Below are positions 1 through 64,000 of a DNA stretch of 64,000 nucleotides, piece by piece; position 1 is the stretch's first letter, and every line of letters starts with the position of its first letter. Both the position numbers and the translations under genes were made by a program. Source of the stretch: Herpetosiphonaceae bacterium (GTDB lineage: Bacteria; Chloroflexota; Chloroflexia; Chloroflexales; Herpetosiphonaceae). The notes beneath the pieces are model-generated. The model was not told the origin of the DNA and made no database searches. It worked only from the letters and a program-made list of their open reading frames with translations. The stretch spans positions 1-64,000 of the forward strand of contig JABXJS010000235.1 in the NCBI GenBank assembly GCA_013538855.1, written 5' to 3'.

Positions 1-155
1 CGGTTCCTTTCTTGGTTGGCACCACAAAGGATACCGCACGATTCGGCCGCCACACCGTTTACCCTGGCCCCAGGGAGTCCTGTGATCTACTGAGTATCAC
101 CGATGCCTTTGAACTCGCGCTCCGGCAACTGAAGCCAACCAACAACGAGCGCTAG
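1..155 (+). CDS. C-terminal end of an unrecognised protein (5' end outside window)
   Basis: An open frame runs from the window edge (codons starting at base 3) to a TAG at 153-155 and gives about 50 residues, beginning VPFLVGTTKD and ending LALRQLKPTNNER. I do not recognise the family and no motif can be named. The stop is directly followed, with no gap, by the stop of the convergent gene at 156, and no terminator hairpin is visible between them. The frame could be fortuitous because its start is not seen. Confidence 0.4.
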   Translation, partial: VPFLVGTTKDTARFGRHTVYPGPRESCDLLSITDAFELALRQLKPTNNER

Positions 156-626
156 CTACATCCAGCAAGCGTGCCAAAGCTGTACACCAACGCTGACCAG
201 CTCGTAGGCAGCAGCAGCCTGCTCTGCGAGTGGTAGTGCTGTGGTCAGATCAAGCTCCACCGCTTGCTCACCAGTAACCGTAAGCGCACAGGTGCGCCGC
301 TGTGCTTGCCCCACGGTTGATCCGTTAAGCAGCAGCGGCAAAAAGCTACGCTCGGTGTGTGCTGGTGGCGTACACGCTACCACCCTCGGTGGTGTCGTCG
401 CCATAGGCGCGATGTGACCATCCTCTGGAGCCACAGGCGTTGTCTCGCTATCAGGATTAGTCACCTCAGGCGCTAGCTCCACATCAGGGCGGGCTTGATT
501 AAGCGTCGCAGCAGCTGTGATCGCTGGAGCAATGCTCGAGAAAATCAGGCTAAATAAAATGACCAGGGTAAAACTGCGCGAGCGACCCTCATGAGCCGTA
601 TCCAGAAAGCCTGTATTTGTGTTCAT
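156..626 (-). CDS. secreted protein with FLPLL motif, function unknown
   Basis: The 156-residue product has a clear export signal: a charged N-terminus (HEGRSRS), a hydrophobic core at residues 19-39 (LVILFSLIFSSIAPAITAA) and an AAA-type cleavage region. A Pro/Glu/Thr-rich linker (about 45-82) follows, then ACTPPAHTERSFLPLLLNG. FLPLL/YLPL-type motifs recur in exported Chloroflexota proteins, and the GH16 enzyme in this window ends VYLPQLMR. No enzymatic domain is visible. The protein may be the truncated front end of a longer exported protein, because the frame stops 46 residues after the motif with LWHACWM. A perfect hairpin sits 3 nt upstream of the start and would cover any ribosome-binding site. 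Confidence 0.5.
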   Translation of the reverse strand: MNTNTGFLDTAHEGRSRSFTLVILFSLIFSSIAPAITAAATLNQARPDVELAPEVTNPDSETTPVAPEDGHIAPMATTPPRVVACTPPAHTERSFLPLLLNGSTVGQAQRRTCALTVTGEQAVELDLTTALPLAEQAAAAYELVSVGVQLWHACWM

Positions 627-629
627 GCC

Positions 630-677
630 GAGGGATGTGCCGCGCCTAAGTAGCGGCTTAGGCGCGGCACATCCCTC
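630..677. promoter_or_regulatory. perfect 21-bp inverted repeat hairpin upstream of the secreted-protein gene
   Basis: Bases 630-650 and 657-677 are exact reverse complements, separated by the 6-nt loop TAGCGG. The stem starts 3 nt upstream of the ATG of the leftward gene that ends at 156. In that transcript the hairpin would hide the translation start region. No T-run follows on either side, so an ordinary intrinsic terminator is unlikely. It could be a translation-blocking leader, a REP-like element or a protein-binding palindrome. Confidence 0.7.
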
Positions 678-740
678 AGGTGCTATAAGCTTAAGCAGGG
701 AGCGTTACACGCGTGTGATTTAGGCGTTATTTTTACGTCT

Positions 741-760
741 ATTGCCAGTGAACTGGCAAT
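741..760. promoter_or_regulatory. 9-bp palindrome, possible operator
   Basis: ATTGCCAGT and ACTGGCAAT flank a 2-bp centre, forming an almost continuous palindrome. It lies 115 bp upstream of the rightward gene at 875, in an AT-richer intergenic stretch next to TTATTTTTACG. Its size and symmetry suit a dimeric repressor site. No regulator is known for it. Confidence 0.35.
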
Positions 761-874
761 CTGCCTAAGCTGGTTCGATCAAATTTCAGGCATCCTCACC
801 AATGCTGCCGCCGCACAGCCGCCGCTATAATGCCAGTGCGCACCTAGTCAGTCTGTTCAGAGGAGGTCGCAGCT

Positions 875-1708
875 ATGCGTTTTTTGATGTGTCGCCCCAC
901 ATTTTTTGATGTCGCATATGTCATCAACCCGTGGATGAGCGGGAATATTCATGCGGTGGCCCAGGGCCGCGCCGCCTATCAGTGGCGCTCGCTCTACGAG
1001 CACCTCAGCAGTCTCGGCCATGTCGAGCTGATTGATCCACAGCCCGATGTTCCCGATATGCCCTTCACGGCCAATGCCGCCGTCGTGCTCGCCGAGACAG
1101 CAATTATCAGCCGCTTTCGCTTCCCCGAGCGCCAGCAAGAGGAGCCACACTTCGCGCGCTGGTTCGAGGCCGCTGGCTTCCGCGTGCAGCGCATGCCCGA
1201 CACAATCCCCTTCGAAGGTGCTGGCGACGCGCTGCTCGACCGCGCCGCTTCCCGCCTCTGGCTGGGCTACGGCCACCGCTCCGAGCATGCTGCGGCGGCC
1301 TATCTGCGCCGCTGGCTCGATGTCGAGGTTGTGCCGCTGCAGCTGGCCGACACGCGCTTCTACCACCTCGATACCTGCTTCTGCCCACTGGAGGGCGGCT
1401 TCCTGCTCTACTTCGCGCCCGCCTTCACGCCCGCCGCGCGCGCCTGCATCGAGGCGCTGGTGCCCGCCGAGCGCCGCTACAGCGTCAGCGAGGCCGATGC
1501 GCTGAGCTTTGCCTGCAACGCGGTCAACGTTGGCACAACAGTGCTGCTGAACCAGGCCTCGCCGCAGCTTCAGCAGCAGCTGAGCGCCTGGGGCCTGCGC
1601 CTGATCCAGACGCCGCTGAGCGAGTTTTTAAAAGCTGGCGGCGCTGCCAAGTGCCTGACGCTGCGCCTCAACGAGCCACGCCTTCAGCCTGCGCTCGTCG
1701 CTGCTTAA
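875..1708 (+). CDS. amidinotransferase-fold hydrolase (DDAH / arginine dihydrolase-like)
   Basis: This 277-residue enzyme belongs to the guanidine-modifying superfamily (dimethylarginine dimethylaminohydrolase, arginine deiminase, ArgZ-type arginine dihydrolase). The N-terminal signature MCRPTFFDVAYVINPWM is present, followed by FTANAAVV around N67. FEGAGDAL supplies acidic residues E114 and D118. FYHLDTCFCPL carries the catalytic His H164. GGAAKCLTLRL near the C-terminus carries the nucleophile Cys C260. The family hydrolyses or transfers amidino groups of arginine derivatives through a thiouronium intermediate in the cytoplasm; substrate choice (methylarginine or arginine) cannot be read here. 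AGGAGG at 861-866 supports the ATG. The gene is monocistronic and followed by a hairpin. A partial arginase lies at the far end of the window. Confidence 0.85.
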   Translation: MRFLMCRPTFFDVAYVINPWMSGNIHAVAQGRAAYQWRSLYEHLSSLGHVELIDPQPDVPDMPFTANAAVVLAETAIISRFRFPERQQEEPHFARWFEAAGFRVQRMPDTIPFEGAGDALLDRAASRLWLGYGHRSEHAAAAYLRRWLDVEVVPLQLADTRFYHLDTCFCPLEGGFLLYFAPAFTPAARACIEALVPAERRYSVSEADALSFACNAVNVGTTVLLNQASPQLQQQLSAWGLRLIQTPLSEFLKAGGAAKCLTLRLNEPRLQPALVAA

Positions 1709-1714
1709 ATGCCG

Positions 1715-1750
1715 GCAGGCCCGCCCACGATTATGCGTGGACGGGCCTGC
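1715..1750. terminator. probable bidirectional transcription terminator
   Basis: A 15-bp stem with one mismatch (1715-1729 with 1736-1750) and loop ATTATG lies just after the stop at 1708 and just before the stop of the convergent gene at 1773. No clear T-run follows, so the assignment rests on stem strength and position. Confidence 0.6.
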
Positions 1751-1772
1751 TCACGACGATGTATGCCAACTG

Positions 1773-2114
1773 CTACTGTGTGCGGCGAACCAGCCCTAGC
1801 GCGGTGACAAGCGCCAGCAGCAGGCTCACCTCCCAAAAATGGGCCACCCCCAGCACCAAAAACCCAAGCTGAAGCGCCATCAGCGCCGCAACATTCAGGC
1901 CGCCAAGCTGCATCGACAGCATGTCAAAAGGCGGCGCATCGTTGAGACGCTGCACCAGTGCCGGCGCATAGAAGGCAAACCCATAGGCGATAATCAGGGC
2001 CAGCCACTGCGGCCACGCCGCCAGCTGATGCCCAACAATCCATAACATCACGCCTGCCAGGGCCACCATCGCCGCCCCACCAAGCCGCTGCCAAAGCCGT
2101 ACTGAAGCGTGCAT
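1773..2114 (-). CDS. small integral membrane protein
   Basis: The 113-residue product begins MHASVRLWQRLGG. This start is chosen because CCTCCT at 2120-2125 reads AGGAGG on the coding strand at proper distance; an upstream extension to 2192 lacks such support. Three or four hydrophobic segments are visible (AAMVALAGVMLWIVG, WLALIIAYGFAFYAP, LNVAALMALQLGFLVLGVAH, SLLLALVTALGLV) and it ends with the basic tail RRTQ. No family motif was recognised, and no role can be inferred from its neighbours. It converges on the amidinotransferase-fold gene and shares the hairpin between them. Confidence 0.7.
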   Translation of the reverse strand: MHASVRLWQRLGGAAMVALAGVMLWIVGHQLAAWPQWLALIIAYGFAFYAPALVQRLNDAPPFDMLSMQLGGLNVAALMALQLGFLVLGVAHFWEVSLLLALVTALGLVRRTQ

Positions 2115-2237
2115 TGTGTGCCTCCTTGTGTTGCTCGTATGCCGCAAAGTGTATATGCAGATATCTGTTCTGGCCTCGGGCCAGCGCTGCACATCCAGCG
2201 CCTGCTCGCTCCGACTTTCTCTGTAGTCGCCGTCCGC

Positions 2238-2594
2238 CTAGCAGCTTAGGTTGTAAAGCTTTTCGATGAAAGAATCGTCAGTGGTTAATCGCAGCGGCTC
2301 AGCCCGGGAACCCTCTGGGTGGGCCTGCTGCGTTGCTGCCGCGCCCCGGCCTTGGCGATTGCCCAGCGCCGCTTTTTTTCGCCCCACAGCCCATGGCTGT
2401 CCTGCGTCTGAGCGCCCACAGCCCCCGAGTAAGCCACCCGCAGCTCCAAAAGCGCCACCGGTGAACGGTCGAGATAGCAGCAGCGCCGACTCTGCCCAGA
2501 GGGTCCCCGGCAGCTGAACCACGCGCGCAACCAACAGCGCTGCTTTTCCTAAACCCTTTACACAGATCACCACCATTGTACGCATCAGCCCCAA
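2238..2594 (-). CDS. hypothetical protein, coding status uncertain
   Basis: A 118-codon leftward frame has a weakly hydrophobic N-terminal part (VVICVKGLGKAALLVARVVQ), a Gly-rich middle and a polar tail ending DDSFIEKLYNLSC. The last 35 residues look more protein-like than chance, but the middle (GGAFGAAGGLLGGCGRSDAG) does not, and other frames are open over the same interval. No good ribosome-binding site is seen. A structured RNA was considered, but no known RNA core motif fits. This is the only candidate for the 2115-2594 interval. Confidence 0.25.
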   Translation of the reverse strand: MGLMRTMVVICVKGLGKAALLVARVVQLPGTLWAESALLLSRPFTGGAFGAAGGLLGGCGRSDAGQPWAVGRKKAALGNRQGRGAAATQQAHPEGSRAEPLRLTTDDSFIEKLYNLSC

Positions 2595-2622
2595 TTGTCA
2601 AATGGCGCTTCTGTAGTATGAT
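2595..2622 (+). promoter_or_regulatory. sigma70-type promoter for the TfoX-N gene
   Basis: TTGTCA at 2595-2600 and TATGAT at 2617-2622 are separated by 16 bp, and the ATG follows at 2655. Both boxes match the vegetative consensus in 5 of 6 positions. Confidence 0.65.
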
Positions 2623-2654
2623 TGAAACATATGTTTTGACCAGAAAGGGCGCTT

Positions 2655-2984
2655 ATGTCAAACCAGCAGACAGTATTTGAGCAGATTGTGGCCCGCCTTA
2701 GCCAGCATCCAGCGGTCGAGCAGCGCTCGATGTTTGGCAGCCAGGGGCTGAGCGTGAACGGCAATCTTTTTTTGACCTTCCACACCAGCGACATCGCGGC
2801 CAAGCTGAGCGGCGCAGCGCACGCCAGTGCGCTGGAGCTAACCGGAGCGCAGCGCTGGGACCCGAGCGGCAAGGGCCGGGCGATGCGCGAGTGGGTGCAG
2901 GTGCCCGCCGCTCACTGCGACCGGTGGGCGGAGATCGCCGACGCCGCGCTGGCCTATGTGGCGACCTTGCCGCCCAAGCATTAG
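2655..2984 (+). CDS. TfoX N-terminal domain-family protein
   Basis: The 109-residue protein resembles the TfoX/Sxy N-terminal domain: FEQIVARL at the start, SMFGSQGLSVNGNLFLTFH in the middle (the family's MFGG/Y-G-L-pattern) and WVQVPAAHCDRWAEIADAALAYV at the end. In Haemophilus and Escherichia, TfoX/Sxy drives competence gene expression. Stand-alone N-domains such as this are common in many bacteria, their function is not settled, and competence should not be assumed. A promoter lies just upstream. GAAAGGG about 8 nt before the ATG is an acceptable ribosome-binding site. Confidence 0.8.
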   Translation: MSNQQTVFEQIVARLSQHPAVEQRSMFGSQGLSVNGNLFLTFHTSDIAAKLSGAAHASALELTGAQRWDPSGKGRAMREWVQVPAAHCDRWAEIADAALAYVATLPPKH

Positions 2985-2990
2985 CGAGCG

Positions 2991-3362
2991 CTAATCTGCG
3001 CTGATCAACTGCATCAGCTCAATCCGGTTGCCAAACGGATCATAGACATACGTGCGATCATAGCCCGCCAGTGGCTCATCGCTGGCCACGCTGTAGCCAG
3101 CGTTCAGGCAGCGCGCCACCAGCGCATCAAGGTCATGCACCAAGAACGCGGGATGCGCCTTGCGCGCAGGCACAAAGTTGCTATCGACACCAAGATGCAG
3201 CTTGAGATCGCCGCCAGTGAGCCATAGGCCGCCGCGGCCCTGGAGATTGGCGGGCTTGGGTACCTCGGTGAGGCCCAGCACATCACCATAAAAGGCGCGT
3301 GCCTGATCCTCGCCGCCAGCGGGAATGGCGATCTGCACATGATCAAGATGGTAGATATTCAT
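2991..3362 (-). CDS. VOC (glyoxalase/bleomycin-resistance fold) protein
   Basis: The 123-residue protein has the paired beta-alpha-beta-beta-beta units of the vicinal oxygen chelate fold: LDHVQIAIPAGGEDQARAFY and GLWLTGGDLKLHLGVD, then HPAFLVHDLDALVARCLNAG and TYVYDPFGNRIELMQ. Candidate metal ligands are H8, H56 or H70, and E115. Members include glyoxalases, dioxygenases and thiol-dependent resistance proteins; the substrate here cannot be determined. AGGAGT precedes the ATG on the coding strand. It is convergent with the TfoX-N gene, with only a few bases between the stops. Confidence 0.85.
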   Translation of the reverse strand: MNIYHLDHVQIAIPAGGEDQARAFYGDVLGLTEVPKPANLQGRGGLWLTGGDLKLHLGVDSNFVPARKAHPAFLVHDLDALVARCLNAGYSVASDEPLAGYDRTYVYDPFGNRIELMQLISAD

Positions 3363-3449
3363 CGAAGACTCCTTGCTGCTGTGTAGCGTTGTCGACTCTA
3401 CGGTAGCACAATCGTCGTGCTAGCACAGCTAGCAATTTCCCAGCCTAGG

Positions 3450-3466
3450 CATAGAGGCCCTCTATG
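3450..3466. promoter_or_regulatory. 8-bp palindrome upstream of the VOC gene
   Basis: CATAGAGG and CCTCTATG flank a single C. The palindrome lies about 90 bp upstream of the VOC start, between two divergent-looking elements, and could be an operator. No T-run follows, so a terminator is unlikely. Confidence 0.3.
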
Positions 3467-3479
3467 GTGCATACACAAA

Positions 3480-3503
3480 CGACCCGCCTCTTGACGCGGG
3501 TCG
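3480..3503 (-). terminator. intrinsic terminator of the ABC exporter remnant
   Basis: CGACCCGC (3480-3487) pairs with GCGGGTCG (3496-3503) across an 8-nt loop. On the minus strand it is followed by a T-rich stretch (TTTGTGT). It lies 25 bp past the stop at 3528. Confidence 0.7.
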
Positions 3504-3527
3504 CTCACAATTATGCCAAATACAGAA

Positions 3528-4408
3528 TTAAGCCGACGCGCCGGAGTAGTTGCGCAGGCCAACGCACCAGACCACGCGCGCCAGCCCCTGCAGCCCTAGC
3601 GCCAGGCCAAAAGCGAGCAGCAGTGTCTGCGCATTAAGGCGACTGGTGAGCGCCTGCGCCGACACCATCACCGCAAAAGCCACCGGCAGCAGAAACGTAA
3701 GGCTCGAGCGCAGCCAGCCAGGGTAGACGCCAACCGGCCAGCGCCCAGCCTGGTAGAGGCTTTCGAAAATCTCAAGGATGTTCTCAACGCGCACCACCCA
3801 GCAGGTGCCTGCCGTGAGCATCAGCCAAACGCTATAGATCATCAGCACGCCCAGCAGCAGCGCCGCCAAAAACATACGCGCGTCGAGCCAGCCGACAGCC
3901 CCGCCCAGCAGCACAACGGCCGTGATAATCACGCCCAGGCCAGTGAGCACATCGACCGCCTGCCAGATGCGCACCTCGCGCACGCTGACGATAATCTGCG
4001 CGTCAGCGGGCTTAGTAAACGCATAGTCGAGCGTGCCTGCACATCGGTCATAAGGCGCTTCATGGTGGGCTGAACAAACATCTTGATCAGGTGAAACGGA
4101 TGCACAGGCTTCAGCAGCTCGTTCGACAGCGTGCCGCGCCGAAGCCGGCCCTCGAACGCATACGGCGTGAGCGCAATATTTATATGCCGCACGAGCGTCC
4201 AGACGATGTAGTAGACCGCAAAGGTGCCCGGAGTGTAGCCGACCACGCTGCCGCCCTGTGAGCGAGCCACCGTCGACCAGACCACCAGGTACACCACCGG
4301 CTCGACCATCATCGCCAGCAGCCAGATGATGTTGGAGGTGCGATACTGGACCATTGTCGCCATCGCCACCTTGATGCGCGCCCAATAGTAGTCTAGCCGC
4401 CAGCTCAT
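3528..4408 (-). pseudogene. chimeric, frameshifted ABC-2 permease remnant
   Basis: Two paralogous six-helix permeases normally follow this type of ATPase. Here only a hybrid remains. The first frame (4408 down to about 4040) encodes the start of one permease (MSWRLDYYWARIKVAMATMV through RGTLSNELLKPVHPFH and PTMKRLMTD). A second frame, from about 4037 to 3528, then gives the C-terminal two thirds of the partner permease (GTLDYAFTKPADAQIIVSVR, the membrane helices and a C-terminal NYSGASA). The frames differ, so no single protein spans both. The arrangement implies loss of the permease-1 C-terminus and permease-2 N-terminus plus a frame change. The ATPase gene next door is also damaged, which points to decay of the whole operon; local assembly error is the alternative. 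Confidence 0.75.
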
Positions 4409-5376
4409 ACGATGGCCTCCGTAGCAAACACATGCTCGATCACATCCTCAATCGGCGGGTCTTCGACCGTCAGGTCCTGCACCGCGCAGGCGGCGAGGAT
4501 CTGCGCGGTGATGCGCGGCGTGTCGGCCTTGGGCACGTACAGCGTCACGCGCGCCCCGTCCTGGGCCACGACCTCACCATAGGCGCTCAAGGCGCTGCGC
4601 GGATCGAGGAGGGTGACGACAGCGTTTTGAAGGCGGCGAAGCGCTCGACGCGGCTGCTCAAGTCGCCGTCGAATAGCAGCTGGCCGTGGTGGATGACGAT
4701 CACGCGGCGGCACAGCGCCTCTACATCGGCCATATAGTGGCTGGTCAGGATCACGCTCGCGCCATAGCGCTGGTTATACTCGCCGCTGAAGGTGCGAATG
4801 CGCCGCTGCAGCGTCACATCGAGGCCGATAGTTGGCGCATCAAGAAAGAGCACCTTGGGCCGATGCAGCAGTGCGGCGGTGATCTCAACCTTCATGCGCT
4901 CGCCAAGCGAGAGATTACGCACCGGCTTCTGCACAATTGCGCCGATATCGAGCAGGTCGATCAGATCATCGCGGGTGCGGCGAAACTCCGCCTCAGGAAT
5001 CTGATAGACAGCGCGCTGGAGGTCAAACGAGTCCAGCGCCGGAATATCCCAGACGAGCTGATGGCGCTGGCCCATGACGGGGGTAATCTGGCGCAGAAAG
5101 GCTTTTTCGCGCCGTTCGGGCACAAAGCCAAGCACCTGCACCGCGCCAGCGCAGGGAAGAAGCAGGCCAGAGAGCATCTGAAGCGTCGTGGTTTTGCCAG
5201 CGCCGTTGGGGCCAAGAAAGCCGACGATCTCGTCTGGCGCAAGATCAAACGACACGCCAGCGACCGCCTGCACCTCGCGCGACGTACGCCGCACAAGGCT
5301 CACCAGCGCCGCCCGCAGCCCGGCCTCGCGCTCGGGCACCATAAACACCTTTCGTAGATCGGTCCTGGATCGCCAT
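4405..5376 (-). pseudogene. ABC-2 exporter ATPase with two frameshifts
   Basis: Walker A (GFLGPNGAGKTTTL), the signature (NLSLGERMKVE) and Walker B (KVLFLDAPTIGLD; the usual Glu is Asp-Ala-Pro-like here) identify an ABC ATPase of the drug or daunorubicin-export type with a C-terminal extension. The frame is broken twice. The natural start ATGGCGATCCAG (5376-5365) is separated from TDLRKVFMVPE by one extra G near 5364. Near 4623-4625 the frame must shift again to connect FAAFKT with AVVTLLDPRSALSAYGEVV and the C-terminal DVIEHVFATEAIV. Corrected, the product would be about 325 residues, normal for the family. The stop overlaps the permease start (ATGA). Both breaks are single-base indels, one beside an AAAA run, so sequencing error is possible. 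Confidence 0.75.
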
Positions 5377-5473
5377 ATCAGCTTCACTCAAGCGGAGCCT
5401 CGCTTTCAACGCGGAGCTACAGGCGTAGATCGTAGCATCTGCAGCAGCCCCGACCACCATGCCCTAGGCGGAT

Positions 5474-5506
5474 AAAAAACCGCCCTCGACACAGCGTCGG
5501 GGGCGG
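5474..5506 (-). terminator. intrinsic terminator of asnS
   Basis: On the minus strand CCGCCCCCGAC pairs with GTCGAGGGCGG (11 bp, one mismatch, 5-nt loop), followed by six T. It lies 27 bp past the asnS stop. Confidence 0.85.
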
Positions 5507-5532
5507 CAAAGCAGCTAGAGGTGCTGGGCCAG

Positions 5533-6876
5533 CTAGGGATAGAGGCGGTAGAGCTGGCGCGGGAAGGGAATCGTCTCGCGAATATGATGCGTTCCGGCGA
5601 TCCAGGCAGTGCAGCGCTCGATGCCCATGCCGAAGCCAGCGTGGGGCACCGTGCCATAGCGGCGCAGGTCGACGTACCACTGATAGTCTTCGAGGTTGAG
5701 GCCATGCTCGCGGATGCGCTGCTCAAGCAGCTGTGGATCGTGGATGCGCTGTGAGCCGCCGATGATCTCGCCATAGCCCTCGGGAGCCAGCAGATCGGCG
5801 CAGCGCACCACCTCGGGACGACCCTCGGCGGGCTGCATATAGAAGGCTTTGACCACAGTGGGATAGTTATAGATAAACACTGGCTTTTGGTTCAAACTGG
5901 CCAGGAACGTCTCGTGGGGTGCGCCGAAGTCCTCGCCCCACTCGATTGATGGCAGCGGTTGATCCTCCGGTGGCACAGTGACACCCTCGCGGACAGCCTG
6001 CTGAATGCGCTCGACGGCCTCATCGTAGCTCATGCGCGGGAACGGCGGCACGACCTGTTCGAGGCTCGCGGTATCGCGCTCAAGGACTTTGAGCGCCTCG
6101 CCGCAGCGATCGAGCACGCGCTGGACGATATAGGCGACAAAGTTCTCCTGTAGCTCCATATTATCGTCTTGATCAGCGAAGGCCACCTCTGGCTCGATCA
6201 TCCAGAACTCGGTCAGGTGGCGCCGTGTTTTCGATTTCTCGGCGCGGAAGGTCGGGCCGAAGCAGTAGACCCGGCCAAAGGTGCTCATACCCGACTCGAC
6301 ATAGAGCTGCCCGGTCTGCGCCAGGTAGGCCTTGCCAAGATCGAAGTAGTCGGTAGCGAAAAGGTTGGTGGTACCTTCGGCGGCGGTGGCCGTCAGCAGC
6401 GGCGTATCGTAGCGCACGAAGTGCTCGCTGTTGAGGTACTCCTGCGCTGCGGCGATCACCTCAGCGCGGATGCGCAGCAGTGCGTGCTGCTTCGACGAGC
6501 GCACCCACAGGTGGCGATGCTCCATCAAGAACTGTGTGCCGTGCTCCTTCGGTGTAATTGGGTACTCGTTGGCCAGATCGACGACCTCGATATCGCTAAC
6601 GTCAATCTCGAAGCCAAGCGCCGAGCGCTCATCGGCGCGCACCGTTCCGGTCACATACAGCGACGACTCTTGCGTGAGCTGCTTAGCGCGCTCAAACACA
6701 TCCTCGCTGACATTCTTCTTAAACACGACGCACTGGATAACGCCAGTACCGTCGCGCAGTTGGATAAAAACCAGTTTGCCTTTTTCAGTTTTGTGGTACA
6801 CCCATCCAGCTAGACGTACAGTCTCGCCAACCGAATCGGCGATATCAACCACGTAGGTTGAGGGCAACAAGGACAT
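5533..6876 (-). CDS. asnS: asparaginyl-tRNA synthetase
   Basis: The 447-residue class IIb aminoacyl-tRNA synthetase charges tRNA-Asn with asparagine in the cytoplasm. The N-terminal OB-fold anticodon-binding domain (about 15-105) includes [20 protein letters not shown] and [13 protein letters not shown]. The catalytic domain has motif 2, [21 protein letters not shown]-like, and motif 3, [13 protein letters not shown]. The sequence GQLYVESGM and the absence of the GAD insertion favour AsnRS over AspRS. Length is normal. It is the second gene of a two-gene unit, 9 bp after the AP2-domain protein gene, and is followed by its own terminator. Confidence 0.95.
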
Positions 6877-6885
6877 ACGAACTCC

Positions 6886-7596
6886 TTAACCACCAGCGTT
6901 GCTATTACTATTGTTACTGTTTGTAGACAACGCCTTTCCGTAAATCTCGCGCTCTTTTTCGCGCCGTAGCTGGAGCGCGCGGCGCAGCGCTTCTTTCTCG
7001 CCATACTTATTGATTGAAACTGAGGTGCGCTGAATCACATTTGGCTCAGGCGTCCATGTGACTTCAAACACTGGGCGGGTCTGCAAGCGCCCGTTACGAT
7101 CGCGGAAGGGCTTCTCGACGCGGCTTACGCCCAGAACGCCAGTGTTATTGCGCGGGCGTGTCGCCGGCACAACTCGATCAGTGCGTGGCTTGCCCAGCTC
7201 GCGCTCCATCTCGTCGCGATACTCTAGCGCTGCAGCGAGCGCGCCCTCGCGACCATCGAACTGGAGGTCGCTGAAGAATTTCACCCGCCACTCGCCACGA
7301 AAGCCAACCCGCACATACCAGCCATGGGTTCCTTTGATCTCCTGATCGATGCGGCTGACGCTCTTGTAGCTCTGGCTTGGATCAAGCTGTGGCTGCATAG
7401 GCTTGCCGAGGGTTCGGCGAATCTCATCGCGGTGGTCGAGGGCTTGGCGCAGTGCCGCCTCGGTGCCACCGCAGGCGACATCGCCAAAAAACTTCGAGTA
7501 GACCTCGCCACGAATCCGTATTCGAACCTGCCATCCTCCTCCCGATCCCTGATTCCGGCGCGTAACATGTTTGAATTTTCGCTGTGTGATAGACAT
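6886..7596 (-). CDS. triple AP2-like DNA-binding domain protein
   Basis: The 236-residue protein has three repeats that look like bacterial AP2 domains: residues 8-64 (GWQVRIRIRGEVYSKFFGD, AALRQALDHRDEI), 78-135 (GWYVRVGFRGEWRVKFFSD, ALAAALEYRDEM) and 149-219 (TGVLGVSRVEKPF, FEVTWTPEP, ALRRALQLRREKE). AP2 domains use a three-stranded sheet to contact DNA; in bacteria they usually accompany HNH homing endonucleases, but no nuclease motif is present. The tail is Asn/Ser-rich. It starts at an ATG with AGAGGAAC upstream and lies just before asnS, so the two are probably co-transcribed. It may be a regulator or a nucleoid-type protein; its target is unknown. Confidence 0.75.
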   Translation of the reverse strand: MSITQRKFKHVTRRNQGSGGGWQVRIRIRGEVYSKFFGDVACGGTEAALRQALDHRDEIRRTLGKPMQPQLDPSQSYKSVSRIDQEIKGTHGWYVRVGFRGEWRVKFFSDLQFDGREGALAAALEYRDEMERELGKPRTDRVVPATRPRNNTGVLGVSRVEKPFRDRNGRLQTRPVFEVTWTPEPNVIQRTSVSINKYGEKEALRRALQLRREKEREIYGKALSTNSNNSNSNAGG

Positions 7597-7696
7597 GGTG
7601 TTGGTTCCTCTTGGGGTAAAAGTATGTTCGAAAACAAACTCCTTACAAATCTACAATTCTCACGCCATTAGATCGGGAATATTGTTTTGTTCTAGT

Positions 7697-7723
7697 TGTA
7701 CTAGCACACGCACTGTACTAGCA
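7697..7723. repeat. two direct repeats TGTACTAGCA in the divergent intergenic region
   Basis: The 10-bp word occurs at 7697-7706 and 7714-7723 with a 7-bp gap, so the copies are 17 bp apart. They lie between the divergent AP2/asnS unit and the glycan cluster, where a shared regulator could bind. Confidence 0.5.
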
Positions 7724-7764
7724 TAATTATACCTTATCCACAGCACAACTCGTACACCTTTAGC

Positions 7765-7783
7765 AGCACTGTCGTGCTATAAT
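7765..7783 (+). promoter_or_regulatory. -10 box and overlapping hairpin before the glycan cluster
   Basis: A perfect TATAAT lies at 7778-7783, about 30 bp before the first glycosyltransferase start. The small inverted repeat AGCAC-TGTC-GTGCT (7765-7778) overlaps its upstream edge and could be an operator. No convincing -35 box is seen. Confidence 0.45.
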
Positions 7784-7812
7784 ATGGTCTTTATTTCGAG
7801 GTCAATGTGCTT

Positions 7813-8946
7813 ATGCATATCTTGCACGTATACAAGGACTACTTCCCTGTGCTCGGTGGCATGGAGAATCATCTGCGTATCTTGAGCGAGGGGTTGGTTG
7901 AACGGGGCCAGCGCGTCACGGTGTTAGTTAGCAATACTCGACCCACGACGGTGATAGAGCAGCGTAATGGTGTGGTCGTGATCAAGGCCGCCGAGTGGCT
8001 GCGCCGTGCATCAACGCCCATAAGCCCATCAATGCTTTGGCATAGCTGGAACATCAAGCCCGATCTGATCCATCTGCACCATCCTTTTCCGCCTGGCGAC
8101 CTCGTCTACTGGACACAGCGGCGGCGGCCACCGCTGGTGATCACCCACCAAAGCGACATTGTTCGCCAGCAGCGCTTGCTCAAGCTGTATCGTCCGCTGC
8201 TGCAGCGCACGCTCGCTGCCGCCGATCAAATTATCGCCACGAGTCCGCAGTACATTCAGTCATCGCCGTGGCTCCAGCCACTGGCGGCGAAGTGCACTGT
8301 AGTGCCCCTGTCAGTCGATGCCGAGCGCTTCAACAGCCCCGATCCACAGCGCACGAGCGCACTAAAGCAGCGCTTTGGGCCGGACGCAATTCTATTTGTG
8401 GGACGCCTGCGCTACTACAAAGGGCTGCACTTCTTGGTCGAGGCGCTGACGCTGCTGCCAGCCAGCGCTAAGCTGGTTATGGTCGGCATCGGCCCCGAGG
8501 AAGCACGACTGCGCAGCCTGGCTAACGAGCTAAATGTTGCAGATCGCATTATCTGGGCCGGCGAGGTCGATGATGCTGAGCTGCCAAACTACTATGCCAG
8601 CACCAGCGTGTTTGTGCTGCCAGCACACCTGCGCTCCGAGGCCTTCGGCATTGTGCAGCTGGAGGCGCTCGCCGCTGGCCTGCCGATCGTCAGCACTGAG
8701 TTAGGCACTGGCACCAGCTATGTCAACCAGCACGGCAAAACCGGCTTCGTTGTACCGCCAGCCAACCCTCAAGCGCTGGCTCAGGCGATTCACGTGCTGC
8801 TTGCCAATCCCACGCTGCGGGCGCACTTCTCTGCGGCTGGGCAGCTGCGCGCCCGCCAAGAGTTCACGCCTGAGCTTATGATTGAGCGCGTGCTGGCAAT
8901 CTACCAGCGCCTTGTACAGCCAGTGCCATCAGATATGGTATCCTAA
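7813..8946 (+). CDS. family 4 glycosyltransferase
   Basis: The 377-residue GT-B enzyme has the N-terminal donor/acceptor domain start MHILHVYKDYFPVLGGMENH (Gly-Gly loop) and a C-terminal nucleotide-sugar-binding domain with LFVGRLRYYKGLHFLVEAL and the EX7E motif RSEAFGIVQLEALAAGLP. It transfers a sugar from a nucleotide donor with retention of configuration, probably on the cytoplasmic face of the membrane. The ATG at 7813 is preferred over the GTG at 7807 because it gives the canonical N-terminus and GAGGT lies about 10 nt upstream. It heads a rightward run with gmhA, gmhB and three more glycosyltransferases. Donor and acceptor are not predictable. Confidence 0.88.
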   Translation: MHILHVYKDYFPVLGGMENHLRILSEGLVERGQRVTVLVSNTRPTTVIEQRNGVVVIKAAEWLRRASTPISPSMLWHSWNIKPDLIHLHHPFPPGDLVYWTQRRRPPLVITHQSDIVRQQRLLKLYRPLLQRTLAAADQIIATSPQYIQSSPWLQPLAAKCTVVPLSVDAERFNSPDPQRTSALKQRFGPDAILFVGRLRYYKGLHFLVEALTLLPASAKLVMVGIGPEEARLRSLANELNVADRIIWAGEVDDAELPNYYASTSVFVLPAHLRSEAFGIVQLEALAAGLPIVSTELGTGTSYVNQHGKTGFVVPPANPQALAQAIHVLLANPTLRAHFSAAGQLRARQEFTPELMIERVLAIYQRLVQPVPSDMVS

Positions 8947-8984
8947 ACTCGTCCGCCGCGACACATTGTTTAGGAGTTATCCAC

Positions 8985-9566
8985 ATGCCAAACCATCAAC
9001 CATACATTCAGCGCATCATTCGCGACCATATTGCTGTCGCCGAGCAGGTGCTCAACAGCCAGTGCGACACCATCAGCACCATGGCCGATATTCTGATCGA
9101 GTGCTACAAACAGCGCCACAAGGCCATCTTCTGCGGCAACGGCGGTAGCGCCGCCGATGCCCAACACCTCGCCGCCGAGTTCGTCGGGCGCTATCTGCTT
9201 GATCGCCCACCACTGCCAGCCCTAGCCTTGCACACCGACACGTCATCGCTCACCGCCATCGGCAACGACTACTCCTACGATGAGGTTTTCAGCCGCCAAG
9301 CCGCCGCCCACCTCCAGCCTGGTGATGTGCTGGTCTGTCTGACCACCAGCGGCAACTCACGCAACGTTATCAAGGCGGCCGAGGTGGCCCGCGAGCGCGG
9401 CAATATTGTTTTGGGCTTGATTGGCCGCGACGGCGGTGCCCTGCTGCCGCTGTGTGACTATGCGCTGGTTGTGCCAGCCCAACAAACCTATGTCATTCAA
9501 GAGGTGTCAATGATCGTCGGCCATGTGCTCTGCGACCTGATGGAGAAAGCCCTATTTGAAGCGTAG
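8985..9566 (+). CDS. gmhA: sedoheptulose-7-phosphate isomerase
   Basis: The 193-residue SIS-domain protein converts sedoheptulose 7-phosphate to D-glycero-D-manno-heptose 7-phosphate, the first step of ADP- or GDP-heptose synthesis. FCGNGGSAADAQHLAAEF and CLTTSGNSRNV bind the sugar phosphate. H61, E65, Q172 and H180 fall at the same positions as the metal/catalytic residues of Escherichia coli GmhA, which supports a genuine GmhA rather than DiaA. TAGGAGTT precedes the ATG. gmhB follows after 48 bp, giving a heptose-precursor pair inside a glycosyltransferase cluster. Confidence 0.9.
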   Translation: MPNHQPYIQRIIRDHIAVAEQVLNSQCDTISTMADILIECYKQRHKAIFCGNGGSAADAQHLAAEFVGRYLLDRPPLPALALHTDTSSLTAIGNDYSYDEVFSRQAAAHLQPGDVLVCLTTSGNSRNVIKAAEVARERGNIVLGLIGRDGGALLPLCDYALVVPAQQTYVIQEVSMIVGHVLCDLMEKALFEA

Positions 9567-9614
9567 TTGATCAAGCATCTATGCTCCGTAATCATCTAGC
9601 AACCTACTGTAGCT

Positions 9615-10157
9615 ATGCAACAACCTGCAATTTTTCTTGATCGCGATGGCACGGTCAATGTCGAGGTCAACTATCTGCACCAGCCGGAGCTTGTGCAACT
9701 TGAGGCCACCGTCGGCGCAGCCATCGCCCGCCTCAACGCCGCTGGATGGCCGGTCATCGTCATCACCAACCAGTCCGGGATTGCGCGCGGCTACTACACG
9801 AGCACCGAGCTGCACGCCGTCAACCAGCGCATCAACGCGCTGCTTAAGCCATTCGCTGCTCGCGTCGATGCGTGGTATTGGTGCCCGCACCATCCAGATG
9901 TAACCGGTCCGTGCGCTTGTCGTAAGCCGGGCACGGCGCTGTTTGAGCAGGCCGCCAGTGAGCACTGTATCGATCTGCGCAACTCTTGGATGATCGGTGA
10001 TAAGCTGCTCGATGTGCAGGCTGGCCTCAATGCTGGCTGTCACGCAATCATGGTTACCACCGGCTACGGGGCCGATCAGCACGCGCAGGCTCCGCCCGAT
10101 GTAGCAGTCGTACCGAGCCTCGCTGCAGCCGTCGATGTGATTTTTGCCGCTCAGTAG
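9615..10157 (+). CDS. gmhB: D-glycero-D-manno-heptose 1,7-bisphosphate phosphatase
   Basis: The 180-residue HAD-superfamily phosphatase starts with the nucleophile motif IFLDRDGTVN (D9, D11). It has the ITNQSG motif II and the GDKLLD Asp D129, and a structural zinc site from C90, H92, C100 and C102 (WYWCPHHPDVTGPCACRKP) that is typical of GmhB and histidinol phosphatase. It removes the C7 phosphate of heptose 1,7-bisphosphate. Adjacency to gmhA favours the heptose role. No heptose kinase (hldE/hddA) or nucleotidyltransferase is visible in this window. Confidence 0.88.
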   Translation: MQQPAIFLDRDGTVNVEVNYLHQPELVQLEATVGAAIARLNAAGWPVIVITNQSGIARGYYTSTELHAVNQRINALLKPFAARVDAWYWCPHHPDVTGPCACRKPGTALFEQAASEHCIDLRNSWMIGDKLLDVQAGLNAGCHAIMVTTGYGADQHAQAPPDVAVVPSLAAAVDVIFAAQ

Positions 10158-10215
10158 CGCGCCAAACAACGAGCAACCAAGCACGCTACGCTCGCTTGCA
10201 GGAAGGACGGGGCCG

Positions 10216-11382
10216 ATGCTTCAGCGCCAACATCCAGCTGTATACGCATCCTTCGACCGCTTCCCTGGCCCCAAGGGTGCCGCCATCCATATTCAACACA
10301 TGGTCACCACGCTGGTTGAGCTGGTTGGCGGCGCGCTCGTGTACGGTCTCGGCGACGCGGTGCTGCCCGCCTATCAGCATCACGACGCGACAGAGGTTGT
10401 GCGCTTCGATCAGCCTACTCCGCACCTGCTCGACCGCATTCAGGCCTACGGGCGGCTGCTCAGCCACTTGCTCGCCAGCCAGCACCACCTGCGCATCGGC
10501 CACTTTCGCGATCCCTGGAGCGGCATTCCACTGCTCCAGCACGCGCAGGGTCGCTACCCACTCATCTACGAGATCAACGGCCTGCCCTCAATCGAGCTGC
10601 CCGAGCACTATCCCCATGTCCCGCCGCAGACGATCACCAAACTGCGCCGCTTCGAAATCGACTGCTGGTCACATGCGACGCGTATTATCACGCCCTCGCA
10701 GACCATGCGCCAGCGCTTGATCAGCCTCGGCGCGCCAGCTCAGCATATCTGCGTTATTCCCAATGGAGCCGATCTGCCCACCAGCGTCTCGGCTCCACCA
10801 GCAGGCGCACCGCAGCAGTACGGCCTCTATTTCGGCGCGCTCCAGAGCTGGCAGGGCATCGACATACTCCTGCGCGCCTGGCAGCAGCTGCGCGATCTGC
10901 CTACGCTTCAGCTTGTGATCTGCTCGTCTGTAACTGAGCGTCGCGCTCGCCCGTACATGCGCTTAGCCAACCAGCTCCAGCTTCACGATCGCATTCACTG
11001 GCACTTCCAGCTCGACACAGCAACACTTCAATCATGGAAGCAGCACGCGCTGTTCACGCTGGCCCCGCTCACCGAGTGCCCACGCAATCTGGAGCAGGGC
11101 TGCTGTCCGCTTAAAGTGCTGGAGTCGATGGCCGTGGGCGTACCGGTGATCGCCTCCGATCTGCCCGCTATTCGTGAGATCATCACGCATGCACAGAACG
11201 GCTGGCTCGTGCGCCCTGATCGGCCAGCAGAGCTTGCACGCGCTATACGCATTCTGGTCGAGTATCCGCAGCAGCGCCAGGCGCTCGGCGCAGCGGCCCA
11301 GCACACTATCGCCGCCAGCTGGACCTGGCAGCGCTCACAGCAAGCGCTACGCGATCTTTACCACGCTGTACTTGGCGCATAA
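10216..11382 (+). CDS. family 4 glycosyltransferase
   Basis: This 388-residue GT-B glycosyltransferase has the N-terminal sequence YASFDRFPGPKGAAIHI, an acceptor-domain loop RIGHFRDPWSGIPLL, and a C-terminal donor domain with YFGALQSWQGIDILLRAW and CPLKVLESMAVGVPVIASD. The ATG at 10216 is chosen because AGGAAGG lies just upstream; an in-frame GTG at 10144 would overlap gmhB. It follows gmhB by 58 bp in the same direction. The Cys-Pro-Leu version of the EX7E region is common in a subgroup of GT4. Substrates are unknown. Confidence 0.85.
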   Translation: MLQRQHPAVYASFDRFPGPKGAAIHIQHMVTTLVELVGGALVYGLGDAVLPAYQHHDATEVVRFDQPTPHLLDRIQAYGRLLSHLLASQHHLRIGHFRDPWSGIPLLQHAQGRYPLIYEINGLPSIELPEHYPHVPPQTITKLRRFEIDCWSHATRIITPSQTMRQRLISLGAPAQHICVIPNGADLPTSVSAPPAGAPQQYGLYFGALQSWQGIDILLRAWQQLRDLPTLQLVICSSVTERRARPYMRLANQLQLHDRIHWHFQLDTATLQSWKQHALFTLAPLTECPRNLEQGCCPLKVLESMAVGVPVIASDLPAIREIITHAQNGWLVRPDRPAELARAIRILVEYPQQRQALGAAAQHTIAASWTWQRSQQALRDLYHAVLGA

Positions 11383-11409
11383 TCGTCAGCACAAGGAGGG
11401 CCGGTCGTG

Positions 11410-12252
11410 ATGCAGATAACCAATGTGGAGCTTTTCGCGACCTTCGAGCAAAATCAAACTGTCGCTGGCCAAGCCGCCATCAACGCTTGGCTGGCAGCGC
11501 TGCAGCAGCAGATTGCAGCCCCTGTCGCAGTTCGACCAAACTATACAACCAGCATTGTGTTTGTGGTATTCAGCATAGCCTTTTTTCTGCTAGGTGTGCT
11601 GATCAAGCATCCCGGTCCGTTTATCGTTGCGCTCGGCGGCGTCGGCTTCGCAGTCGGCGCGCTGGTGCTAGCACAAGGCCAGAGCCGCACGAGCACCAAG
11701 CAGATCAACGCTCGGCTGCGTGACTACATCCTGCCAGTGATGTCCGTGCTCAGCGCCGATCTTAACACCTCCGTCCCGGTGACGCTCACCGTGGATCTGC
11801 GCGGTAGCTCCATGAAGACGAAGCTCAAGGAGCGCTTTGAAGATCAGCATCAGGGCTATCCGCGCCGCAGCACCGCCGTCTATATTGATCCCTGGTTCAC
11901 CGGCAGCTGCCAGCTTGTCGATGGCACACGCCTGCGCTGGCAGCTCACCGACTATGTGCAGCAGCGCACGACAACCAAGCGCAGCAGCAGCGGCAAAATC
12001 AAGCGTAAATCTAAAACGAAAACACGCCACATCATTATGCTCGCGCTTGACCTGCGCGATCAGTACGCACCAACGGCCACCATGCCAGATCAGACTCTGC
12101 GCTTTCAGACAGAGTACCGGCCTGAGCGGCAGCGAATCATTGTGCGGCAGCGCTTTGAGTGGCACAACAACAAGTATCACAGTCCACAGCAGTTTTTAGA
12201 TACCATGGCCCACTTGTATCGACAGATTCAGCCTGTGCCACACAGTCGCTAA
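11410..12252 (+). CDS. hypothetical membrane protein with two transmembrane helices
   Basis: The 280-residue protein has an N-terminal soluble part of about 45 residues, two adjacent membrane segments (SIVFVVFSIAFFLLGVLI and FIVALGGVGFAVGALVLA) and a basic, mostly beta-type C-terminal domain that includes a Lys/Arg/Ser stretch (about 195-212). AAGGAGGG lies about 9 nt before the ATG at 11410. I do not recognise the family. Its place between glycosyltransferases suggests an envelope or glycan-assembly role, but that is inference from context only. Confidence 0.7.
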   Translation: MQITNVELFATFEQNQTVAGQAAINAWLAALQQQIAAPVAVRPNYTTSIVFVVFSIAFFLLGVLIKHPGPFIVALGGVGFAVGALVLAQGQSRTSTKQINARLRDYILPVMSVLSADLNTSVPVTLTVDLRGSSMKTKLKERFEDQHQGYPRRSTAVYIDPWFTGSCQLVDGTRLRWQLTDYVQQRTTTKRSSSGKIKRKSKTKTRHIIMLALDLRDQYAPTATMPDQTLRFQTEYRPERQRIIVRQRFEWHNNKYHSPQQFLDTMAHLYRQIQPVPHSR

Positions 12253-12299
12253 CCATGTTGCCAAAGGCAGCAGCCACGAACCTAGCCCCAGGAGATGCC

Positions 12300-12662
12300 A
12301 TGAACTGTGCGATTAAACAAGGCTTTTTTTTGATCCGCAGCTGTGATCAGCCCGCGGTAACGATCTGCCCGAGCTGTCAGCGGCCTGCCTGCAGTGCACA
12401 CTTTAGCCCGCAGAATGTGTGCGTCGAATGCGCTGCGCGCCAGAACCTGCATGGCGCCGCCCAGTCTGAGCCAAACGATCCGTATATGCTGCGCCTAGAC
12501 TACTATCGCAAATCAAACTTCCAGCCGCTCAATCTCGATGCGCCAACAGCATTCACCAATCAAGCCTTCGACGCCACAGACCACGCGGCGTTCAGTGGTG
12601 AGCACACACCACCTGATTCCTGGGAGGAAGATAGCGGCAGCAACGATTGGATGCAGAGCTAA
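12300..12662 (+). CDS. small cysteine-rich zinc-finger protein (B-box-like spacing)
   Basis: The 120-residue product starts at an ATG preceded by CAGGAGATG. Residues 23-44 contain C23-x2-C26-x4-C31-x2-H34-x6-C41-x2-C44, the spacing expected for a B-box-like zinc-binding module; C3 and C15 precede it. The rest is polar and acidic (SWEEDSGSNDWMQS at the end), with no membrane segment. The TAA overlaps the next glycosyltransferase start (TAATG), so the two are translationally coupled. No known function; it may be an adaptor for the neighbouring membrane protein. Confidence 0.65.
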   Translation: MNCAIKQGFFLIRSCDQPAVTICPSCQRPACSAHFSPQNVCVECAARQNLHGAAQSEPNDPYMLRLDYYRKSNFQPLNLDAPTAFTNQAFDATDHAAFSGEHTPPDSWEEDSGSNDWMQS

Positions 12663-13780
12663 TGCGCCTGCTCTGGATCACCGAGCACTACTATCCGCGC
12701 CGCGGTGGCATGGCCCAATCCTGCGACCGTATTGTGTATGGGCTGCGCGCGGCTGGCGTGCACGTCGATGTGCTGCACCTTTCCGCACGGTTGGCGCGCT
12801 GGCACAGCACCACACAGCACAACGGCGTCTATCTGAGCTGTCCAGTTGCGGCTGACCCAGCGCATACGCTGCAGCGAGCATGGCTAATGGTCGAGCAGCA
12901 CGCCCGCCGCCATCCGCCGAGTCATGTTGTGGCCTTTGGGGGCTATCTTGCCTTGCTGGCTGCACCAGTCTACGCCGCATGGCTGGATGTGCCGCTGATC
13001 ACACTGCTGCGCGGCAATGATCTTGATACAGGCATATTCAATGCAGCTCGCCGTCCGATCTTAGTCGATGCGCTGCAGCGCTCAGCACGCACCGTTGTTG
13101 TTTGCCAAGAACACGCGCGCCGCCTGCAGCGCTGGCTGCCATCCATCCAGCCGGTCTGGATTCCCAACGGCATCGATGTGGCAGCCTGGGAGCCGCTACC
13201 ATCGCAGCGCCGCTGGGCGGCCACATGGCGCGCCGAACACGCCACCGAGCGCCGTGTCTTTGGATTGTTCGGCCATCTCAAGCGCAAGAAGGGCACGATT
13301 TTTTTCTTAGATGCGCTGCTGCACTCTGGGCGCGCCGCTGCTGCGCTCGTGCTTATCGGCGGCGAGGTAGAGGCAGATGTGCGCGACTGGATCAACGCTC
13401 ACGCAGCCCAGATCAGCGTCATTCATGAGCCATTTATGCTGCATGCAGAGCTGTTAGCACGCTATCTGGCCTGCGATCTGATCGTGCTACCCTCATTCTA
13501 CGATGGCCTCCCGAATGTGCTGCTCGAAGCGGCTGCACTCGCTCAGCCTGTGCTCTGCTCAACGGCTGGCGGCCTTGGCGATGTGCTTGATCAGCCAGGG
13601 CTAGGCTTCACGTTTACGCCAGGCGTCGCGCACGAGTGCCAGCAGGCGCTCCAGTCAGCGCTCGCCGCCTCCAGCCACCAACTCCAGCAGATGGGGCACG
13701 CGCTGCATGAGCACGTTAGCGGCGCATTTAGTCACGAGCGCGAGATCAATGCCTATCTCCAGCTCATAGGAGCAATCTAA
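12662..13780 (+). CDS. family 4 glycosyltransferase
   Basis: The 372-residue GT-B enzyme begins MRLLWITEHYYPRRGGMAQS. The C-terminal domain has GLFGHLKRKKGTIFFLDAL and the donor-site motif PSFYDGLPNVLLEAAALAQP (EX7E-type). The start overlaps the upstream stop and the stop overlaps the downstream lipoprotein start, indicating strict co-translation. The motif LRGNDLDTGIF in the acceptor domain is shared with polysaccharide-building enzymes. The sugar specificity is unknown. Confidence 0.85.
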   Translation: MRLLWITEHYYPRRGGMAQSCDRIVYGLRAAGVHVDVLHLSARLARWHSTTQHNGVYLSCPVAADPAHTLQRAWLMVEQHARRHPPSHVVAFGGYLALLAAPVYAAWLDVPLITLLRGNDLDTGIFNAARRPILVDALQRSARTVVVCQEHARRLQRWLPSIQPVWIPNGIDVAAWEPLPSQRRWAATWRAEHATERRVFGLFGHLKRKKGTIFFLDALLHSGRAAAALVLIGGEVEADVRDWINAHAAQISVIHEPFMLHAELLARYLACDLIVLPSFYDGLPNVLLEAAALAQPVLCSTAGGLGDVLDQPGLGFTFTPGVAHECQQALQSALAASSHQLQQMGHALHEHVSGAFSHEREINAYLQLIGAI

Positions 13781-14418
13781 TGCGTCGTTGGGTATATCTA
13801 GTATTGCTGCTGCTCGTCGCCTGTGGCCAGTCGGATACCGCCGTCGTTGAGGAGTCAGCAGCGGATGTTGTCGCACCGAGCACCGCGATCCCTGAGCAAA
13901 TCATTATTCGCTCCGCCGACCAGCCACCGACGAGCGAAAGCATTCTCAGCATCGACAGCTCGATCACGATCACGCAGCGCCAAAGCGGCACCACGCAGGC
14001 GCTGCTCAGCGACATCTCGTCAAAAGGCAAGCGGCGTTATCTTGATGCGCAGAGCACGGCGGTCGCCGAGGTTAAGTTTAGCGCGCAGAGCTTTAAACTG
14101 CGCTCGATGGACGGCACTCTACGCTGGAAGGTCAAATATAAAGATACGCAGGTGCGCATCAGCGCCAACGAGGAGGGCGAGCACGCCTGCGTGATCGATC
14201 AGCAAGCCGCCGGCTTCAGCGTGCAAAGCGATGCTACGCCCCTAGGTGTTGTCAAAGCCAGCAATACACATGTGGTGGTCGTCGATAGCGCTGGCAATAC
14301 AATCTACACGATTAGCCCAGGCACGCCGCGCGCGAGCTATGGCATACTGCTCTGTGAGGATCTACAAGCCCAGGATCGGCTTATCCTGATCGCTGAGCTC
14401 ATCGCCGCTGGCCGATGA
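13780..14418 (+). CDS. predicted lipoprotein
   Basis: The 212-residue protein has a signal peptide with lipobox (VYLVLLLLVACGQ; cleavage before C15), then a Thr/Ser/Pro-rich linker and a beta-rich domain (about 45-210). It should be anchored to the outer leaflet of the cytoplasmic membrane. The ATG overlaps the previous stop (TAATG) and its stop overlaps the next start (ATGA). No enzymatic motif is visible. Being locked between two glycosyltransferases suggests a part in exporting or attaching the glycan, but this is context only. Confidence 0.75.
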   Translation: MRRWVYLVLLLLVACGQSDTAVVEESAADVVAPSTAIPEQIIIRSADQPPTSESILSIDSSITITQRQSGTTQALLSDISSKGKRRYLDAQSTAVAEVKFSAQSFKLRSMDGTLRWKVKYKDTQVRISANEEGEHACVIDQQAAGFSVQSDATPLGVVKASNTHVVVVDSAGNTIYTISPGTPRASYGILLCEDLQAQDRLILIAELIAAGR

Positions 14419-15272
14419 TTTTGTACTACGCCTTTGGTGGCGGCCTCGGCCATCTGACCCGTGCGCGCGCTGTAGCCCACACGCTGCAGCTAGAGCCACC
14501 GCTGCTGCTGCTGACAGCGTCGCCATGGGCGAGCGATCCAACCATTCGTGGACCGTTCGAACTGCTCCAGCCACCGCCAGCGCTAGAGCGCAACGTGGCC
14601 GCGTTTCGCCGCTGGCTACAGCTCCAGATCGCCCGTTTCCAGCCGCAGCATATCTATCTAGATGCCTTCCCCGCTGGCATTCAGGGCGAGTGGTGTGAGC
14701 TAGCACTCGATGTGCCTGTCACCTATCTAGCGCGTCGCTTGCGCTGGCCAAGCTACCGTCCGCTGCTGCGCGGCCAGCCACCCACCTACACGCAAACGTG
14801 GCTGCTTGAGCCGCTTGAGACCGCCCACCGCCAGTTTATCGCTGATTACTCCACCGTGGTTAACCCGCTGCAGCTGCACGATCCGCCTGCGCTTGCGCCT
14901 GCCCACCTGCTAGCGCGCTGCCAAGCCATTCAGCGTAGTGGCCAAGCTGTGTGGCTGATCGTCCACACCGGCAGTGCTGCGGAAGTGCAGGCGCTGCTGG
15001 AGTACGCCAAAGCACTCGCCACGCTTGAGCAGGCCGATCCACAGCTTGTGCTGATGACACCACCGACTGTGCCGAGTCCGCGCTGGCCAGGACTAGAGCA
15101 CTGGCAAGTTTATCCGGCTTGGCCGCTCTTCAGCCATGCCAACCGGATCATCTCGGCAGCAGGCTTTAATTGTATGCGCCAGCTTGCAGCGTATCGCCAG
15201 CGCCACCACTGCTTGCCATTCGACCGCCGTTTCGACGATCAGTATGCCCGTGCGGCCTGGGTGCGCCAGTAG
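14415..15272 (+). CDS. GT-B glycosyltransferase, UGT/MurG-like
   Basis: The 285-residue protein starts MILYYAFGGGLGHLTRARAV, the glycine-rich GGGLGH loop seen in GT1/GT28 enzymes such as MurG, where it lines the acceptor/donor cleft. Near the end, AAGFNCMRQLAAYRQR and LPFDRRFDDQYARA resemble the donor-binding segment of that fold (SG.N...E and P....DQ..NA). It is shorter than most members (about 350). The ATGA overlap with the lipoprotein gene places it last in the cluster. A hairpin at 15346 follows. Confidence 0.75.
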   Translation: MILYYAFGGGLGHLTRARAVAHTLQLEPPLLLLTASPWASDPTIRGPFELLQPPPALERNVAAFRRWLQLQIARFQPQHIYLDAFPAGIQGEWCELALDVPVTYLARRLRWPSYRPLLRGQPPTYTQTWLLEPLETAHRQFIADYSTVVNPLQLHDPPALAPAHLLARCQAIQRSGQAVWLIVHTGSAAEVQALLEYAKALATLEQADPQLVLMTPPTVPSPRWPGLEHWQVYPAWPLFSHANRIISAAGFNCMRQLAAYRQRHHCLPFDRRFDDQYARAAWVRQ

Positions 15273-15345
15273 CAGTTTGCAGCCAGACCTAGCCTATGGG
15301 CTACGCCCACCAGCAGATCTAGCTGGAGCAGCGCGGTTAAACACA

Positions 15346-15376
15346 CAGCCAGCACCATGCAGGATGGTGCTGGCTG
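15346..15376. terminator. bidirectional terminator between the glycan cluster and rpoC
   Basis: A perfect 13-bp stem (15346-15358 with 15364-15376) with a 5-nt loop lies between the two convergent genes. On the minus strand it is followed by TGTGTGTTTAA, which suits termination of rpoBC. Confidence 0.8.
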
Positions 15377-15399
15377 CGGAACATTCCTACCGCTGCGAA

Positions 15400-18300
15400 T
15401 TAGTCCTTATCGTTGTTCAGATAGTCCGCATCGGTCTCATTGCGCGGCTCCGGATCGGTATAGACACCGCCGAAATCACCGCGCTGATCCTCTTGGCGAA
15501 TACGCGCCAGCAGCTGCTCGATGCGCTCATCCTCGCTGAGCTGCTTCGAGCCACGGCTCGCGTCGATCTCAGACATCGCCTCATCGAACGGCCGCGCCTG
15601 CATGGGCTTATTTTCACCGAGTGGTGCCGGAGCGCCCTGCGGGATCTCGCCAGGCTGGGCGTTGGCCAGCTGAGCCGCACGGATAGCGGCGGCCTCGGCC
15701 AGCTTGCGCCGATGCTCCATACCGGTGCCTGCCGGAATGAGCTTACCGATGACCACATTCTCTTTCAGACCGCGCAGATAGTCGATCTTACCATTGACTG
15801 CGGCCTCGGTCAGCACGCGGGTCGTCTCTTGGAACGATGCTGCCGACAAGAAGGAGTCGGTCGAGAGCGACGCTTTCGTGATACCCAGCAGCACTGGCTG
15901 CGCCAGCGCCGGATCACCGCCCTGCGCAACCACAGCCGCGTTCATCCGATTCAGCTCGTAGATCTCAATCAGCTCGCCAGGCAGCAGCTCGGTGTCGCCA
16001 GGCTCCTCGATGCGCACACGGCGCAGCATCTGGCGCACGATGATCTCGATGTGTTTATCATTGATCGACACACCTTGGGAGCGATACACCTTCTGCGCCT
16101 CGTTGGTGAGGTACTCTTGCACCGCCTCACGACCGCGCAGCTGGAGCATCTCCTGAGGATCAGCCGAACCTTCAGCAAGCTGCTGGCCGACCTCAACCAT
16201 ATCGCCGTCTTTCACGCGCAGGCGAGCGGAGTGCGAGATAACCTCTTCATGCTCCTCACGATCCTCAGCGCGAATAACGATGCGATCTTTCTCCACAAAC
16301 ACCGTGCCGGCTAAGTTGGCCAAGATCGGCTCGCGATCATCGCCGTCGATGTTGCTCTCTGCGAGCTTCTGCCCGGATGTGACCTCGTCGCCATCTTGTG
16401 CGATAACATTGTAGTCGCTGGGCAGCGGCAGCTCGTCGGTGTAGATCTCTGACGAGACAATGCGCAGACGGCGCACGCCTTCCTCTTCTTTGATGATCTC
16501 GACACGTCCGCCGATCTGCGCCAAGATGGCCTTACCTTTCGGCACACGCGCCTCGAAGATCTCCTGCACACGCGGCAAACCCTGAGTAATATCGGTGTCG
16601 GTTGCGATACCGCCAGTGTGGAAGGTGCGCAGGGTCAGCTGCGTACCAGGCTCACCAATCGACTGTGCTGCGATAATACCAACGGCCTCGCCAATCTCGA
16701 CCAGCATGCCGGTTGCCAAGTTGCGCCCATAGCACAGACGACAAATGCCATGCTCCGATGTACAGTTGAGCACTGAGCGAACAAACACACCGTAGTCAGC
16801 CTGCGCCTCTTTATCAAGGCCCTCATAGATCTCTTTGAACTTGACAGCGTGGGCCTCGGTGATCTCCTCGTCACGGGCGACAATAATCTCGTTGGTGTTT
16901 GGATCAACCAGATCAGCGGCCGCCACACGGCCGACCATGCGCTCGTCAACGGAGGCCAGGATATCGCGGCTGTTGCGCATCCACAGGCCGTCCTCGGTGC
17001 CACAGTCCTCAATCGTCACAATGACATCCTGAGCGACATCGACGAGACGGCGGGTCAGATAGCCAGCGTCAGCGGTACGCAGCGCGGTATCGGCCAAGCC
17101 CTTACGACCACCGTGGGTTGAAATAAAGTACTCAATAACCGTCAGACCCTCGCGGAAGTTTGCGGTAATTGGCAGCTCAATAATTCGACCAGTTGGATCG
17201 GACATAAGTCCGCGCATACCGGCCATCTGACGAATCTGCTCGATGTTACCACGGGCCTGTGATGTTGCCATCATCGACACCGGGCCGAAGGGGTTGAGCG
17301 CATTACGCACAGCATTCTTGATATCGTTCGTCGCCTCAAGCCATGCTGTCACGACCTCACGATAGCGCTCTTCATCGGTGATCAGACCGCGGCGCTGCAT
17401 GCGCTCGATCTCCGTCACCTTCTGATACGTCTCCTCGATGATCTCCTGCTTGTTGGCCGGAACCTCAATGTCCGCCGCGGAGAAGGTCATACCACCCAAG
17501 GTAGCGTGCTTGAAGCCAAGCGCCTTGAGACGGTCAGCCAAGCGCGCCGTGCGCTCCGACGCATAGAAGCGCAGCAGCGACTCGTCGGATGTGTCTGCGC
17601 CAAAGCGCTCTTTCAGCTCGGCATACACCTCGGGAATAACGTTCTCCCGCCGCGAGTGGAATCGATAGCAGTCGGCAATGATCGCCTTGAGGCCCGATTT
17701 GCCCACAAGCTGGTTGCGGAAGTGCAGCGGTGAGAAATAGTTACGCCCATCAGGCATAATTTCGCCAGCGGTTGGCTCGCCCTTGTAGCGTAGCGCATCG
17801 TTAAAGATGATGCGGCCCACGCTTGTCTCAAGCAGGTAGCGCGGCGTTAAACCATCGCGTGACTCAAGCTGCTTGGCTTGGCGATCATTGGCTGGCTGGA
17901 CGTAGTCCTCCATAATCACCCAGATCGGGGCCTGAATATGGACAACGCCGTTGGTGTGCGCCAGCAGCGCTTCCTCCGTATTGGCAAAGCGCTTGCCCGA
18001 ACCCTTTGCCCCATCACGGATCTGCGTCAGATAGTAGCAGCCCAGCACAATATCCTGTGATGGCGTGATGATTGGATCACCATTGGCCGGTGAGAGCAAG
18101 TTGTAGGTCGAGATCATGCGCCGGCGCGCCTCTTCCTGCGCCTTGCGCGAGAGCGGCACGTGCACCGCCATCTGGTCGCCGTCGAAGTCAGCATTGAAGG
18201 CGGCGCAGACCAGCGGATGCAGCTGGATGGCCGACCCCTCGATCAACTTGGCCTCAAACGCTTGGATCGACAGCCGGTGCAGCGAAGGCGCGCGGTTAAG

Positions 18301-20067
18301 CAGCACAAGGTAGTCCTTGATCACTTCCTCAAGCACATCCCAAACTTCGTGGCGCACCCGCTCGACAAAGCGCTTGGCCGACTTGATGTTATGGGCAAAG
18401 CCCTTGTCCACCAAGCGCCGCATCACAAACGGCTTGAACAGCTCAAGCGCCATTTTCTTTGGCAGACCACACTGGTGCAGCTGAAGCGTTGGCCCAACCA
18501 CGATCACCGAGCGGCCGGAGTAGTCTACACGCTTACCAAGCAGGTTTTGGCGGAAGCGACCCTGCTTACCCTTGAGCATGTCGCTCAGGCTCTTCAGGCG
18601 ATGCTTGCCCTTGCCGCTGACAGGGCGGCCACGGCGACCATTGTCGATCAAGGCGTCAACCGCCTCCTGCAGCATGCGCTTCTCATTGCGCACAATAATC
18701 TCAGGCGCATTCAGCTCCATCAGACGCTTGAGACGGTTGTTGCGGTTGATCACACGTCGATACAGATCGTTGAGATCAGACGTGGCAAAGCGCCCACCGT
18801 CCAGCTGCACCATCGGCCGCAGATCTGGCGGAATGACTGGCAGCACGGTCATGATCATCCACTCTGGACGATTGCCGCTCTTGCGGAAGGCTTCGACAAC
18901 CCGCAGGCGCTTGGTCGCCTTCTTACGCCGCTGGCCGGATGTCGTCTGCACCTCAGCCTGAAGCTGATTGGCCAGTGCGTCCAGATCAACTAGCGAGACG
19001 ATGTCGCGGATTGCGCCAGCGCCCATGTCAGCCTTAAACGTGTAGGGAGCCAGATCGCGCAGCTGCCGGTACTCGTTCTCGGAGATAATCCGATGCAGAA
19101 CGATATCATCAAGCTGCTCTAGCTTCTCTTTTTCTTGCTTGTTGAGATCCTCAAGCTGCTTCGCCAGCGATGAAAGCAGCTTCTCACGCTCAGCATCGGC
19201 GGCAGAGCGCTTCTGATCGCGCTCGCTCTCGGACAGCACCTGGATGTTTTCTAGCTCGTAGTCGCGGCGCTGCTCTAGACGCTCGCGCTCCTGCTCAACG
19301 AGCTGATCAAGCTGCTCCAGAATGCGCTCACGCACCGGCTCGTTTTCCTCGATGAGCAGCGTGCCGCGGAAGTTGATATCCTCGTCGGCCAGCGCATCAT
19401 GGGCGATCATGTCCTCGAGCTGCTCACGCAGGTTGTTGGCCTCGTCTTCAAGCTCTTGGCGCTGATGGGAGAAATTCTCACGCGCCGCCTGCATTGAAGA
19501 CTCAAGCTCGGTATCAAGGGCAGAAAGCTCTTTGCTCAGGCTCGTGGCGCGCTCGCCGCTCTGCTCACCTTGGTTGCGCTCAATATCCTGACGACGTTGC
19601 TTGAAGTCAGCCTTGATCTGCTCGCGGAGATTGTTGATCGCCATCTCATCAACATCGGTAATAATGTAGGCGGCGAAGTACAACACGCGCTCAAGATTGC
19701 GTGGTGAGATATCCAGCAGCAGACCTAGGCGCGAGGGTGTGCCCTTAACAAACCAGATGTGCGATACAGGCGAAGCTAGCTTAATGTGGCCCATACGATC
19801 ACGACGCACCTTAGATCGCGTTACTTCAACACCACATTTATCACAAACAATGCCTTTATAGCGCACGCGTTTGTATTTTCCGCAATAGCATTCCCAATCC
19901 TTGGTAGGACCAAAGATTTTTTCGCAGAAGAGGCCATCACGCTCAGGTCGGAGCGTTCTATAATTAATCGTCTCAGGTTTTGTCACTTCACCGTGAGACC
20001 ACTTCATAATCTCATCAGGTGAGGCGAGGCTGATACGAATCGCATTAAAGTCATTAATCTCGAGCAT
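15400..20067 (-). CDS. rpoC: DNA-directed RNA polymerase subunit beta'
   Basis: The 1555-residue protein is the catalytic beta' subunit. The N-terminal zinc site is C60, C62, C75 and C78 ([18 protein letters not shown]). The active-site NADFDGDQM lies at residues 625-633, with the Mg-binding aspartates D627, D629 and D631. Bridge and trigger-helix regions follow ([18 protein letters not shown]). A highly charged insertion of about 185 residues (142-325) is predicted to form a coiled coil in the clamp region; related insertions are known in Chloroflexota. It is intact. AGGAGCAC before the ATG overlaps the stop of the upstream homing-endonuclease gene. Transcription comes from the rpoB promoter. 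Confidence 0.97.
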
Positions 20068-20076
20068 TCTGTGCTC

Positions 20077-20775
20077 CTATGATGGTAGATAGCCCGCAAA
20101 GTTTCGGCGCATTCCGTCTGTTATCGTGCCCTTTTGAGGTTTCTTCTTTGGCTGCCATTCAATAAATGCTTGTGCGATTTCTGCTTTACGCTGCAGATTC
20201 ATCCCAGGATTCTGGTTGTACAACCACACAGCTAAACATTTAGCGCGCGTTGTACTCCACTTAATCGTCCAGTTGCTCCGATTCGTGGTGACATTAGGAG
20301 CTGGGATTGCAGTCAACTGTGCTACAGCTGTAGCAATCCCTTTCAGAAGATCAACTGAACCAGAGTAAATTTGAACCACAGGACGATCTCCATTCCAGAT
20401 CCATGTCCCATCGCCGTCGATTACCCCACGGACAAAGTGGGGCACGTAGGCATCTGGAACAGCAGGAAATCCGATCGTGAGCGACTTGCGCGGCGTGCCG
20501 CCCAGGCGCTGGAGATCCTGATACATCTCCTTGCTACAATAGTTGAGCGCATAGCCTGCGCGCTCGACCGAGATCCTACGCATAGAGTAGTGCTCACCGA
20601 TCGCGGCGGCAACTAGCTCTAGATGTGCAACATCGTTGCTGGCGATCTCGATCTCGTGGGCACCGGTGGGCTGCTTGATGCGCATACACCCGTCGGCCCA
20701 CCAGTACCCAAGCACATAGGCCATTGCTGCCGACCAAACTCGAAAAAAATCGACCGACTTCGCTGGACGGCCCAT
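20077..20775 (-). CDS. free-standing LAGLIDADG homing endonuclease in the rpoB-rpoC gap
   Basis: The 232-residue protein has two copies of the LAGLIDADG signature: AYVLGYWWADGCM (catalytic D28) and HFVRGVIDGDGTW (D120/D122), as in single-chain pseudo-symmetric meganucleases that cut long asymmetric DNA sites. The C-terminus is basic (WQPKKKPQKGTITDGMRRN). It starts at ATG 20775 after GGAGAAGGG, 74 nt past the rpoB stop, and ends 9 nt before rpoC; the rpoC ribosome-binding site overlaps its TAG. It is collinear with rpoBC, so its message is probably part of the polymerase transcript. No intein or intron is seen in either flanking gene. Both catalytic acids are kept, so it may be active. Confidence 0.88.
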   Translation of the reverse strand: MGRPAKSVDFFRVWSAAMAYVLGYWWADGCMRIKQPTGAHEIEIASNDVAHLELVAAAIGEHYSMRRISVERAGYALNYCSKEMYQDLQRLGGTPRKSLTIGFPAVPDAYVPHFVRGVIDGDGTWIWNGDRPVVQIYSGSVDLLKGIATAVAQLTAIPAPNVTTNRSNWTIKWSTTRAKCLAVWLYNQNPGMNLQRKAEIAQAFIEWQPKKKPQKGTITDGMRRNFAGYLPS

Positions 20776-20849
20776 CCCTTCTCCTCTCTTCGCTCAGGAA
20801 CGGCAACCGTGCCAGCGACACACCCTGGAAGGCGTGCCGCTGGCGACCT

Positions 20850-23800
20850 TTAGAACTCGCCTTTCTCCATACCCGACAAGTTGATGCCATCCAAGGCCGA
20901 GAGATCGTCAGCCTCAGTGTCGGTAAGCTCCACCGGCCGCTCGTCAGAGGTCAGCACCTCGACCGACAGGCCGAGCGACTGCAGCTCTTTGATCAACACC
21001 TTGAACGACTCAGGCACGCCGGCCTCTTGAATCGGCTCGCCCTTCACAATCGCCTCATAGGTCTTGACGCGACCAACCACATCATCGGACTTGACCGTCA
21101 ACATCTCTTGGAGGATATAGGCTGCGCCATAGGCTTCGAGCGCCCACACCTCCATCTCACCGAAGCGCTGGCCGCCGAACTGGGCTTTACCACCAAGTGG
21201 CTGCTGGGTGACCAAGCTGTATGGGCCAGTTGATCGAGCGTGAATCTTATCCTCAACCAAGTGCGCCAGCTTCAGCATATACTTGTAGCCAACGGTCACC
21301 GGGTTATCGAACTTAATGCCAGTGCGACCATCATAGAGATCAATCTTGCCATCCGGTGGCAGCCCGGCGGTATTCAGCGCATTGGCGATGTCCGAGTCGT
21401 GAGCGCCGTCAAAGACCGGCGTCGCAATGCGATAGCCCAGCCGCAGCGCAGCCCAGCCTAGGTGGGTCTCCAGAATCTGGCCGATGTTCATACGGCTTGG
21501 CACAGCCAGCGGATTCAAAACGATGTCAACTGGTGTGCCATCAGGCAGGAACGGCATATCTTCCACGGCGAGCACGCGGCTCACCACGCCTTTATTACCG
21601 TGGCGACCGGCCATCTTATCGCCAGGGCTGATCTTGCGCTTCTGGCAGAGCATGACGCGCACCGTTTGATTGACACCCACTGGCAGCTCAGTGTTTTCAT
21701 CGCGTGTAAACACCTTAACGTCGATGACTTTGCCTTTGACGCCGTTGGGAACACGCAGCGAGCTATCTTTGACCTCGCGGGCCTTTTCACCGAAGATGGC
21801 GCGCAGCAGGCGCTCTTCAGCGGTCAGGTCTGTCTCGCCTTTGGGTGTAATCTTACCAACCAAGATATCATTGGGCTGAACATCGGCACCGATGTAGATG
21901 ATGCCGTTCTCATCCAAGTTCTTGAGACTATCTTGGCCGACATTAGGAATATCGCGGGTGATCTCCTCGGGGCCAAGCTTGGTATCGCGCGCCTCGACCT
22001 CATACTTCTCGATATGGATCGAGGTAAAGATATCTTCGCGCACCAAGCGCTCGCTCACCAAGATGGCGTCCTCGAAGTTACCGCCCTCCCAAGGCATGTA
22101 GGCCACCAGCACATTCTGGCCAAGCGCCAGCTCGCCATTCTGCGTCGATGAGCTATCGGCGATGATCTGGCCGTCCGACACACGATCGCCGACCATGACA
22201 CTTGGGCGCTGATTGATACAGGTGTCCTGGTTCGAGCGCAGGAACTTGAGCAGCCAGTAGGTGCGCTCGGTGCCATCGTCCTCGCGCACAATAATGCGCT
22301 CGCTCGTTGAAGAAATCACCGTGCCAGGCTTGCGTGCCACGACCACCTGGCCCGAGTCACGCGCAGCCTTGTACTCCATGCCTGTGCCGATAACTGGCGC
22401 ATCTGGCCGCAGCAGTGGCACTGCCTGGCGCTGCATGTTGGAACCCATCAGCGCGCGGTTCGCGTCGTCGTGCTCCAAGAATGGGATCAGTGCCGTTGAG
22501 ACGCTAACCACCTGCTTAGGCGACACATCCATATAGTCGATTGTCTCGACAGGAGCCTGCACAAACTCCTCGGCGTGGCGACAAGAAACGGTTGTGGAGG
22601 CAAAGCGCTTGTGCGGATCGAGCGGCGCATTCGCCTGCGCGATAATGAACTTATCCTCTTCATCAGCAGGCAGATAGTCGGTCTCGTTCGTGACAATCGG
22701 GCGAATTTTGATCATGCGCAGCGGCAGCTGAGCGATCTTCTGGGCCAGCTCACGGTTAATCTCCGTGCCCGCCTCAGCCAGCAGCGTGCCAGACTGTGGA
22801 TCGACAATATCCTCGCGCAGGATCTGACCGCGCAGCAGGCCCACAGCGATGATCTCGGCCAGCTCAGCGTCGATGCGTGCACCGACAGGAGCGATCAACT
22901 CATCGGTGCGCAGGTCGCGCACATCGCGGGCGACAGTGCCGCGCTCGCGCCAGATCGGGGTATTCTCAACCTCGCGATAGACCCGGCGGTAGGGCGTCTC
23001 CAAAAAGCCCATCTCATTGACGCGCGCAAACGTTGACATTGTGCCAATCAGACCAATGTTTGGACCTTCAGGCGTTTCCACTGGGCAGATGCGGCCGTAG
23101 TGCGAGTGGTGCACATCGCGCACCTCAAAGCCAGCCCGATCACGGCTTAGACCGCCGGGGCCAAGGGCCGACAGACGGCGCTTGTGGGTCAGCTCAGCCA
23201 GCGGATTCGTCTGATCCATAAACTGCGACAGCTGTGAGCCACCAAAGAACTCGCGCATCGCCGCAACCACAGGCCGAATATTGATCAAGCCGTTCGGCGT
23301 AGCGGCCTCGGGGTCCTGGAGCGACATACGCTCTTTGATCACGCGCTCCATGCGCAGCAGGCCAACGCGAAACTGCGTTTGGATCAACTCGCCAACGGTA
23401 CGCACGCGGCGATTGCCGAGGTGATCGATGTCATCGGGCTGGCCGATGCCGTTGTTCAGATCGATCATGCGCTCAACGATCTTGAACAGGTCTGCGGTGG
23501 TCAGGACACGCTCATCAAGCGAAGGCGTCTGCTGACCCTCAAAGGTGCGACTCTTCTCCCACAGATTACGGTTGAGCTTATAGCGCCCGACCTTACCAAG
23601 GTCGTAGCGGCGCGAGTTGAACAGCAGCGTCTCAAGGAGCGTGCGGGCGTTTTCTACCATCGCCGGATCACCGGGCCGTAGGCGCTTATACAGCTCCATG
23701 ATCGCCTCTTTGGCGTTGGTCGTTGGATCTTTTTCCAGCGTGCTAGCGATAAAGAGGTGGTCGCGATTGGTTTCGACGGATTCGAACAGCGCCACCACAT

Positions 23801-24503
23801 CATCATTCAGGCCACTTTCCTCAAGTGACTTAGCGCTAAATAGCCCAAGCACCGCCCGGATGAGGATGGTGACCGGCAGCTTGCGCTTGCGATCAACCTT
23901 GACCGACAGCACATCGCGCTTATTCGTCTCAAACTCAAGCCAAGCGCCACGATTTGGGATCAGCTTAGCGCTATGCAGCGCACGACCACTCGTTGGATCC
24001 TTCTCTTCTTTAAAGTAGACGCCTGGTGAGCGAATCAGCTGTGACACCACCACGCGCTCGGCACCGTTGATGACAAACGTTCCATTGTCGGTCATCAAGG
24101 GGAAGTCGCCTAGGAAAATTTCACTTTCTTTGATTTCGCCGGTGTTTTTGATCTTGAGGCGAACCTTGACCCGCAGCGGCGCAGCGTAGGTCATGTCGCG
24201 CTCGCGGCACTCATACTCGTTGTAGCGTGGCTCGCCGAACTCATAGTCGCCAAAGCTCAGCTCCAAATTTTTGCCGGTAAAATCCTCAATTGGACTAATT
24301 TCATCAAACAGCTCGCGGAGGCCCTCGCGCTGGAACCATCTGAACGAGTCAAGCTGCGTTTCGATGAGCTTCGGCACATCGATCGCATCTTGAATCCGCG
24401 CAAAGCTGTGGCGTTCCGGGGCGAGGAGACGCCCTGTCTCGTCACGGCGACTGGTTGGAGAGATCAGCGGCGGCAGGATCACATTAGTGGTTACTGGTGG
24501 CAT
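20850..24503 (-). CDS. rpoB: DNA-directed RNA polymerase subunit beta
   Basis: The 1217-residue subunit carries the family landmarks: RFWFQREGL-like start region, SPGVYF (fork/lobe), the rifampicin-pocket cluster [19 protein letters not shown] and [11 protein letters not shown] (near 23160-23245), [17 protein letters not shown], and [14 protein letters not shown]-type sequence ([19 protein letters not shown]). The Asp, His and Ser that determine rifampicin sensitivity are the wild-type residues, so sensitivity is predicted. The C-terminus has [18 protein letters not shown]. It is intact, preceded by a 210-nt leader and a consensus promoter, and followed by the homing-endonuclease gene and rpoC. 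Confidence 0.97.
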
Positions 24504-24561
24504 CGACTTCGCTCCCTAGCCTCAAAAAAGCACAAAATCCTCGCACCCGGGCCAACGGTTG

Positions 24562-24650
24562 ACACCTCTGGGGTAGGTGTACAATTGTTGTCGGAGGCGA
24601 GTCCTTGGAGCTTTCCGAAGCAGCGAATGAAAAATGCGCCATACGGCGCG
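24562..24650 (-). promoter_or_regulatory. rpoB leader with attenuator-like hairpin
   Basis: On the minus strand the leader forms GCGCC-GTAT-GGCGC followed by ATTTTT (about 24649 to 24631), which is the form of an intrinsic terminator. A second hairpin, ACACCT/AGGTGT (24580 to 24562), lies downstream. Premature termination in the leader could adjust polymerase synthesis. The stem is short, so this is tentative. Confidence 0.4.
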
Positions 24651-24724
24651 CAATCTATTCTGGTCGGTCTGTCTTGGTGGATGCAGAACCTCTTTAGCAA
24701 TGGTTATGCTTTTTGCAAACGGGG

Positions 24725-24753
24725 ATTATATCATACGGGGTTCACTGTGTCAA
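24725..24753 (-). promoter_or_regulatory. consensus sigma70 promoter of rpoBC
   Basis: On the minus strand TTGACA (24753-24748), a 17-bp spacer and TATAAT (24730-24725) match the consensus exactly. The -35 box lies in the last codons of ribF (Leu-Asp-Thr) and the -10 box directly follows the ribF stop. Confidence 0.85.
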
Positions 24754-25669
24754 GTAGGAGTTTAGCATGCTCAGCGTCCGCGCCAATCTGGCGCACGAGA
24801 GCATCAATGGAGGCAAAGCGCTGCTCTGGGCGAATATGCTCGATAAAAGCAAGGCGCAGCTGCTGACCGTAGAGATCGCCACTGAAGTCAAAGAGATGCG
24901 CCTCGACAGTGCGGCCCAGCACACCAAACGTTGGGCGCACACCAACATTCGTAACCGCATTGTAGATGCCGCCAGTGTCGAGCAGCTCAGCGTGACAGGC
25001 GTAGACGCCATCGGCAGGCAGCATATGGGTCTCTGTCACAGCAATATTGGCGGTAGGAAAGCCAATTGTGCGTCCGCGCTGATCGCCAGCGACCACAGTA
25101 CCAGTAACAGTAAATGGTCGCCCAAGGTAGCGCTTGGCATCGGCAACGCGCCCTGCGCTAAGCAGCGCCCGAATCGTTGAAGAGCGCACGTGCTCGCCAT
25201 CGAGCGTCCACAGCTCGATGGTATGCACGCTGTAGCCCAGCTGCTGACCAAGCTCGCGCAGCACAGACACCGTGCCAAGTGCACGATGGCCAAGGCGGAA
25301 ATCCGGCCCGACCCACAGCTCGCGCAGCTGCATATGCTCACAGAGCCATGCCATAAAGTCGGCCGCCGACAGCTGCGACATGGCAGCATCAAACGGCAGC
25401 ACAACCAATATATCGACCCCCAGATCGGCAATCAGCGCGGCGCGCTCATCGATGGTCGTCAGGCAGCGCAGATCGCGCTCTGGGCGCAGCACCGTATCGG
25501 GATGTGGATCGAAGGTGAGCACAGCGCTTTGCGCCCCACTTGCTTGCGCACGAGCCACCAACTGGCGAATCAAGTGCTGATGTGCGCGATGAACACCATC
25601 GAACTTACCGATCGTCAACAGCACTGGCTGCGTCGGTGTTAAAGTCTGCAAATTGACAACAACATCCAT
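24731..25669 (-). CDS. ribF: bifunctional riboflavin kinase / FAD synthetase
   Basis: The 312-residue enzyme makes FMN from riboflavin and then FAD. The N-terminal nucleotidyltransferase domain has LLTIGKFDGVHRAHQHLI (FDGxHxxH motif), FDPHP and the VRSSTIRALLSAG motif. The C-terminal flavokinase domain (about 185-310) has GRTIGFPTANIAV, GVYACHAEL and NVGVRPTFG. ATG 25669 is chosen because the protein then begins MDVVVNLQTL and has normal length; the frame stays open farther upstream without support. The coding end overlaps the rpoB promoter. Confidence 0.93.
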   Translation of the reverse strand: MDVVVNLQTLTPTQPVLLTIGKFDGVHRAHQHLIRQLVARAQASGAQSAVLTFDPHPDTVLRPERDLRCLTTIDERAALIADLGVDILVVLPFDAAMSQLSAADFMAWLCEHMQLRELWVGPDFRLGHRALGTVSVLRELGQQLGYSVHTIELWTLDGEHVRSSTIRALLSAGRVADAKRYLGRPFTVTGTVVAGDQRGRTIGFPTANIAVTETHMLPADGVYACHAELLDTGGIYNAVTNVGVRPTFGVLGRTVEAHLFDFSGDLYGQQLRLAFIEHIRPEQRFASIDALVRQIGADAEHAKLLLDTVNPV

Positions 25670-25818
25670 AAAGATTGTTTCCACTGCTTCGGTTTGATTG
25701 CGTGAAGCAGCATACCAGCCCTTGCCGTGAGCGTCAAGGCGACCAAACTGTACAGCAGCAGCAGCGCTTGTGATAAGATGGGGACAGGAATTCAACCTTA
25801 TACAGTAGTGGAAGATCT

Positions 25819-27672
25819 ATGGCACAACCTTTTTTAGAGCGCCTAGAACAGGGCGTGATCGTCTGTGATGGTGCAATGGGCACCGAGCTATACGATCAAG
25901 GCATTGACTTCGATGAATGCTTTGACGCGCTCAATCTGAGCCAGCCCGATCTTGTGCGCCAAGTGCATCTCAACTATATTCACGCCGGGGCCGAGATTAT
26001 CGAGACCAACACCTACGGGGCTAACCGGCTTAAGCTGGAGCCATTCGGCCTCGCAGATCAAGTACGCAAAATCAATCATCGAGGCATGAAGTTAGCCCGC
26101 GAGGCGCGTGAGATCGCGGGCACGGCAACACTGATTGCCGGTGCAGTCGGGCCGCTCGGCGCACTGCTCGAGCCATATGGCAACCTCAAGGCCGCCGACG
26201 CACTAGCGATCTTCCAAGAGCAAATGGGCGTGCTGCTGGAGCAGGGGGCTGATCTCTTTTTTCTTGAGACATTCAGCGACCTGCGCGAGATGGAGATCGC
26301 GATCCAAGCAGCGCGCAGCGTTGGCGATCTGCCTATCGTCGCCCAGATGACGTTTGCCGAAGATGGGCGCACAGTCATGGGCAACACGCCCGAGGAGGTC
26401 GTGCGCAAGCTCAGCGCTGCCGGGGCGACGGTGGTTGGCGTAAACTGCTCGGTCGGCTCCCAGCGAGTGTTCCGTGTGCTGCAGGCGATGCGCGCAGCAG
26501 CGCCACAGGTGCGCCTCTCGGCGCTGCCAAACGCCGGCTGGCCAACCGAAAAACACAACCGGGTGTTTTATCCTTCGTCGCCTGAATATATGGCCGACTA
26601 CGCACGGCGCATGGCGAGCGAGCTGAATGTCGCGATCATTGGCGGCTGCTGCGGCACCAAGCCAGCCCATATCGAGGCGATCAAACAGGCGGTCGCTGAC
26701 CTTACACCGCACGAGCATGCGCTGATCGAGGTGCTCGAGCAAGAAGAAGCACCCCGCCAGCTGAGCGTCACAGCCGAATCAACCAAACTGGCCCAGATGC
26801 TCGCGCAGGCTGAGTTCATCACCAGCGTTGAGATCGACCCGCCCAAAGGCCACAACCCGCGCTCGTGCCTAGAGGGTGCCCGGCGCATGGCCGAGCATGG
26901 CGTACACTTCATCAATGTTGCCGACAGCCCCATGGCGCGCGTAAGGATGAGCGCGCTGCCAATGTGCAATCTGATCCAGAGCCAAGTGGGCATGGAAACA
27001 ATTCTGCACTTCACCACCCGCGACCGCTCGCTGATGGGCTTACAGAGCGATCTACTCGGCGCACATGCGCTGGGCGTGCGCAACATCTTGGCGCTGAAGG
27101 GCGATCCCCCAGCGCTCGGCAGCTATCCGGGCACCTCGGGCGTGTTCGATGTCGATACGATTGGATTGGTCAAAGTGATCGCCGGCATGAATCAAGGCAT
27201 GGATACCGCCGGCAACGATATCGGCTCGCCAACCAACTTCCTCATCGGCGTAGCGCTCAACATCAACGCTGATGATCCAGCATGGGAGATTGATCGCCTG
27301 CATCAGAAGGTGGCCGCTGGCGCACACTTCGCCATGACCCAGATCGCCTACGACATCGACGGCTTAGCGCGCTTCCTCGACCAGCTGGGTCCGCCGCCCA
27401 TCCCGCTCATTCTTGGCCTGCTGCCTGTTCAGAGCTACCGCCATGCCTCGTTTCTGCACAACGAGGTGCCGGGCATCACGCTCACCGAAGAGGCACTGCG
27501 CCGCATGAAGGAGGCTGGGTCGAGCGGGCGCGAGGTGGGCGTGCAGCTCGCGCAGGAGCTGCTGCTTGCGGCCCGACCGCGCATCGACGGTGTATACATT
27601 ATGCCCTCGTTTGGGCGCTACGAGATCGCAGCCGAGGTGCTTGGTGTGCTAGCCAGCACCACAACAGCCTAA
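25819..27672 (+). CDS. bifunctional homocysteine S-methyltransferase / 5,10-methylenetetrahydrofolate reductase
   Basis: The 617-residue fusion has an N-terminal methyltransferase barrel (about 1-300): CDGAMGTELYDQG, IIETNTYGANRLKL and zinc ligands C210 (GVNCSVG) and C277/C278 (GGCCGTKP). The C-terminal reductase barrel (about 320-612) starts with FITSVEIDPPKGHN and includes ILALKGDPP and MTQIAYDID. Such YitJ-like fusions supply methylene-THF reduction and methylate homocysteine to methionine. RBS and promoter are weakly defined; an ATG with GGAAG upstream is used. It is transcribed away from ribF and followed after 50 bp by the zinc-ribbon membrane protein. No SAM riboswitch was recognised upstream. 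Confidence 0.92.
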   Translation: MAQPFLERLEQGVIVCDGAMGTELYDQGIDFDECFDALNLSQPDLVRQVHLNYIHAGAEIIETNTYGANRLKLEPFGLADQVRKINHRGMKLAREAREIAGTATLIAGAVGPLGALLEPYGNLKAADALAIFQEQMGVLLEQGADLFFLETFSDLREMEIAIQAARSVGDLPIVAQMTFAEDGRTVMGNTPEEVVRKLSAAGATVVGVNCSVGSQRVFRVLQAMRAAAPQVRLSALPNAGWPTEKHNRVFYPSSPEYMADYARRMASELNVAIIGGCCGTKPAHIEAIKQAVADLTPHEHALIEVLEQEEAPRQLSVTAESTKLAQMLAQAEFITSVEIDPPKGHNPRSCLEGARRMAEHGVHFINVADSPMARVRMSALPMCNLIQSQVGMETILHFTTRDRSLMGLQSDLLGAHALGVRNILALKGDPPALGSYPGTSGVFDVDTIGLVKVIAGMNQGMDTAGNDIGSPTNFLIGVALNINADDPAWEIDRLHQKVAAGAHFAMTQIAYDIDGLARFLDQLGPPPIPLILGLLPVQSYRHASFLHNEVPGITLTEEALRRMKEAGSSGREVGVQLAQELLLAARPRIDGVYIMPSFGRYEIAAEVLGVLASTTTA

Positions 27673-27721
27673 GGCAACACCGGCGGCGGAGCGGGCGTAG
27701 AGTCATAAAGGAGAACACATC

Positions 27722-28597
27722 ATGCAATGCCCAAACTGCTATAGCTCTATACCCGCCGCCGCCGTAAAATGCCCGCGCTGTGACTGGAATCTGCAGCAGC
27801 AAGCGGACAGCAGCCAAGCAGCATCAGCGTTCCAAGCAATCGACTGGGATGCTGACAAGCCCAGCAGCAGCCCCTGGTCGCCCCAGAGCGCAGCCACACC
27901 GGACTGGCTCAAGCCGCCAGATACAAGCACAGCGCCGCCAGCCAATCAGTCAGGCTGGGGAGTGCCACCGCAGCAAGACAGTTGGCAGCAACCCCCAGGC
28001 CAGGTTAGCTGGAGCCAGCCAACCCATGGCCAGGTCAACTGGGATCAGCCGCAGAACCCTACGGCCTATGCTGGCTGGAATCAGCCAGTCCAGTCGCCAG
28101 GCAATCCAAATTGGGCGGCCAATCCTAGTCTCAACCAGTGGGATAATGCGAGCCAGCAGTCACCACAGGTGCAGATGGTGCCGCTGCAAACTAGCCAGAA
28201 GTTTATGCTGCTCTTGCAGTATATTGCACCAACCATCTTGTTTCTGGCGATCTTACTATTCTTTATGCTGCCTGCGTTCAAAAGTGTTGGCAGCCTTGGC
28301 TTCCCCTTCAACCTGATTCTGCTCATTTTTGTTGGCGTGTTGGGATATCAGGTGTATCTGTCTGTCGGCGCAGTGCGCGATATTGCCATGGGTAATGCGC
28401 TGGTCCAGGTAGTACGGCTGCAGGAGACCAAGCGTGTGCGCAACCGCAACAGCACCAGCTACTACGGCATCTACTCACAGATTGGCAAGGTCCGCATCTC
28501 ACGCAACGACTACCGCAACGCGGTCAAAGGCATGCTCTACACCGTGGCCTACAGCCCCAACACCAAGCGCGCCTGGAATGTTAAGCCCGAGTTCTAA
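27722..28597 (+). CDS. zinc-ribbon membrane protein with Trp/Gln/Pro-rich linker
   Basis: The 291-residue protein starts with a zinc ribbon (MQCPNCYSSI, KCPRCDW: C3, C6, C17, C20). A low-complexity linker (about 25-150) follows, full of Trp spaced with Pro, Gln and Ser (SPWSPQ, PDWLKPP, SGWGVPPQQDSWQQPPGQ). Two membrane helices come next (FMLLLQYIAPTILFLAILLFF; LILLIFVGVLGYQVYLSV), then a C-terminal soluble domain of about 70 residues. AAAGGAGAA precedes the ATG. The zinc ribbon probably lies in the cytoplasm, but topology is uncertain. Function is unknown; many Chloroflexota membrane proteins carry such an N-terminal ribbon. Confidence 0.75.
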   Translation: MQCPNCYSSIPAAAVKCPRCDWNLQQQADSSQAASAFQAIDWDADKPSSSPWSPQSAATPDWLKPPDTSTAPPANQSGWGVPPQQDSWQQPPGQVSWSQPTHGQVNWDQPQNPTAYAGWNQPVQSPGNPNWAANPSLNQWDNASQQSPQVQMVPLQTSQKFMLLLQYIAPTILFLAILLFFMLPAFKSVGSLGFPFNLILLIFVGVLGYQVYLSVGAVRDIAMGNALVQVVRLQETKRVRNRNSTSYYGIYSQIGKVRISRNDYRNAVKGMLYTVAYSPNTKRAWNVKPEF

Positions 28598-28605
28598 GCA
28601 CAGCG

Positions 28606-28635
28606 CAGCGCCCAAGGCGGCTACCTTGGGCGCTG
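28606..28635. terminator. bidirectional terminator
   Basis: A perfect 12-bp stem (28606-28617 with 28624-28635), loop CGGCTA, lies between the convergent zinc-ribbon gene and the sugar permease. No T-run follows. Confidence 0.7.
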
Positions 28636-28654
28636 CCGATTGTGCCGCAGCAGG

Positions 28655-29548
28655 CTAGCCCTTCACTGCGCCGGCCAAGGCTCCAGAGATAAACTGGCGC
28701 TGAAAGAAGAGGAAGATCATCATAATCGGCAAGGTGGTAAGCGCCGTGCCCATCATCAACTGGCCGTAGTCAATGATCGACATACCCACCAGGGCATTGA
28801 TGCGCACTGGCAGCGTCTCCATGCTCTTCTCACGCATGACAATCAGCGGCCAGAAAAAGCTATTCCACTGAAACATAAACGAGTAGATGCCAAGTGCCGC
28901 CAAGGTCGGGCGCATCGTGGGCAGCGCCACGTTCCAGAAGACACGCCACTCGTTAGCGCCGTCGATGCGGGCGGCATCGAGCAGATCATCGGGCAGGGAA
29001 TGCATACTTTGGCGCATCAAAAAAATGCCAAAGGGATTGGCCAACGCAGGCAGGATGACGGCTTGGTATGTGCTCAGCCAGTTATCTTTGGAAAAGAGCG
29101 TGATCGACGCCATCATCTTGTAGAGCGGCACAGCGGTTACAAGATACGGCACCATCAGCACCAACAAAAATAGCCCAAAGATCGCCGAGCGGCCCCAAAA
29201 GCGAAACTTCGCAAAGGCGTAGCCCGCCATCGAGGCGATAAAAACACTCAGCACTGCCGAGACAAACGCAATAATGACAGAGTTCAAAAATGCGCGGCCA
29301 AAGCCGTTGTTCCATAGCCCAACGATGTTGGTCCATGCTGCTGAGCCAAACCAAAGATGCGGCGGAAAGCGCAGCACCTCGCTCGACGGCTGGCTCGCCT
29401 GCACAAACATATAGTAGAACGGAAACAGCGAGATAAACGAACCAAGGGCGAGAAACGTATACAGCACAAATTTCCGACCAAGGTTTCTGCGTGCAACTGG
29501 TCGCGTTTGCACCTTAGCGGCCGACCTACTCGACTCATGCACTGCCAT
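28655..29548 (-). CDS. sugar ABC transporter permease, MalG-type (CUT1)
   Basis: The 297-residue inner-membrane subunit has six predicted helices and the permease EAA loop (DLLDAARIDGANEWRVFWNVALP) that contacts the ATPase. The N-terminal arm is basic and the C-terminus ends FISGALAGAVKG, as in MalG. With the MalF-type partner it forms the channel for an oligosaccharide or polyol. Its ATG overlaps the stop of that gene (TGATG). It is the last gene of the operon and no ATPase is encoded, so a shared MsmK-like ATPase elsewhere is expected. Confidence 0.9.
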   Translation of the reverse strand: MAVHESSRSAAKVQTRPVARRNLGRKFVLYTFLALGSFISLFPFYYMFVQASQPSSEVLRFPPHLWFGSAAWTNIVGLWNNGFGRAFLNSVIIAFVSAVLSVFIASMAGYAFAKFRFWGRSAIFGLFLLVLMVPYLVTAVPLYKMMASITLFSKDNWLSTYQAVILPALANPFGIFLMRQSMHSLPDDLLDAARIDGANEWRVFWNVALPTMRPTLAALGIYSFMFQWNSFFWPLIVMREKSMETLPVRINALVGMSIIDYGQLMMGTALTTLPIMMIFLFFQRQFISGALAGAVKG

Positions 29549-30456
29549 CAGCTATCCTCCCCGCGCTGGGCCACCCGAAACTGGATTAGCGAAAACACGA
29601 CAATGATCAGCACCATCGCATATGCGATCGCTGATGCATAGTTTGGCTCAATCGTTTGGAAAGCCGTGCGATAGAGCAGCGTTGCCATGCTTAAGGTCTC
29701 ATTGGCCGGACCATTGCGCGTTAGCAAAAACGGCTCGTCAAAAATCTGGAGGGTGCCAATTGTTGACAGCACTGTCGTGAGCAGAATCGTCGGCTTCATC
29801 AGCGGCAGCGTGATGCGTGTAAAGCGATCAAAGGCATCAGCGCCATCAAGCTCGGCGGCCTCATACAGATCGTAGGGAATGCTCTGGAGGCCAGCAAGGT
29901 AGATGACCATGTTATAGCCGGTCCAGCGCCACGTAATCGCCATCACCAGCGAGAACTTCGCGGCCCAAGCATCGGTCATCCAGTGAACAGGGGCAAAGCC
30001 AAGATTTTCAATCACATAGTTGATCAGGCCACGCTCCTCATCGAGCAGCAGGCGAAAGATCAGGGCCACGGCAAACAACGCGGTGATCGCAGGCAGAAAG
30101 TACACCAGCCGCAGCGCACCGCGAAATTTAACGAGCGCGCTGTTGAGCAGCACCGCCAAGATCATGGCTAGCGAGAGCTGCAGCGGCACCTGATACAGCA
30201 GCAGAAACACCGTATTAATCAGCGCCTTGCGGAAGAGTCGATCGTTCCACAGACGCCGATAGTTATCGAGACTTAAGCCTGTCTCGGGGTTGAGCTGGCT
30301 ATGAAAGCTCAGCCATAGCGACGAGATAATCGGGTAGAGCATGAAGATCGCAAAGATCAACAGCGCAGGTAGCAAAAATAGGTAGGGCGTAGACTTACGT
30401 CGCCACTGTAGCCAACGCCCAGAAGATCGCCGAGGCTCCACTACATCAGATCGCAT
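29548..30456 (-). CDS. sugar ABC transporter permease, MalF-type (CUT1)
   Basis: The 302-residue protein has a Trp/Arg-rich cytoplasmic start (GRWLQWRRKSTPY), six membrane helices and the EAA loop LYEAAELDGADAFDRFTRITLP. It is short compared with Escherichia coli MalF, which carries a large extra domain, but normal for Gram-positive-type CUT1 permeases. It lies between the binding-protein gene and the MalG-type gene. Substrate is unknown; the GH16 and GH13 enzymes nearby make a glucan-derived sugar plausible. Confidence 0.9.
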   Translation of the reverse strand: MRSDVVEPRRSSGRWLQWRRKSTPYLFLLPALLIFAIFMLYPIISSLWLSFHSQLNPETGLSLDNYRRLWNDRLFRKALINTVFLLLYQVPLQLSLAMILAVLLNSALVKFRGALRLVYFLPAITALFAVALIFRLLLDEERGLINYVIENLGFAPVHWMTDAWAAKFSLVMAITWRWTGYNMVIYLAGLQSIPYDLYEAAELDGADAFDRFTRITLPLMKPTILLTTVLSTIGTLQIFDEPFLLTRNGPANETLSMATLLYRTAFQTIEPNYASAIAYAMVLIIVVFSLIQFRVAQRGEDS

Positions 30457-30471
30457 ACATCCTCCTGTAAG

Positions 30472-30503
30472 GGCGGCAGCGACACGGGCATATCGCTGCC
30501 GCC
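30472..30503 (-). promoter_or_regulatory. intercistronic hairpin between binding protein and permease
   Basis: A perfect 11-bp stem (30472-30482 with 30493-30503) with a 10-nt loop sits in the 55-nt gap. Such hairpins often stabilise the binding-protein part of the message and lower permease expression. Confidence 0.6.
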
Positions 30504-30511
30504 ACCACCTG

Positions 30512-31873
30512 CTACTGCGCGATCTCGCGACCAGTCTGATTGGCTAGGCTATCGGCGGCTTCTTTCAAAGCCTGCTCCGGTGCCATACCCTGCGTCAGAA
30601 CCTTCGTCTGAGCCTCGGCGATTGCCGCCTGGCCTTTCGCGTAGTCCTTGGTATATGTCGCTGATGGGATTTTGCTCACCTCATCGGCAAACATCTTCCA
30701 GATCGGCTGGTTGTTGAAGTAGGCCACAGGCTGGCTATAAAGGTCAGCCTCGTAGGCGGGGATGAAGCTCGGCCACAGACCAAACTTCTCCATCATGATG
30801 TTCTGGCCCTCTTTGGAGGCCAGCGCATGCTCGACGAAGGCCCAGGCGGCGTCGATGTTCTTCGATGACGCGGGAATCGCCAGCGTTGAGCCGCCGAGGT
30901 TGGCGGCGCGGTTGCCACCTTTCTCGAAGGCGGGCAGCAGCATCACATCCCACTTGCCGCTCAGATCAGGCGCTTGATCCATAATCGTGCCGCTGTACCA
31001 GACGCCAAAGGGCACGGTGGCCACATCGCCATTCTTGGTCGCACCCACCACGCCATCCCAGCCACTGATGTTGGCAATCAGGCCTTTATCGTACATCTCT
31101 TTGAGCTTGGTCATGGCCATGACGGACTCTTTGTTGGTGACGTTGATCTTGCCTTCAGGGGTGAAGTAGCAGCAGACGCCTAGCTCGCTGGTCATCATGC
31201 GGAAGCCAGCATCATCGGCGACGATATCAACAGGCAGCAGCTTCACCTTGCCACCAGTGGCCGCGTTGATCTTCTCACCAGCGGCGATCAAATCGTCCCA
31301 GGTCTCGATGCTCTTAGGATCGACACCAGCCTGCTCGAAGTAGTCTGTGCGATACCACAAGCCGGTCGGTCCACTATCCCAGGGAATTGAGCGAATCTTG
31401 CCGTTGATCTCTGACTGTGCCCACTTGGAGGGGTCAAACTGATCTTTGTACTTGCCAGCCTTGTCGGTTAGGTCCGCAAAGCCATCGGGGAAGGCCGAGG
31501 TATAGACGTCCATACGATCAGACTCAACCTGCACCACATCGGGCAGGCCAGCGCCACCGCCTTGGAGGCCAGCGGTCAGCTTATCGTAGACATCGAGACG
31601 TCCGACGTCCTCAACATTGACTTTGACATTGGGATACTTTTTATTGAAATCTTCAACCGTGGCTTTGAGGCCTTCGGCGGCAACATTCCAGCCCCAGACG
31701 GTGATCTCACCGCTCAGTTCCGAGGCGTTCGAGGAAGAGTTGGTGTTGGTCGCACCAGAGTCCGTAGCGCCAGATGCGGGGGTTGACGTTGCCTCATCGG
31801 TGCCACATGCAGACAGCAGCATGGTTGATAGCAGCACAACCAGCAGCATAGCTCCCATCTTACGAACCATCAT
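30512..31873 (-). CDS. sugar ABC transporter substrate-binding lipoprotein (CUT1)
   Basis: The 453-residue protein has a lipobox signal (LLSTMLLSACGTD), a Ser/Thr/Asn-rich linker (about 28-52) and a family 1 solute-binding fold (GEITVWGWNVAAEGLKATVE, LPDVVQVESDRMDVY, IPWDSGPTGLWYRTDYFEQAG). It is anchored outside the cell and delivers sugar to the MalF/MalG pair encoded downstream. AAGGAGACCG lies just before the ATG; a second ATG follows immediately. A Cys-Cys pair (GVCCYFTPEG) in the C-domain is unusual for the family. The upstream intergenic stretch holds a long-range inverted repeat. Confidence 0.92.
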   Translation of the reverse strand: MMVRKMGAMLLVVLLSTMLLSACGTDEATSTPASGATDSGATNTNSSSNASELSGEITVWGWNVAAEGLKATVEDFNKKYPNVKVNVEDVGRLDVYDKLTAGLQGGGAGLPDVVQVESDRMDVYTSAFPDGFADLTDKAGKYKDQFDPSKWAQSEINGKIRSIPWDSGPTGLWYRTDYFEQAGVDPKSIETWDDLIAAGEKINAATGGKVKLLPVDIVADDAGFRMMTSELGVCCYFTPEGKINVTNKESVMAMTKLKEMYDKGLIANISGWDGVVGATKNGDVATVPFGVWYSGTIMDQAPDLSGKWDVMLLPAFEKGGNRAANLGGSTLAIPASSKNIDAAWAFVEHALASKEGQNIMMEKFGLWPSFIPAYEADLYSQPVAYFNNQPIWKMFADEVSKIPSATYTKDYAKGQAAIAEAQTKVLTQGMAPEQALKEAADSLANQTGREIAQ

Positions 31874-31934
31874 CGGTCTCCTTGCGCTTCAATGCGCACT
31901 ATTCATGCCTTTACAGTAAGGGGCTAAAAGGGGC

Positions 31935-32019
31935 GGGTAGTGGCACGTATGTAGCCTAGCGACGCTAACTGGATATCACTTCAGCCCACTATTGGTTGGT
32001 CGCCATCATACCACTACCC
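31935..32019. repeat. long-range 9-bp inverted repeat
   Basis: GGGTAGTGG at 31935-31943 and CCACTACCC at 32011-32019 are reverse complements 67 bp apart. They flank the likely promoter region of the sugar ABC operon; a TATGAT reads on the minus strand next to the second arm. A paired operator that loops DNA is possible. Confidence 0.35.
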
Positions 32020-32062
32020 ACAGGTGCCTGGTTTGGGCACTCAATCGATTGCGCGTGTGGCT

Positions 32063-32194
32063 TTAGCCCGCAACGTGTGCAGCGCTGGCTGCGCCGGTTG
32101 TCGGCGGCGTCGATTGAGCTGTGCCACAGCCTGCCAGGAGCAAGGTTGTGAGCAGCAAAGCCAACAGCAGGGCGGTTTGCATTCTGCGATTCAT
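32063..32194 (-). CDS. 43-residue lipoprotein
   Basis: A short leftward gene starts at ATG 32194 after AAAGAGGT and ends with TAA at 32063. The product begins MNRRMQTALLLALLLTTLLL and has a textbook lipobox (LLAGC, cleavage before C23). The mature part is only 21 residues (CGTAQSTPPT and so on), mostly Ser, Thr, Ala and Pro. It is transcribed toward the sugar-binding protein. Small lipoproteins of this kind have no assignable function; it could also be the relic of a longer lipoprotein. Confidence 0.7.
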   Translation of the reverse strand: MNRRMQTALLLALLLTTLLLAGCGTAQSTPPTTGAASAAHVAG

Positions 32195-32278
32195 CCTAGA
32201 CCTCTTTCCCTAAAAGCACTTCGGTGTCCACACAACAGTTTCTGCTAAAAGCGTAGAAAACCTCCTTTCTTAAGCAGT

Positions 32279-32296
32279 GCTTGATCGTAATCAAGC
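32279..32296. repeat. small hairpin in the 32.2-32.4 kb gap
   Basis: GCTTGAT-CGTA-ATCAAGC forms a 7-bp stem. TTAAGCAG and CTGCTTAA flank it as an outer inverted repeat. It may be a terminator or operator between the response-regulator terminator and the small lipoprotein; nothing else is seen in this gap. Confidence 0.3.
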
Positions 32297-32362
32297 CCTA
32301 GAGAGGCCAGTATATTTCAGGATATGCGGCGCTGCTTAACAGGAACTTAATACGCTCTGAGT

Positions 32363-32393
32363 AAAAAAATACTGGAGCCACAGCGGCCCCAGT
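32363..32393 (-). terminator. intrinsic terminator of the LuxR-type response regulator
   Basis: On the minus strand ACTGGGGCC pairs with GGCTCCAGT (one G-U pair), loop GCTGT, followed by A and seven T. It lies 10 bp past the stop. Confidence 0.88.
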
Positions 32394-32402
32394 GTTAACG
32401 TG

Positions 32403-33071
32403 CTAGCCACGACCAGGCAGCGGGTCGTCCATGGGCACAAGGCGCTGGCGCAAAGCATAGATAGCGGCCTGCGTGCGATCAGCAAGGTGGAGCTTGGAGA
32501 GGATATTTGAGACGTGAGTCTTGACGGTTTTTTCGCTAATGATCAAGGCTTCGGCGATTTCACGGTTGGAGTGGCCGCGGGCGATCAAGCGCAGCACATC
32601 CATCTCGCGCTCGGTAAGCGACTCGGCCTCGTTCTCGGGGGCGCGCGGCGTGGAGAACTCCTGCATCAGCTTCGCTGCCACTTCGGGGTGCAGAACAGCC
32701 TCGCCGCGCTTGGCAGCGCGCACAGCGCGGGCAAGATCAAGCGGGCTAACATCTTTCAACAAATACGAGATTGCACCAGCTTTAATTGCCGGAAACACCT
32801 TGTCGTCGTCGGCAAACGAGGTGAGCACAATCACCTGTGTGCTCGGGCTAATCGCTTTAACGCGGCGGGTGGCCTCGACACCGTCGATCTCAGGCATCAC
32901 CAAATCCATAATCACCACATCGGGCAGCAGCTGTTTGACAAACTGCACCGCCTCGATGCCTGACGACGCCTCGCCGACCACATCGATACCATCTTGCAGC
33001 TCAAGAAAATCACGTAGCCCTTGGCGGACCACTTGATGATCATCAACAAGAAAGACGCTAATTGGTTCCAT
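32403..33071 (-). CDS. NarL/LuxR-family response regulator
   Basis: The 222-residue protein has a receiver domain (1-125) with the acidic pair VDDHQVVRQ, phospho-acceptor D56 (DVVIMDLVMPE), the switch Thr in VIVLTSF and the Lys in YLLKDVSPLD. A LuxR-type helix-turn-helix follows (about 150-215; LTEREMDVLRLIARGHSNRE and ISEKTVKTHVSNIL). It lies 72 bp downstream of the GAF histidine kinase in the same direction, making a clear two-component pair. Target genes are unknown. Confidence 0.93.
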   Translation of the reverse strand: MEPISVFLVDDHQVVRQGLRDFLELQDGIDVVGEASSGIEAVQFVKQLLPDVVIMDLVMPEIDGVEATRRVKAISPSTQVIVLTSFADDDKVFPAIKAGAISYLLKDVSPLDLARAVRAAKRGEAVLHPEVAAKLMQEFSTPRAPENEAESLTEREMDVLRLIARGHSNREIAEALIISEKTVKTHVSNILSKLHLADRTQAAIYALRQRLVPMDDPLPGRG

Positions 33072-33143
33072 CGGACGATCCTTTCTGTAGGAGTGGGTTG
33101 GCTGTATTGTAGCCGAGGTTAGACGAAGTGGGCGCAGCAGGGG

Positions 33144-35135
33144 TTAGAGCCGCACCTTCACCGTCAGTGTTGTACCATTACCAGGCTGTGTTGCTAAATC
33201 AAAGGAGCCACCAAGCTCCGCTGCGCGCTCGGCCATGCTCGTAAGGCCCAAGTGGCGACCGCCGCGCTCAAGCGAGGCAGGATCGAAGCCCAGGCCATCG
33301 TCGCACACTTGCAGCTCTAGCTCATGCGGTTGAAGGTTGAGGTTCACAATAATGTGGTGCGCCTCGGCGTGGCGCAGCGCATTGGCGATCGCCTCCTGCG
33401 CAATCCGGTAGAACCCTGCGGCCTGCTGTTTGACATTGCGATCATCGCCAGCGACATTGAGGGTAATCTGAACATCGCGAGCATTGAGAGTGGAGATATG
33501 ATCGCGGAGAGCTTTGACGAGGCCATGTTCCTGCAGGGGCGTTGGGCGCAGCTGAAGCAGCAGCTCGCGCATCTCGCCGAGCGATTGATGGGCAGCGGCC
33601 TTGAGGCGGTCAATCTGCAACGCAGCGCGCTCGGGATTACGATCAATCTGGGCACGAGCGGCCTCAGCGGTCAGGGTCATGCTAAACAGCGTCTGCGTGA
33701 CCGAGTCGTGCAGCTCACGAGCTAGGCGCGAGCGCTCCTCGACCTGCGCGGCGCGGCGCGCCTGATCATAGAGGCGTGCATGCTCAATTGCCAGCGCCGC
33801 CGAGGTAGCCAAGCCTTCAGCTAGAACAAGCTGCTGTGGCCCCCAGGCAGCATCGCCATCTGGCGTTGCCACAAGCACAACACCAAGCACCTGGTCCTTG
33901 ATGCTGAGGGGCAGGGCCAGCAGTGTCGCGTAGGGGATGGTCGGCGAAACGGTGTGCATAACCCGAGCGCAGCCCTGCTGAATCACCTTGGCCAGCGATG
34001 GCTCCTGCTCCAACAGCGTCGGGCCAGGCCAGCGCTCGCGCAGATAGCTCGTTGCGCCGGTTGCACCAGCTTGCGGGATCAAGCGCTCGCCTAGCTCATC
34101 AAGCAAGAGGATCACGACATCGTCGGCATGGAGCGCCTCGCCGATTGCGGCCGCCGCGCGCAGCAGCACCTCAGGCAGATGCAGCGACGACCCGACAGTG
34201 CGCGTCATCTCAAGGAGCAGGCTCGTCTCGGCAGCCCGTCGCTCGGACTCGGCGTAGAGATGCGCATTATGCAATGACAAAGCCGCCTGGCTGGCGAAGT
34301 TGGCCACCAAGCGCGCATCTTCGGCGGAGTACGCGCCGCACTCATAGTTATCGACAGTTAGAACGCCCACTGTGCGCTCGCCGACGCGCAGCGCCACGCC
34401 AATCCACGAGCGAATTGGCGTCTGCTTGAGCACAAACGATGACTCATCGCGCACATCAGCAAGCACAATCGGCGCAGACGAGGCCAGCACACGCCGAGCC
34501 AGCTCATTCTCATGCAGCGCAAGGCGCAGATTATAGATATCGGACGTGAGACCGCGGGCAGCAATCACCTGCAGCTCATCATCGACCAGCTGCAAGACAG
34601 CGGCGCTGTCAAAGGCAACCACACGCTCTAGCTGGCGCAGAATACAGGTGAGCACCTCGTTGCGGTCAAGCGTGGCATTCAGGGCTGTGGCCATATCGTT
34701 GAGTGCGGCGAGCTGCGCAGCGTGGGAGAGACTCTCATCGAGCAAGCGCTGAAGCTGATTGGTCTTCTGGTCGCGCTCGACAGTGCGCTCATCGACGCAG
34801 CGCTCAAGGGTGGCATAGGCGGCCTGTAGCTCATCAAAGACACGCTCCAACGTAGCATAGTCGGCCTGTAGCGCGCCGTACTCGGCATCAAGGCGACTAT
34901 GGCGCAAGGCCAGATCATGCCGTTGCTGCTGCAGGGTGCGAAATGTCCACCATGCGGTCGCGGCGGCACACATCACCGCGCAGCCAATCACCACAAGGCC
35001 CCATGTCGATGCGCCTTGCAGCACCAGCACAGCACCAATAATCAACAGCCCGCCAGCCAGAGCCAGACCAGCCGAGGCAGGAGCAACCACAATACGCTGT
35101 ACAGGAGGCGAGGTTGGTTGTTCAAGCACGGTCAT
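33144..35135 (-). CDS. membrane histidine kinase with two GAF domains
   Basis: The 663-residue kinase starts at ATG 35135 after GGAAGGAGAA. Two membrane helices (about 20-60) are followed by a coiled coil (about 70-130), two GAF domains (about 150-300 and 320-460), a HisKA_3 dimerisation helix with phospho-acceptor H476 (SRLARELHDSVTQTLF) and a HATPase domain (IAQEAIANALRHAEAHH, DDGLGFDP, GLTSMAERAAELGG). No extracellular sensor loop is present, so the signal is probably sensed by the GAF domains in the cytoplasm. The start lies within the coaE end (14-nt overlap). The partner regulator follows. Confidence 0.93.
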   Translation of the reverse strand: MTVLEQPTSPPVQRIVVAPASAGLALAGGLLIIGAVLVLQGASTWGLVVIGCAVMCAAATAWWTFRTLQQQRHDLALRHSRLDAEYGALQADYATLERVFDELQAAYATLERCVDERTVERDQKTNQLQRLLDESLSHAAQLAALNDMATALNATLDRNEVLTCILRQLERVVAFDSAAVLQLVDDELQVIAARGLTSDIYNLRLALHENELARRVLASSAPIVLADVRDESSFVLKQTPIRSWIGVALRVGERTVGVLTVDNYECGAYSAEDARLVANFASQAALSLHNAHLYAESERRAAETSLLLEMTRTVGSSLHLPEVLLRAAAAIGEALHADDVVILLLDELGERLIPQAGATGATSYLRERWPGPTLLEQEPSLAKVIQQGCARVMHTVSPTIPYATLLALPLSIKDQVLGVVLVATPDGDAAWGPQQLVLAEGLATSAALAIEHARLYDQARRAAQVEERSRLARELHDSVTQTLFSMTLTAEAARAQIDRNPERAALQIDRLKAAAHQSLGEMRELLLQLRPTPLQEHGLVKALRDHISTLNARDVQITLNVAGDDRNVKQQAAGFYRIAQEAIANALRHAEAHHIIVNLNLQPHELELQVCDDGLGFDPASLERGGRHLGLTSMAERAAELGGSFDLATQPGNGTTLTVKVRL

Positions 35136-35760
35136 GATGTTCTCCTTCCTGAGAAACCAGCGTAGGAATAGCGCGCCAGGCCTGCTCGACCTGGGCGCGC
35201 GTCGCCGCAAGCGTGCCGCTATTGTCAATGACGACGTCAGCGTGAGCAAGCTTAGCGGCCTGTGGCGGCTGGGCGGCGATACGCTGCTGCGCATCGGCCA
35301 CGCTCATGCCACGGGTTTCGATTAAGCGCCGGAGCTGCTGCTCGGGCGTCGATGTAACCACCCAGACAGCATTGCAGATAGCGGTCCAGCCGCCCTCAAT
35401 CAGCTTAATCGCGTCGATAACCGCCACCGGCACCTTGGCGGCAATCTGCGCCTGGAGCCAGGCTTGAATCTGCTCTCGCACAAGCGGATGCACAATCGCC
35501 TCGAGGCGTGTGAGCTGTGCTGGATCGGCAAAGACCAAGCGGCCCAGTGCGGCACGATCCAGCGGTGCGCCTGGCTGTTGTGCCGTGAGCACCGCTGGTC
35601 CAAACGCAGCCACAATTGGTTTATAGGCGGGACCAGCGGGGGCCTGCACATCGTGTACCACGGCATCGGCATCGCAGACCGCCGCCCCAAGCTCTGCGAG
35701 CATAGCGACGACCGTGCTTTTGCCACAGGCAATATTGCCTGTAAGGCCGATAAGGTACAT
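35122..35760 (-). CDS. coaE: dephospho-CoA kinase
   Basis: The 212-residue P-loop kinase phosphorylates the 3'-OH of dephospho-CoA, the last step of CoA synthesis. MYLIGLTGNIACGKSTV carries the Walker A motif; DADAVVHDVQ and RLEAIVHPLVRE are the family substrate segments. ATG 35760 overlaps the ABC-F stop (TGATG), and the 3' end overlaps the histidine kinase start. An in-frame upstream start at 35796 would lie within ABC-F and is not favoured. Confidence 0.93.
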   Translation of the reverse strand: MYLIGLTGNIACGKSTVVAMLAELGAAVCDADAVVHDVQAPAGPAYKPIVAAFGPAVLTAQQPGAPLDRAALGRLVFADPAQLTRLEAIVHPLVREQIQAWLQAQIAAKVPVAVIDAIKLIEGGWTAICNAVWVVTSTPEQQLRRLIETRGMSVADAQQRIAAQPPQAAKLAHADVVIDNSGTLAATRAQVEQAWRAIPTLVSQEGEHHDRA

Positions 35761-37715
35761 CAGGCTACCTCCAGCGTGGCCGCCAGCTCGGCCCAACGAT
35801 CATAGCAATCGGCGAGCTGTGCTTCGAGCGCGCTGTACTCAAGCCCAAGCTCGCCAACGCGATCGCTGTGCTGCTTGGCGGCAGCGGCGTTGATCGCGCC
35901 GTTAAGCTCCTCCTTGCGCTCTTCGAGCTGGGCAATTTGAGCTTCGAGCTGCTGCAGCTGCTTGCGCTCGCGCCCACCATTTTGGGAAACAGCAGCGGAG
36001 CCATTGCGCTTGGCCTGCTCGGCGGCGCGCTTGGCCTCCAGGGCGGCCTGCTCGGCGGCGCGGCGCTCGGCCTCGCGCTGAGCTTGCCAGGCCGAATAGT
36101 TGCCACCAAAGCGGCCAATCTGGCCATCCTCAACGATCCAGAGCGCGTCGGCGACCGCATCGATGAAGTAGCGATCGTGCGAGACAAACATAATGGTGCC
36201 GTTATACTCGTTGAGCACCATCTCAAGGGCCTCACGGGCTTGAATATCGAGGTGATTGGTTGGCTCGTCGAGGATGAGCAGGCTACCACCGCCAAGCATC
36301 AGCTGAGCGAGAGCCACCCGTGAGCGCTCGCCGCCGGAGAGATCGCGGATCTGCTTATGCACATCATCGTTGGAGAACAGAAAGCGCCCTAAGATGGTGC
36401 GCGCGGCAGTTTCACCAAGCAAAGGATGTGCGCTCAGCAGCTGATCAAGCACGGTGCGCTCAAAGTTCAGGCCCTCGTGGCCCTGAGCGTAGTAGCCAAT
36501 AACGACATTGGCCCCTAGCTCCCAAGCGCCGCTGAGCGGCGGCAGCTGATTGACCAAGGTGCGCAGCAGCGTTGACTTGCCGCTGCCATTGGGGCCAAGG
36601 ATGGCCACGCGCTCACCGCGCTCGATCTGCACATCCTCCAGCGTGAGCAGCTGCGAGACTTCGGTTTGCGAGTCGCGATAGCCAACTTGCAGCTGATCGA
36701 TGGCCAGCACAACATCGCCAGTGCGCAGATCGGTTTTAATGCTAAATTTCAGCTCTTTGCGGCGCTCTGGCGCTTTGAGCGCGCCAGGAACGTGGCCGCG
36801 CACCGAGTCCCAGCCGTACTTGAGACGATTGAGGCGCTTCTCGCGGCCCTTGGCCTCCTTGGAGCGCTGACCGGCCTTATAGCGCCGAATAAACTCCTCG
36901 GTTTTCGCAATGAACTGCTGCTGGGCCTCGTACTCCTTGATATACTGCTCCATGCGCTCGGCCTTGAGCGCGTGGTACTTGGAGTAGGGGGCCAGATAAT
37001 CTTGCAGATGGCCAAACTCCAGATCCCAGGTGCGTGTTGTAACACGATCAAGGAAATAGCGATCGTGGGAGATCACCAAGAGCGTGCCATACCAAGCGCG
37101 AAGAAAATCTTCGAGCCACTCGAGAGCCTCCATATCGAGATGGTTGGTTGGCTCATCGAGCAGGAGAACATCGGGATCGCCGAGCAGTGCCAGAGCGAGG
37201 GCGGCGCGAGTACGCTGACCACCGCTGAACTGCTCTAGCGGCTGCTCCCACTGCTCGGGACGAAAGCCGAGGCCGTGGAGGGTGCGCTCGATGCGATTAT
37301 GTTTCTCGTAGCCGCCGGCGTGCTCATAGCGATGCTGAAGCTCGCCGTAGCGATCCATTGTGTGTTGCCAATCGGCGGCCGCCGAGTCGGCCATCTTCGC
37401 CTCCAGCTCGCGCATTTCGGCCTCGATGGCGGCGAGGTGGGCGAGGGCGCTCTCGGCCTCGCGCCAGAGATTACTGCCAGCGGGAAACTGCGCCTCCTGG
37501 GCCTGATAGGTTAGGCGCAGGCCACGCGAGCGGCTGAGCTGGCCTTCGGTGGCCTCATCGATGCCAGCGATAATCTTCATCAGCGTAGACTTACCGGCAC
37601 CGTTGGGGCCAACGAGTGCTATTTTATCGCCACGGGCGACCTGAAAATCGATGCTATCAAAAATATGTTCCGCCCCGAACCACTTGCCGAGGCCTTGTGC
37701 TACCAACAAGGACAT
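35760..37715 (-). CDS. ABC-F family ATPase
   Basis: The 651-residue soluble protein has two ABC cassettes: Walker A GPNGAGKST and GPNGSGKST, signatures FSGGQRTRAALA and LSGGERSRVALAQ, Walker B LLLDEPTNHLD and LILDEPTNHLD. Between them is the interdomain linker with charged helices (ERMEQYIKEYEAQQQ). A C-terminal coiled coil (about 545-650) follows an Ala/Glu/Arg-rich stretch. ABC-F proteins act on the ribosome, as translation factors (EttA/Uup-like) or in antibiotic protection; the C-terminal coiled coil is Uup-like. GAGGAG precedes the ATG. Confidence 0.93.
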   Translation of the reverse strand: MSLLVAQGLGKWFGAEHIFDSIDFQVARGDKIALVGPNGAGKSTLMKIIAGIDEATEGQLSRSRGLRLTYQAQEAQFPAGSNLWREAESALAHLAAIEAEMRELEAKMADSAAADWQHTMDRYGELQHRYEHAGGYEKHNRIERTLHGLGFRPEQWEQPLEQFSGGQRTRAALALALLGDPDVLLLDEPTNHLDMEALEWLEDFLRAWYGTLLVISHDRYFLDRVTTRTWDLEFGHLQDYLAPYSKYHALKAERMEQYIKEYEAQQQFIAKTEEFIRRYKAGQRSKEAKGREKRLNRLKYGWDSVRGHVPGALKAPERRKELKFSIKTDLRTGDVVLAIDQLQVGYRDSQTEVSQLLTLEDVQIERGERVAILGPNGSGKSTLLRTLVNQLPPLSGAWELGANVVIGYYAQGHEGLNFERTVLDQLLSAHPLLGETAARTILGRFLFSNDDVHKQIRDLSGGERSRVALAQLMLGGGSLLILDEPTNHLDIQAREALEMVLNEYNGTIMFVSHDRYFIDAVADALWIVEDGQIGRFGGNYSAWQAQREAERRAAEQAALEAKRAAEQAKRNGSAAVSQNGGRERKQLQQLEAQIAQLEERKEELNGAINAAAAKQHSDRVGELGLEYSALEAQLADCYDRWAELAATLEVA

Positions 37716-37822
37716 GCCATGCTCCTCACGATGATTTTTTTTATCATACCATCAATAGCTCACTCTGCTCATCGGTCTGGAGAAGGCTTTCGTAGACCGT
37801 CGCATGGGGCACGGGGAGTATT

Positions 37823-37856
37823 AAAAAGCCGTGAACGGTGCCCATCCGCTCACGGC
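37823..37856 (-). terminator. intrinsic terminator of the OmpR-type regulator
   Basis: On the minus strand GCCGTGA pairs with TCACGGC across a 15-nt loop, followed by TTTTTAAT. It lies 20 bp past the stop at 37877. Confidence 0.8.
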
Positions 37857-37876
37857 AATCCACAGCAGCAGCGTGA

Positions 37877-38560
37877 CTACTCGGCCAAGCGATAGCCAAC
37901 GCCCCACTCGGTTAGCAAGAGCTTGGGCTGGCGCGGATTATCTTCCAGCTTGCGGCGCAGATGCCAGATATAGACCTTGAGCGAGTCGTGATCGGACTCT
38001 TTGCCACTGCCCCAGATCGTGCTAAGCAGCTTCTCGTGGGGCACGACCTCGCCGACATGTTCGGCGAGCAGGGTCAAGAGCTGATACTCGGTGGGTGTGA
38101 GATCGATCACGCGCTCCTCGACGCGCAGCTCGCGCCGCTGCCGATCGAGCTTGAGCGAACCATCGCCAGCCACAATAATATTCTTTGGCGACGGTGCCCG
38201 GCGCAGCAGCGCACGCACACGTGCAAGCAGCTGAATCGGGCTATATGGCTTCGTCACATAATCGTCGGCACCGCTATCGAGGCCGACAGCGACATCTTGA
38301 TCACCTTGAGCACGGGCCGTAAGCATAAGAATAGGCACATTGCTAAACTCACGAATGCGCTGACAAACCTCGAAGCCGCTCATCTGCGGCATCATCACAT
38401 CCAGAATGATTAAATTTGGTTCCAATGTACGGCATTGATCAATAGCGGTGGGGCCATCCAGCGCAATCTGCACCCGATACCCTTCGCTTGAGAGCTGAAG
38501 CGACAGCAGCTGGGCCACATCAGGCTCATCATCGACTACCAAGATCAAGGGTTGCTCCAT
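37877..38560 (-). CDS. OmpR/PhoB-family response regulator
   Basis: The 227-residue protein has a receiver domain with VVDDEPD, phospho-acceptor D54 (LIILDVMMPQM), ILMLTAR and the YVTKPYSPIQLLARVR Lys. A winged-helix domain follows (about 130-225; LTPTEYQLLTLLAEHVGEVV, DSLKVYIWHLRRKLEDNP, GVGYRLAE). ATG 38560 gives MEQPLILVVDDE; an upstream in-frame start would add eight residues. No kinase gene is adjacent, so the partner is elsewhere. It is a single-gene unit with its own terminator. Confidence 0.92.
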   Translation of the reverse strand: MEQPLILVVDDEPDVAQLLSLQLSSEGYRVQIALDGPTAIDQCRTLEPNLIILDVMMPQMSGFEVCQRIREFSNVPILMLTARAQGDQDVAVGLDSGADDYVTKPYSPIQLLARVRALLRRAPSPKNIIVAGDGSLKLDRQRRELRVEERVIDLTPTEYQLLTLLAEHVGEVVPHEKLLSTIWGSGKESDHDSLKVYIWHLRRKLEDNPRQPKLLLTEWGVGYRLAE

Positions 38561-38690
38561 ACCGATACCGCCTGCTCCGGTCACCAGACACAGAAGTGCG
38601 GCCTCCTCCTTTCAGAAAACAATACTTGCGCTTTTGGCGGAGCCCTCACACGATCTTTCTCTCAGAGACAGCGCACAACGCACTATCGTG

Positions 38691-39428
38691 TTATTGGAGT
38701 TCTTGCAACACTCGCTCAATATCTGATCGAGAGACAATATTAATGCGAGTATAACGGATTCGCCCTTTAGAATCAATAAAGTAGCTGTGAGGAATCCAGT
38801 ACACGCCAAATGCTTGCTGCCATGAGCCGTTTTCATCTAACGTCACCGGATAGTTGACGCCGTAGCGCTGAGCAAACCGCCGCACATCATCAAGATTTTT
38901 TTCCTGATCCGTTAAGTTAACGCCAACCACCTCAAAGCCTTGATCTTTCAGATCGGCGTAGGCTTGCACAATATCGGGCGTTTCGGTTTTACACGGCTCA
39001 CACCATGTCGCCCAGAAATTAACGAGCACCACGTTGCCCTGCAGCTCAGATAAGCGCAGCGTCTGGCCATCTAAGGTCGTTGCAGTCAGATCGGGGGCTT
39101 GCCGATCCATCGCCACGAGGCCAGCATCGGGTTGAGCGGTATTCCCGCGTGTCAGCACTGCGACGATACCGATAATGAGCAGCGCCACCAGCACGCCGCC
39201 GCCAAGCCACAGCCATTCGCGGCGGCTCGACTTGGGCGCAGCAGCGGCCAGCAGGGCATCGCGGGCAGCTGTCAGCGCGCGGCGCTGCTCGGCGGCCACC
39301 GCCAGCAGATCAGGCGGCGTGTCGCGAGGCAAATCGTACTGGCGCAGGCGCAACTGGTAGGCCGCCTCGATCTGCGCGGGCGTGGCATCTGGAGCAACGT
39401 TGAGCAGGTCAGCGGGCGATGTGCTCAT
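38691..39428 (-). CDS. TlpA-type thioredoxin with N-terminal J-like domain
   Basis: The 245-residue protein begins with a J-like helical domain (1-62: DLLNVAPDATPAQIEAAYQL) whose HPD loop is replaced by QYDLPRD. One membrane helix follows (73-93), then an extracytoplasmic redoxin domain (about 108-245) with the active-site motif FWATWCEPC (C143, C146) and the cis-Pro segment YWIPHSYFID. The redoxin part resembles CcmG/ResA, which reduce the apocytochrome CxxCH thiols before haem attachment. Its ATG overlaps the upstream TPR gene stop. It ends the ccm operon, as expected for the CcmG function. Confidence 0.88.
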   Translation of the reverse strand: MSTSPADLLNVAPDATPAQIEAAYQLRLRQYDLPRDTPPDLLAVAAEQRRALTAARDALLAAAAPKSSRREWLWLGGGVLVALLIIGIVAVLTRGNTAQPDAGLVAMDRQAPDLTATTLDGQTLRLSELQGNVVLVNFWATWCEPCKTETPDIVQAYADLKDQGFEVVGVNLTDQEKNLDDVRRFAQRYGVNYPVTLDENGSWQQAFGVYWIPHSYFIDSKGRIRYTRINIVSRSDIERVLQELQ

Positions 39429-40436
39429 GGGTTCGCTCCTTCGAGCAGACGCTGGGCGAGGGCGGCCTCGGGGCTGTTGGGGACGAGCGTTAGCACCTGC
39501 TGCCACAGCTCGCGGGCGCGCTCTGGCTGTGGCGGATCGGCGAGGGCAAAGGCACGTCCAACGTTGACCAGCACCTGCGGCGTCTGATTATCGTCGCGCA
39601 GCGCCCGCTGGGCCTCGGCAAAGCCTTGGGCGACCACCTGGGGATTATGCATCCCTGCACCATAGCGCATCATGGCCAGGGCCAAATCCGAGCGCACTGT
39701 CGGCTGAAATGGATCAAGCTGGAGCGCCTCGGTGTAGGCCTCGGTGGCCTTCTGCCAGCGATCCAGATTGAGCGCATAGGCTTGGCCGTCGGGCGCTTGC
39801 TCATAGATCGTCTGGATGAAATCATAGTGCGCGTTGCCGAGCATGGTCCAGGCCGTTGATGAGCGCGGGTCTTGGCGCACTTGGGCCTGCGCTTGAGCCG
39901 CAGCGGCATCAAGCGACAACAGCTGATCACGCACCCGCTGATCGGGGATCTCCTGCAGGATCAACGCGGCGAAGAGCGGCATATTGGCAGGCTGCTGGGC
40001 CTGCGGCGGGCGCAGGCCAGCCCAGACGAGGGCGGCCGTCCCAGCGAGCGACAGCAGACAGCCAAGCGCTAGCAGCACCCAGCCATTGAGCCAGCGCCAG
40101 CGCTGACGATCAGCCGCCAATACAGCCGTTCCAGCCGCAGACAGCGGGCGGTAGTCCAGCTCGGCCTCGGGGGCGGACTGCTCCAGACGCTCATCGTAGG
40201 CGGCGCGGGCCGTCGGATCGTGCAGCGTGGCATAGGCCGAGGACACAGCGGCGTAGCGCTGGGCCGCTGCTGCGCGCACCTCAGGCGGCGCAGCGCGCCA
40301 GCGAGCCGGATCGTACTGGGCGCTGAGACGCTCGTAGGCGGCGCTGATTTCCTCGGGCGAGGCATCGGCGGTCAGATCGAGCGCAGCGTAGAGGCTCGCA
40401 TCAGCGGATTGAACGAGCGGTCCAGACATAGTTAGC

Positions 40437-40444
<8 letters not shown>
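39425..40444 (-). CDS. CcmI-like TPR protein with N-terminal J-like domain
   Basis: The 339-residue protein has a J-like domain (17-87: YAALDLTADASPEEISAAYE, YATLHDPTARAAYDERL) with YDPARW instead of HPD, one membrane helix (120-142) and a tetratricopeptide-type region (about 190-335: AWTMLGNAHYDF, KATEAYTEALQLDPFQP, NVGRAFALADPPQPERAREL). TPR proteins of the CcmI/NrfG group hold apocytochrome c for haem ligation. The start overlaps the ccmF stop (ATGTCTGA) and the end overlaps the TlpA-type gene. The J-like domain is paralogous to that of the TlpA-type neighbour. Confidence 0.85.
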
Positions 40445-42776
<2,332 letters not shown>

Positions 42777-42816
42777 CCTCGCCTCCTGCGACTGAGTGAA
42801 ACCGAGCGTGCCAGCG

Positions 42817-43239
42817 CTAGCGCCCGCCAGCAGGAGCGCCCTGCTCCTGGTACTTCGAGGGACACTTGACCAGCAGATCATCGGCGACAAACACATCGCG
42901 AGACGGATCGAACGAGCCGACAGCAACCACGCTCACCGCCTGATCGAAGTTGCCGGGCTTGGGCTGATGGTACTCAACCGTAATCGGCTGGCCCTGCTCA
43001 TCCTCCATGGTGAAGCGAAACACGCCATTATCAATAGCGCCACTGCCGCGGGGGAAGCCCATCACCTGCACAGCACCATTGGCTGAGCGGGCCTCGGCAA
43101 CATTAACATAGGGCGTGAGCGACTCGCCGAGGGCATTGAAGCCCAACACCAGTGCCAAAACAATCAAGCCGAGACCGACAAGATAGAGCGGCTTAATGCC
43201 ACCTTCGCGGGTTGGATGAATCATTTCAAACTCTGTCAT
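42817..43239 (-). CDS. ccmE: cytochrome c haem chaperone CcmE, Cys-type variant
   Basis: The 140-residue protein has one N-terminal membrane helix (GIKPLYLVGLGLIVLALVLGF) and the CcmE OB-fold (AVQVMGFPRGSG, VFRFTMEDEQGQPITVEYHQ, VAVGSFDPSRDVFVADDLL). The haem-binding motif is KCPSKYQ: C126 and Y130 in CxxxY order, in place of the classic HxxxY. A Cys-type CcmE is known from Desulfovibrio and archaea (System I*). It holds haem for transfer to CcmF. Overlaps and gaps are small on both sides, within the ccm operon. Confidence 0.93.
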   Translation of the reverse strand: MTEFEMIHPTREGGIKPLYLVGLGLIVLALVLGFNALGESLTPYVNVAEARSANGAVQVMGFPRGSGAIDNGVFRFTMEDEQGQPITVEYHQPKPGNFDQAVSVVAVGSFDPSRDVFVADDLLVKCPSKYQEQGAPAGGR

Positions 43240-43248
43240 AGCAGATAC

Positions 43249-43464
43249 CTACTCCTTTGAACGTGCGGCCGATGACAGACGCTCTGGGCGCACGGGGGCA
43301 ACATCAGAATCGGGGACAGACGGCGTACGCTGATCAAGCTGACGGCGTAGGGAGCGCGCCAGCCCGTCGATGCGCCAGAGATAGGCCCAAATACCGAGCC
43401 AGACCACAACAGCCACAGCGGCGGCCACATACAAGGCAACACCGGGATCGATCAATGCACTCAT
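43249..43464 (-). CDS. ccmD: CcmD-like small membrane protein
   Basis: The 71-residue product starts at ATG 43464, which overlaps the ccmC stop (ATGA). It has one membrane helix (VALYVAAAVAVVVWLGIWAYLWRID) and a polar tail of about 40 residues. Position between ccmC and ccmE and the Y/W-rich helix edge match CcmD, which releases holo-CcmE from the CcmABC complex. Sequence similarity in this family is weak, so the name leans on context. Confidence 0.75.
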   Translation of the reverse strand: MSALIDPGVALYVAAAVAVVVWLGIWAYLWRIDGLARSLRRQLDQRTPSVPDSDVAPVRPERLSSAARSKE

Positions 43465-44432
43465 GCGTTCCATCCTTGAACGTGGGCTTGGAGGCCGAGC
43501 AGCAGCGCACGCAGCCGCCACACCCAGATAAATAAGGCAGTAAAGCCAAGCAAAGACACAAGAAATGTGATCAGGGTGCGCTGATCGGTCAGCAGCCCAA
43601 TGTTGCCGACGTTGGCCAGCGCCACCTCGATGGTGCGGGCGCTCGCTGTGCCGCTGACCCGCTTAATCTGCACCTCGCGCAGCGTGTCGGGCACGCGCTC
43701 GATCGCCTTGGGCTGACCGCTGACCAGATCAAAAGACGGCTGGAGCGTTGTCAGGGTTCCGCTGGCCGGATCGCGCACCTCAATCGTTGCAGTCAGCAGC
43801 GTATCGCTCTCCTGCACATCGAGCAGCTTCAGCCGAAAGTCATCGACCTGGCCCTGGATGCGACCGTCGGCGGTGAGTGCCAAGCCAGCGCAGTTGGGCG
43901 TGTTAAGAATTGCGCAGTTCGGGTGCAGCGTGCTATCGGTGACCCGTGGGATCACAAAGATCAAAAATGGCACCGACACGGAGGCCAGCAGCGCGTAGAT
44001 CGCACTGAGGCGGCGCTGGCGCACGCCGGGCACGAGCGAGGTGCGTAAAGCAAAGTAGGCCGCGTAGATCAGCATCAGAACGGCAATCGCCGTCTCGCGC
44101 GGGTCCCAGTTCCAGAACGTACCCCAGACAACTTTGGCGAAGATAGCGCCAGTGACCGTCGAGAGCAAGCTAAACAGCAGGCCCAGCTCGGTGGCGGCGA
44201 CAGCATTCGCATCGTCGCTTAAGCGCCCGCGCCGAAGATACAGCAGGCTGTAGAGCGCCGAGACAAGAAAGGCCACGCAGGTGAGCCATCCTGTTGGCAC
44301 GTGGACAATCACAATCCGGCCCACATTGCCCAAACCCTCGTGAGCGGGCACCCAGAGAAACATCGCGGCTGCTACAAAGGACAGCAGCAGGCCAGTTGAA
44401 ATTTTGGCAGGAGTCGCCAGCTGGCGGATCAT
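43461..44432 (-). CDS. ccmC: haem exporter subunit CcmC with large loop insertion
   Basis: The 323-residue protein starts MIRQLATPAKISTG. Conserved features are H44 (VIVHVPTGW), the WWD-type motif WGTFWNWDPRE (103-113) and H170 (DSTLHPN). CcmC loads haem on CcmE. The usual length is about 230-250; here about 110 residues (172-281, from CAILNTPNCAG to VALANVGNIG) are inserted in the loop before the last helix. This loop is extracytoplasmic in CcmC and contains a beta-rich stretch. A TATAAT (minus strand, 44504-44499) in the 76-nt gap after ccmB could be a secondary promoter, but no -35 is seen. Confidence 0.92.
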   Translation of the reverse strand: MIRQLATPAKISTGLLLSFVAAAMFLWVPAHEGLGNVGRIVIVHVPTGWLTCVAFLVSALYSLLYLRRGRLSDDANAVAATELGLLFSLLSTVTGAIFAKVVWGTFWNWDPRETAIAVLMLIYAAYFALRTSLVPGVRQRRLSAIYALLASVSVPFLIFVIPRVTDSTLHPNCAILNTPNCAGLALTADGRIQGQVDDFRLKLLDVQESDTLLTATIEVRDPASGTLTTLQPSFDLVSGQPKAIERVPDTLREVQIKRVSGTASARTIEVALANVGNIGLLTDQRTLITFLVSLLGFTALFIWVWRLRALLLGLQAHVQGWNA

Positions 44433-44508
44433 GGTCACCTCAGATAGAGCGGCATAGCACATACCAGTGAACAATTAATGATTTATGTCAACTTTACTAT
44501 TATAGCGC

Positions 44509-45195
44509 TTAACTTTCCCATGTGCGCTCGAACAACAGCAGCGAGGCGGCCAGCTCGGCCAAGGTGTAGGCAGCGAGCAAGCGCAGGCCAGGCGCGGCCT
44601 GTGCCCAGCCAGAGCCAGCAAGCGCAACCTCGGTTGTCTCGACGGCCACAATCAGCAGCGGCAACAGCAGCGGAAAGGCCAGGACAGTAAACAAGGCGCT
44701 CTTACCATCGGCCTTGGCCACGAGCGCCGCGATGATCGTTGTGGCCACCGCCAAGCCTAGGCCGCCCAGGCTTAGCGTCAGTGCAAACAGGCCCGGCTGC
44801 GCAATGCGTGCGTTCATCAACGCCACAAACAGCAGCGTAACCAGCAGCTCTAGCGCCACGAGCAGCAGCAGATTGATCAAGAGCTTGCCCAGATACACAG
44901 CCAGCGGCGGCGTAGTGAGGCGCAGGAGCGCGGCGGTACGCATCTCCTCCTCGCGCACAAAGGTGCGAGACAGGCCATTCAGCGCAGCAAAAAAAATAGC
45001 GACCCACAGCAGCACCGCCAACGTTGTGGCCGCCTGACGATCACGGCTTAGGCCGAGCGGCCCAAGGCGAAAGCTGACGAGCACCGCTGTAACAACAGCA
45101 AAGAGCAGCATGGCGTTGAGCGCATAGCGGGTGCGCAGCTCGATTTGCCAATCTTTACGGGCCACGGCGAGCGCAGCGCGAAAAAAATGTCGCAT
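44509..45195 (-). CDS. ccmB: haem exporter membrane subunit CcmB
   Basis: The 228-residue protein has six membrane helices and the CcmB N-terminal signature ALAVARKDWQIELRTRYALN. The segment VREEEMRTAALLRLTTPP is the conserved cytoplasmic loop. It forms the membrane part of the CcmAB ABC complex that releases holo-CcmE. ATG 45195 is preferred; a GTG at 45216 would add seven residues. It follows ccmA by 21 bp. Confidence 0.92.
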   Translation of the reverse strand: MRHFFRAALAVARKDWQIELRTRYALNAMLLFAVVTAVLVSFRLGPLGLSRDRQAATTLAVLLWVAIFFAALNGLSRTFVREEEMRTAALLRLTTPPLAVYLGKLLINLLLLVALELLVTLLFVALMNARIAQPGLFALTLSLGGLGLAVATTIIAALVAKADGKSALFTVLAFPLLLPLLIVAVETTEVALAGSGWAQAAPGLRLLAAYTLAELAASLLLFERTWES

Positions 45196-45216
45196 AGCGT
45201 GTTGCGCCCCCAGCAC

Positions 45217-45858
45217 CTAGGCCGATCCAGCCTTGAGCAGCAGATCACCCCAGGCTAGCTCGCGGGCATCGTTGGTGGCGATCACCGTGATACCGCGCTG
45301 GCGCTGGGCGGTGATGATGTGCTCGACCAACGTGCGGCCAGCAGCATCGAACATCGCCGTTGGCTCATCGAGCAGCAGCACTGTTGGCTGCTGGATCAGA
45401 GCCACGGCGTACTTCAGGCGCAGCACCATGCCTGACGAAAACGCCGCCACCTGGTCGTGGGCGCGCTCAAGGAGGCCAACCTGAGCGAGCTGGGTGTGCA
45501 GCTGCTCGCTGCTGACCGATTGGCCGCGGGCGGTGGCAAAAAAATGCACATTCTCCAGCGCCGTTAGCTCGCGGTAGACAGCGATATCCGGGGCGACAAC
45601 GCCAATAAACGGGCGCATCTGGGTTGGCGTCCAGCGCTGGCCGCGCCACTCGTAGATAATCGAGCCAGCGTCGGCAGTTTCGAGGCCACACAGCAGGCGC
45701 AGGAGGGTTGACTTCCCGGCACCATTGGGGCCGCTCACCACCAGCACCTCGCCGTGGGACAGCTCGCCTTCGAGGTGCTGCCAGACAGGGCGCGCGCCGT
45801 AGTGTTTGGCCAAATTATGCCATGTGAGTCGTAGCGTTTGTGAGCCTGTTACATTCAT
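45217..45858 (-). CDS. ccmA: haem exporter ATPase CcmA
   Basis: The 213-residue ABC ATPase has Walker A VVSGPNGAGKSTLLRLL, a variant signature AAFSSGMVLRLKYAVAL (CcmA-type, in place of LSGGQ) and Walker B TVLLLDEPTAMFD. ATP hydrolysis by CcmA with CcmB releases haem-loaded CcmE. It is the first gene of the ccm operon. A promoter ends only about 14 bp before the ATG, so the mRNA would be almost leaderless if this start and promoter are both right. Confidence 0.9.
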   Translation of the reverse strand: MNVTGSQTLRLTWHNLAKHYGARPVWQHLEGELSHGEVLVVSGPNGAGKSTLLRLLCGLETADAGSIIYEWRGQRWTPTQMRPFIGVVAPDIAVYRELTALENVHFFATARGQSVSSEQLHTQLAQVGLLERAHDQVAAFSSGMVLRLKYAVALIQQPTVLLLDEPTAMFDAAGRTLVEHIITAQRQRGITVIATNDARELAWGDLLLKAGSA

Positions 45859-45871
45859 CACAGGGCATTGT

Positions 45872-45900
45872 ATCATAAGCCAGTCGGCGAGGCGCAGCAA
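45872..45900 (-). promoter_or_regulatory. promoter of the ccm operon
   Basis: On the minus strand TTGCTG (45900-45895), a 17-bp spacer and TATGAT (45877-45872) form a fair sigma70 promoter. The ccmA ATG lies at 45858, leaving only about 7 nt of leader. Confidence 0.55.
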
Positions 45901-46018
45901 TTGAAGCCTGATCTAGGCAGTCAAGAATCAAGCGTATGTATACACTGATAGAACGAGATGGAGCGAGCTGAGGGTGGGGTGCAAAGGGTACACGGGCGCG
46001 GGCTGCCGCTAGGGCAAC

Positions 46019-46291
46019 TCAGGCCCGTGTAGCGGCAAAGATCTCGAGGATTTCAGCCAAGGCGCGCTCTTGATCGGCGGAGTCGCTTGAGCGAATCGCC
46101 TCTGTGACACAGTGATGCAGGTGCCGATCAAGCACGAGCGCATCGAACTTCTCGAGCGCCCGCCGGATGGCCAGGGTTTGGCGCAGGATATCGATACAGT
46201 ACGCGCCCTCATCAACCATGCGCTGAACCCCACGCACGTGTCCTTCGACAATTTTCAGACGTTTAACAAGATCGACAGTTTCTTCGGACAC
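46019..46291 (-). CDS. csoR: CsoR-family copper-sensing repressor
   Basis: The 90-residue all-alpha protein (MSEETVDLVKRLKIVEGHVR) has the Cu(I) site of CsoR: C32, H57 and C61 (AYCIDIL, LDRHLHHCVTEA), matching the C-H-C ligand set. It represses in the apo form and releases DNA with Cu(I). The GTG at 46291 is chosen because AAAGG lies 8 nt upstream; a GTG three codons earlier overlaps that site. It lies 18 bp after the hydrolase gene. No copper exporter gene is near. A 9-bp inverted repeat (ACACGGGC-type) at its 3' end may terminate transcription. Confidence 0.88.
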   Translation of the reverse strand: MSEETVDLVKRLKIVEGHVRGVQRMVDEGAYCIDILRQTLAIRRALEKFDALVLDRHLHHCVTEAIRSSDSADQERALAEILEIFAATRA

Positions 46292-46308
46292 AGTATTCAC
46301 CTTTGACT

Positions 46309-47115
46309 TTAGGCTGCATCGACAACGCGCTCGTTTTGCGGACGCTTGAGAAATGTCTGCAGCACTTTATTGAACTGGCCAGGCTCATCGAGAAATGGGA
46401 AGTGGCGGCTCTCGGCCATAACAAAGACCTGAACATTGGACATATCGCGCTGGAGGAAAATATCGGCCTGGTTGGGGTTAACGATATCGTCGCGTGCGCC
46501 GTGAACAATGAGCGTCGGAATAGCGAGCTGCTCTAGCTCTGGGCGGAGATCTGTGCGCATCATCGAGCCAACGGCGCGGCGGAGACTCTCCTCGGTGGGC
46601 TTGACGCTATCGTCGAGGATTTCACCGTACGATGTATCGTTGATATTGCCCAAGAACCAGCGAAATAAAAATTTCGTGACAACCGGAACACGCGCCATGG
46701 CGCGCGAGACATACTGGTTATCGGTCAGCTTCAACAGGCCCGACAGCGAGGTACCGACGATTGGCGCACCAACAGCGGCGACCCGTGTAATCCGATCAGG
46801 GTAGCGGATGGCGGTTTTTAGCGCAACCATGCCGCCCATCGAGTGCCCAACCAGCGGCACCTTCTCGATACCCATGGCATCCAAAAAGCGAATCACCTGA
46901 TCGGAAAAGTTCGAGATACTGATCAGCGAAGACTTATTGGAATCACCAAAGCCCCAGAAATCGAAGGAGTAGGTGCGAAAATCTTGCGACACAAACTCCA
47001 TCGTCGGCATCCAGTAGCGCCAAGAGCCCAGCCAGCCGTGGAGAAAGAGGACGGGACGCCCGCGGCCAAAGGTTTCGTAGTGGACGACTTGATCATCAAT
47101 AACAATTACGCTCAT
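46309..47115 (-). CDS. alpha/beta hydrolase
   Basis: The 268-residue protein has the oxyanion loop motif VLFLHGWLGSWRYWMP, the nucleophile elbow VGHSMGGMVAL (Ser in GxSxG), a late Asp in VHGARDDIVNP and the catalytic His in AESRHFPFLDEP. The lid region is helical (FLFRWFLGNINDTSYGE). The substrate is unknown; esterases, epoxide hydrolases and C-C hydrolases share this fold. ATG 47115 gives MSVIVIDDQVVHYETFG. A promoter lies about 35 bp upstream, and csoR follows in the same transcript. Confidence 0.88.
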   Translation of the reverse strand: MSVIVIDDQVVHYETFGRGRPVLFLHGWLGSWRYWMPTMEFVSQDFRTYSFDFWGFGDSNKSSLISISNFSDQVIRFLDAMGIEKVPLVGHSMGGMVALKTAIRYPDRITRVAAVGAPIVGTSLSGLLKLTDNQYVSRAMARVPVVTKFLFRWFLGNINDTSYGEILDDSVKPTEESLRRAVGSMMRTDLRPELEQLAIPTLIVHGARDDIVNPNQADIFLQRDMSNVQVFVMAESRHFPFLDEPGQFNKVLQTFLKRPQNERVVDAA

Positions 47116-47151
47116 GCTGGTACTTCCATTTGTGCGGTTAGATGGGCCTAA

Positions 47152-47179
47152 ACTATACCACGAAACGGGCTGCTGTAAA
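47152..47179 (-). promoter_or_regulatory. promoter of the hydrolase-csoR unit
   Basis: On the minus strand TTTACA (47179-47174), 16 bp and TATAGT (47157-47152) match the sigma70 pattern in 5 of 6 positions each. Confidence 0.6.
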
Positions 47180-47607
47180 AGCGCCGCTCCAGTCTCCTTC
47201 CAGTGTGCACATTGCGCGCCAAAGCAGGAGCGACAAGCCTTGCGCTGTGCAGGAGCGCAGCCCATGCATGCCAGACAAGCACGGGCAGGCCACTACCTCG
47301 CGTTCAACGCTGTTCCCCAGACCTACGCCTTCAGCCAGCACCAAGCTCCGTATGCCAGCGCAGCCAGCACCACACACGGGACACCCAGCCATCGTGCGCG
47401 AGTATAAGCGACGATCCAGCAGGGCTGAACATCGCACTTGGAAGGCGCGATGTTCATGCTGAAACGGCATACAAAGAAACAGGAAATGAGTAATAAAACT
47501 CAAAGGCTTGGTAACTAATACAAATAGCAGCACGTGCGCACATCATTCTATAGGCCGTACAACTCGACATTCGGCAAAAACAAGCTACACAGACGAGGGG
47601 AACCACC
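47180..47607. other. 428-bp region without a supported gene
   Basis: Frames on both strands are open in parts, but none shows family motifs, a ribosome-binding site or convincing composition. A 9-bp hairpin, GAACATCGC/GCGATGTTC, lies near 47431-47460 and could be a terminator. Otherwise nothing is recognised. Confidence 0.5.
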
Positions 47608-48356
47608 ATGGCCACATACTTTAACTGCGTGGGAGTGCCAATCTATTCACCGACGGACATGCGACCGTTTCTTGACGCAACGGTGCTAACAGGCGAGCCG
47701 CACCAACTGATCAGGGCGTGTATATGCGCTTAAATATGGGTGGTGGCGTTGCATGCTGGGCACAGGCCAACAACGAGGGCGGCGCAATCGACAACTTCAT
47801 CCCGGCATTCACAGGCAAAACACAGGTGCTGATGCGGCTTGAGTGGCGCAAGGCCCTGACATCAAATGGCCTCAGTGGTGGCTTCTGTGGCTCCCTGGTA
47901 GCATCGGATGCCAGCGCTAGCATCAATAGAATCTTCTTTGAGGCGCCTAACTTTGCTGAGTATGAGCACGCACCAGAGACAAAAGCACCGCATGTGGCGC
48001 AGGTACAGCTGACGGGCTTTGTCGATGAGCTGGTTGTGAGCGACCACGTCTACGATACAAGCACGCTGTTTGCACAGGCGTTGATGAATGTGCATACGCT
48101 GGTGCCGATGAAGCTCTACGATCCACACACAGGCGGATTTGTCGATGATCCTGCGCCACAGGTCCATGTAACAGGCAGCGTGATAAGCGCGCAGCGCATG
48201 ACCAACCCAAGTACCTACGCGCAGTTCTGGTGGCTCGTGGTGCGCATCGCCGGCGGCGCAATCGATATTGTGGCTGATCTCCACGCGCTCAAAGCCGCTC
48301 CAGCAGTGGGAGCACGCATTGACTGTCGCTGCTGGCTGACTGGGCGCATCCTCTAA
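47608..48356 (+). pseudogene. unrecognised gene interrupted by one frameshift
   Basis: ATG 47608, preceded by AGGGGA, opens a frame MATYFNCVGVPIYSPTDMRP that runs to LTGEPHQLI and then hits TAA at 47731. A second frame, beginning at GVYMRLNMGGGVACWAQ near 47715, continues to 48356 without interruption. One base lost near 47710-47716 (in ATCAGGGCG) would join them to about 249 residues. The joined product is soluble, beta-rich and Gly/Ala-rich, with no recognised domain. The clean continuation suggests a recent event or a sequencing error rather than old decay. Confidence 0.65.
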
Positions 48357-48382
48357 GCTCACAGCGACGCAGACACACAAGC

Positions 48383-48432
48383 AGGCCGCGCAGACGCCAC
48401 CGGAGCCAACCGGCCTGGCGTCTACGCGGCCT
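48383..48432. terminator. bidirectional terminator
   Basis: A 17-bp stem with one mismatch (48383-48399 with 48416-48432) lies between the convergent genes ending at 48356 and 48455. No T-run is seen. Confidence 0.75.
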
Positions 48433-48454
48433 TGGTGCTGGTAGCGTGCGCTGG

Positions 48455-49420
48455 CTAGCGCGATGGCGGCGAGCGGCGGGCGCGCCAGCGCCGCCACAAG
48501 CCAGGGCGCGTCACATCCAGCTCGCGGCGCAGGCCCTCGCTGAGCAGCGTCCAGCCGATTAACATCAGCACAACCAACACGCCAGCAAAGATCGGCTCCC
48601 AGGGTGTGCGGTTGAGCTGGCCGAAGAAATCCGAGAGCATCTGGCCTAGCTCCGGTCGACTTTGCTGCGGAATCAGGAAGTCGGGCGGCCCGAAATCGCT
48701 CACATAGTCGGCGTAGATAAACGCGCCACCAAGGTACAGGCCAAGGTAGCCCAGCTCGGCGATGAGCAAGGTCACAGCGCTTAGCTCCGAGGCGAGCAGC
48801 AGCGGCACAAGTGGCCAGATCTGCGGCATCACGTGGCGGGTGAAGATGCCCCAGCGGCGCTGGCCAACCGCCACCGCGCTTTCGATAAACGGCGAGCGCA
48901 TAATCAAGCGCACGCGATTTTGCACCAGCACAGCGGTCGGAATCCAGCCAAGTGCTGTCAGCGCCACGAGAAACAGCGGGAGGCCTGCAGCGTTGGGCCG
49001 AAACAGCACCACCGCCATCGCCAGAAGCAGGCTCGGGATGGCCCCGCTGAGGCTAAGCAGCAGATCGACCAGCCCGGCAAGTCGGCTGCCAAATGCGCCG
49101 ATCAGCAGCCCCACACCAACACCGATCAGCATACGGAGCACGGCGGCCATGCCGCACAGCAGCAGCGTTGGCCGCACAGCCCAGAGCAGACGGCTCAGCA
49201 CATCACGGCTGATACGATCGTGGCCCAGTGGGAACTCCGGGCTGGTCAGCGGCGGCAAAGCCCGCAGTGGAGGGCCGCCGTAGGAAACACCGGCGTACAC
49301 AAACGAGCGGTTGGTCGCCATCGGATCGTGGGGGGCGAGGCTGGGGCCGAACAGCGCCAGAAACACGATCACAGCCGCGATCAGCGCGCCAAAAAACAAC
49401 GGTCGATTCTGTAGCTTCAT
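48455..49420 (-). CDS. oligopeptide-type ABC transporter permease, DppC-like
   Basis: The 321-residue subunit has an N-terminal helix followed by the extracytoplasmic stretch with PLGHDRISRDVLSRLLW, typical for DppC/OppC. The permease core includes the helical EAA region (SAVAVGQRRWGIFTRHVMPQ). It pairs with the DppB-like gene immediately upstream (ATGA overlap). No ATPase (DppD/F) or binding-protein gene is adjacent. The peptide or sugar specificity is unknown, because family 5 transporters also carry oligosaccharides and nickel. Confidence 0.88.
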   Translation of the reverse strand: MKLQNRPLFFGALIAAVIVFLALFGPSLAPHDPMATNRSFVYAGVSYGGPPLRALPPLTSPEFPLGHDRISRDVLSRLLWAVRPTLLLCGMAAVLRMLIGVGVGLLIGAFGSRLAGLVDLLLSLSGAIPSLLLAMAVVLFRPNAAGLPLFLVALTALGWIPTAVLVQNRVRLIMRSPFIESAVAVGQRRWGIFTRHVMPQIWPLVPLLLASELSAVTLLIAELGYLGLYLGGAFIYADYVSDFGPPDFLIPQQSRPELGQMLSDFFGQLNRTPWEPIFAGVLVVLMLIGWTLLSEGLRRELDVTRPGLWRRWRARRSPPSR

Positions 49421-50382
49421 GCGTGGCTCCGTTGCTCTAGGCGCGTGTCGAGCGCGTAGGCCAGCACACGTGGCAGCGTATCGACCAGCAGCATCACCAC
49501 CCCAAAGAGCGGCAGGAGCACCGCGAGCAGATGCTCGTTCATAATAAACTCGTTGGCATAGCTGCGGCGATTATCAAAAAAAACCGCCACCAGCAGCCAG
49601 CCGATGCCGCGCCAGTCAAACAGCGGCTCAATCAGGATCAAGCCGCCGATCACAAACTGCAGCGCCTGCCCAAGCGCAACGAGCGTGGTTGCGCGCACGT
49701 TGGGAAAGGCATGGCGACGAAGAACTTGGCCCCAGCGCAGGCCCTTGCTGCGGGCGACCTGCACATAGTCCTGCTGTAGCTCGTGCTCAAGCAGCCCGGC
49801 GGTTACCCCGGCCACATACATCACCGGGCGCAGCGCCAGCACGGCTACCGGCAAGATCATGTGCTTGTCGAAGCCCATGCCCTGGATTGGAATGAGGTAG
49901 CCGCGGGCGGTGTACCAGCCCTGGCGCTTGCCAACCACAAGCAGCCACATCGCCAGCGTCGCCAGAAAGAACCCCGGCAGTGAAGAGCCAAGGGCAAACA
50001 GCGACACCGCGCTTGGCCGCACCCGCCGCGTGCGTCGATTAAGCGCCAGCAGACCACACAGCGGCCCCAGCAGCACGACCACCAGCAGCGTTATGCCCAG
50101 CAGTTGACCGCTGGCAAGCGCAAAGCGCCGCACAGGAATGCGATCAAGGCCCCAGTCGCCAGCCAAGCCCTGCCGCAGATAGTCGACGTACTGGCTGGTG
50201 AGCGAAGGTTGCTCCACGGCTCCAACGTGCGTGACCATCTGCCCATCTTGAAAGTGGACTACCTTACCGAACGAATCATACACAAGCGGCTGGGCGCGCA
50301 TGGCATAGACATAGCCTGCCGCATTGAGCAGCGGCACCAGCAGCAGCAACAGCAGCACGCGCCGCATCAGCAATCGCAGCAT
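49417..50382 (-). CDS. oligopeptide-type ABC transporter permease, DppB-like
   Basis: The 321-residue protein has an N-terminal helix (RRVLLLLLLVPLLNAAGYVY), an extracytoplasmic segment (about 30-90) and five more helices. The EAA loop is QQDYVQVARSKGLRWGQVLR-like followed by RHAFPNV. It forms a heterodimeric channel with the DppC-like protein. The segment after helix 1 lacks the usual PGDP sequence of DppB, so it is a divergent member. Confidence 0.86.
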   Translation of the reverse strand: MLRLLMRRVLLLLLLVPLLNAAGYVYAMRAQPLVYDSFGKVVHFQDGQMVTHVGAVEQPSLTSQYVDYLRQGLAGDWGLDRIPVRRFALASGQLLGITLLVVVLLGPLCGLLALNRRTRRVRPSAVSLFALGSSLPGFFLATLAMWLLVVGKRQGWYTARGYLIPIQGMGFDKHMILPVAVLALRPVMYVAGVTAGLLEHELQQDYVQVARSKGLRWGQVLRRHAFPNVRATTLVALGQALQFVIGGLILIEPLFDWRGIGWLLVAVFFDNRRSYANEFIMNEHLLAVLLPLFGVVMLLVDTLPRVLAYALDTRLEQRSHA

Positions 50383-50458
50383 TCTGTTCTCCCTGTTCTA
50401 GCTGTTGACAACGAAGAGGAGAGCGAGCAGGGCACAGCAGTCACACCCCAAAAGGACA

Positions 50459-50495
50459 GGCCCTGCTCGGTGACTATACACCGCAGCAGGGCCTA
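50459..50495 (-). terminator. strong two-part hairpin terminator of the SNF2 unit
   Basis: An outer 9-bp stem AGGCCCTGC/GCAGGGCCT and an inner 5-bp stem CGGTG/CACCG (loop ACTATA) stack with small bulges. It lies 39 bp past the SNF2 stop; CCTTTT follows on the minus strand. Confidence 0.78.
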
Positions 50496-50533
50496 AAGTT
50501 CATTGCTGGTGGCAGCGAGATCTGCGTCAGAGG

Positions 50534-52552
50534 CTAGCTGAAGACGCTGTCGAGCAGGGCGGCGCTGGCCTTCTCGGCGGAGGTAAGCTCCTCGTTGGCC
50601 TTGCGCAGCTCATTGCCGAGCGTCTCCATCTGGCGGCGGATATCGCTAAACGAGCTAGCGCTGAGGATGATCTCGGTGATGCGCACGTCGAGGCTCTGCT
50701 GCTCGTGCATGAAGGTCAGCATTGCATCGATCTCGCCGATCACGGTTTGGAACATATCGATCTTACCGGTCAGCACATGCAGGATATACTCCTCGATGGT
50801 GCCGCTCAGCACCAGCGTGCTGATCTCGACCGGGCGCTCCTGGCCATAGCGATGGATGCGGCCAATGCGCTGCTCGATGCGCATCGGGTTCCAGGGCAGG
50901 TCATAGTTGACGAGACGGTGGCAGAACTGGAGGTTTAAGCCCTGGCCGCCGCTTTCGGTGGAGAGCAAGACCTGGGCATCGCCGTCGCGGAAGCGCTCGA
51001 CAGCCAGGCGTTTCTGAATGCCAGTGAGACCGCCGTGGAAGAGCACCGAGGAGATACCGTGATCGGTTAAAAAATTGCGCAGGTACTCCAGCGTGGCGAT
51101 AAACTCGGTGTAGACGATGATCTTGCTATCGTCGGCGGTGATCAGGTGCAGCAGCTTGCGCGCCTTCGAGATCAGGCTCATTGCGGAGGCCTGGTCGAGC
51201 AAGTTAGCCAGCTCGGTGCGATCAGCGGCGGCCAGCTCGCCCATGCGGCCAGACATCGCCCCTTGCAAGGTTTGGCGCACAGCCTGGGGGCTAGAGGTCA
51301 TCTCCTTGAGCAAGATCATCAGCACCAGCACCAGCTTCGGCACGGCCGCGCGCGTGTCGACGCCTTCGAGCACAATATCACCCTCGACATAGCGGGCATA
51401 GATGCGCTTACAGAAGCGCACGACAGCGTCGTGGAAGTGATGCTCCTCATCGGTAAGCGGGATGGCATAGTGGGTGATGCGGCGCGGCGGCAGCTCGGTG
51501 AGCGTATTGGAGCGCCGATTGCGGATCATCACCTCGTTGAGCAAGGCGCGCAGGTGCTCCACGTTGCGGGCGTGGCGGCGATCCTCCATAAAGAGCTTCT
51601 GGAACTGGCGCGGGCCTTTGAGGTGGCCAGGCCGGGCGACGGTGATGAGGTTGTACAGCTCGCGCAGCTCATTCTGCACTGGCGTGGCCGAGAGCAGCAG
51701 ACAGTGCTTGCGGCTCAGATTGAATACAAACTTGAAGCGCCCAGTGCGGTGATTTTTCAAAATGTGGCACTCATCAACGACGACCATATCCCAGGTGCGC
51801 TCCTGGAGGGCCTTACGATACGAGGCTTTGGCGCGATCAATCGAGCCGACGATCAGCTGAAAGGGACCGATATCTTGGGCATCGCCGAGGCGATGAAACT
51901 GCATACCAAACTTATCCTGCATCTCCTCGAGCCACTGATCGACCAGCGGCGCAGGTGTGAGAATCAAGCACGAGCGGATCATCTCGCGCAGGTGGTACTC
52001 CTTGATGATCAGGCCGACCTCGATGGTCTTGCCCAAGCCGACCTCATCGGCCAAGATGGCGTTGCCGTGCATCTCGGCGAGCACGCGGCGCACAGCGCGC
52101 AGCTGATACTCCTTGGCATCGATCGTGGCGTACTCCAGAGCCAGCAGTTGATCGAAGCCGCCCTTGAGCGTGTAGTGCTCGGCCTGCTCGCGCACGGCCC
52201 AGCGGTCGGCGGGGGTGACATAGCCGCTAAGCAAGCGGGTGCGCTCGCCATCGGAGGGTGGGCGGTAGCGCAGCGTTGGCAGGATCGGGGACTGCGCATC
52301 GATGACTGGCGGCGGGCCGATGACGATGACCGGCTTGGGCGCAGCCTTGGCTGTCTCAAACGCCTCCAGCGCGCTACGCAGAGCGGAGCGATCGATCTGA
52401 TCGAGGTGATCGAAGCCGAGCGCCTGCAGATCGGCGCGCACCGTTGTTGGGGGCAGATCATCCAGAGCCATCACCAAATCGCTCAGCGCCACCACGCCGG
52501 AGCCGTGCTCGTCTAGGGCCGCGAGATACGCAGAACGCCGCATCTCATCCAT
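50534..52552 (-). CDS. SNF2-family helicase/translocase
   Basis: The 672-residue protein contains the full SF2 motor: Walker A ILADEVGLGKTIEVG, motif II VVVDECHILKN (DECH), motif III LLLSATPVQNELREL, motif IV-V VLLSTESGGQGLNLQ and motif VI QRIGRIHRYGQ (arginine finger). It resembles RapA/SNF2 translocases that move on duplex DNA. A small N-terminal region (about 1-70; LDEHGSGVVALSDLV has an EF-hand-like pattern) and a helical tail (about 590-672) lie outside the motor. The ATG (52552) overlaps the stop of the TerB_N-like gene (TGATG), so the two are co-translated. Confidence 0.9.
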   Translation of the reverse strand: MDEMRRSAYLAALDEHGSGVVALSDLVMALDDLPPTTVRADLQALGFDHLDQIDRSALRSALEAFETAKAAPKPVIVIGPPPVIDAQSPILPTLRYRPPSDGERTRLLSGYVTPADRWAVREQAEHYTLKGGFDQLLALEYATIDAKEYQLRAVRRVLAEMHGNAILADEVGLGKTIEVGLIIKEYHLREMIRSCLILTPAPLVDQWLEEMQDKFGMQFHRLGDAQDIGPFQLIVGSIDRAKASYRKALQERTWDMVVVDECHILKNHRTGRFKFVFNLSRKHCLLLSATPVQNELRELYNLITVARPGHLKGPRQFQKLFMEDRRHARNVEHLRALLNEVMIRNRRSNTLTELPPRRITHYAIPLTDEEHHFHDAVVRFCKRIYARYVEGDIVLEGVDTRAAVPKLVLVLMILLKEMTSSPQAVRQTLQGAMSGRMGELAAADRTELANLLDQASAMSLISKARKLLHLITADDSKIIVYTEFIATLEYLRNFLTDHGISSVLFHGGLTGIQKRLAVERFRDGDAQVLLSTESGGQGLNLQFCHRLVNYDLPWNPMRIEQRIGRIHRYGQERPVEISTLVLSGTIEEYILHVLTGKIDMFQTVIGEIDAMLTFMHEQQSLDVRITEIILSASSFSDIRRQMETLGNELRKANEELTSAEKASAALLDSVFS

Positions 52553-54720
52553 CAACGTACCTCCTGCTGTTGCTGCCACTCGGCGAGGCGCTGACGCGCC
52601 AAGGGCAGCAGCTGTCTGGCTGGGCTATGGGGATCGAGCTCGTGGGCGCGGCGCAAGAAGGCGACAGCCACCGGCACAGAGCCTTGTTCGAGCGCAGTTA
52701 CGCCATGGGCAAGGTAGACAGGAACAAGCGCCGGATCATCGCCGAGCTGCTGGTAGATCGCCTCGGCGGGGCCATCGCCAGCGTTGAGCGGCAGCTCGGC
52801 CAGCTCGGCGCGCTCGGCGGCCAGCTCATCGGCGGACATGCGGGCGCTGCGCGGGGCGCTGCGGCGCTCGAGCTTGATCTGCTCCTGGGCGGTGCGGGCG
52901 ATATCAGCGGCCACCTGCACGCCGCTCAGACGCCGTCGGCGCACGCGGCCAAAGCCCACAGCGGCAGGCGGCAGATCGAACAGCGGCCCGTTCTGCTCCT
53001 CCCACTCGGCCAGCAGCTGCTCAGCGCGCTCGGCGATCTGGTCGAAGCACTCGCGGGTGAGCGGCGTATGGTTGAAGCCGCCAGAGCGGGCCACATTCAG
53101 CAGGCCGCGGCCAAGCAGCTGGCCGCCGGCCTCCCAGAGCAGGCCGAGCATCCGTGGACCCTGATCGATGCTGAGCGGGATACGATCAAAGGCCGCGGTG
53201 GCGCGCTCGGACTCGCCATGCTCGGCGTAGAGCGGCATCAGGATATCGAGCGCTGCGCGACCGAGCGCCTCGTCGGTGGAGCTTTTGAACAGCGCCTCGA
53301 TCAGGTAGACGAGGTTGGCGTCATCGGCCGCATCGTGCCGCCACAGGGCCACCTGTTTGCGCCGCTCGGCGGCGGAGAGCGCATAGAATGCGGCCTCAAG
53401 GCCCTTGAAGCGCACGGCCTGAAAGATTGGCAGCGGCTCGACATCGACGCCAGCGAGCCAGTCCAGGTACCACCAGCGCTGCTCCGGCGTCAGCGCGCGG
53501 TAGGCAGAGCCGGCATAGGTTGGCGGCGAGGGCACATTCCAGGGCTGGGGCGAGGAGGGCGTCTTGATCGGCAGCTCGCGGATGATCGCCGCGTCCGGGG
53601 CCGGCAGATCACGGCCGCCCCAGGGCGCGTAGGCCTCCCACTCCTCCTTGACAATGGTGATGCCAGGCAGATCGGCGATCTCGCGCAGCTTGGACTGGAG
53701 GGCGCGCTGCTCGGCGGGCTTCATCTCGTAGGGCGCGGAGCCAGAGAGATCGAACTGCACCACATTGCCATCGCCGTTGAGGATGCCGTTGAGCAGCTCC
53801 AGGCCGTCGAGGGGCTGCGCGCCTTTGCGCTGCGAGCGAACTTGCTCTTGGGCGGCAGCGGCGAGGCCACGCAGCAGATCGGCCTCCGCCGAGCGCTCAT
53901 AGACAAACGAACCTTGGGGGATGCCCAAGGTGCGCGCCGTCCACATCACCAGCGTGTCGGAGTAGCCGTGCATGCCGGGAACCACCGGCGTGTGCTCGGC
54001 GAAGGTGCTGATAACCGTCGCGTGGCTTTGCGCGCTCCAGCGGGCGGCGATCTCGACCATGGTGGTTTCGATCTGTTCGCGGCGGCTGCTGAGGCCGCGG
54101 CCAAGCTTAAAATTGCAGCGCGTGGCTAGCTCCAGCAGCAGCTTGCCAGGGGCCTCGCGTGAGGAGAGCGCATAGCAGCGGGCCTGGAGATCGAGGGCCA
54201 GGGCGGCGGTTGGCTCAAACACAGTCAGCCACTCATCGAGCTTGGGCTGACTGGTCGCGGCGTAGGCCAGCGTCAGGATGTTGCCGATGGCCGCCTGGGC
54301 CACCGTGTCGTTCTGGCTGCGCTCGTAGAGATCGCGCAGGGCGACGACGGCCTCGTCGCGGCGTGTGCCGCCAAGCTCGCTGCACAGCGCGTGCAGGCGC
54401 ATGATCCGAAAGAGCTGGATGCCCAGCGCCTCCTCGCCAGCCAGCCAGGCGACGTAGTTCCAGCGCTGCTCTGGCGAGAGCGCGGCGTAGGTTGGCGAGT
54501 AGGTGAAATAGCCACCCCAGGCAGCGGAGGAGCGCTGCGGGCGGGCAACAGGAAAGCGCGTCAGGTCGAGCAGAATGCGCGTATCCAGAATAAACGGGTA
54601 CGGCTGTTTGTTGACATGAACACCAACTTTGGGCGCAATGTAGTCGATCAACTGATCGAACACGGCACGATCGGCGGGCGCGAGTGTTTTTTGTGGAATA
54701 TTGCGAGTGTTTCGAGCCAT
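52552..54720 (-). CDS. large protein with two TerB_N-like motifs, coupled to SNF2 helicase
   Basis: The 722-residue soluble protein has no signal peptide. Two related segments resemble the TerB_N domain core: PTYAALSPEQRWNYVAWLAG near residues 77-96 and AYRALTPEQRWWYLDWLAG near 400-420, each followed by a helical stretch (FRIMRLHALCSEL; FQAVRFKGLEAAFYAL). The rest is helical, rich in Ala, Glu, Leu and Arg, with a TPR-like end (PVAVAFLRRAHELDPHSPAR). TerB_N domains occur in Ter-type stress and phage-response proteins. The tight coupling to a SNF2 motor suggests a two-protein DNA-acting complex. The TerB_N link is from motif pattern only and needs a profile search. An alternative reading is an uncharacterised TPR/helical scaffold. 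Confidence 0.65.
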   Translation of the reverse strand: MARNTRNIPQKTLAPADRAVFDQLIDYIAPKVGVHVNKQPYPFILDTRILLDLTRFPVARPQRSSAAWGGYFTYSPTYAALSPEQRWNYVAWLAGEEALGIQLFRIMRLHALCSELGGTRRDEAVVALRDLYERSQNDTVAQAAIGNILTLAYAATSQPKLDEWLTVFEPTAALALDLQARCYALSSREAPGKLLLELATRCNFKLGRGLSSRREQIETTMVEIAARWSAQSHATVISTFAEHTPVVPGMHGYSDTLVMWTARTLGIPQGSFVYERSAEADLLRGLAAAAQEQVRSQRKGAQPLDGLELLNGILNGDGNVVQFDLSGSAPYEMKPAEQRALQSKLREIADLPGITIVKEEWEAYAPWGGRDLPAPDAAIIRELPIKTPSSPQPWNVPSPPTYAGSAYRALTPEQRWWYLDWLAGVDVEPLPIFQAVRFKGLEAAFYALSAAERRKQVALWRHDAADDANLVYLIEALFKSSTDEALGRAALDILMPLYAEHGESERATAAFDRIPLSIDQGPRMLGLLWEAGGQLLGRGLLNVARSGGFNHTPLTRECFDQIAERAEQLLAEWEEQNGPLFDLPPAAVGFGRVRRRRLSGVQVAADIARTAQEQIKLERRSAPRSARMSADELAAERAELAELPLNAGDGPAEAIYQQLGDDPALVPVYLAHGVTALEQGSVPVAVAFLRRAHELDPHSPARQLLPLARQRLAEWQQQQEVR

Positions 54721-54763
54721 AGTTATGCGTAGAAATTTAAGCAGTCTTTATTGTACCACAGGC

Positions 54764-55714
54764 TCAGGCCGACTGCGCCACACTCGGCTTAGGGCGGCGC
54801 GAGACATACCAGGTCACGCCGCCGAGCACCAGGGCTGCGCCAACGATCTGCGCCCAGGAGTGCAGCTCTTCGCCAAGCAGCAGCGCACCAAGCAGCAGCG
54901 CGGCCACAAGGCGAATGCCGATGAGCGAGGAGAAGCGAGCGGTGGGAATGCGCGCCAGCGCAGCGATCTGCACAAGATTGCCGCCAAGCAGGTTGACGCC
55001 AACAAAAACGGCAAACAGGCCCCAGGTGCTAAGCGAGAGCTGACCGAGCGCAGGCATGTGCTCGCCGCCAACCAAGGCCCCAGCTGCGCCGAACACGGCC
55101 AGCGCCGCCGCCTGATGCACAAACACATGCTGGCTGGCCTCGCCATCGCTCTTCTGGCGAAAGCGGGTGAGCAGCATGTACAGCGCGAGGCAGATCGTCG
55201 AGACAGCGGCGAGCGACACGCCGACCCAGTCGTTATGGGTCCAGCGCAGCGTGCTGCTGTTGCCGCCACCAAGCATCAGCAGGGAGCCAAGGGTGCAGAT
55301 AAGCAGCGCTGGATAGGTGCGCGGCGGCACATCCTCGCTGAACAGCGCCTTGCCCAGCAGCGCCACCGCAAACGGCGTCGAGAGATAGATCAGCTGCGCG
55401 TAGATCGCGAGGGTGAAGCGCACAGCAAGAATGTTCGTCGCCGCCCGCGCCATCACGACGATCAGCAGCAGCCACCAGCTGCGCTGATGCCATGGCCGTG
55501 AGTGAAAGGCGCGCGGCCACAGCAGCATGCCGATCAGCAGCGCCAGCGCGTAGCCGACGCCCAGCAGCAGCAGCGGCGGAACATCAAGCAGCAGCCGCTT
55601 GGTGATGACAGGGTATGTGCCCCAGATGAAGTGCGCCAGCAACCCTAGACCGATTCCGGCGAACGCCGCCGACTCGTTGGCAGCGGTGGTGGACTTTGAC
55701 GATGCACTCTGCAT
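54764..55714 (-). CDS. EamA/DMT-family transporter
   Basis: The 316-residue protein has ten hydrophobic segments in two five-helix EamA repeats (AGIGLGLLAHFIWGTYPVITK at the start; LGALLLGEELHSWAQIVGAALVLGG near the end, the family's conserved last-repeat segment). It is a drug/metabolite-type exporter of unknown substrate. AAGGAGCAC lies upstream of the ATG. It is the gene directly upstream of the TerB_N-like gene, 43 bp away in the same direction, but need not be functionally linked. Confidence 0.87.
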   Translation of the reverse strand: MQSASSKSTTAANESAAFAGIGLGLLAHFIWGTYPVITKRLLLDVPPLLLLGVGYALALLIGMLLWPRAFHSRPWHQRSWWLLLIVVMARAATNILAVRFTLAIYAQLIYLSTPFAVALLGKALFSEDVPPRTYPALLICTLGSLLMLGGGNSSTLRWTHNDWVGVSLAAVSTICLALYMLLTRFRQKSDGEASQHVFVHQAAALAVFGAAGALVGGEHMPALGQLSLSTWGLFAVFVGVNLLGGNLVQIAALARIPTARFSSLIGIRLVAALLLGALLLGEELHSWAQIVGAALVLGGVTWYVSRRPKPSVAQSA

Positions 55715-56012
55715 TGACGGGTGTGCTCCTTACCTGGCAAAAGCAACGAGGCCGCCGCATACTGAGACGGCGACCCCGCTAAATTCTTGTGTGTATTGTA
55801 CTCCAATTGCCAGGTTAAGCTATGCACATATGGGCATTTTGCAGAACGAGCCGCGCCAAGTGCGCCGCAGCCGCGCTAGGCCCACGCCAACGCCAGCCCG
55901 CACTGCCGCCGGTGAGCGAGCGAGACGGCACCAGCGCTGGTGCGTGCCGCCGCAGCCGCAGCACTTAACCACAGGCGATTCTTTTTCAAAAAACAGCAGC
56001 ACACGCCGCCAG
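55715..56012. other. intergenic region between DMT and GH16 genes
   Basis: No supported gene. It contains the 16-bp palindrome GCACCAGCGCTGGTGC (55928-55943), flanked by GGCAC/GTGCC, which could be the GH16 terminator or a binding site, and a Gly/Arg-coding GC-rich stretch that looks fortuitous. Confidence 0.45.
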
Positions 56013-58904
56013 CTAGCGCATCAACTGCGGCAGGTAGACCGAGAACTGGCTGATGGTTGCGACAAGGCGCACCTGGTCGATGGCGGTCGAGCCGCTGCTG
56101 GCGGCGGGCCACTGGAGATCGTAGCCCCAGACCTGCGTCAGATCGAGGCCAGCGTTGGGCGCACCGACGGGCTGCTGGTCGGCGCGGGTGAACTGGCTGA
56201 AGGGCAGCGTGATTTTGCGCCAGCCGCTGAAGTCATCGCTGAAGCTAGCGCTAAAGCGCTCGGCGGTGTCGGGGGCCTGATAGAGCCGCACATAGTCGAC
56301 AAGCATCTCCTGTGGGAAGGTGGTGTCGGGGCCAAGCGCGCCGCCAAAGTTGCCGCCAGCGGCCAAATTCAGCAGCATAAAGAAATCGTGATTGTAGACC
56401 CACTCGTTGGGCGCGACATCGGCGGGCGTGGCGCTGTGGAAGAGCGCGCCATCAAAGTACCAGCGAATCAGATTCGGCTGCCACTCGATGCTAAACGTGT
56501 GATAGGCGTCGGCCACCGGCGCGCCAACATCGAAGGCGTTACCAAAGCCAGCGGCCCCAGAGTAGCCTGGCCCGTGGATGGTGCCATAGACCAGGTTGGG
56601 CTGGCGCGAAACGTTCTCCATGATGTCGATCTCGCCGCTCTGCGGCCAGGGCGTTGTGCCAATATTGGAGCCGAGCATCCAGAAGGCCGGCCACAGCCCA
56701 GGCGCGTTGGCTCCACCTGCGCCGCCAGCGGGCACCTTGACGCGCGCCTCCAGCTTGCCATACTCGATATTGAAGCGGTTCTTGCTCAGCAGGCGGGCGG
56801 ATGTGACCGCGCAGGGGCCGTACCAGCAGACCAAGTCGGTGTCTGGAGCAGTGGCACGGGCGCGGATCACCAGGTTGCCCTGACCGTCGGTCGCCACGTT
56901 GGCTGGGTCGCTAGTGTAGTACTCTAGCTCGCTGTTGCCCCAGCCAGGGATGTACTCAAGCAGGCCGTCGCCACGGTCAAAGCCCCAGGTGTTGGGGTTG
57001 GGCGGCGTGCCTGCGGGAGCGTTGAACTCATCGGACCAGACGGGCACCCACTCGGTCGGCGTGAGCGCGGCGGTAGTGGCGGCCATGGTGCTGTGCAGAT
57101 CGAGCGTGACCTGCTGGCCGCTGTTGGAGCCGTAGTACCAGAAGCTCAGGCCAGCGGCAGCGCTCCAGTCCTGGGCCTGGGCGAAGCGGCGTGTGGCCGG
57201 ACCGGACGGCTGGGCGTAGTCAATGCTGAGCACGTGCTCGTAGTCGCCTTGGCCGGGCAGCGCCATAGGTGAGGCAGCGGCTAGCTCGGTGGTGGTGAGG
57301 CTCAGGCCAGCGCTGGCGCTGAGGGGATGGAAGCCGGTAAAGTCGTCGATGAGCAGCGGATCGGGGGACTCATCGTCGTCGATAGCCAAGAGGGCGCGCA
57401 TAAACGAGCCAGGCACCGCGCCCTGTGGGTCGGTCAGGTTGACAACGATGCGGCGCTGCTCCGGCGCGAACTTCGTATCGTCGAGCAGCTGGACGGCGAT
57501 GGTGCTGGAGAGCGTGCCAGGCGCGATGACCAGCGTGCCGCTGACTGGCACATAGTCGCGGTATGGCTCGGCCTTGGCCTCGGCAGTGGCATAGGTGAGT
57601 GTAACGGGCAGTGTCGAGGTGATGTTGAGACTGACCGTCAGCGTGGCGAGCGTGCCCTCGGGGGCGCTGTAGTCGCTCTGGGTGAAGCCTGCGCGCACAA
57701 CCGGCGCGGCCTGACGCACACCATAGAGGCTCACATCGTCGATGAGCAGCGCGCCAGGGCCGGTCGCCAGCGTCAGGTCAAAGAGCCAGGCTTTCATCTG
57801 ATCGAGGGTCAGCTGGTGATCGTTGGGGCCGGGCTGGTAGTCCTGGCGGAACTGGAAGGTGGCGAAGGGCAGCGCGACATAGCGCCAGCCGCTGAAGCTA
57901 TCGCTGAAGCTGGTGTTCCAGCGCTCCGGCTCGGTGCTCACATCGGGGGTGTCTTGTAGCTCGACGCGATAGACCTTGCCGGTGTTCTGGCCGAAGAACC
58001 AGAAGCCGATGCCCTCGGACGTGCTCCAGTCCTGCAGGGCGTCGTAGGCATTGCCAAAGCCGGCGTAGTCGCCAACATTGAAGGCGGCCGAGAGCACGGT
58101 GGTAGCGCTGATCTGGCCAGGCAGCGCCAGGGGATCGGTGGGCGAGATCGTCGGCGTCTGGACGGTGACCGAGGACGCGCCGCCGTTGTACTGGAACCAG
58201 CCAGCGGGCACAGCTGGCTCGAAGTCGGCAAAGGGCGTGGGATTGACGAGCGCCAGATTGTCGATGGCCAGCGCGCCTGCGCCGGAGCCGTTGGCAGGAG
58301 CCAGATCGATCAGCCAGCCCCACATCGCGTCGCCGTTGAAGCCATCGTCGGGCGCGCCGGCGTCCTGGTAGGCCGAGCGGCCAAAGAGCACAAAGGGGAT
58401 GACGAGCTGCTGCCAGCCGCTGGTATCGTCGACGAAGCGATAATCAAAGCGCTCGTAGGCTCCGCTGTCGCCGTTGAGGCGGTTGTCGAAGACCTCGACC
58501 TCATAGGCGTTGCCCGAGGCGTGGCCATAGAACCAGAAGCTGAGGCCGCTGAAGGCGCTCCAATCCTGCGGCTGGCTATACAGATCGCCAAAGCCAGCGT
58601 AGGAGCCAGACGGCAGGTCGAACGTCGCCGACAGCACCGTGTTCGCGCCAAGCTGGCCAGGCAGAGCCAGCGCGGCCTGGGCATCGACGACCTGGAGCGC
58701 AGGCGTGATGCCGGCACCGTTGCCGTTGTACTGGAACCAGCCGGTGGGCAGCCCGGCCTCGAAGTCATTGAGGAGCGGCAGGTCAGAGGGAGCGGCGAAC
58801 TGGTTGGCGGCGGCCGGGGGCGGTCGCAGCAGCCAGCTGGTGTTGATGAGCAGTAGGGCGCAGATGAGCAGCAGGCCGACGCGGGCAAAGCGTGAGGACA
58901 GCAT
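56013..58904 (-). CDS. secreted GH16 beta-glucanase with nested CBM/CIA30-like domains
   Basis: The 963-residue exported enzyme has a signal peptide (about 1-35). Two complete CBM11/CIA30-like domains follow (about 38-215 and 220-395), then a Calx-beta domain (about 405-510). A third CIA30-like domain begins near 518, but the GH16 catalytic domain (about 617-876, start WSDEFN) is inserted within it, and its second half resumes at 880-955 (SASFSDDFSGWRKITLPFSQ). The catalytic motif is GEIDIMEN: E758 nucleophile, D760 and E763 acid/base. GH16 enzymes of this type cleave beta-1,3 or 1,3-1,4 glucans. The C-terminus VYLPQLMR is a recurring Chloroflexota tail. LacI-type operators lie upstream. Confidence 0.92.
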   Translation of the reverse strand: MLSSRFARVGLLLICALLLINTSWLLRPPPAAANQFAAPSDLPLLNDFEAGLPTGWFQYNGNGAGITPALQVVDAQAALALPGQLGANTVLSATFDLPSGSYAGFGDLYSQPQDWSAFSGLSFWFYGHASGNAYEVEVFDNRLNGDSGAYERFDYRFVDDTSGWQQLVIPFVLFGRSAYQDAGAPDDGFNGDAMWGWLIDLAPANGSGAGALAIDNLALVNPTPFADFEPAVPAGWFQYNGGASSVTVQTPTISPTDPLALPGQISATTVLSAAFNVGDYAGFGNAYDALQDWSTSEGIGFWFFGQNTGKVYRVELQDTPDVSTEPERWNTSFSDSFSGWRYVALPFATFQFRQDYQPGPNDHQLTLDQMKAWLFDLTLATGPGALLIDDVSLYGVRQAAPVVRAGFTQSDYSAPEGTLATLTVSLNITSTLPVTLTYATAEAKAEPYRDYVPVSGTLVIAPGTLSSTIAVQLLDDTKFAPEQRRIVVNLTDPQGAVPGSFMRALLAIDDDESPDPLLIDDFTGFHPLSASAGLSLTTTELAAASPMALPGQGDYEHVLSIDYAQPSGPATRRFAQAQDWSAAAGLSFWYYGSNSGQQVTLDLHSTMAATTAALTPTEWVPVWSDEFNAPAGTPPNPNTWGFDRGDGLLEYIPGWGNSELEYYTSDPANVATDGQGNLVIRARATAPDTDLVCWYGPCAVTSARLLSKNRFNIEYGKLEARVKVPAGGAGGANAPGLWPAFWMLGSNIGTTPWPQSGEIDIMENVSRQPNLVYGTIHGPGYSGAAGFGNAFDVGAPVADAYHTFSIEWQPNLIRWYFDGALFHSATPADVAPNEWVYNHDFFMLLNLAAGGNFGGALGPDTTFPQEMLVDYVRLYQAPDTAERFSASFSDDFSGWRKITLPFSQFTRADQQPVGAPNAGLDLTQVWGYDLQWPAASSGSTAIDQVRLVATISQFSVYLPQLMR

Positions 58905-58970
58905 CGTGCATTCTCCTTTGCGTGGGGCGGGGAACTCCTACGGTGTTCCTGACGACAGTCATGGTCGATA

Positions 58971-59004
58971 TGTAAGCGTTTACAGAATATTGAAAGCGCT
59001 TACA
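58971..59004. promoter_or_regulatory. two LacI-family operator-like palindromes
   Basis: TGTAAGCGTTTACA (58971-58984) and TGAAAGCGCTTACA (58991-59004) are similar 14-bp palindromes, 20 bp apart (two helical turns). The central CG and the AAGCG/CGCTT arms are typical of LacI/GalR-type operators. The second one overlaps the predicted GH16 transcription start. Confidence 0.72.
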
Positions 59005-59033
59005 ATATTAATAGAAGTTCAGCAAAAGATCAA
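59005..59033 (-). promoter_or_regulatory. probable promoter of the GH16 gene
   Basis: On the minus strand TTGATC (59033-59028), 17 bp and TAATAT (59010-59005). Transcription would start near 58998, inside the operator pair. Confidence 0.5.
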
Positions 59034-59111
59034 GCAGCATGTAGCGGCATTTTCAAGCGTGATGGCAACAGTACTAGTACGGGTGGCGGCAAGTGGGCGG
59101 CGAGGAGTTAA

Positions 59112-59125
59112 TGAAATCGTTTTCA
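59112..59125. promoter_or_regulatory. third LacI-type operator-like palindrome
   Basis: TGAAATCGTTTTCA is a 14-bp near-perfect palindrome of the same class as the pair at 58971-59004, lying between the divergent GH16 and binding-protein genes. The rest of the gap to 59535 shows no supported gene. Confidence 0.5.
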
Positions 59126-59535
59126 AAAGCGCTGCTAAAAATCTGACGGCAGGGGAAATGAACTTTTAGGCGGGCTTATCGGTATGTATAAGCAAGCAAC
59201 ACAACGCGCGGTCGCCCTCGTCTTGCAAACACTGGCGGCCGCGCGCAACCTAGATCGCTCTTTAACAATCTAGCGTCTTCTATTGTACTGTACTTTCGCT
59301 GCTTGGTGCAAAAACCACTCCGCAGCCCCAACACCATGAGCCACGCTAGACACCCCGTCGCATGCCATCCCCCACAGGCATGCACCACAGCACCATAGCA
59401 GCCTAGACTACCGCAGCGTTTCCTAGCGCTTTCTTTTGGCAGCTCGCGTTGCCCGCCTGGGTGCGGGAGGACGCAGTGTGCACATAAGCCCTACGCTTAT
59501 GTCAATAGATTCTCTTTTTTCCCAAGGAGGTCGCT

Positions 59536-61464
59536 ATGCGATCACACCGCTCATGGATGGGCCTGGTGCTCATCCTCGTGCTCATCGTGCCGCTGCTGGC
59601 GGCATGTGGCGGCAGCACGCCAGCCACCAACACCGCCGCGCCGCCGACCGAGGCCAGCGCCAACACCGAGCCAACAGCCGCCCCGACGGAAGCAGTAGCA
59701 GATGCCCCCACCGATACCGCCGCGCCAGCCGAGCCAACGGCCGCGCCAACCGAGGAGCCGCCGCCAAGCAGCACGGCCAGCGATAAGATCGTGATCGTGG
59801 GCATGAACCAGTTCCCCGACACACTCTTCGCGATTGAGTCGCAGTCGAGCGCCACCACGCAGGTGATCGAGGCCATCCAGCCAGTCTGCATCACCACACT
59901 CAGCTATGAGTACCAGCCGGTGTGCTTCGAGAACGTGCCCGACTTCGCCAACGGCGACGCCGTGACCGAGGTCGTAACCGTCGATAACACCTACCCCGGC
60001 AGCATCGTCATCGACAACGAGCTGATCACCGACACCAGCACGCTCAGCGCGCCCATCGAGCTAGAGCAGGTGCAGGTGACATGGAAGCTGCGCGACGACC
60101 TGATGTGGGAGGATGGCACGCCGCTCACCGCCGACGACTTCGTGTTCGCCTACGAACTGTACAAAAACCCTGGCATTCAGATCACCACCCGCTTTGTGCT
60201 TGATCGCACCGCGAAGTTCGAGGCTCCCGACCCGCTGACGCTGGTGTGGTACGCTGCGCCAGGCTACACCGACGCCACCTACTTCCTAAACTACTACGGC
60301 CCCGAGCCGAAGCACGTGCTGGAGAGCATGGACCCGGCCGAGATCGGCAGCAGCGACTACGCCAACAAGCCGCTGGCCTACGGCCCCTACAAGATCGTCG
60401 AGAACGTGCCGCAGGAGAGCACCACCCTGGTCGCCAACCCGTACTACTGGCGCGCCGACGAGGGCCTGCCGAAGATCGGCAACGTGGTGTTCAAGTATCT
60501 GACCAGCGAAGATCAGATTATGCAGCAGCTAGAGGGCAATGAGATCGACGTGGTCGGCTCAATCGGCCTGACGCTGGCGCAGGCTCCAGCCCTCGACGAC
60601 CTAGAGGCGCAGGGCATCCTCAAGGCCCAGTATGTGCCGCGCACGAGCTGGGAGCACATGGACTTTGGCGTGCAGCGCGGCGATGACCAGCCCTCCTTCT
60701 TTGACGATGTGCGCGTGCGCCAAGCGGTGGCCTACGGCATTGATCGCCAAGCGCTGATCGATCAGATCCTATTTGGCAAGACCACGGTGATGAACAGCAT
60801 CCTGCCCGCCGACCACTGGGCCTACCCGCCGAACGGCGCGGGGCTGAACACCTACGACTATGACCCAGACAAAGCCAAGCAGCTGCTCGACGAGGCCGGC
60901 TGGGCGGTGGGAGCGGACGGCATTCGCGAGAAGGACGGCCGCAAGTTCCAGATCCAGTTCTACACCACCGAGAACAACGAGACACGCCAGTCCGTGGCAC
61001 AGATCATTCAAGAAAACCTTAAGCAGGTCGGCATTGATCTCCAGCTGAACTTCGTGCCTGGCACCGCTGTGCTGTTCAAGAACGGCGCTGACGGCATCCT
61101 CACTGGTCGCACCTTCGATCTGGCAATGTACGGCTTCACCAGCAGCCCCGACCCGAACATGAGCCTGTACCTGTGCAATCAGATCCCATCGGCGGACAAC
61201 AACTACGATGGGCAGAACAACCCCGGCTACTGCTCGGCGGAGTTCGACGAGGTGGCGCTGGCCGCCAACGCCAGCACCAACCGCACCGAGCGCATCCCGC
61301 TGGTCATCAAGGCGCAGCAGATCATCAACGCCGACCTGCCGACGCTGCCGCTGTACCAGCGCGTGACCGTCGGCGCTGCGCGCACCGGCGTGACAGGGCT
61401 GAAGATCGACCCAACCAGCCAGCAGGACTTCTATAACATCGCAACGTGGGATATCGAGCAGTAA
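59536..61464 (+). CDS. family 5 solute-binding lipoprotein
   Basis: The 642-residue protein has a lipobox signal (VLIVPLLAACGGS), a Thr/Ala/Pro-rich linker (about 27-80) and a DppA/OppA-type binding fold (VTWKLRDDLMWEDGTPLTAD, DFVFAYELYKNPG, RVRQAVAYGIDRQALIDQIL, YDPDKAKQLLDEAGW). It is anchored extracellularly and captures peptides or oligosaccharides. AAGGAGG sits 7 nt before the ATG. It lies divergent to the GH16 enzyme across shared LacI-type operators, so an oligosaccharide ligand is plausible. The DppBC-like permeases at 48.5-50.4 kb could be partners. A GC-rich tandem repeat follows the stop. Confidence 0.9.
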   Translation: MRSHRSWMGLVLILVLIVPLLAACGGSTPATNTAAPPTEASANTEPTAAPTEAVADAPTDTAAPAEPTAAPTEEPPPSSTASDKIVIVGMNQFPDTLFAIESQSSATTQVIEAIQPVCITTLSYEYQPVCFENVPDFANGDAVTEVVTVDNTYPGSIVIDNELITDTSTLSAPIELEQVQVTWKLRDDLMWEDGTPLTADDFVFAYELYKNPGIQITTRFVLDRTAKFEAPDPLTLVWYAAPGYTDATYFLNYYGPEPKHVLESMDPAEIGSSDYANKPLAYGPYKIVENVPQESTTLVANPYYWRADEGLPKIGNVVFKYLTSEDQIMQQLEGNEIDVVGSIGLTLAQAPALDDLEAQGILKAQYVPRTSWEHMDFGVQRGDDQPSFFDDVRVRQAVAYGIDRQALIDQILFGKTTVMNSILPADHWAYPPNGAGLNTYDYDPDKAKQLLDEAGWAVGADGIREKDGRKFQIQFYTTENNETRQSVAQIIQENLKQVGIDLQLNFVPGTAVLFKNGADGILTGRTFDLAMYGFTSSPDPNMSLYLCNQIPSADNNYDGQNNPGYCSAEFDEVALAANASTNRTERIPLVIKAQQIINADLPTLPLYQRVTVGAARTGVTGLKIDPTSQQDFYNIATWDIEQ

Positions 61465-61690
61465 GGTATGTGGGGCGCGCCCCACGCCCCGTGGCGCTCC
61501 GCGCCGCACCGTGGGAGCGCAAGCAGGCACGTTTGTGGGGTGCGCCCCACGCCCCGTGGCGCTTCGCGCCGCACCGTGGGAGCGCAAGCAGCAGGTTTGT
61601 GGCCGCGCCCCGTGGCGCTCCGCGCCGCACCGTGGGAGCGCAAGCAGCAGGTTTATGGGCGCGCCCCACGCCCCGTGGCGCTCCGCGCCT
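61465..61690. repeat. GC-rich tandem repeats (about four units of 56-66 bp)
   Basis: Units start near 61465, 61531, 61594 and 61650 (the last partial). Each holds CGCCCCGTGGCGCTCCGCGC and GTGGGAGCGCAAGCAG; the first unit, and nearly so others, contains the palindrome GTGGGGCGCGCCCCAC. GCGCTCC and GGGAGCGC in each unit can pair as a hairpin. The array starts directly after the binding-protein stop and precedes a T-rich terminator, so it would be the 3' end of that message. Not a CRISPR: no unique spacers. Confidence 0.85.
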
Positions 61691-61720
61691 GAAGAGGTTC
61701 CATCGAGCGAGAAGGTTTGA

Positions 61721-61766
61721 GGGGGCGCGTGGGATTCCTGCTCACGCGCTCCCGGCAGCGCTATTT
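61721..61766 (+). terminator. first intrinsic terminator after the repeats
   Basis: GGGGGCGCGTG (61721-61731) pairs with CACGCGCTCCC (61743-61753, one mismatch), followed by GGCAGCGCTATTTTTTCC. Confidence 0.65.
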
Positions 61767-61783
61767 TTTCCTCCTCAAGTACT

Positions 61784-61826
61784 GCTAGCCCGACGTGCTG
61801 TGGGAGCGCGTCGGGCTAGCTTTATT
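61784..61826 (+). terminator. second terminator after the repeats
   Basis: A perfect 12-bp stem (61784-61795 with 61809-61820), 13-nt loop, is followed by TTTATT. It may also serve the convergent GH13 gene, whose stop is at 61844. Confidence 0.75.
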
Positions 61827-61843
61827 GTATGTGCGCTGTGGCG

Positions 61844-63526
61844 CTAGGGGCGCAGCACAAAGACCTTGCCGCCGGAGCCAGGCACCTCGACCGACTGCGG
61901 CCCGGCGGCGTAGTCGGCGTCGTAGTTGTAGACCCACTCGTGCCAAGTGCCAGCGCGCGGGAAGGGCACATCGACATAGGTTGTCTCGATGCCGAAGTTG
62001 AGCACCGTGACCACAAAACAGCTCTCATCATCGCTCCAGCGCTGGTAGGCCATGAGCTTGCGCTCGCCATCGAGGACCAGCGGCGTAATATTGTTGCCAA
62101 CGAGCGCCGAGCACGCGGTGCGCAGCTGGATCATCCCGCGATAGAAGGCGTGTAAATCCTGGCCATCCTGCTGCTCCAGCAGCTGCCACTGGAGCCGATT
62201 TGAGTCGATGGTGCGCTCGGTCCACATGCCAAACTCCTGGCCGTGGTAGAGCATGGGCACGCCAGCGGCGGTGAACAGCGCAATTGCGCCGAGCTTCGAC
62301 TTGAGGTGCGCCGTGTCGGGGTGGATGTTGGGATTGCAGGTGACCTCGTAGATCACGCGCTGCTCATCGTGGGACTCGAGGAAGTTGATCGCCTGCGCGT
62401 TATCGCTATAGCCAGCGCTGCGGAAGTCCAGCTCGCGCATGGTCGCCTCGACATCGCCGTACTGACGGTCAGAGAACTCCTGCTCGCTGAGATCGGCGAT
62501 CAGCTGGTACTTGAACGAGACGTGCCATGAGGCGTCGGCCTCGGTCTGCTCAACCATGGTGGTGTAGTCGTCGGTATTTTCGACGATCAGATAGGCGTGG
62601 GGCTTGACCTGGCGCGCCTGCCATGTCAAAAACGAGATGCCGTTTTCGCCGTCGAAGCCGATGCCAGGCGCGTAGTCATAGCGCAGGCCATCGATGTGCA
62701 TATCGACCAGCCAGAAGGTCTGCACATCGGCAAGCAGCTGCTTGCAGGCGTCGTTCCAGTGGTTGAGGTCGGGAAAGCCCCACGGGTTGCCATCGCTGCT
62801 GAAAAACGGATTCTGATCATAGGGATAGAGGTAGGAGATCGGCGATGACGCATCGACGTGGTTGAAGACCACATCGAGGATGATGCCGATGCCGTGCTGA
62901 TGGGCCTGATCGATCAGCGCGCGCAGATCGTCGAGCGAGCCGTAGGACGACTCGGGGCAGAAGAAGAAGGCCGGATTGTAGCCCCAGGAGTGGGAGCCAG
63001 GATACTCAAAGATGGGCATCAGCTCCAGCGACGTCACGCCAAGGTCGCGCAGGTAGGGCAGGCGCTCGATCATGCCTTGAAAGGTGCCCGCAGGGCTAAA
63101 GTCGCCAACGTGGGTCTCGTAAATCACCTGCTCGTTGAGCGGGCGCATATGAAAGCCGTCATCGCCCCACTGGTAGGGCGCAGCCCCGACGGTGAGCAGC
63201 GAGTGCGGCTGCTCGCTGCCCTCGATCCAGCGAATGGCGCGGCTGTAGGGATCGGCGATGAATGTTGCGCCATCGATGACAAACTGATACTCGTAGGAGC
63301 CAGCGGGCAGCTGCTTCTCGATCCACCAAATGCCCTGATCGGAGACCTGGAGCGGATCGGCGGCGGCGTCCCAAGCGTTGAAGGAGCCAACTACAGCGAC
63401 ATGTTTTTTCCAGGGAGCATAGAGCGCAAAGCTAACCCGGCCAGCGCCGTGGTCCTGGGCACCAAGCCAGACACCAGCGGGCAGATCAGCGGACGGTGTG
63501 GTACGCTCAAGTGTATCGCTCGTCAT
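61844..63526 (-). CDS. CBM48-GH13 alpha-glucan-acting enzyme
   Basis: The 560-residue protein has an N-terminal CBM48 (about 25-115; VSFALYAPWKKHVAVVGSFNAWD) and a GH13 TIM barrel (about 130-460). Catalytic residues are D284 nucleophile (GLRYDYAPG), E316 acid/base (YLIVENTDD) and D387 (LESHDEQR). GFHMRPLNEQVIYETHVGDFSP and GIGIILDVVFNHVDASSPISY are the usual region I-type segments. A small beta domain closes it. The closest types are branching enzyme, isoamylase or trehalohydrolase; exact activity is open. No signal peptide, so it acts inside the cell. The terminator at 63536-63567 lies upstream and belongs to the arginase. Confidence 0.9.
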   Translation of the reverse strand: MTSDTLERTTPSADLPAGVWLGAQDHGAGRVSFALYAPWKKHVAVVGSFNAWDAAADPLQVSDQGIWWIEKQLPAGSYEYQFVIDGATFIADPYSRAIRWIEGSEQPHSLLTVGAAPYQWGDDGFHMRPLNEQVIYETHVGDFSPAGTFQGMIERLPYLRDLGVTSLELMPIFEYPGSHSWGYNPAFFFCPESSYGSLDDLRALIDQAHQHGIGIILDVVFNHVDASSPISYLYPYDQNPFFSSDGNPWGFPDLNHWNDACKQLLADVQTFWLVDMHIDGLRYDYAPGIGFDGENGISFLTWQARQVKPHAYLIVENTDDYTTMVEQTEADASWHVSFKYQLIADLSEQEFSDRQYGDVEATMRELDFRSAGYSDNAQAINFLESHDEQRVIYEVTCNPNIHPDTAHLKSKLGAIALFTAAGVPMLYHGQEFGMWTERTIDSNRLQWQLLEQQDGQDLHAFYRGMIQLRTACSALVGNNITPLVLDGERKLMAYQRWSDDESCFVVTVLNFGIETTYVDVPFPRAGTWHEWVYNYDADYAAGPQSVEVPGSGGKVFVLRP

Positions 63527-63535
63527 ACAGACCTC

Positions 63536-63567
63536 AAACTACAAAGAGGAGGCAGTTGTGCCTCCTC
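63536..63567 (-). terminator. intrinsic terminator of the arginase gene
   Basis: GAGGAGGCA (63546-63554) pairs with TGCCTCCTC (63559-63567), 4-nt loop; TTTGTAGTTTG follows on the minus strand. Confidence 0.82.
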
Positions 63568-63598
63568 CAAGCAGCTATAGCACAAGCTATGCCACGTG

Positions 63599-64000
63599 CT
63601 ATGAGCCAGGCGTGCAGGCCAGCTCCGAGCGATCCCAGACGCGCTTGCCAAGCGCCGACAGGGCGATCTCGACGGCGAGGGTGCCGGTGATATTGCGCTC
63701 ATCGAGGATGGGATTGACCTCGACAAGGTCCATGCCGATCAGCTCGCCGCACTCGGCGATCATCTCAACGGCGAGGTGGCCCTCGCGGTAGGTAAGGCCG
63801 CCGGGCACAGGGGTGCCAACGCCAGGCGCAACGGCGGGATCGAACACATCCAGATCAAAGCTAGCGTAGATGCCGTCGTGGGCCGCCCCGGCCACCTCGA
63901 TCGCGCGGCACATCGTCTCATACATACCGTGGCGGTCGATGTACTCGGTGGCGAAGACGTGGACGCCGGCCTCAGCCAGCAGGCGACGCTCGCCAGGATC
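63599..64000 (-). CDS. arginase/agmatinase family protein (5' end outside window)
   Basis: The C-terminal 133 residues are visible, entering at the window edge (DPGERRLLAEAGVHVFATEY, IDRHG). The ureohydrolase metal motif SFDLDVFDPAVAPGVGTP gives the two Mn-binding aspartates, followed by GGLTYREGHLAVEMIAE, and MDLVEVNPILDERN with the conserved Glu. This pattern and the IDRHGM sequence favour arginase (arginine to ornithine and urea) over agmatinase. Its terminator lies just downstream. An internal ATG at 63925 is not the true start, because the frame continues with family sequence upstream. Confidence 0.9.
   Translation of the reverse strand, partial: DPGERRLLAEAGVHVFATEYIDRHGMYETMCRAIEVAGAAHDGIYASFDLDVFDPAVAPGVGTPVPGGLTYREGHLAVEMIAECGELIGMDLVEVNPILDERNITGTLAVEIALSALGKRVWDRSELACTPGS

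Follow-up and report, generated by a model that had tools for sequence, protein, structure and literature searches.

Most known TerB_N domains belong to Ter-linked and Shango proteins, whose mechanism does not appear to be settled. In a member of the Herpetosiphonaceae, a family of gliding bacteria, a protein with two TerB_N-like motifs is encoded directly beside a motor of the SNF2 family, and this arrangement raises the question whether the pair protects the cell against phages, as a preliminary description of the locus had proposed, or is part of its household machinery. The best reading of our in silico analysis is a lineage-specific, stably kept two-gene operon that is core-like in a single family; the pair resembles everyday cellular machinery for DNA or transcription more than it does a system of defence against phages. 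We found no earlier description of it in the literature; the likeliest survey was not covered, and we do not claim priority.

Organization of the Gene Pair

The stretch of DNA under study comprises 64,000 nucleotides (referred to as the window), and both open reading frames previously described are present on its minus strand. The upstream gene (52552-54720) encodes a protein of 722 residues, which we term the scaffold, and the downstream gene (50534-52552) encodes an SNF2-family motor of 672 residues, counted from the ATG within a TGATG sequence at 52550-52554 (minus strand). As read directly from the sequence, the TGA stop codon of the scaffold gene (52554-52552) overlaps the start codon of the SNF2 gene (52552-52550). 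In other genera of the Herpetosiphonaceae the two genes are spaced by about 17 to 113 nucleotides, so that their adjacency is conserved but their overlap is not. Downstream of the SNF2 gene, a hairpin (50457-50495, minus strand) represents a possible terminator, and folding of the region from 50400 to 50540 yielded a z-score of -3.12. Of the two-part terminator suggested previously, this strong hairpin is present, but the combination of a hairpin and a T-run was missing at this site from the output of a terminator scan. The hairpin is found only once in the genome.

The neighbors of the pair in the window encode two permeases of ABC transporters, a transporter of the EamA type, and a glycosidase of family 16. 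The protein encoded at 56013-58904 in the window is 963 residues long and combines domains of carbohydrate-binding family 11, Calx-beta, and glycosyl hydrolase family 16.

The Scaffold Protein Carries Two Partial TerB_N Motifs

The scaffold matched the Pfam TerB_N profile (PF13208) in two stretches with an E-value of 2.2e-8 and a score of 34.5 bits, compared to a cut-off of 25. Its first motif copy (TYSPTYAALSPEQRWNYVAWLAG; residues 73-95, 54436-54504 on the minus strand) lies within the best of these stretches (residues 57-95) and within a match to the PADLOC profile of SngA (residues 66-137). The second copy (PTYAGSAYRALTPEQRWWYLDWLAG; residues 400-424, 53449-53523 on the minus strand) is backed by the two stretches counted by Pfam, by TerB_N matches at this position in sister genomes, and by the halves of the scaffold, which align with each other around the motif over 42 residues (E = 1e-7). 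The match to TerB_N is partial: the best stretch corresponds to profile positions 40-76 of 207 and does not amount to a full-length domain, and an alignment with full TerB_N proteins (hhalign) gave a probability of 44 and an E-value of 2.3e-4. TerB_N was matched in all eight scaffold homologues (Pfam, E-value of 0.01 or better). These data bear out the TerB_N relationship and the duplicated motif noted in the preliminary description, both of which withstood the profile search; its remark that the usual TerB and TerB_C domains are not recognizable agrees with the lack of any Pfam match to either of them at an E-value of 1.

The C-terminal segment of the scaffold is TPR-like, as judged by weak Pfam TPR matches. 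An alignment-based structural model of the protein was all-helical and of poor quality (pLDDT 53, pTM 0.36), a single-sequence model of residues 1-340 was worse (pLDDT 40), and a Foldseek search of the PDB with the scaffold model retrieved nothing at an E-value of 0.001. The scaffold is thus predicted to be mostly helical, with two degenerate TerB_N-like motifs and a TPR-like C-terminal segment.

The SNF2 Motor Is Complete

The preliminary description of a complete SNF2 motor is corroborated, since both helicase lobes (Pfam SNF2-rel_dom, 1.6e-34; Helicase_C, 7.2e-24) and motifs I, II, III, and VI are present (DEVGLGKT at residue 169, DECH at 260, SATP at 288, and QRIGRIHRYGQ at 561). The best-scoring curated matches of the motor are DISARM DrmD and BREX helicases, with all NCBIfam matches far below their cut-offs. 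DrmD is the best of the latter (257.8 bits, cut-off 610), and the flanks that we examined contain no genes of DISARM. The curated RapA equivalog scored 190.5 bits against a cut-off of 576. In a search of solved structures, RapA aligned along residues 104-601 of the motor, leaving the N-terminal region of RapA uncovered. The window motor has its SNF2 core in common with RapA/HepA and presumably with Bacillus YqhH; in contrast to these proteins, it has a separate putative adaptor gene upstream.

Most Relatives of the Motor Have a Different Partner Gene

Outside the Herpetosiphonaceae, the nearest motors are about 36-42% identical to the window protein and show a scattered distribution, with representatives in 8 of 158 Chloroflexia genomes and in five further genomes of a 400-genome sample of the phylum. 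Of the eight loci in Chloroflexia, seven have a conserved partner of about 345 to 435 residues that directly adjoins the motor; at the eighth (L091), the match ends early and the list of open reading frames contains no partner. Each of the five further loci possesses a relative of this partner, and one of these proteins weakly matched Pfam YqhG (E = 3.2e-4, below the cut-off). The motor-partner gene order of the Chloroflexota loci recurs in six plasmid loci, which come from cyanobacteria and haloarchaea. In a search of 13 sequences with the partner profile, the cyanobacterial proteins matched clearly, with E-values no worse than 1.2e-23, and the matches of the haloarchaeal proteins were weak (2.4e-7 to 2.3e-3). 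Since a conserved partner is found beside nearly all of these relatives, it is common for such a motor to be accompanied by a partner gene, which in the Herpetosiphonaceae encodes a TerB_N-like helical protein.

These operons resemble the window pair in consisting of two adjacent genes, but their partner belongs to another protein family and is encoded downstream of the motor, whereas the scaffold gene lies upstream. Homology between the scaffold and the conserved partner was rejected, as BLASTP gave no match and the scaffold was unlisted in a profile search at an E-value of 10. We detected no YqhG-like partner in the Herpetosiphonaceae. In the motor tree, the Herpetosiphonaceae form a single clade (100/100); given the rooting and the long branches, this clade may or may not nest inside the group with YqhG-like partners. 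The partner may have been swapped in this family or acquired separately; the tree fits either. Some copies of the SNF2 and YqhG-like units (L084-L090, L101-L105, and L109-L114, from Chloroflexota and from cyanobacterial and haloarchaeal plasmids) contain zinc-ribbon-like cysteines, and the units are partly located beside relaxase, integrase, or DUF499/DUF1156 genes.

The Pair Is Stably Kept Within One Family

The scaffold and SNF2 genes are adjacent in eight of nine Herpetosiphonaceae genomes, the ninth being 75% complete. The pair is adjacent in every genome having the two genes, and the expectation that homologues would be found side by side is thereby upheld. Across the family, identity to the window proteins is 60-63% for the scaffold and 74-80% for the motor. 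The flanking genes vary between genera and the pair remains together; Herpetosiphon has riboflavin genes near the pair, as well as a radC-like gene (assigned from the first residues of its reading frame only). Upstream of the pair in Herpetosiphon (L074, 6548-8370), a WXG100 domain is fused to a calpain-type protease, and the next gene encodes a protein of 217 residues that begins like a lipoprotein and has no Pfam match.

A profile built from the eight scaffolds retrieved no match outside the family among 158 Chloroflexia genomes and Herpetosiphonaceae alone among GTDB contigs; in the phylum sample of 400 genomes, its matches were all short and confined to the TPR-like C-terminal end. No scaffold relatives were present in the plasmid, phage, and viral-contig collections searched, and we rejected on these grounds that the scaffold derives from a mobile element or a phage. 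Between two Herpetosiphon genomes, the scaffold had a dN/dS of 0.024 and the motor one of 0.014, compared to 0.016 for RibAB, 0.038 for RadC, and 0.095 for a neighboring lipoprotein-like gene; across six genomes, the values were about 0.009 to 0.040.

A Motor and Its Proposed Adaptor

We propose that the pair consists of a HepA/YqhH-type motor and a family-specific helical adaptor that clear RNA polymerase or other proteins off DNA, a reading to which we assign a probability of roughly 0.45. The SNF2 protein would be a HepA/RapA/YqhH-type motor that acts on double-stranded DNA and is driven by ATP. The helical adaptor encoded upstream, with its two TerB_N-derived motifs and TPR-like repeats, would bind the motor and guide it to the protein that the motor would then displace from DNA; this target would most likely be RNA polymerase that has stalled or another DNA-bound protein. 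We infer the complex of scaffold and motor, its target, and the displacement step, the first of these from the operon structure. YqhH/HepA is listed among the RNA polymerase-interacting translocases of Bacillus subtilis (PMC7385302), and deletion of yqhH in Bacillus thuringiensis lowers survival of UV irradiation (PMC10054049). Together with the alignment of RapA along the motor, these reports point to the clearing of proteins from DNA. A relation of the motor to YqhH is suggested by the weak YqhG match of a partner protein from another genome.

Defence and Repair as Alternative Readings

The pair might instead be a resident two-gene anti-phage system, with the TerB_N-like protein as the sensor of infection and phage DNA as the substrate of the SNF2 motor. 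Such a system would fit the resemblance of the scaffold motif to Shango SngA in all eight members and the top scores of the motor with DISARM and BREX helicases. Some motor relatives on haloarchaeal plasmids adjoin DUF499, DUF1156, and methyltransferase genes, and DUF1156 methyltransferases occur in BREX-related systems (PMC12839542); a defence ancestry of the motor is therefore possible. For the pair itself we consider this function unlikely, because it is present in all near-complete genomes of the family, is flanked by metabolic and transport genes, evolves under constraint similar to that of ribAB, and has a scaffold unmatched in the plasmids, phages, and viral contigs searched; moreover, no nuclease or other effector gene was seen. 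The defence module envisaged at the outset is thus not supported.

Similarly improbable is a motor and adaptor for DNA repair or chromosome maintenance whose site of action would be damaged DNA or the replication fork and not RNA polymerase. The UV sensitivity of the B. thuringiensis yqhH mutant (PMC10054049) and the strong constraint on the pair agree with such a role, but no repair genes adjoin the pair in the window, the radC-like gene is found a few genes away in Herpetosiphon only, and the link to YqhH runs through a partner protein that matches weakly and comes from another genome.

In Shango (SngABC), as in the window, a TerB_N-bearing protein is encoded beside a superfamily-2 helicase. 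Eight genomes of the phylum sample contained TerB_N above the cut-off, and we retrieved seven of the loci with their flanks (L066-L072) as confirmed or candidate Shango-type loci. The three that were scanned with PADLOC for all three proteins (L066, L069, and L072) matched SngA, SngB, and SngC; the others were judged by gene order or partial Pfam scans. Pfam detected TerB_N together with TerB_C in L066, L070, and L071 (in L071 with TerB_C just below the cut-off) and TerB in one of three loci scanned. In L067, L068, and L071, the gene order and the initial residues of the proteins point to ATPase and helicase reading frames similar to those of Shango-type loci, and in L070 to a helicase-like one only. 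Where scanned, these loci have a longer TerB_N match with TerB_C and lie with SngB and SngC, whereas the window pair has a partial TerB_N, twice, an SNF2 motor rather than the SngC DEAD helicase, and no gene for the SngB ATPase beside it, its flanks being EamA and ABC permease genes. The adjoining helicase is the SNF2 protein, and SngC was absent among its best 25 PADLOC matches. Membership in Shango was rejected, with SngB, SngC, TerB, and TerB_C missing at the window pair. That the pair is a divergent Shango system in which SngB and SngC have disappeared and another helicase has been recruited is highly improbable given these absences, the different type of motor, and the short part of TerB_N that is in common, even though all eight members match the SngA profile (best E-value, 2e-11).

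Significance of a Putative TerB_N-Like Adaptor

With regard to the proposed motor and adaptor, it is conceivable, if rather doubtful, that the TerB_N-derived double module stands where related SNF2 motors have a YqhG-like adaptor, in a core-genome complex that serves transcription or the maintenance of DNA. If true, TerB_N motifs would have a household role outside of stress and defence systems. Part of TerB_N, present twice beside a DNA motor, would be a minimal conserved setting in which the role of TerB_N is separable from TerB and TerB_C. The recurrent pattern of an SNF2 protein plus a partner suggests that a dedicated adaptor is a common companion of these motors.
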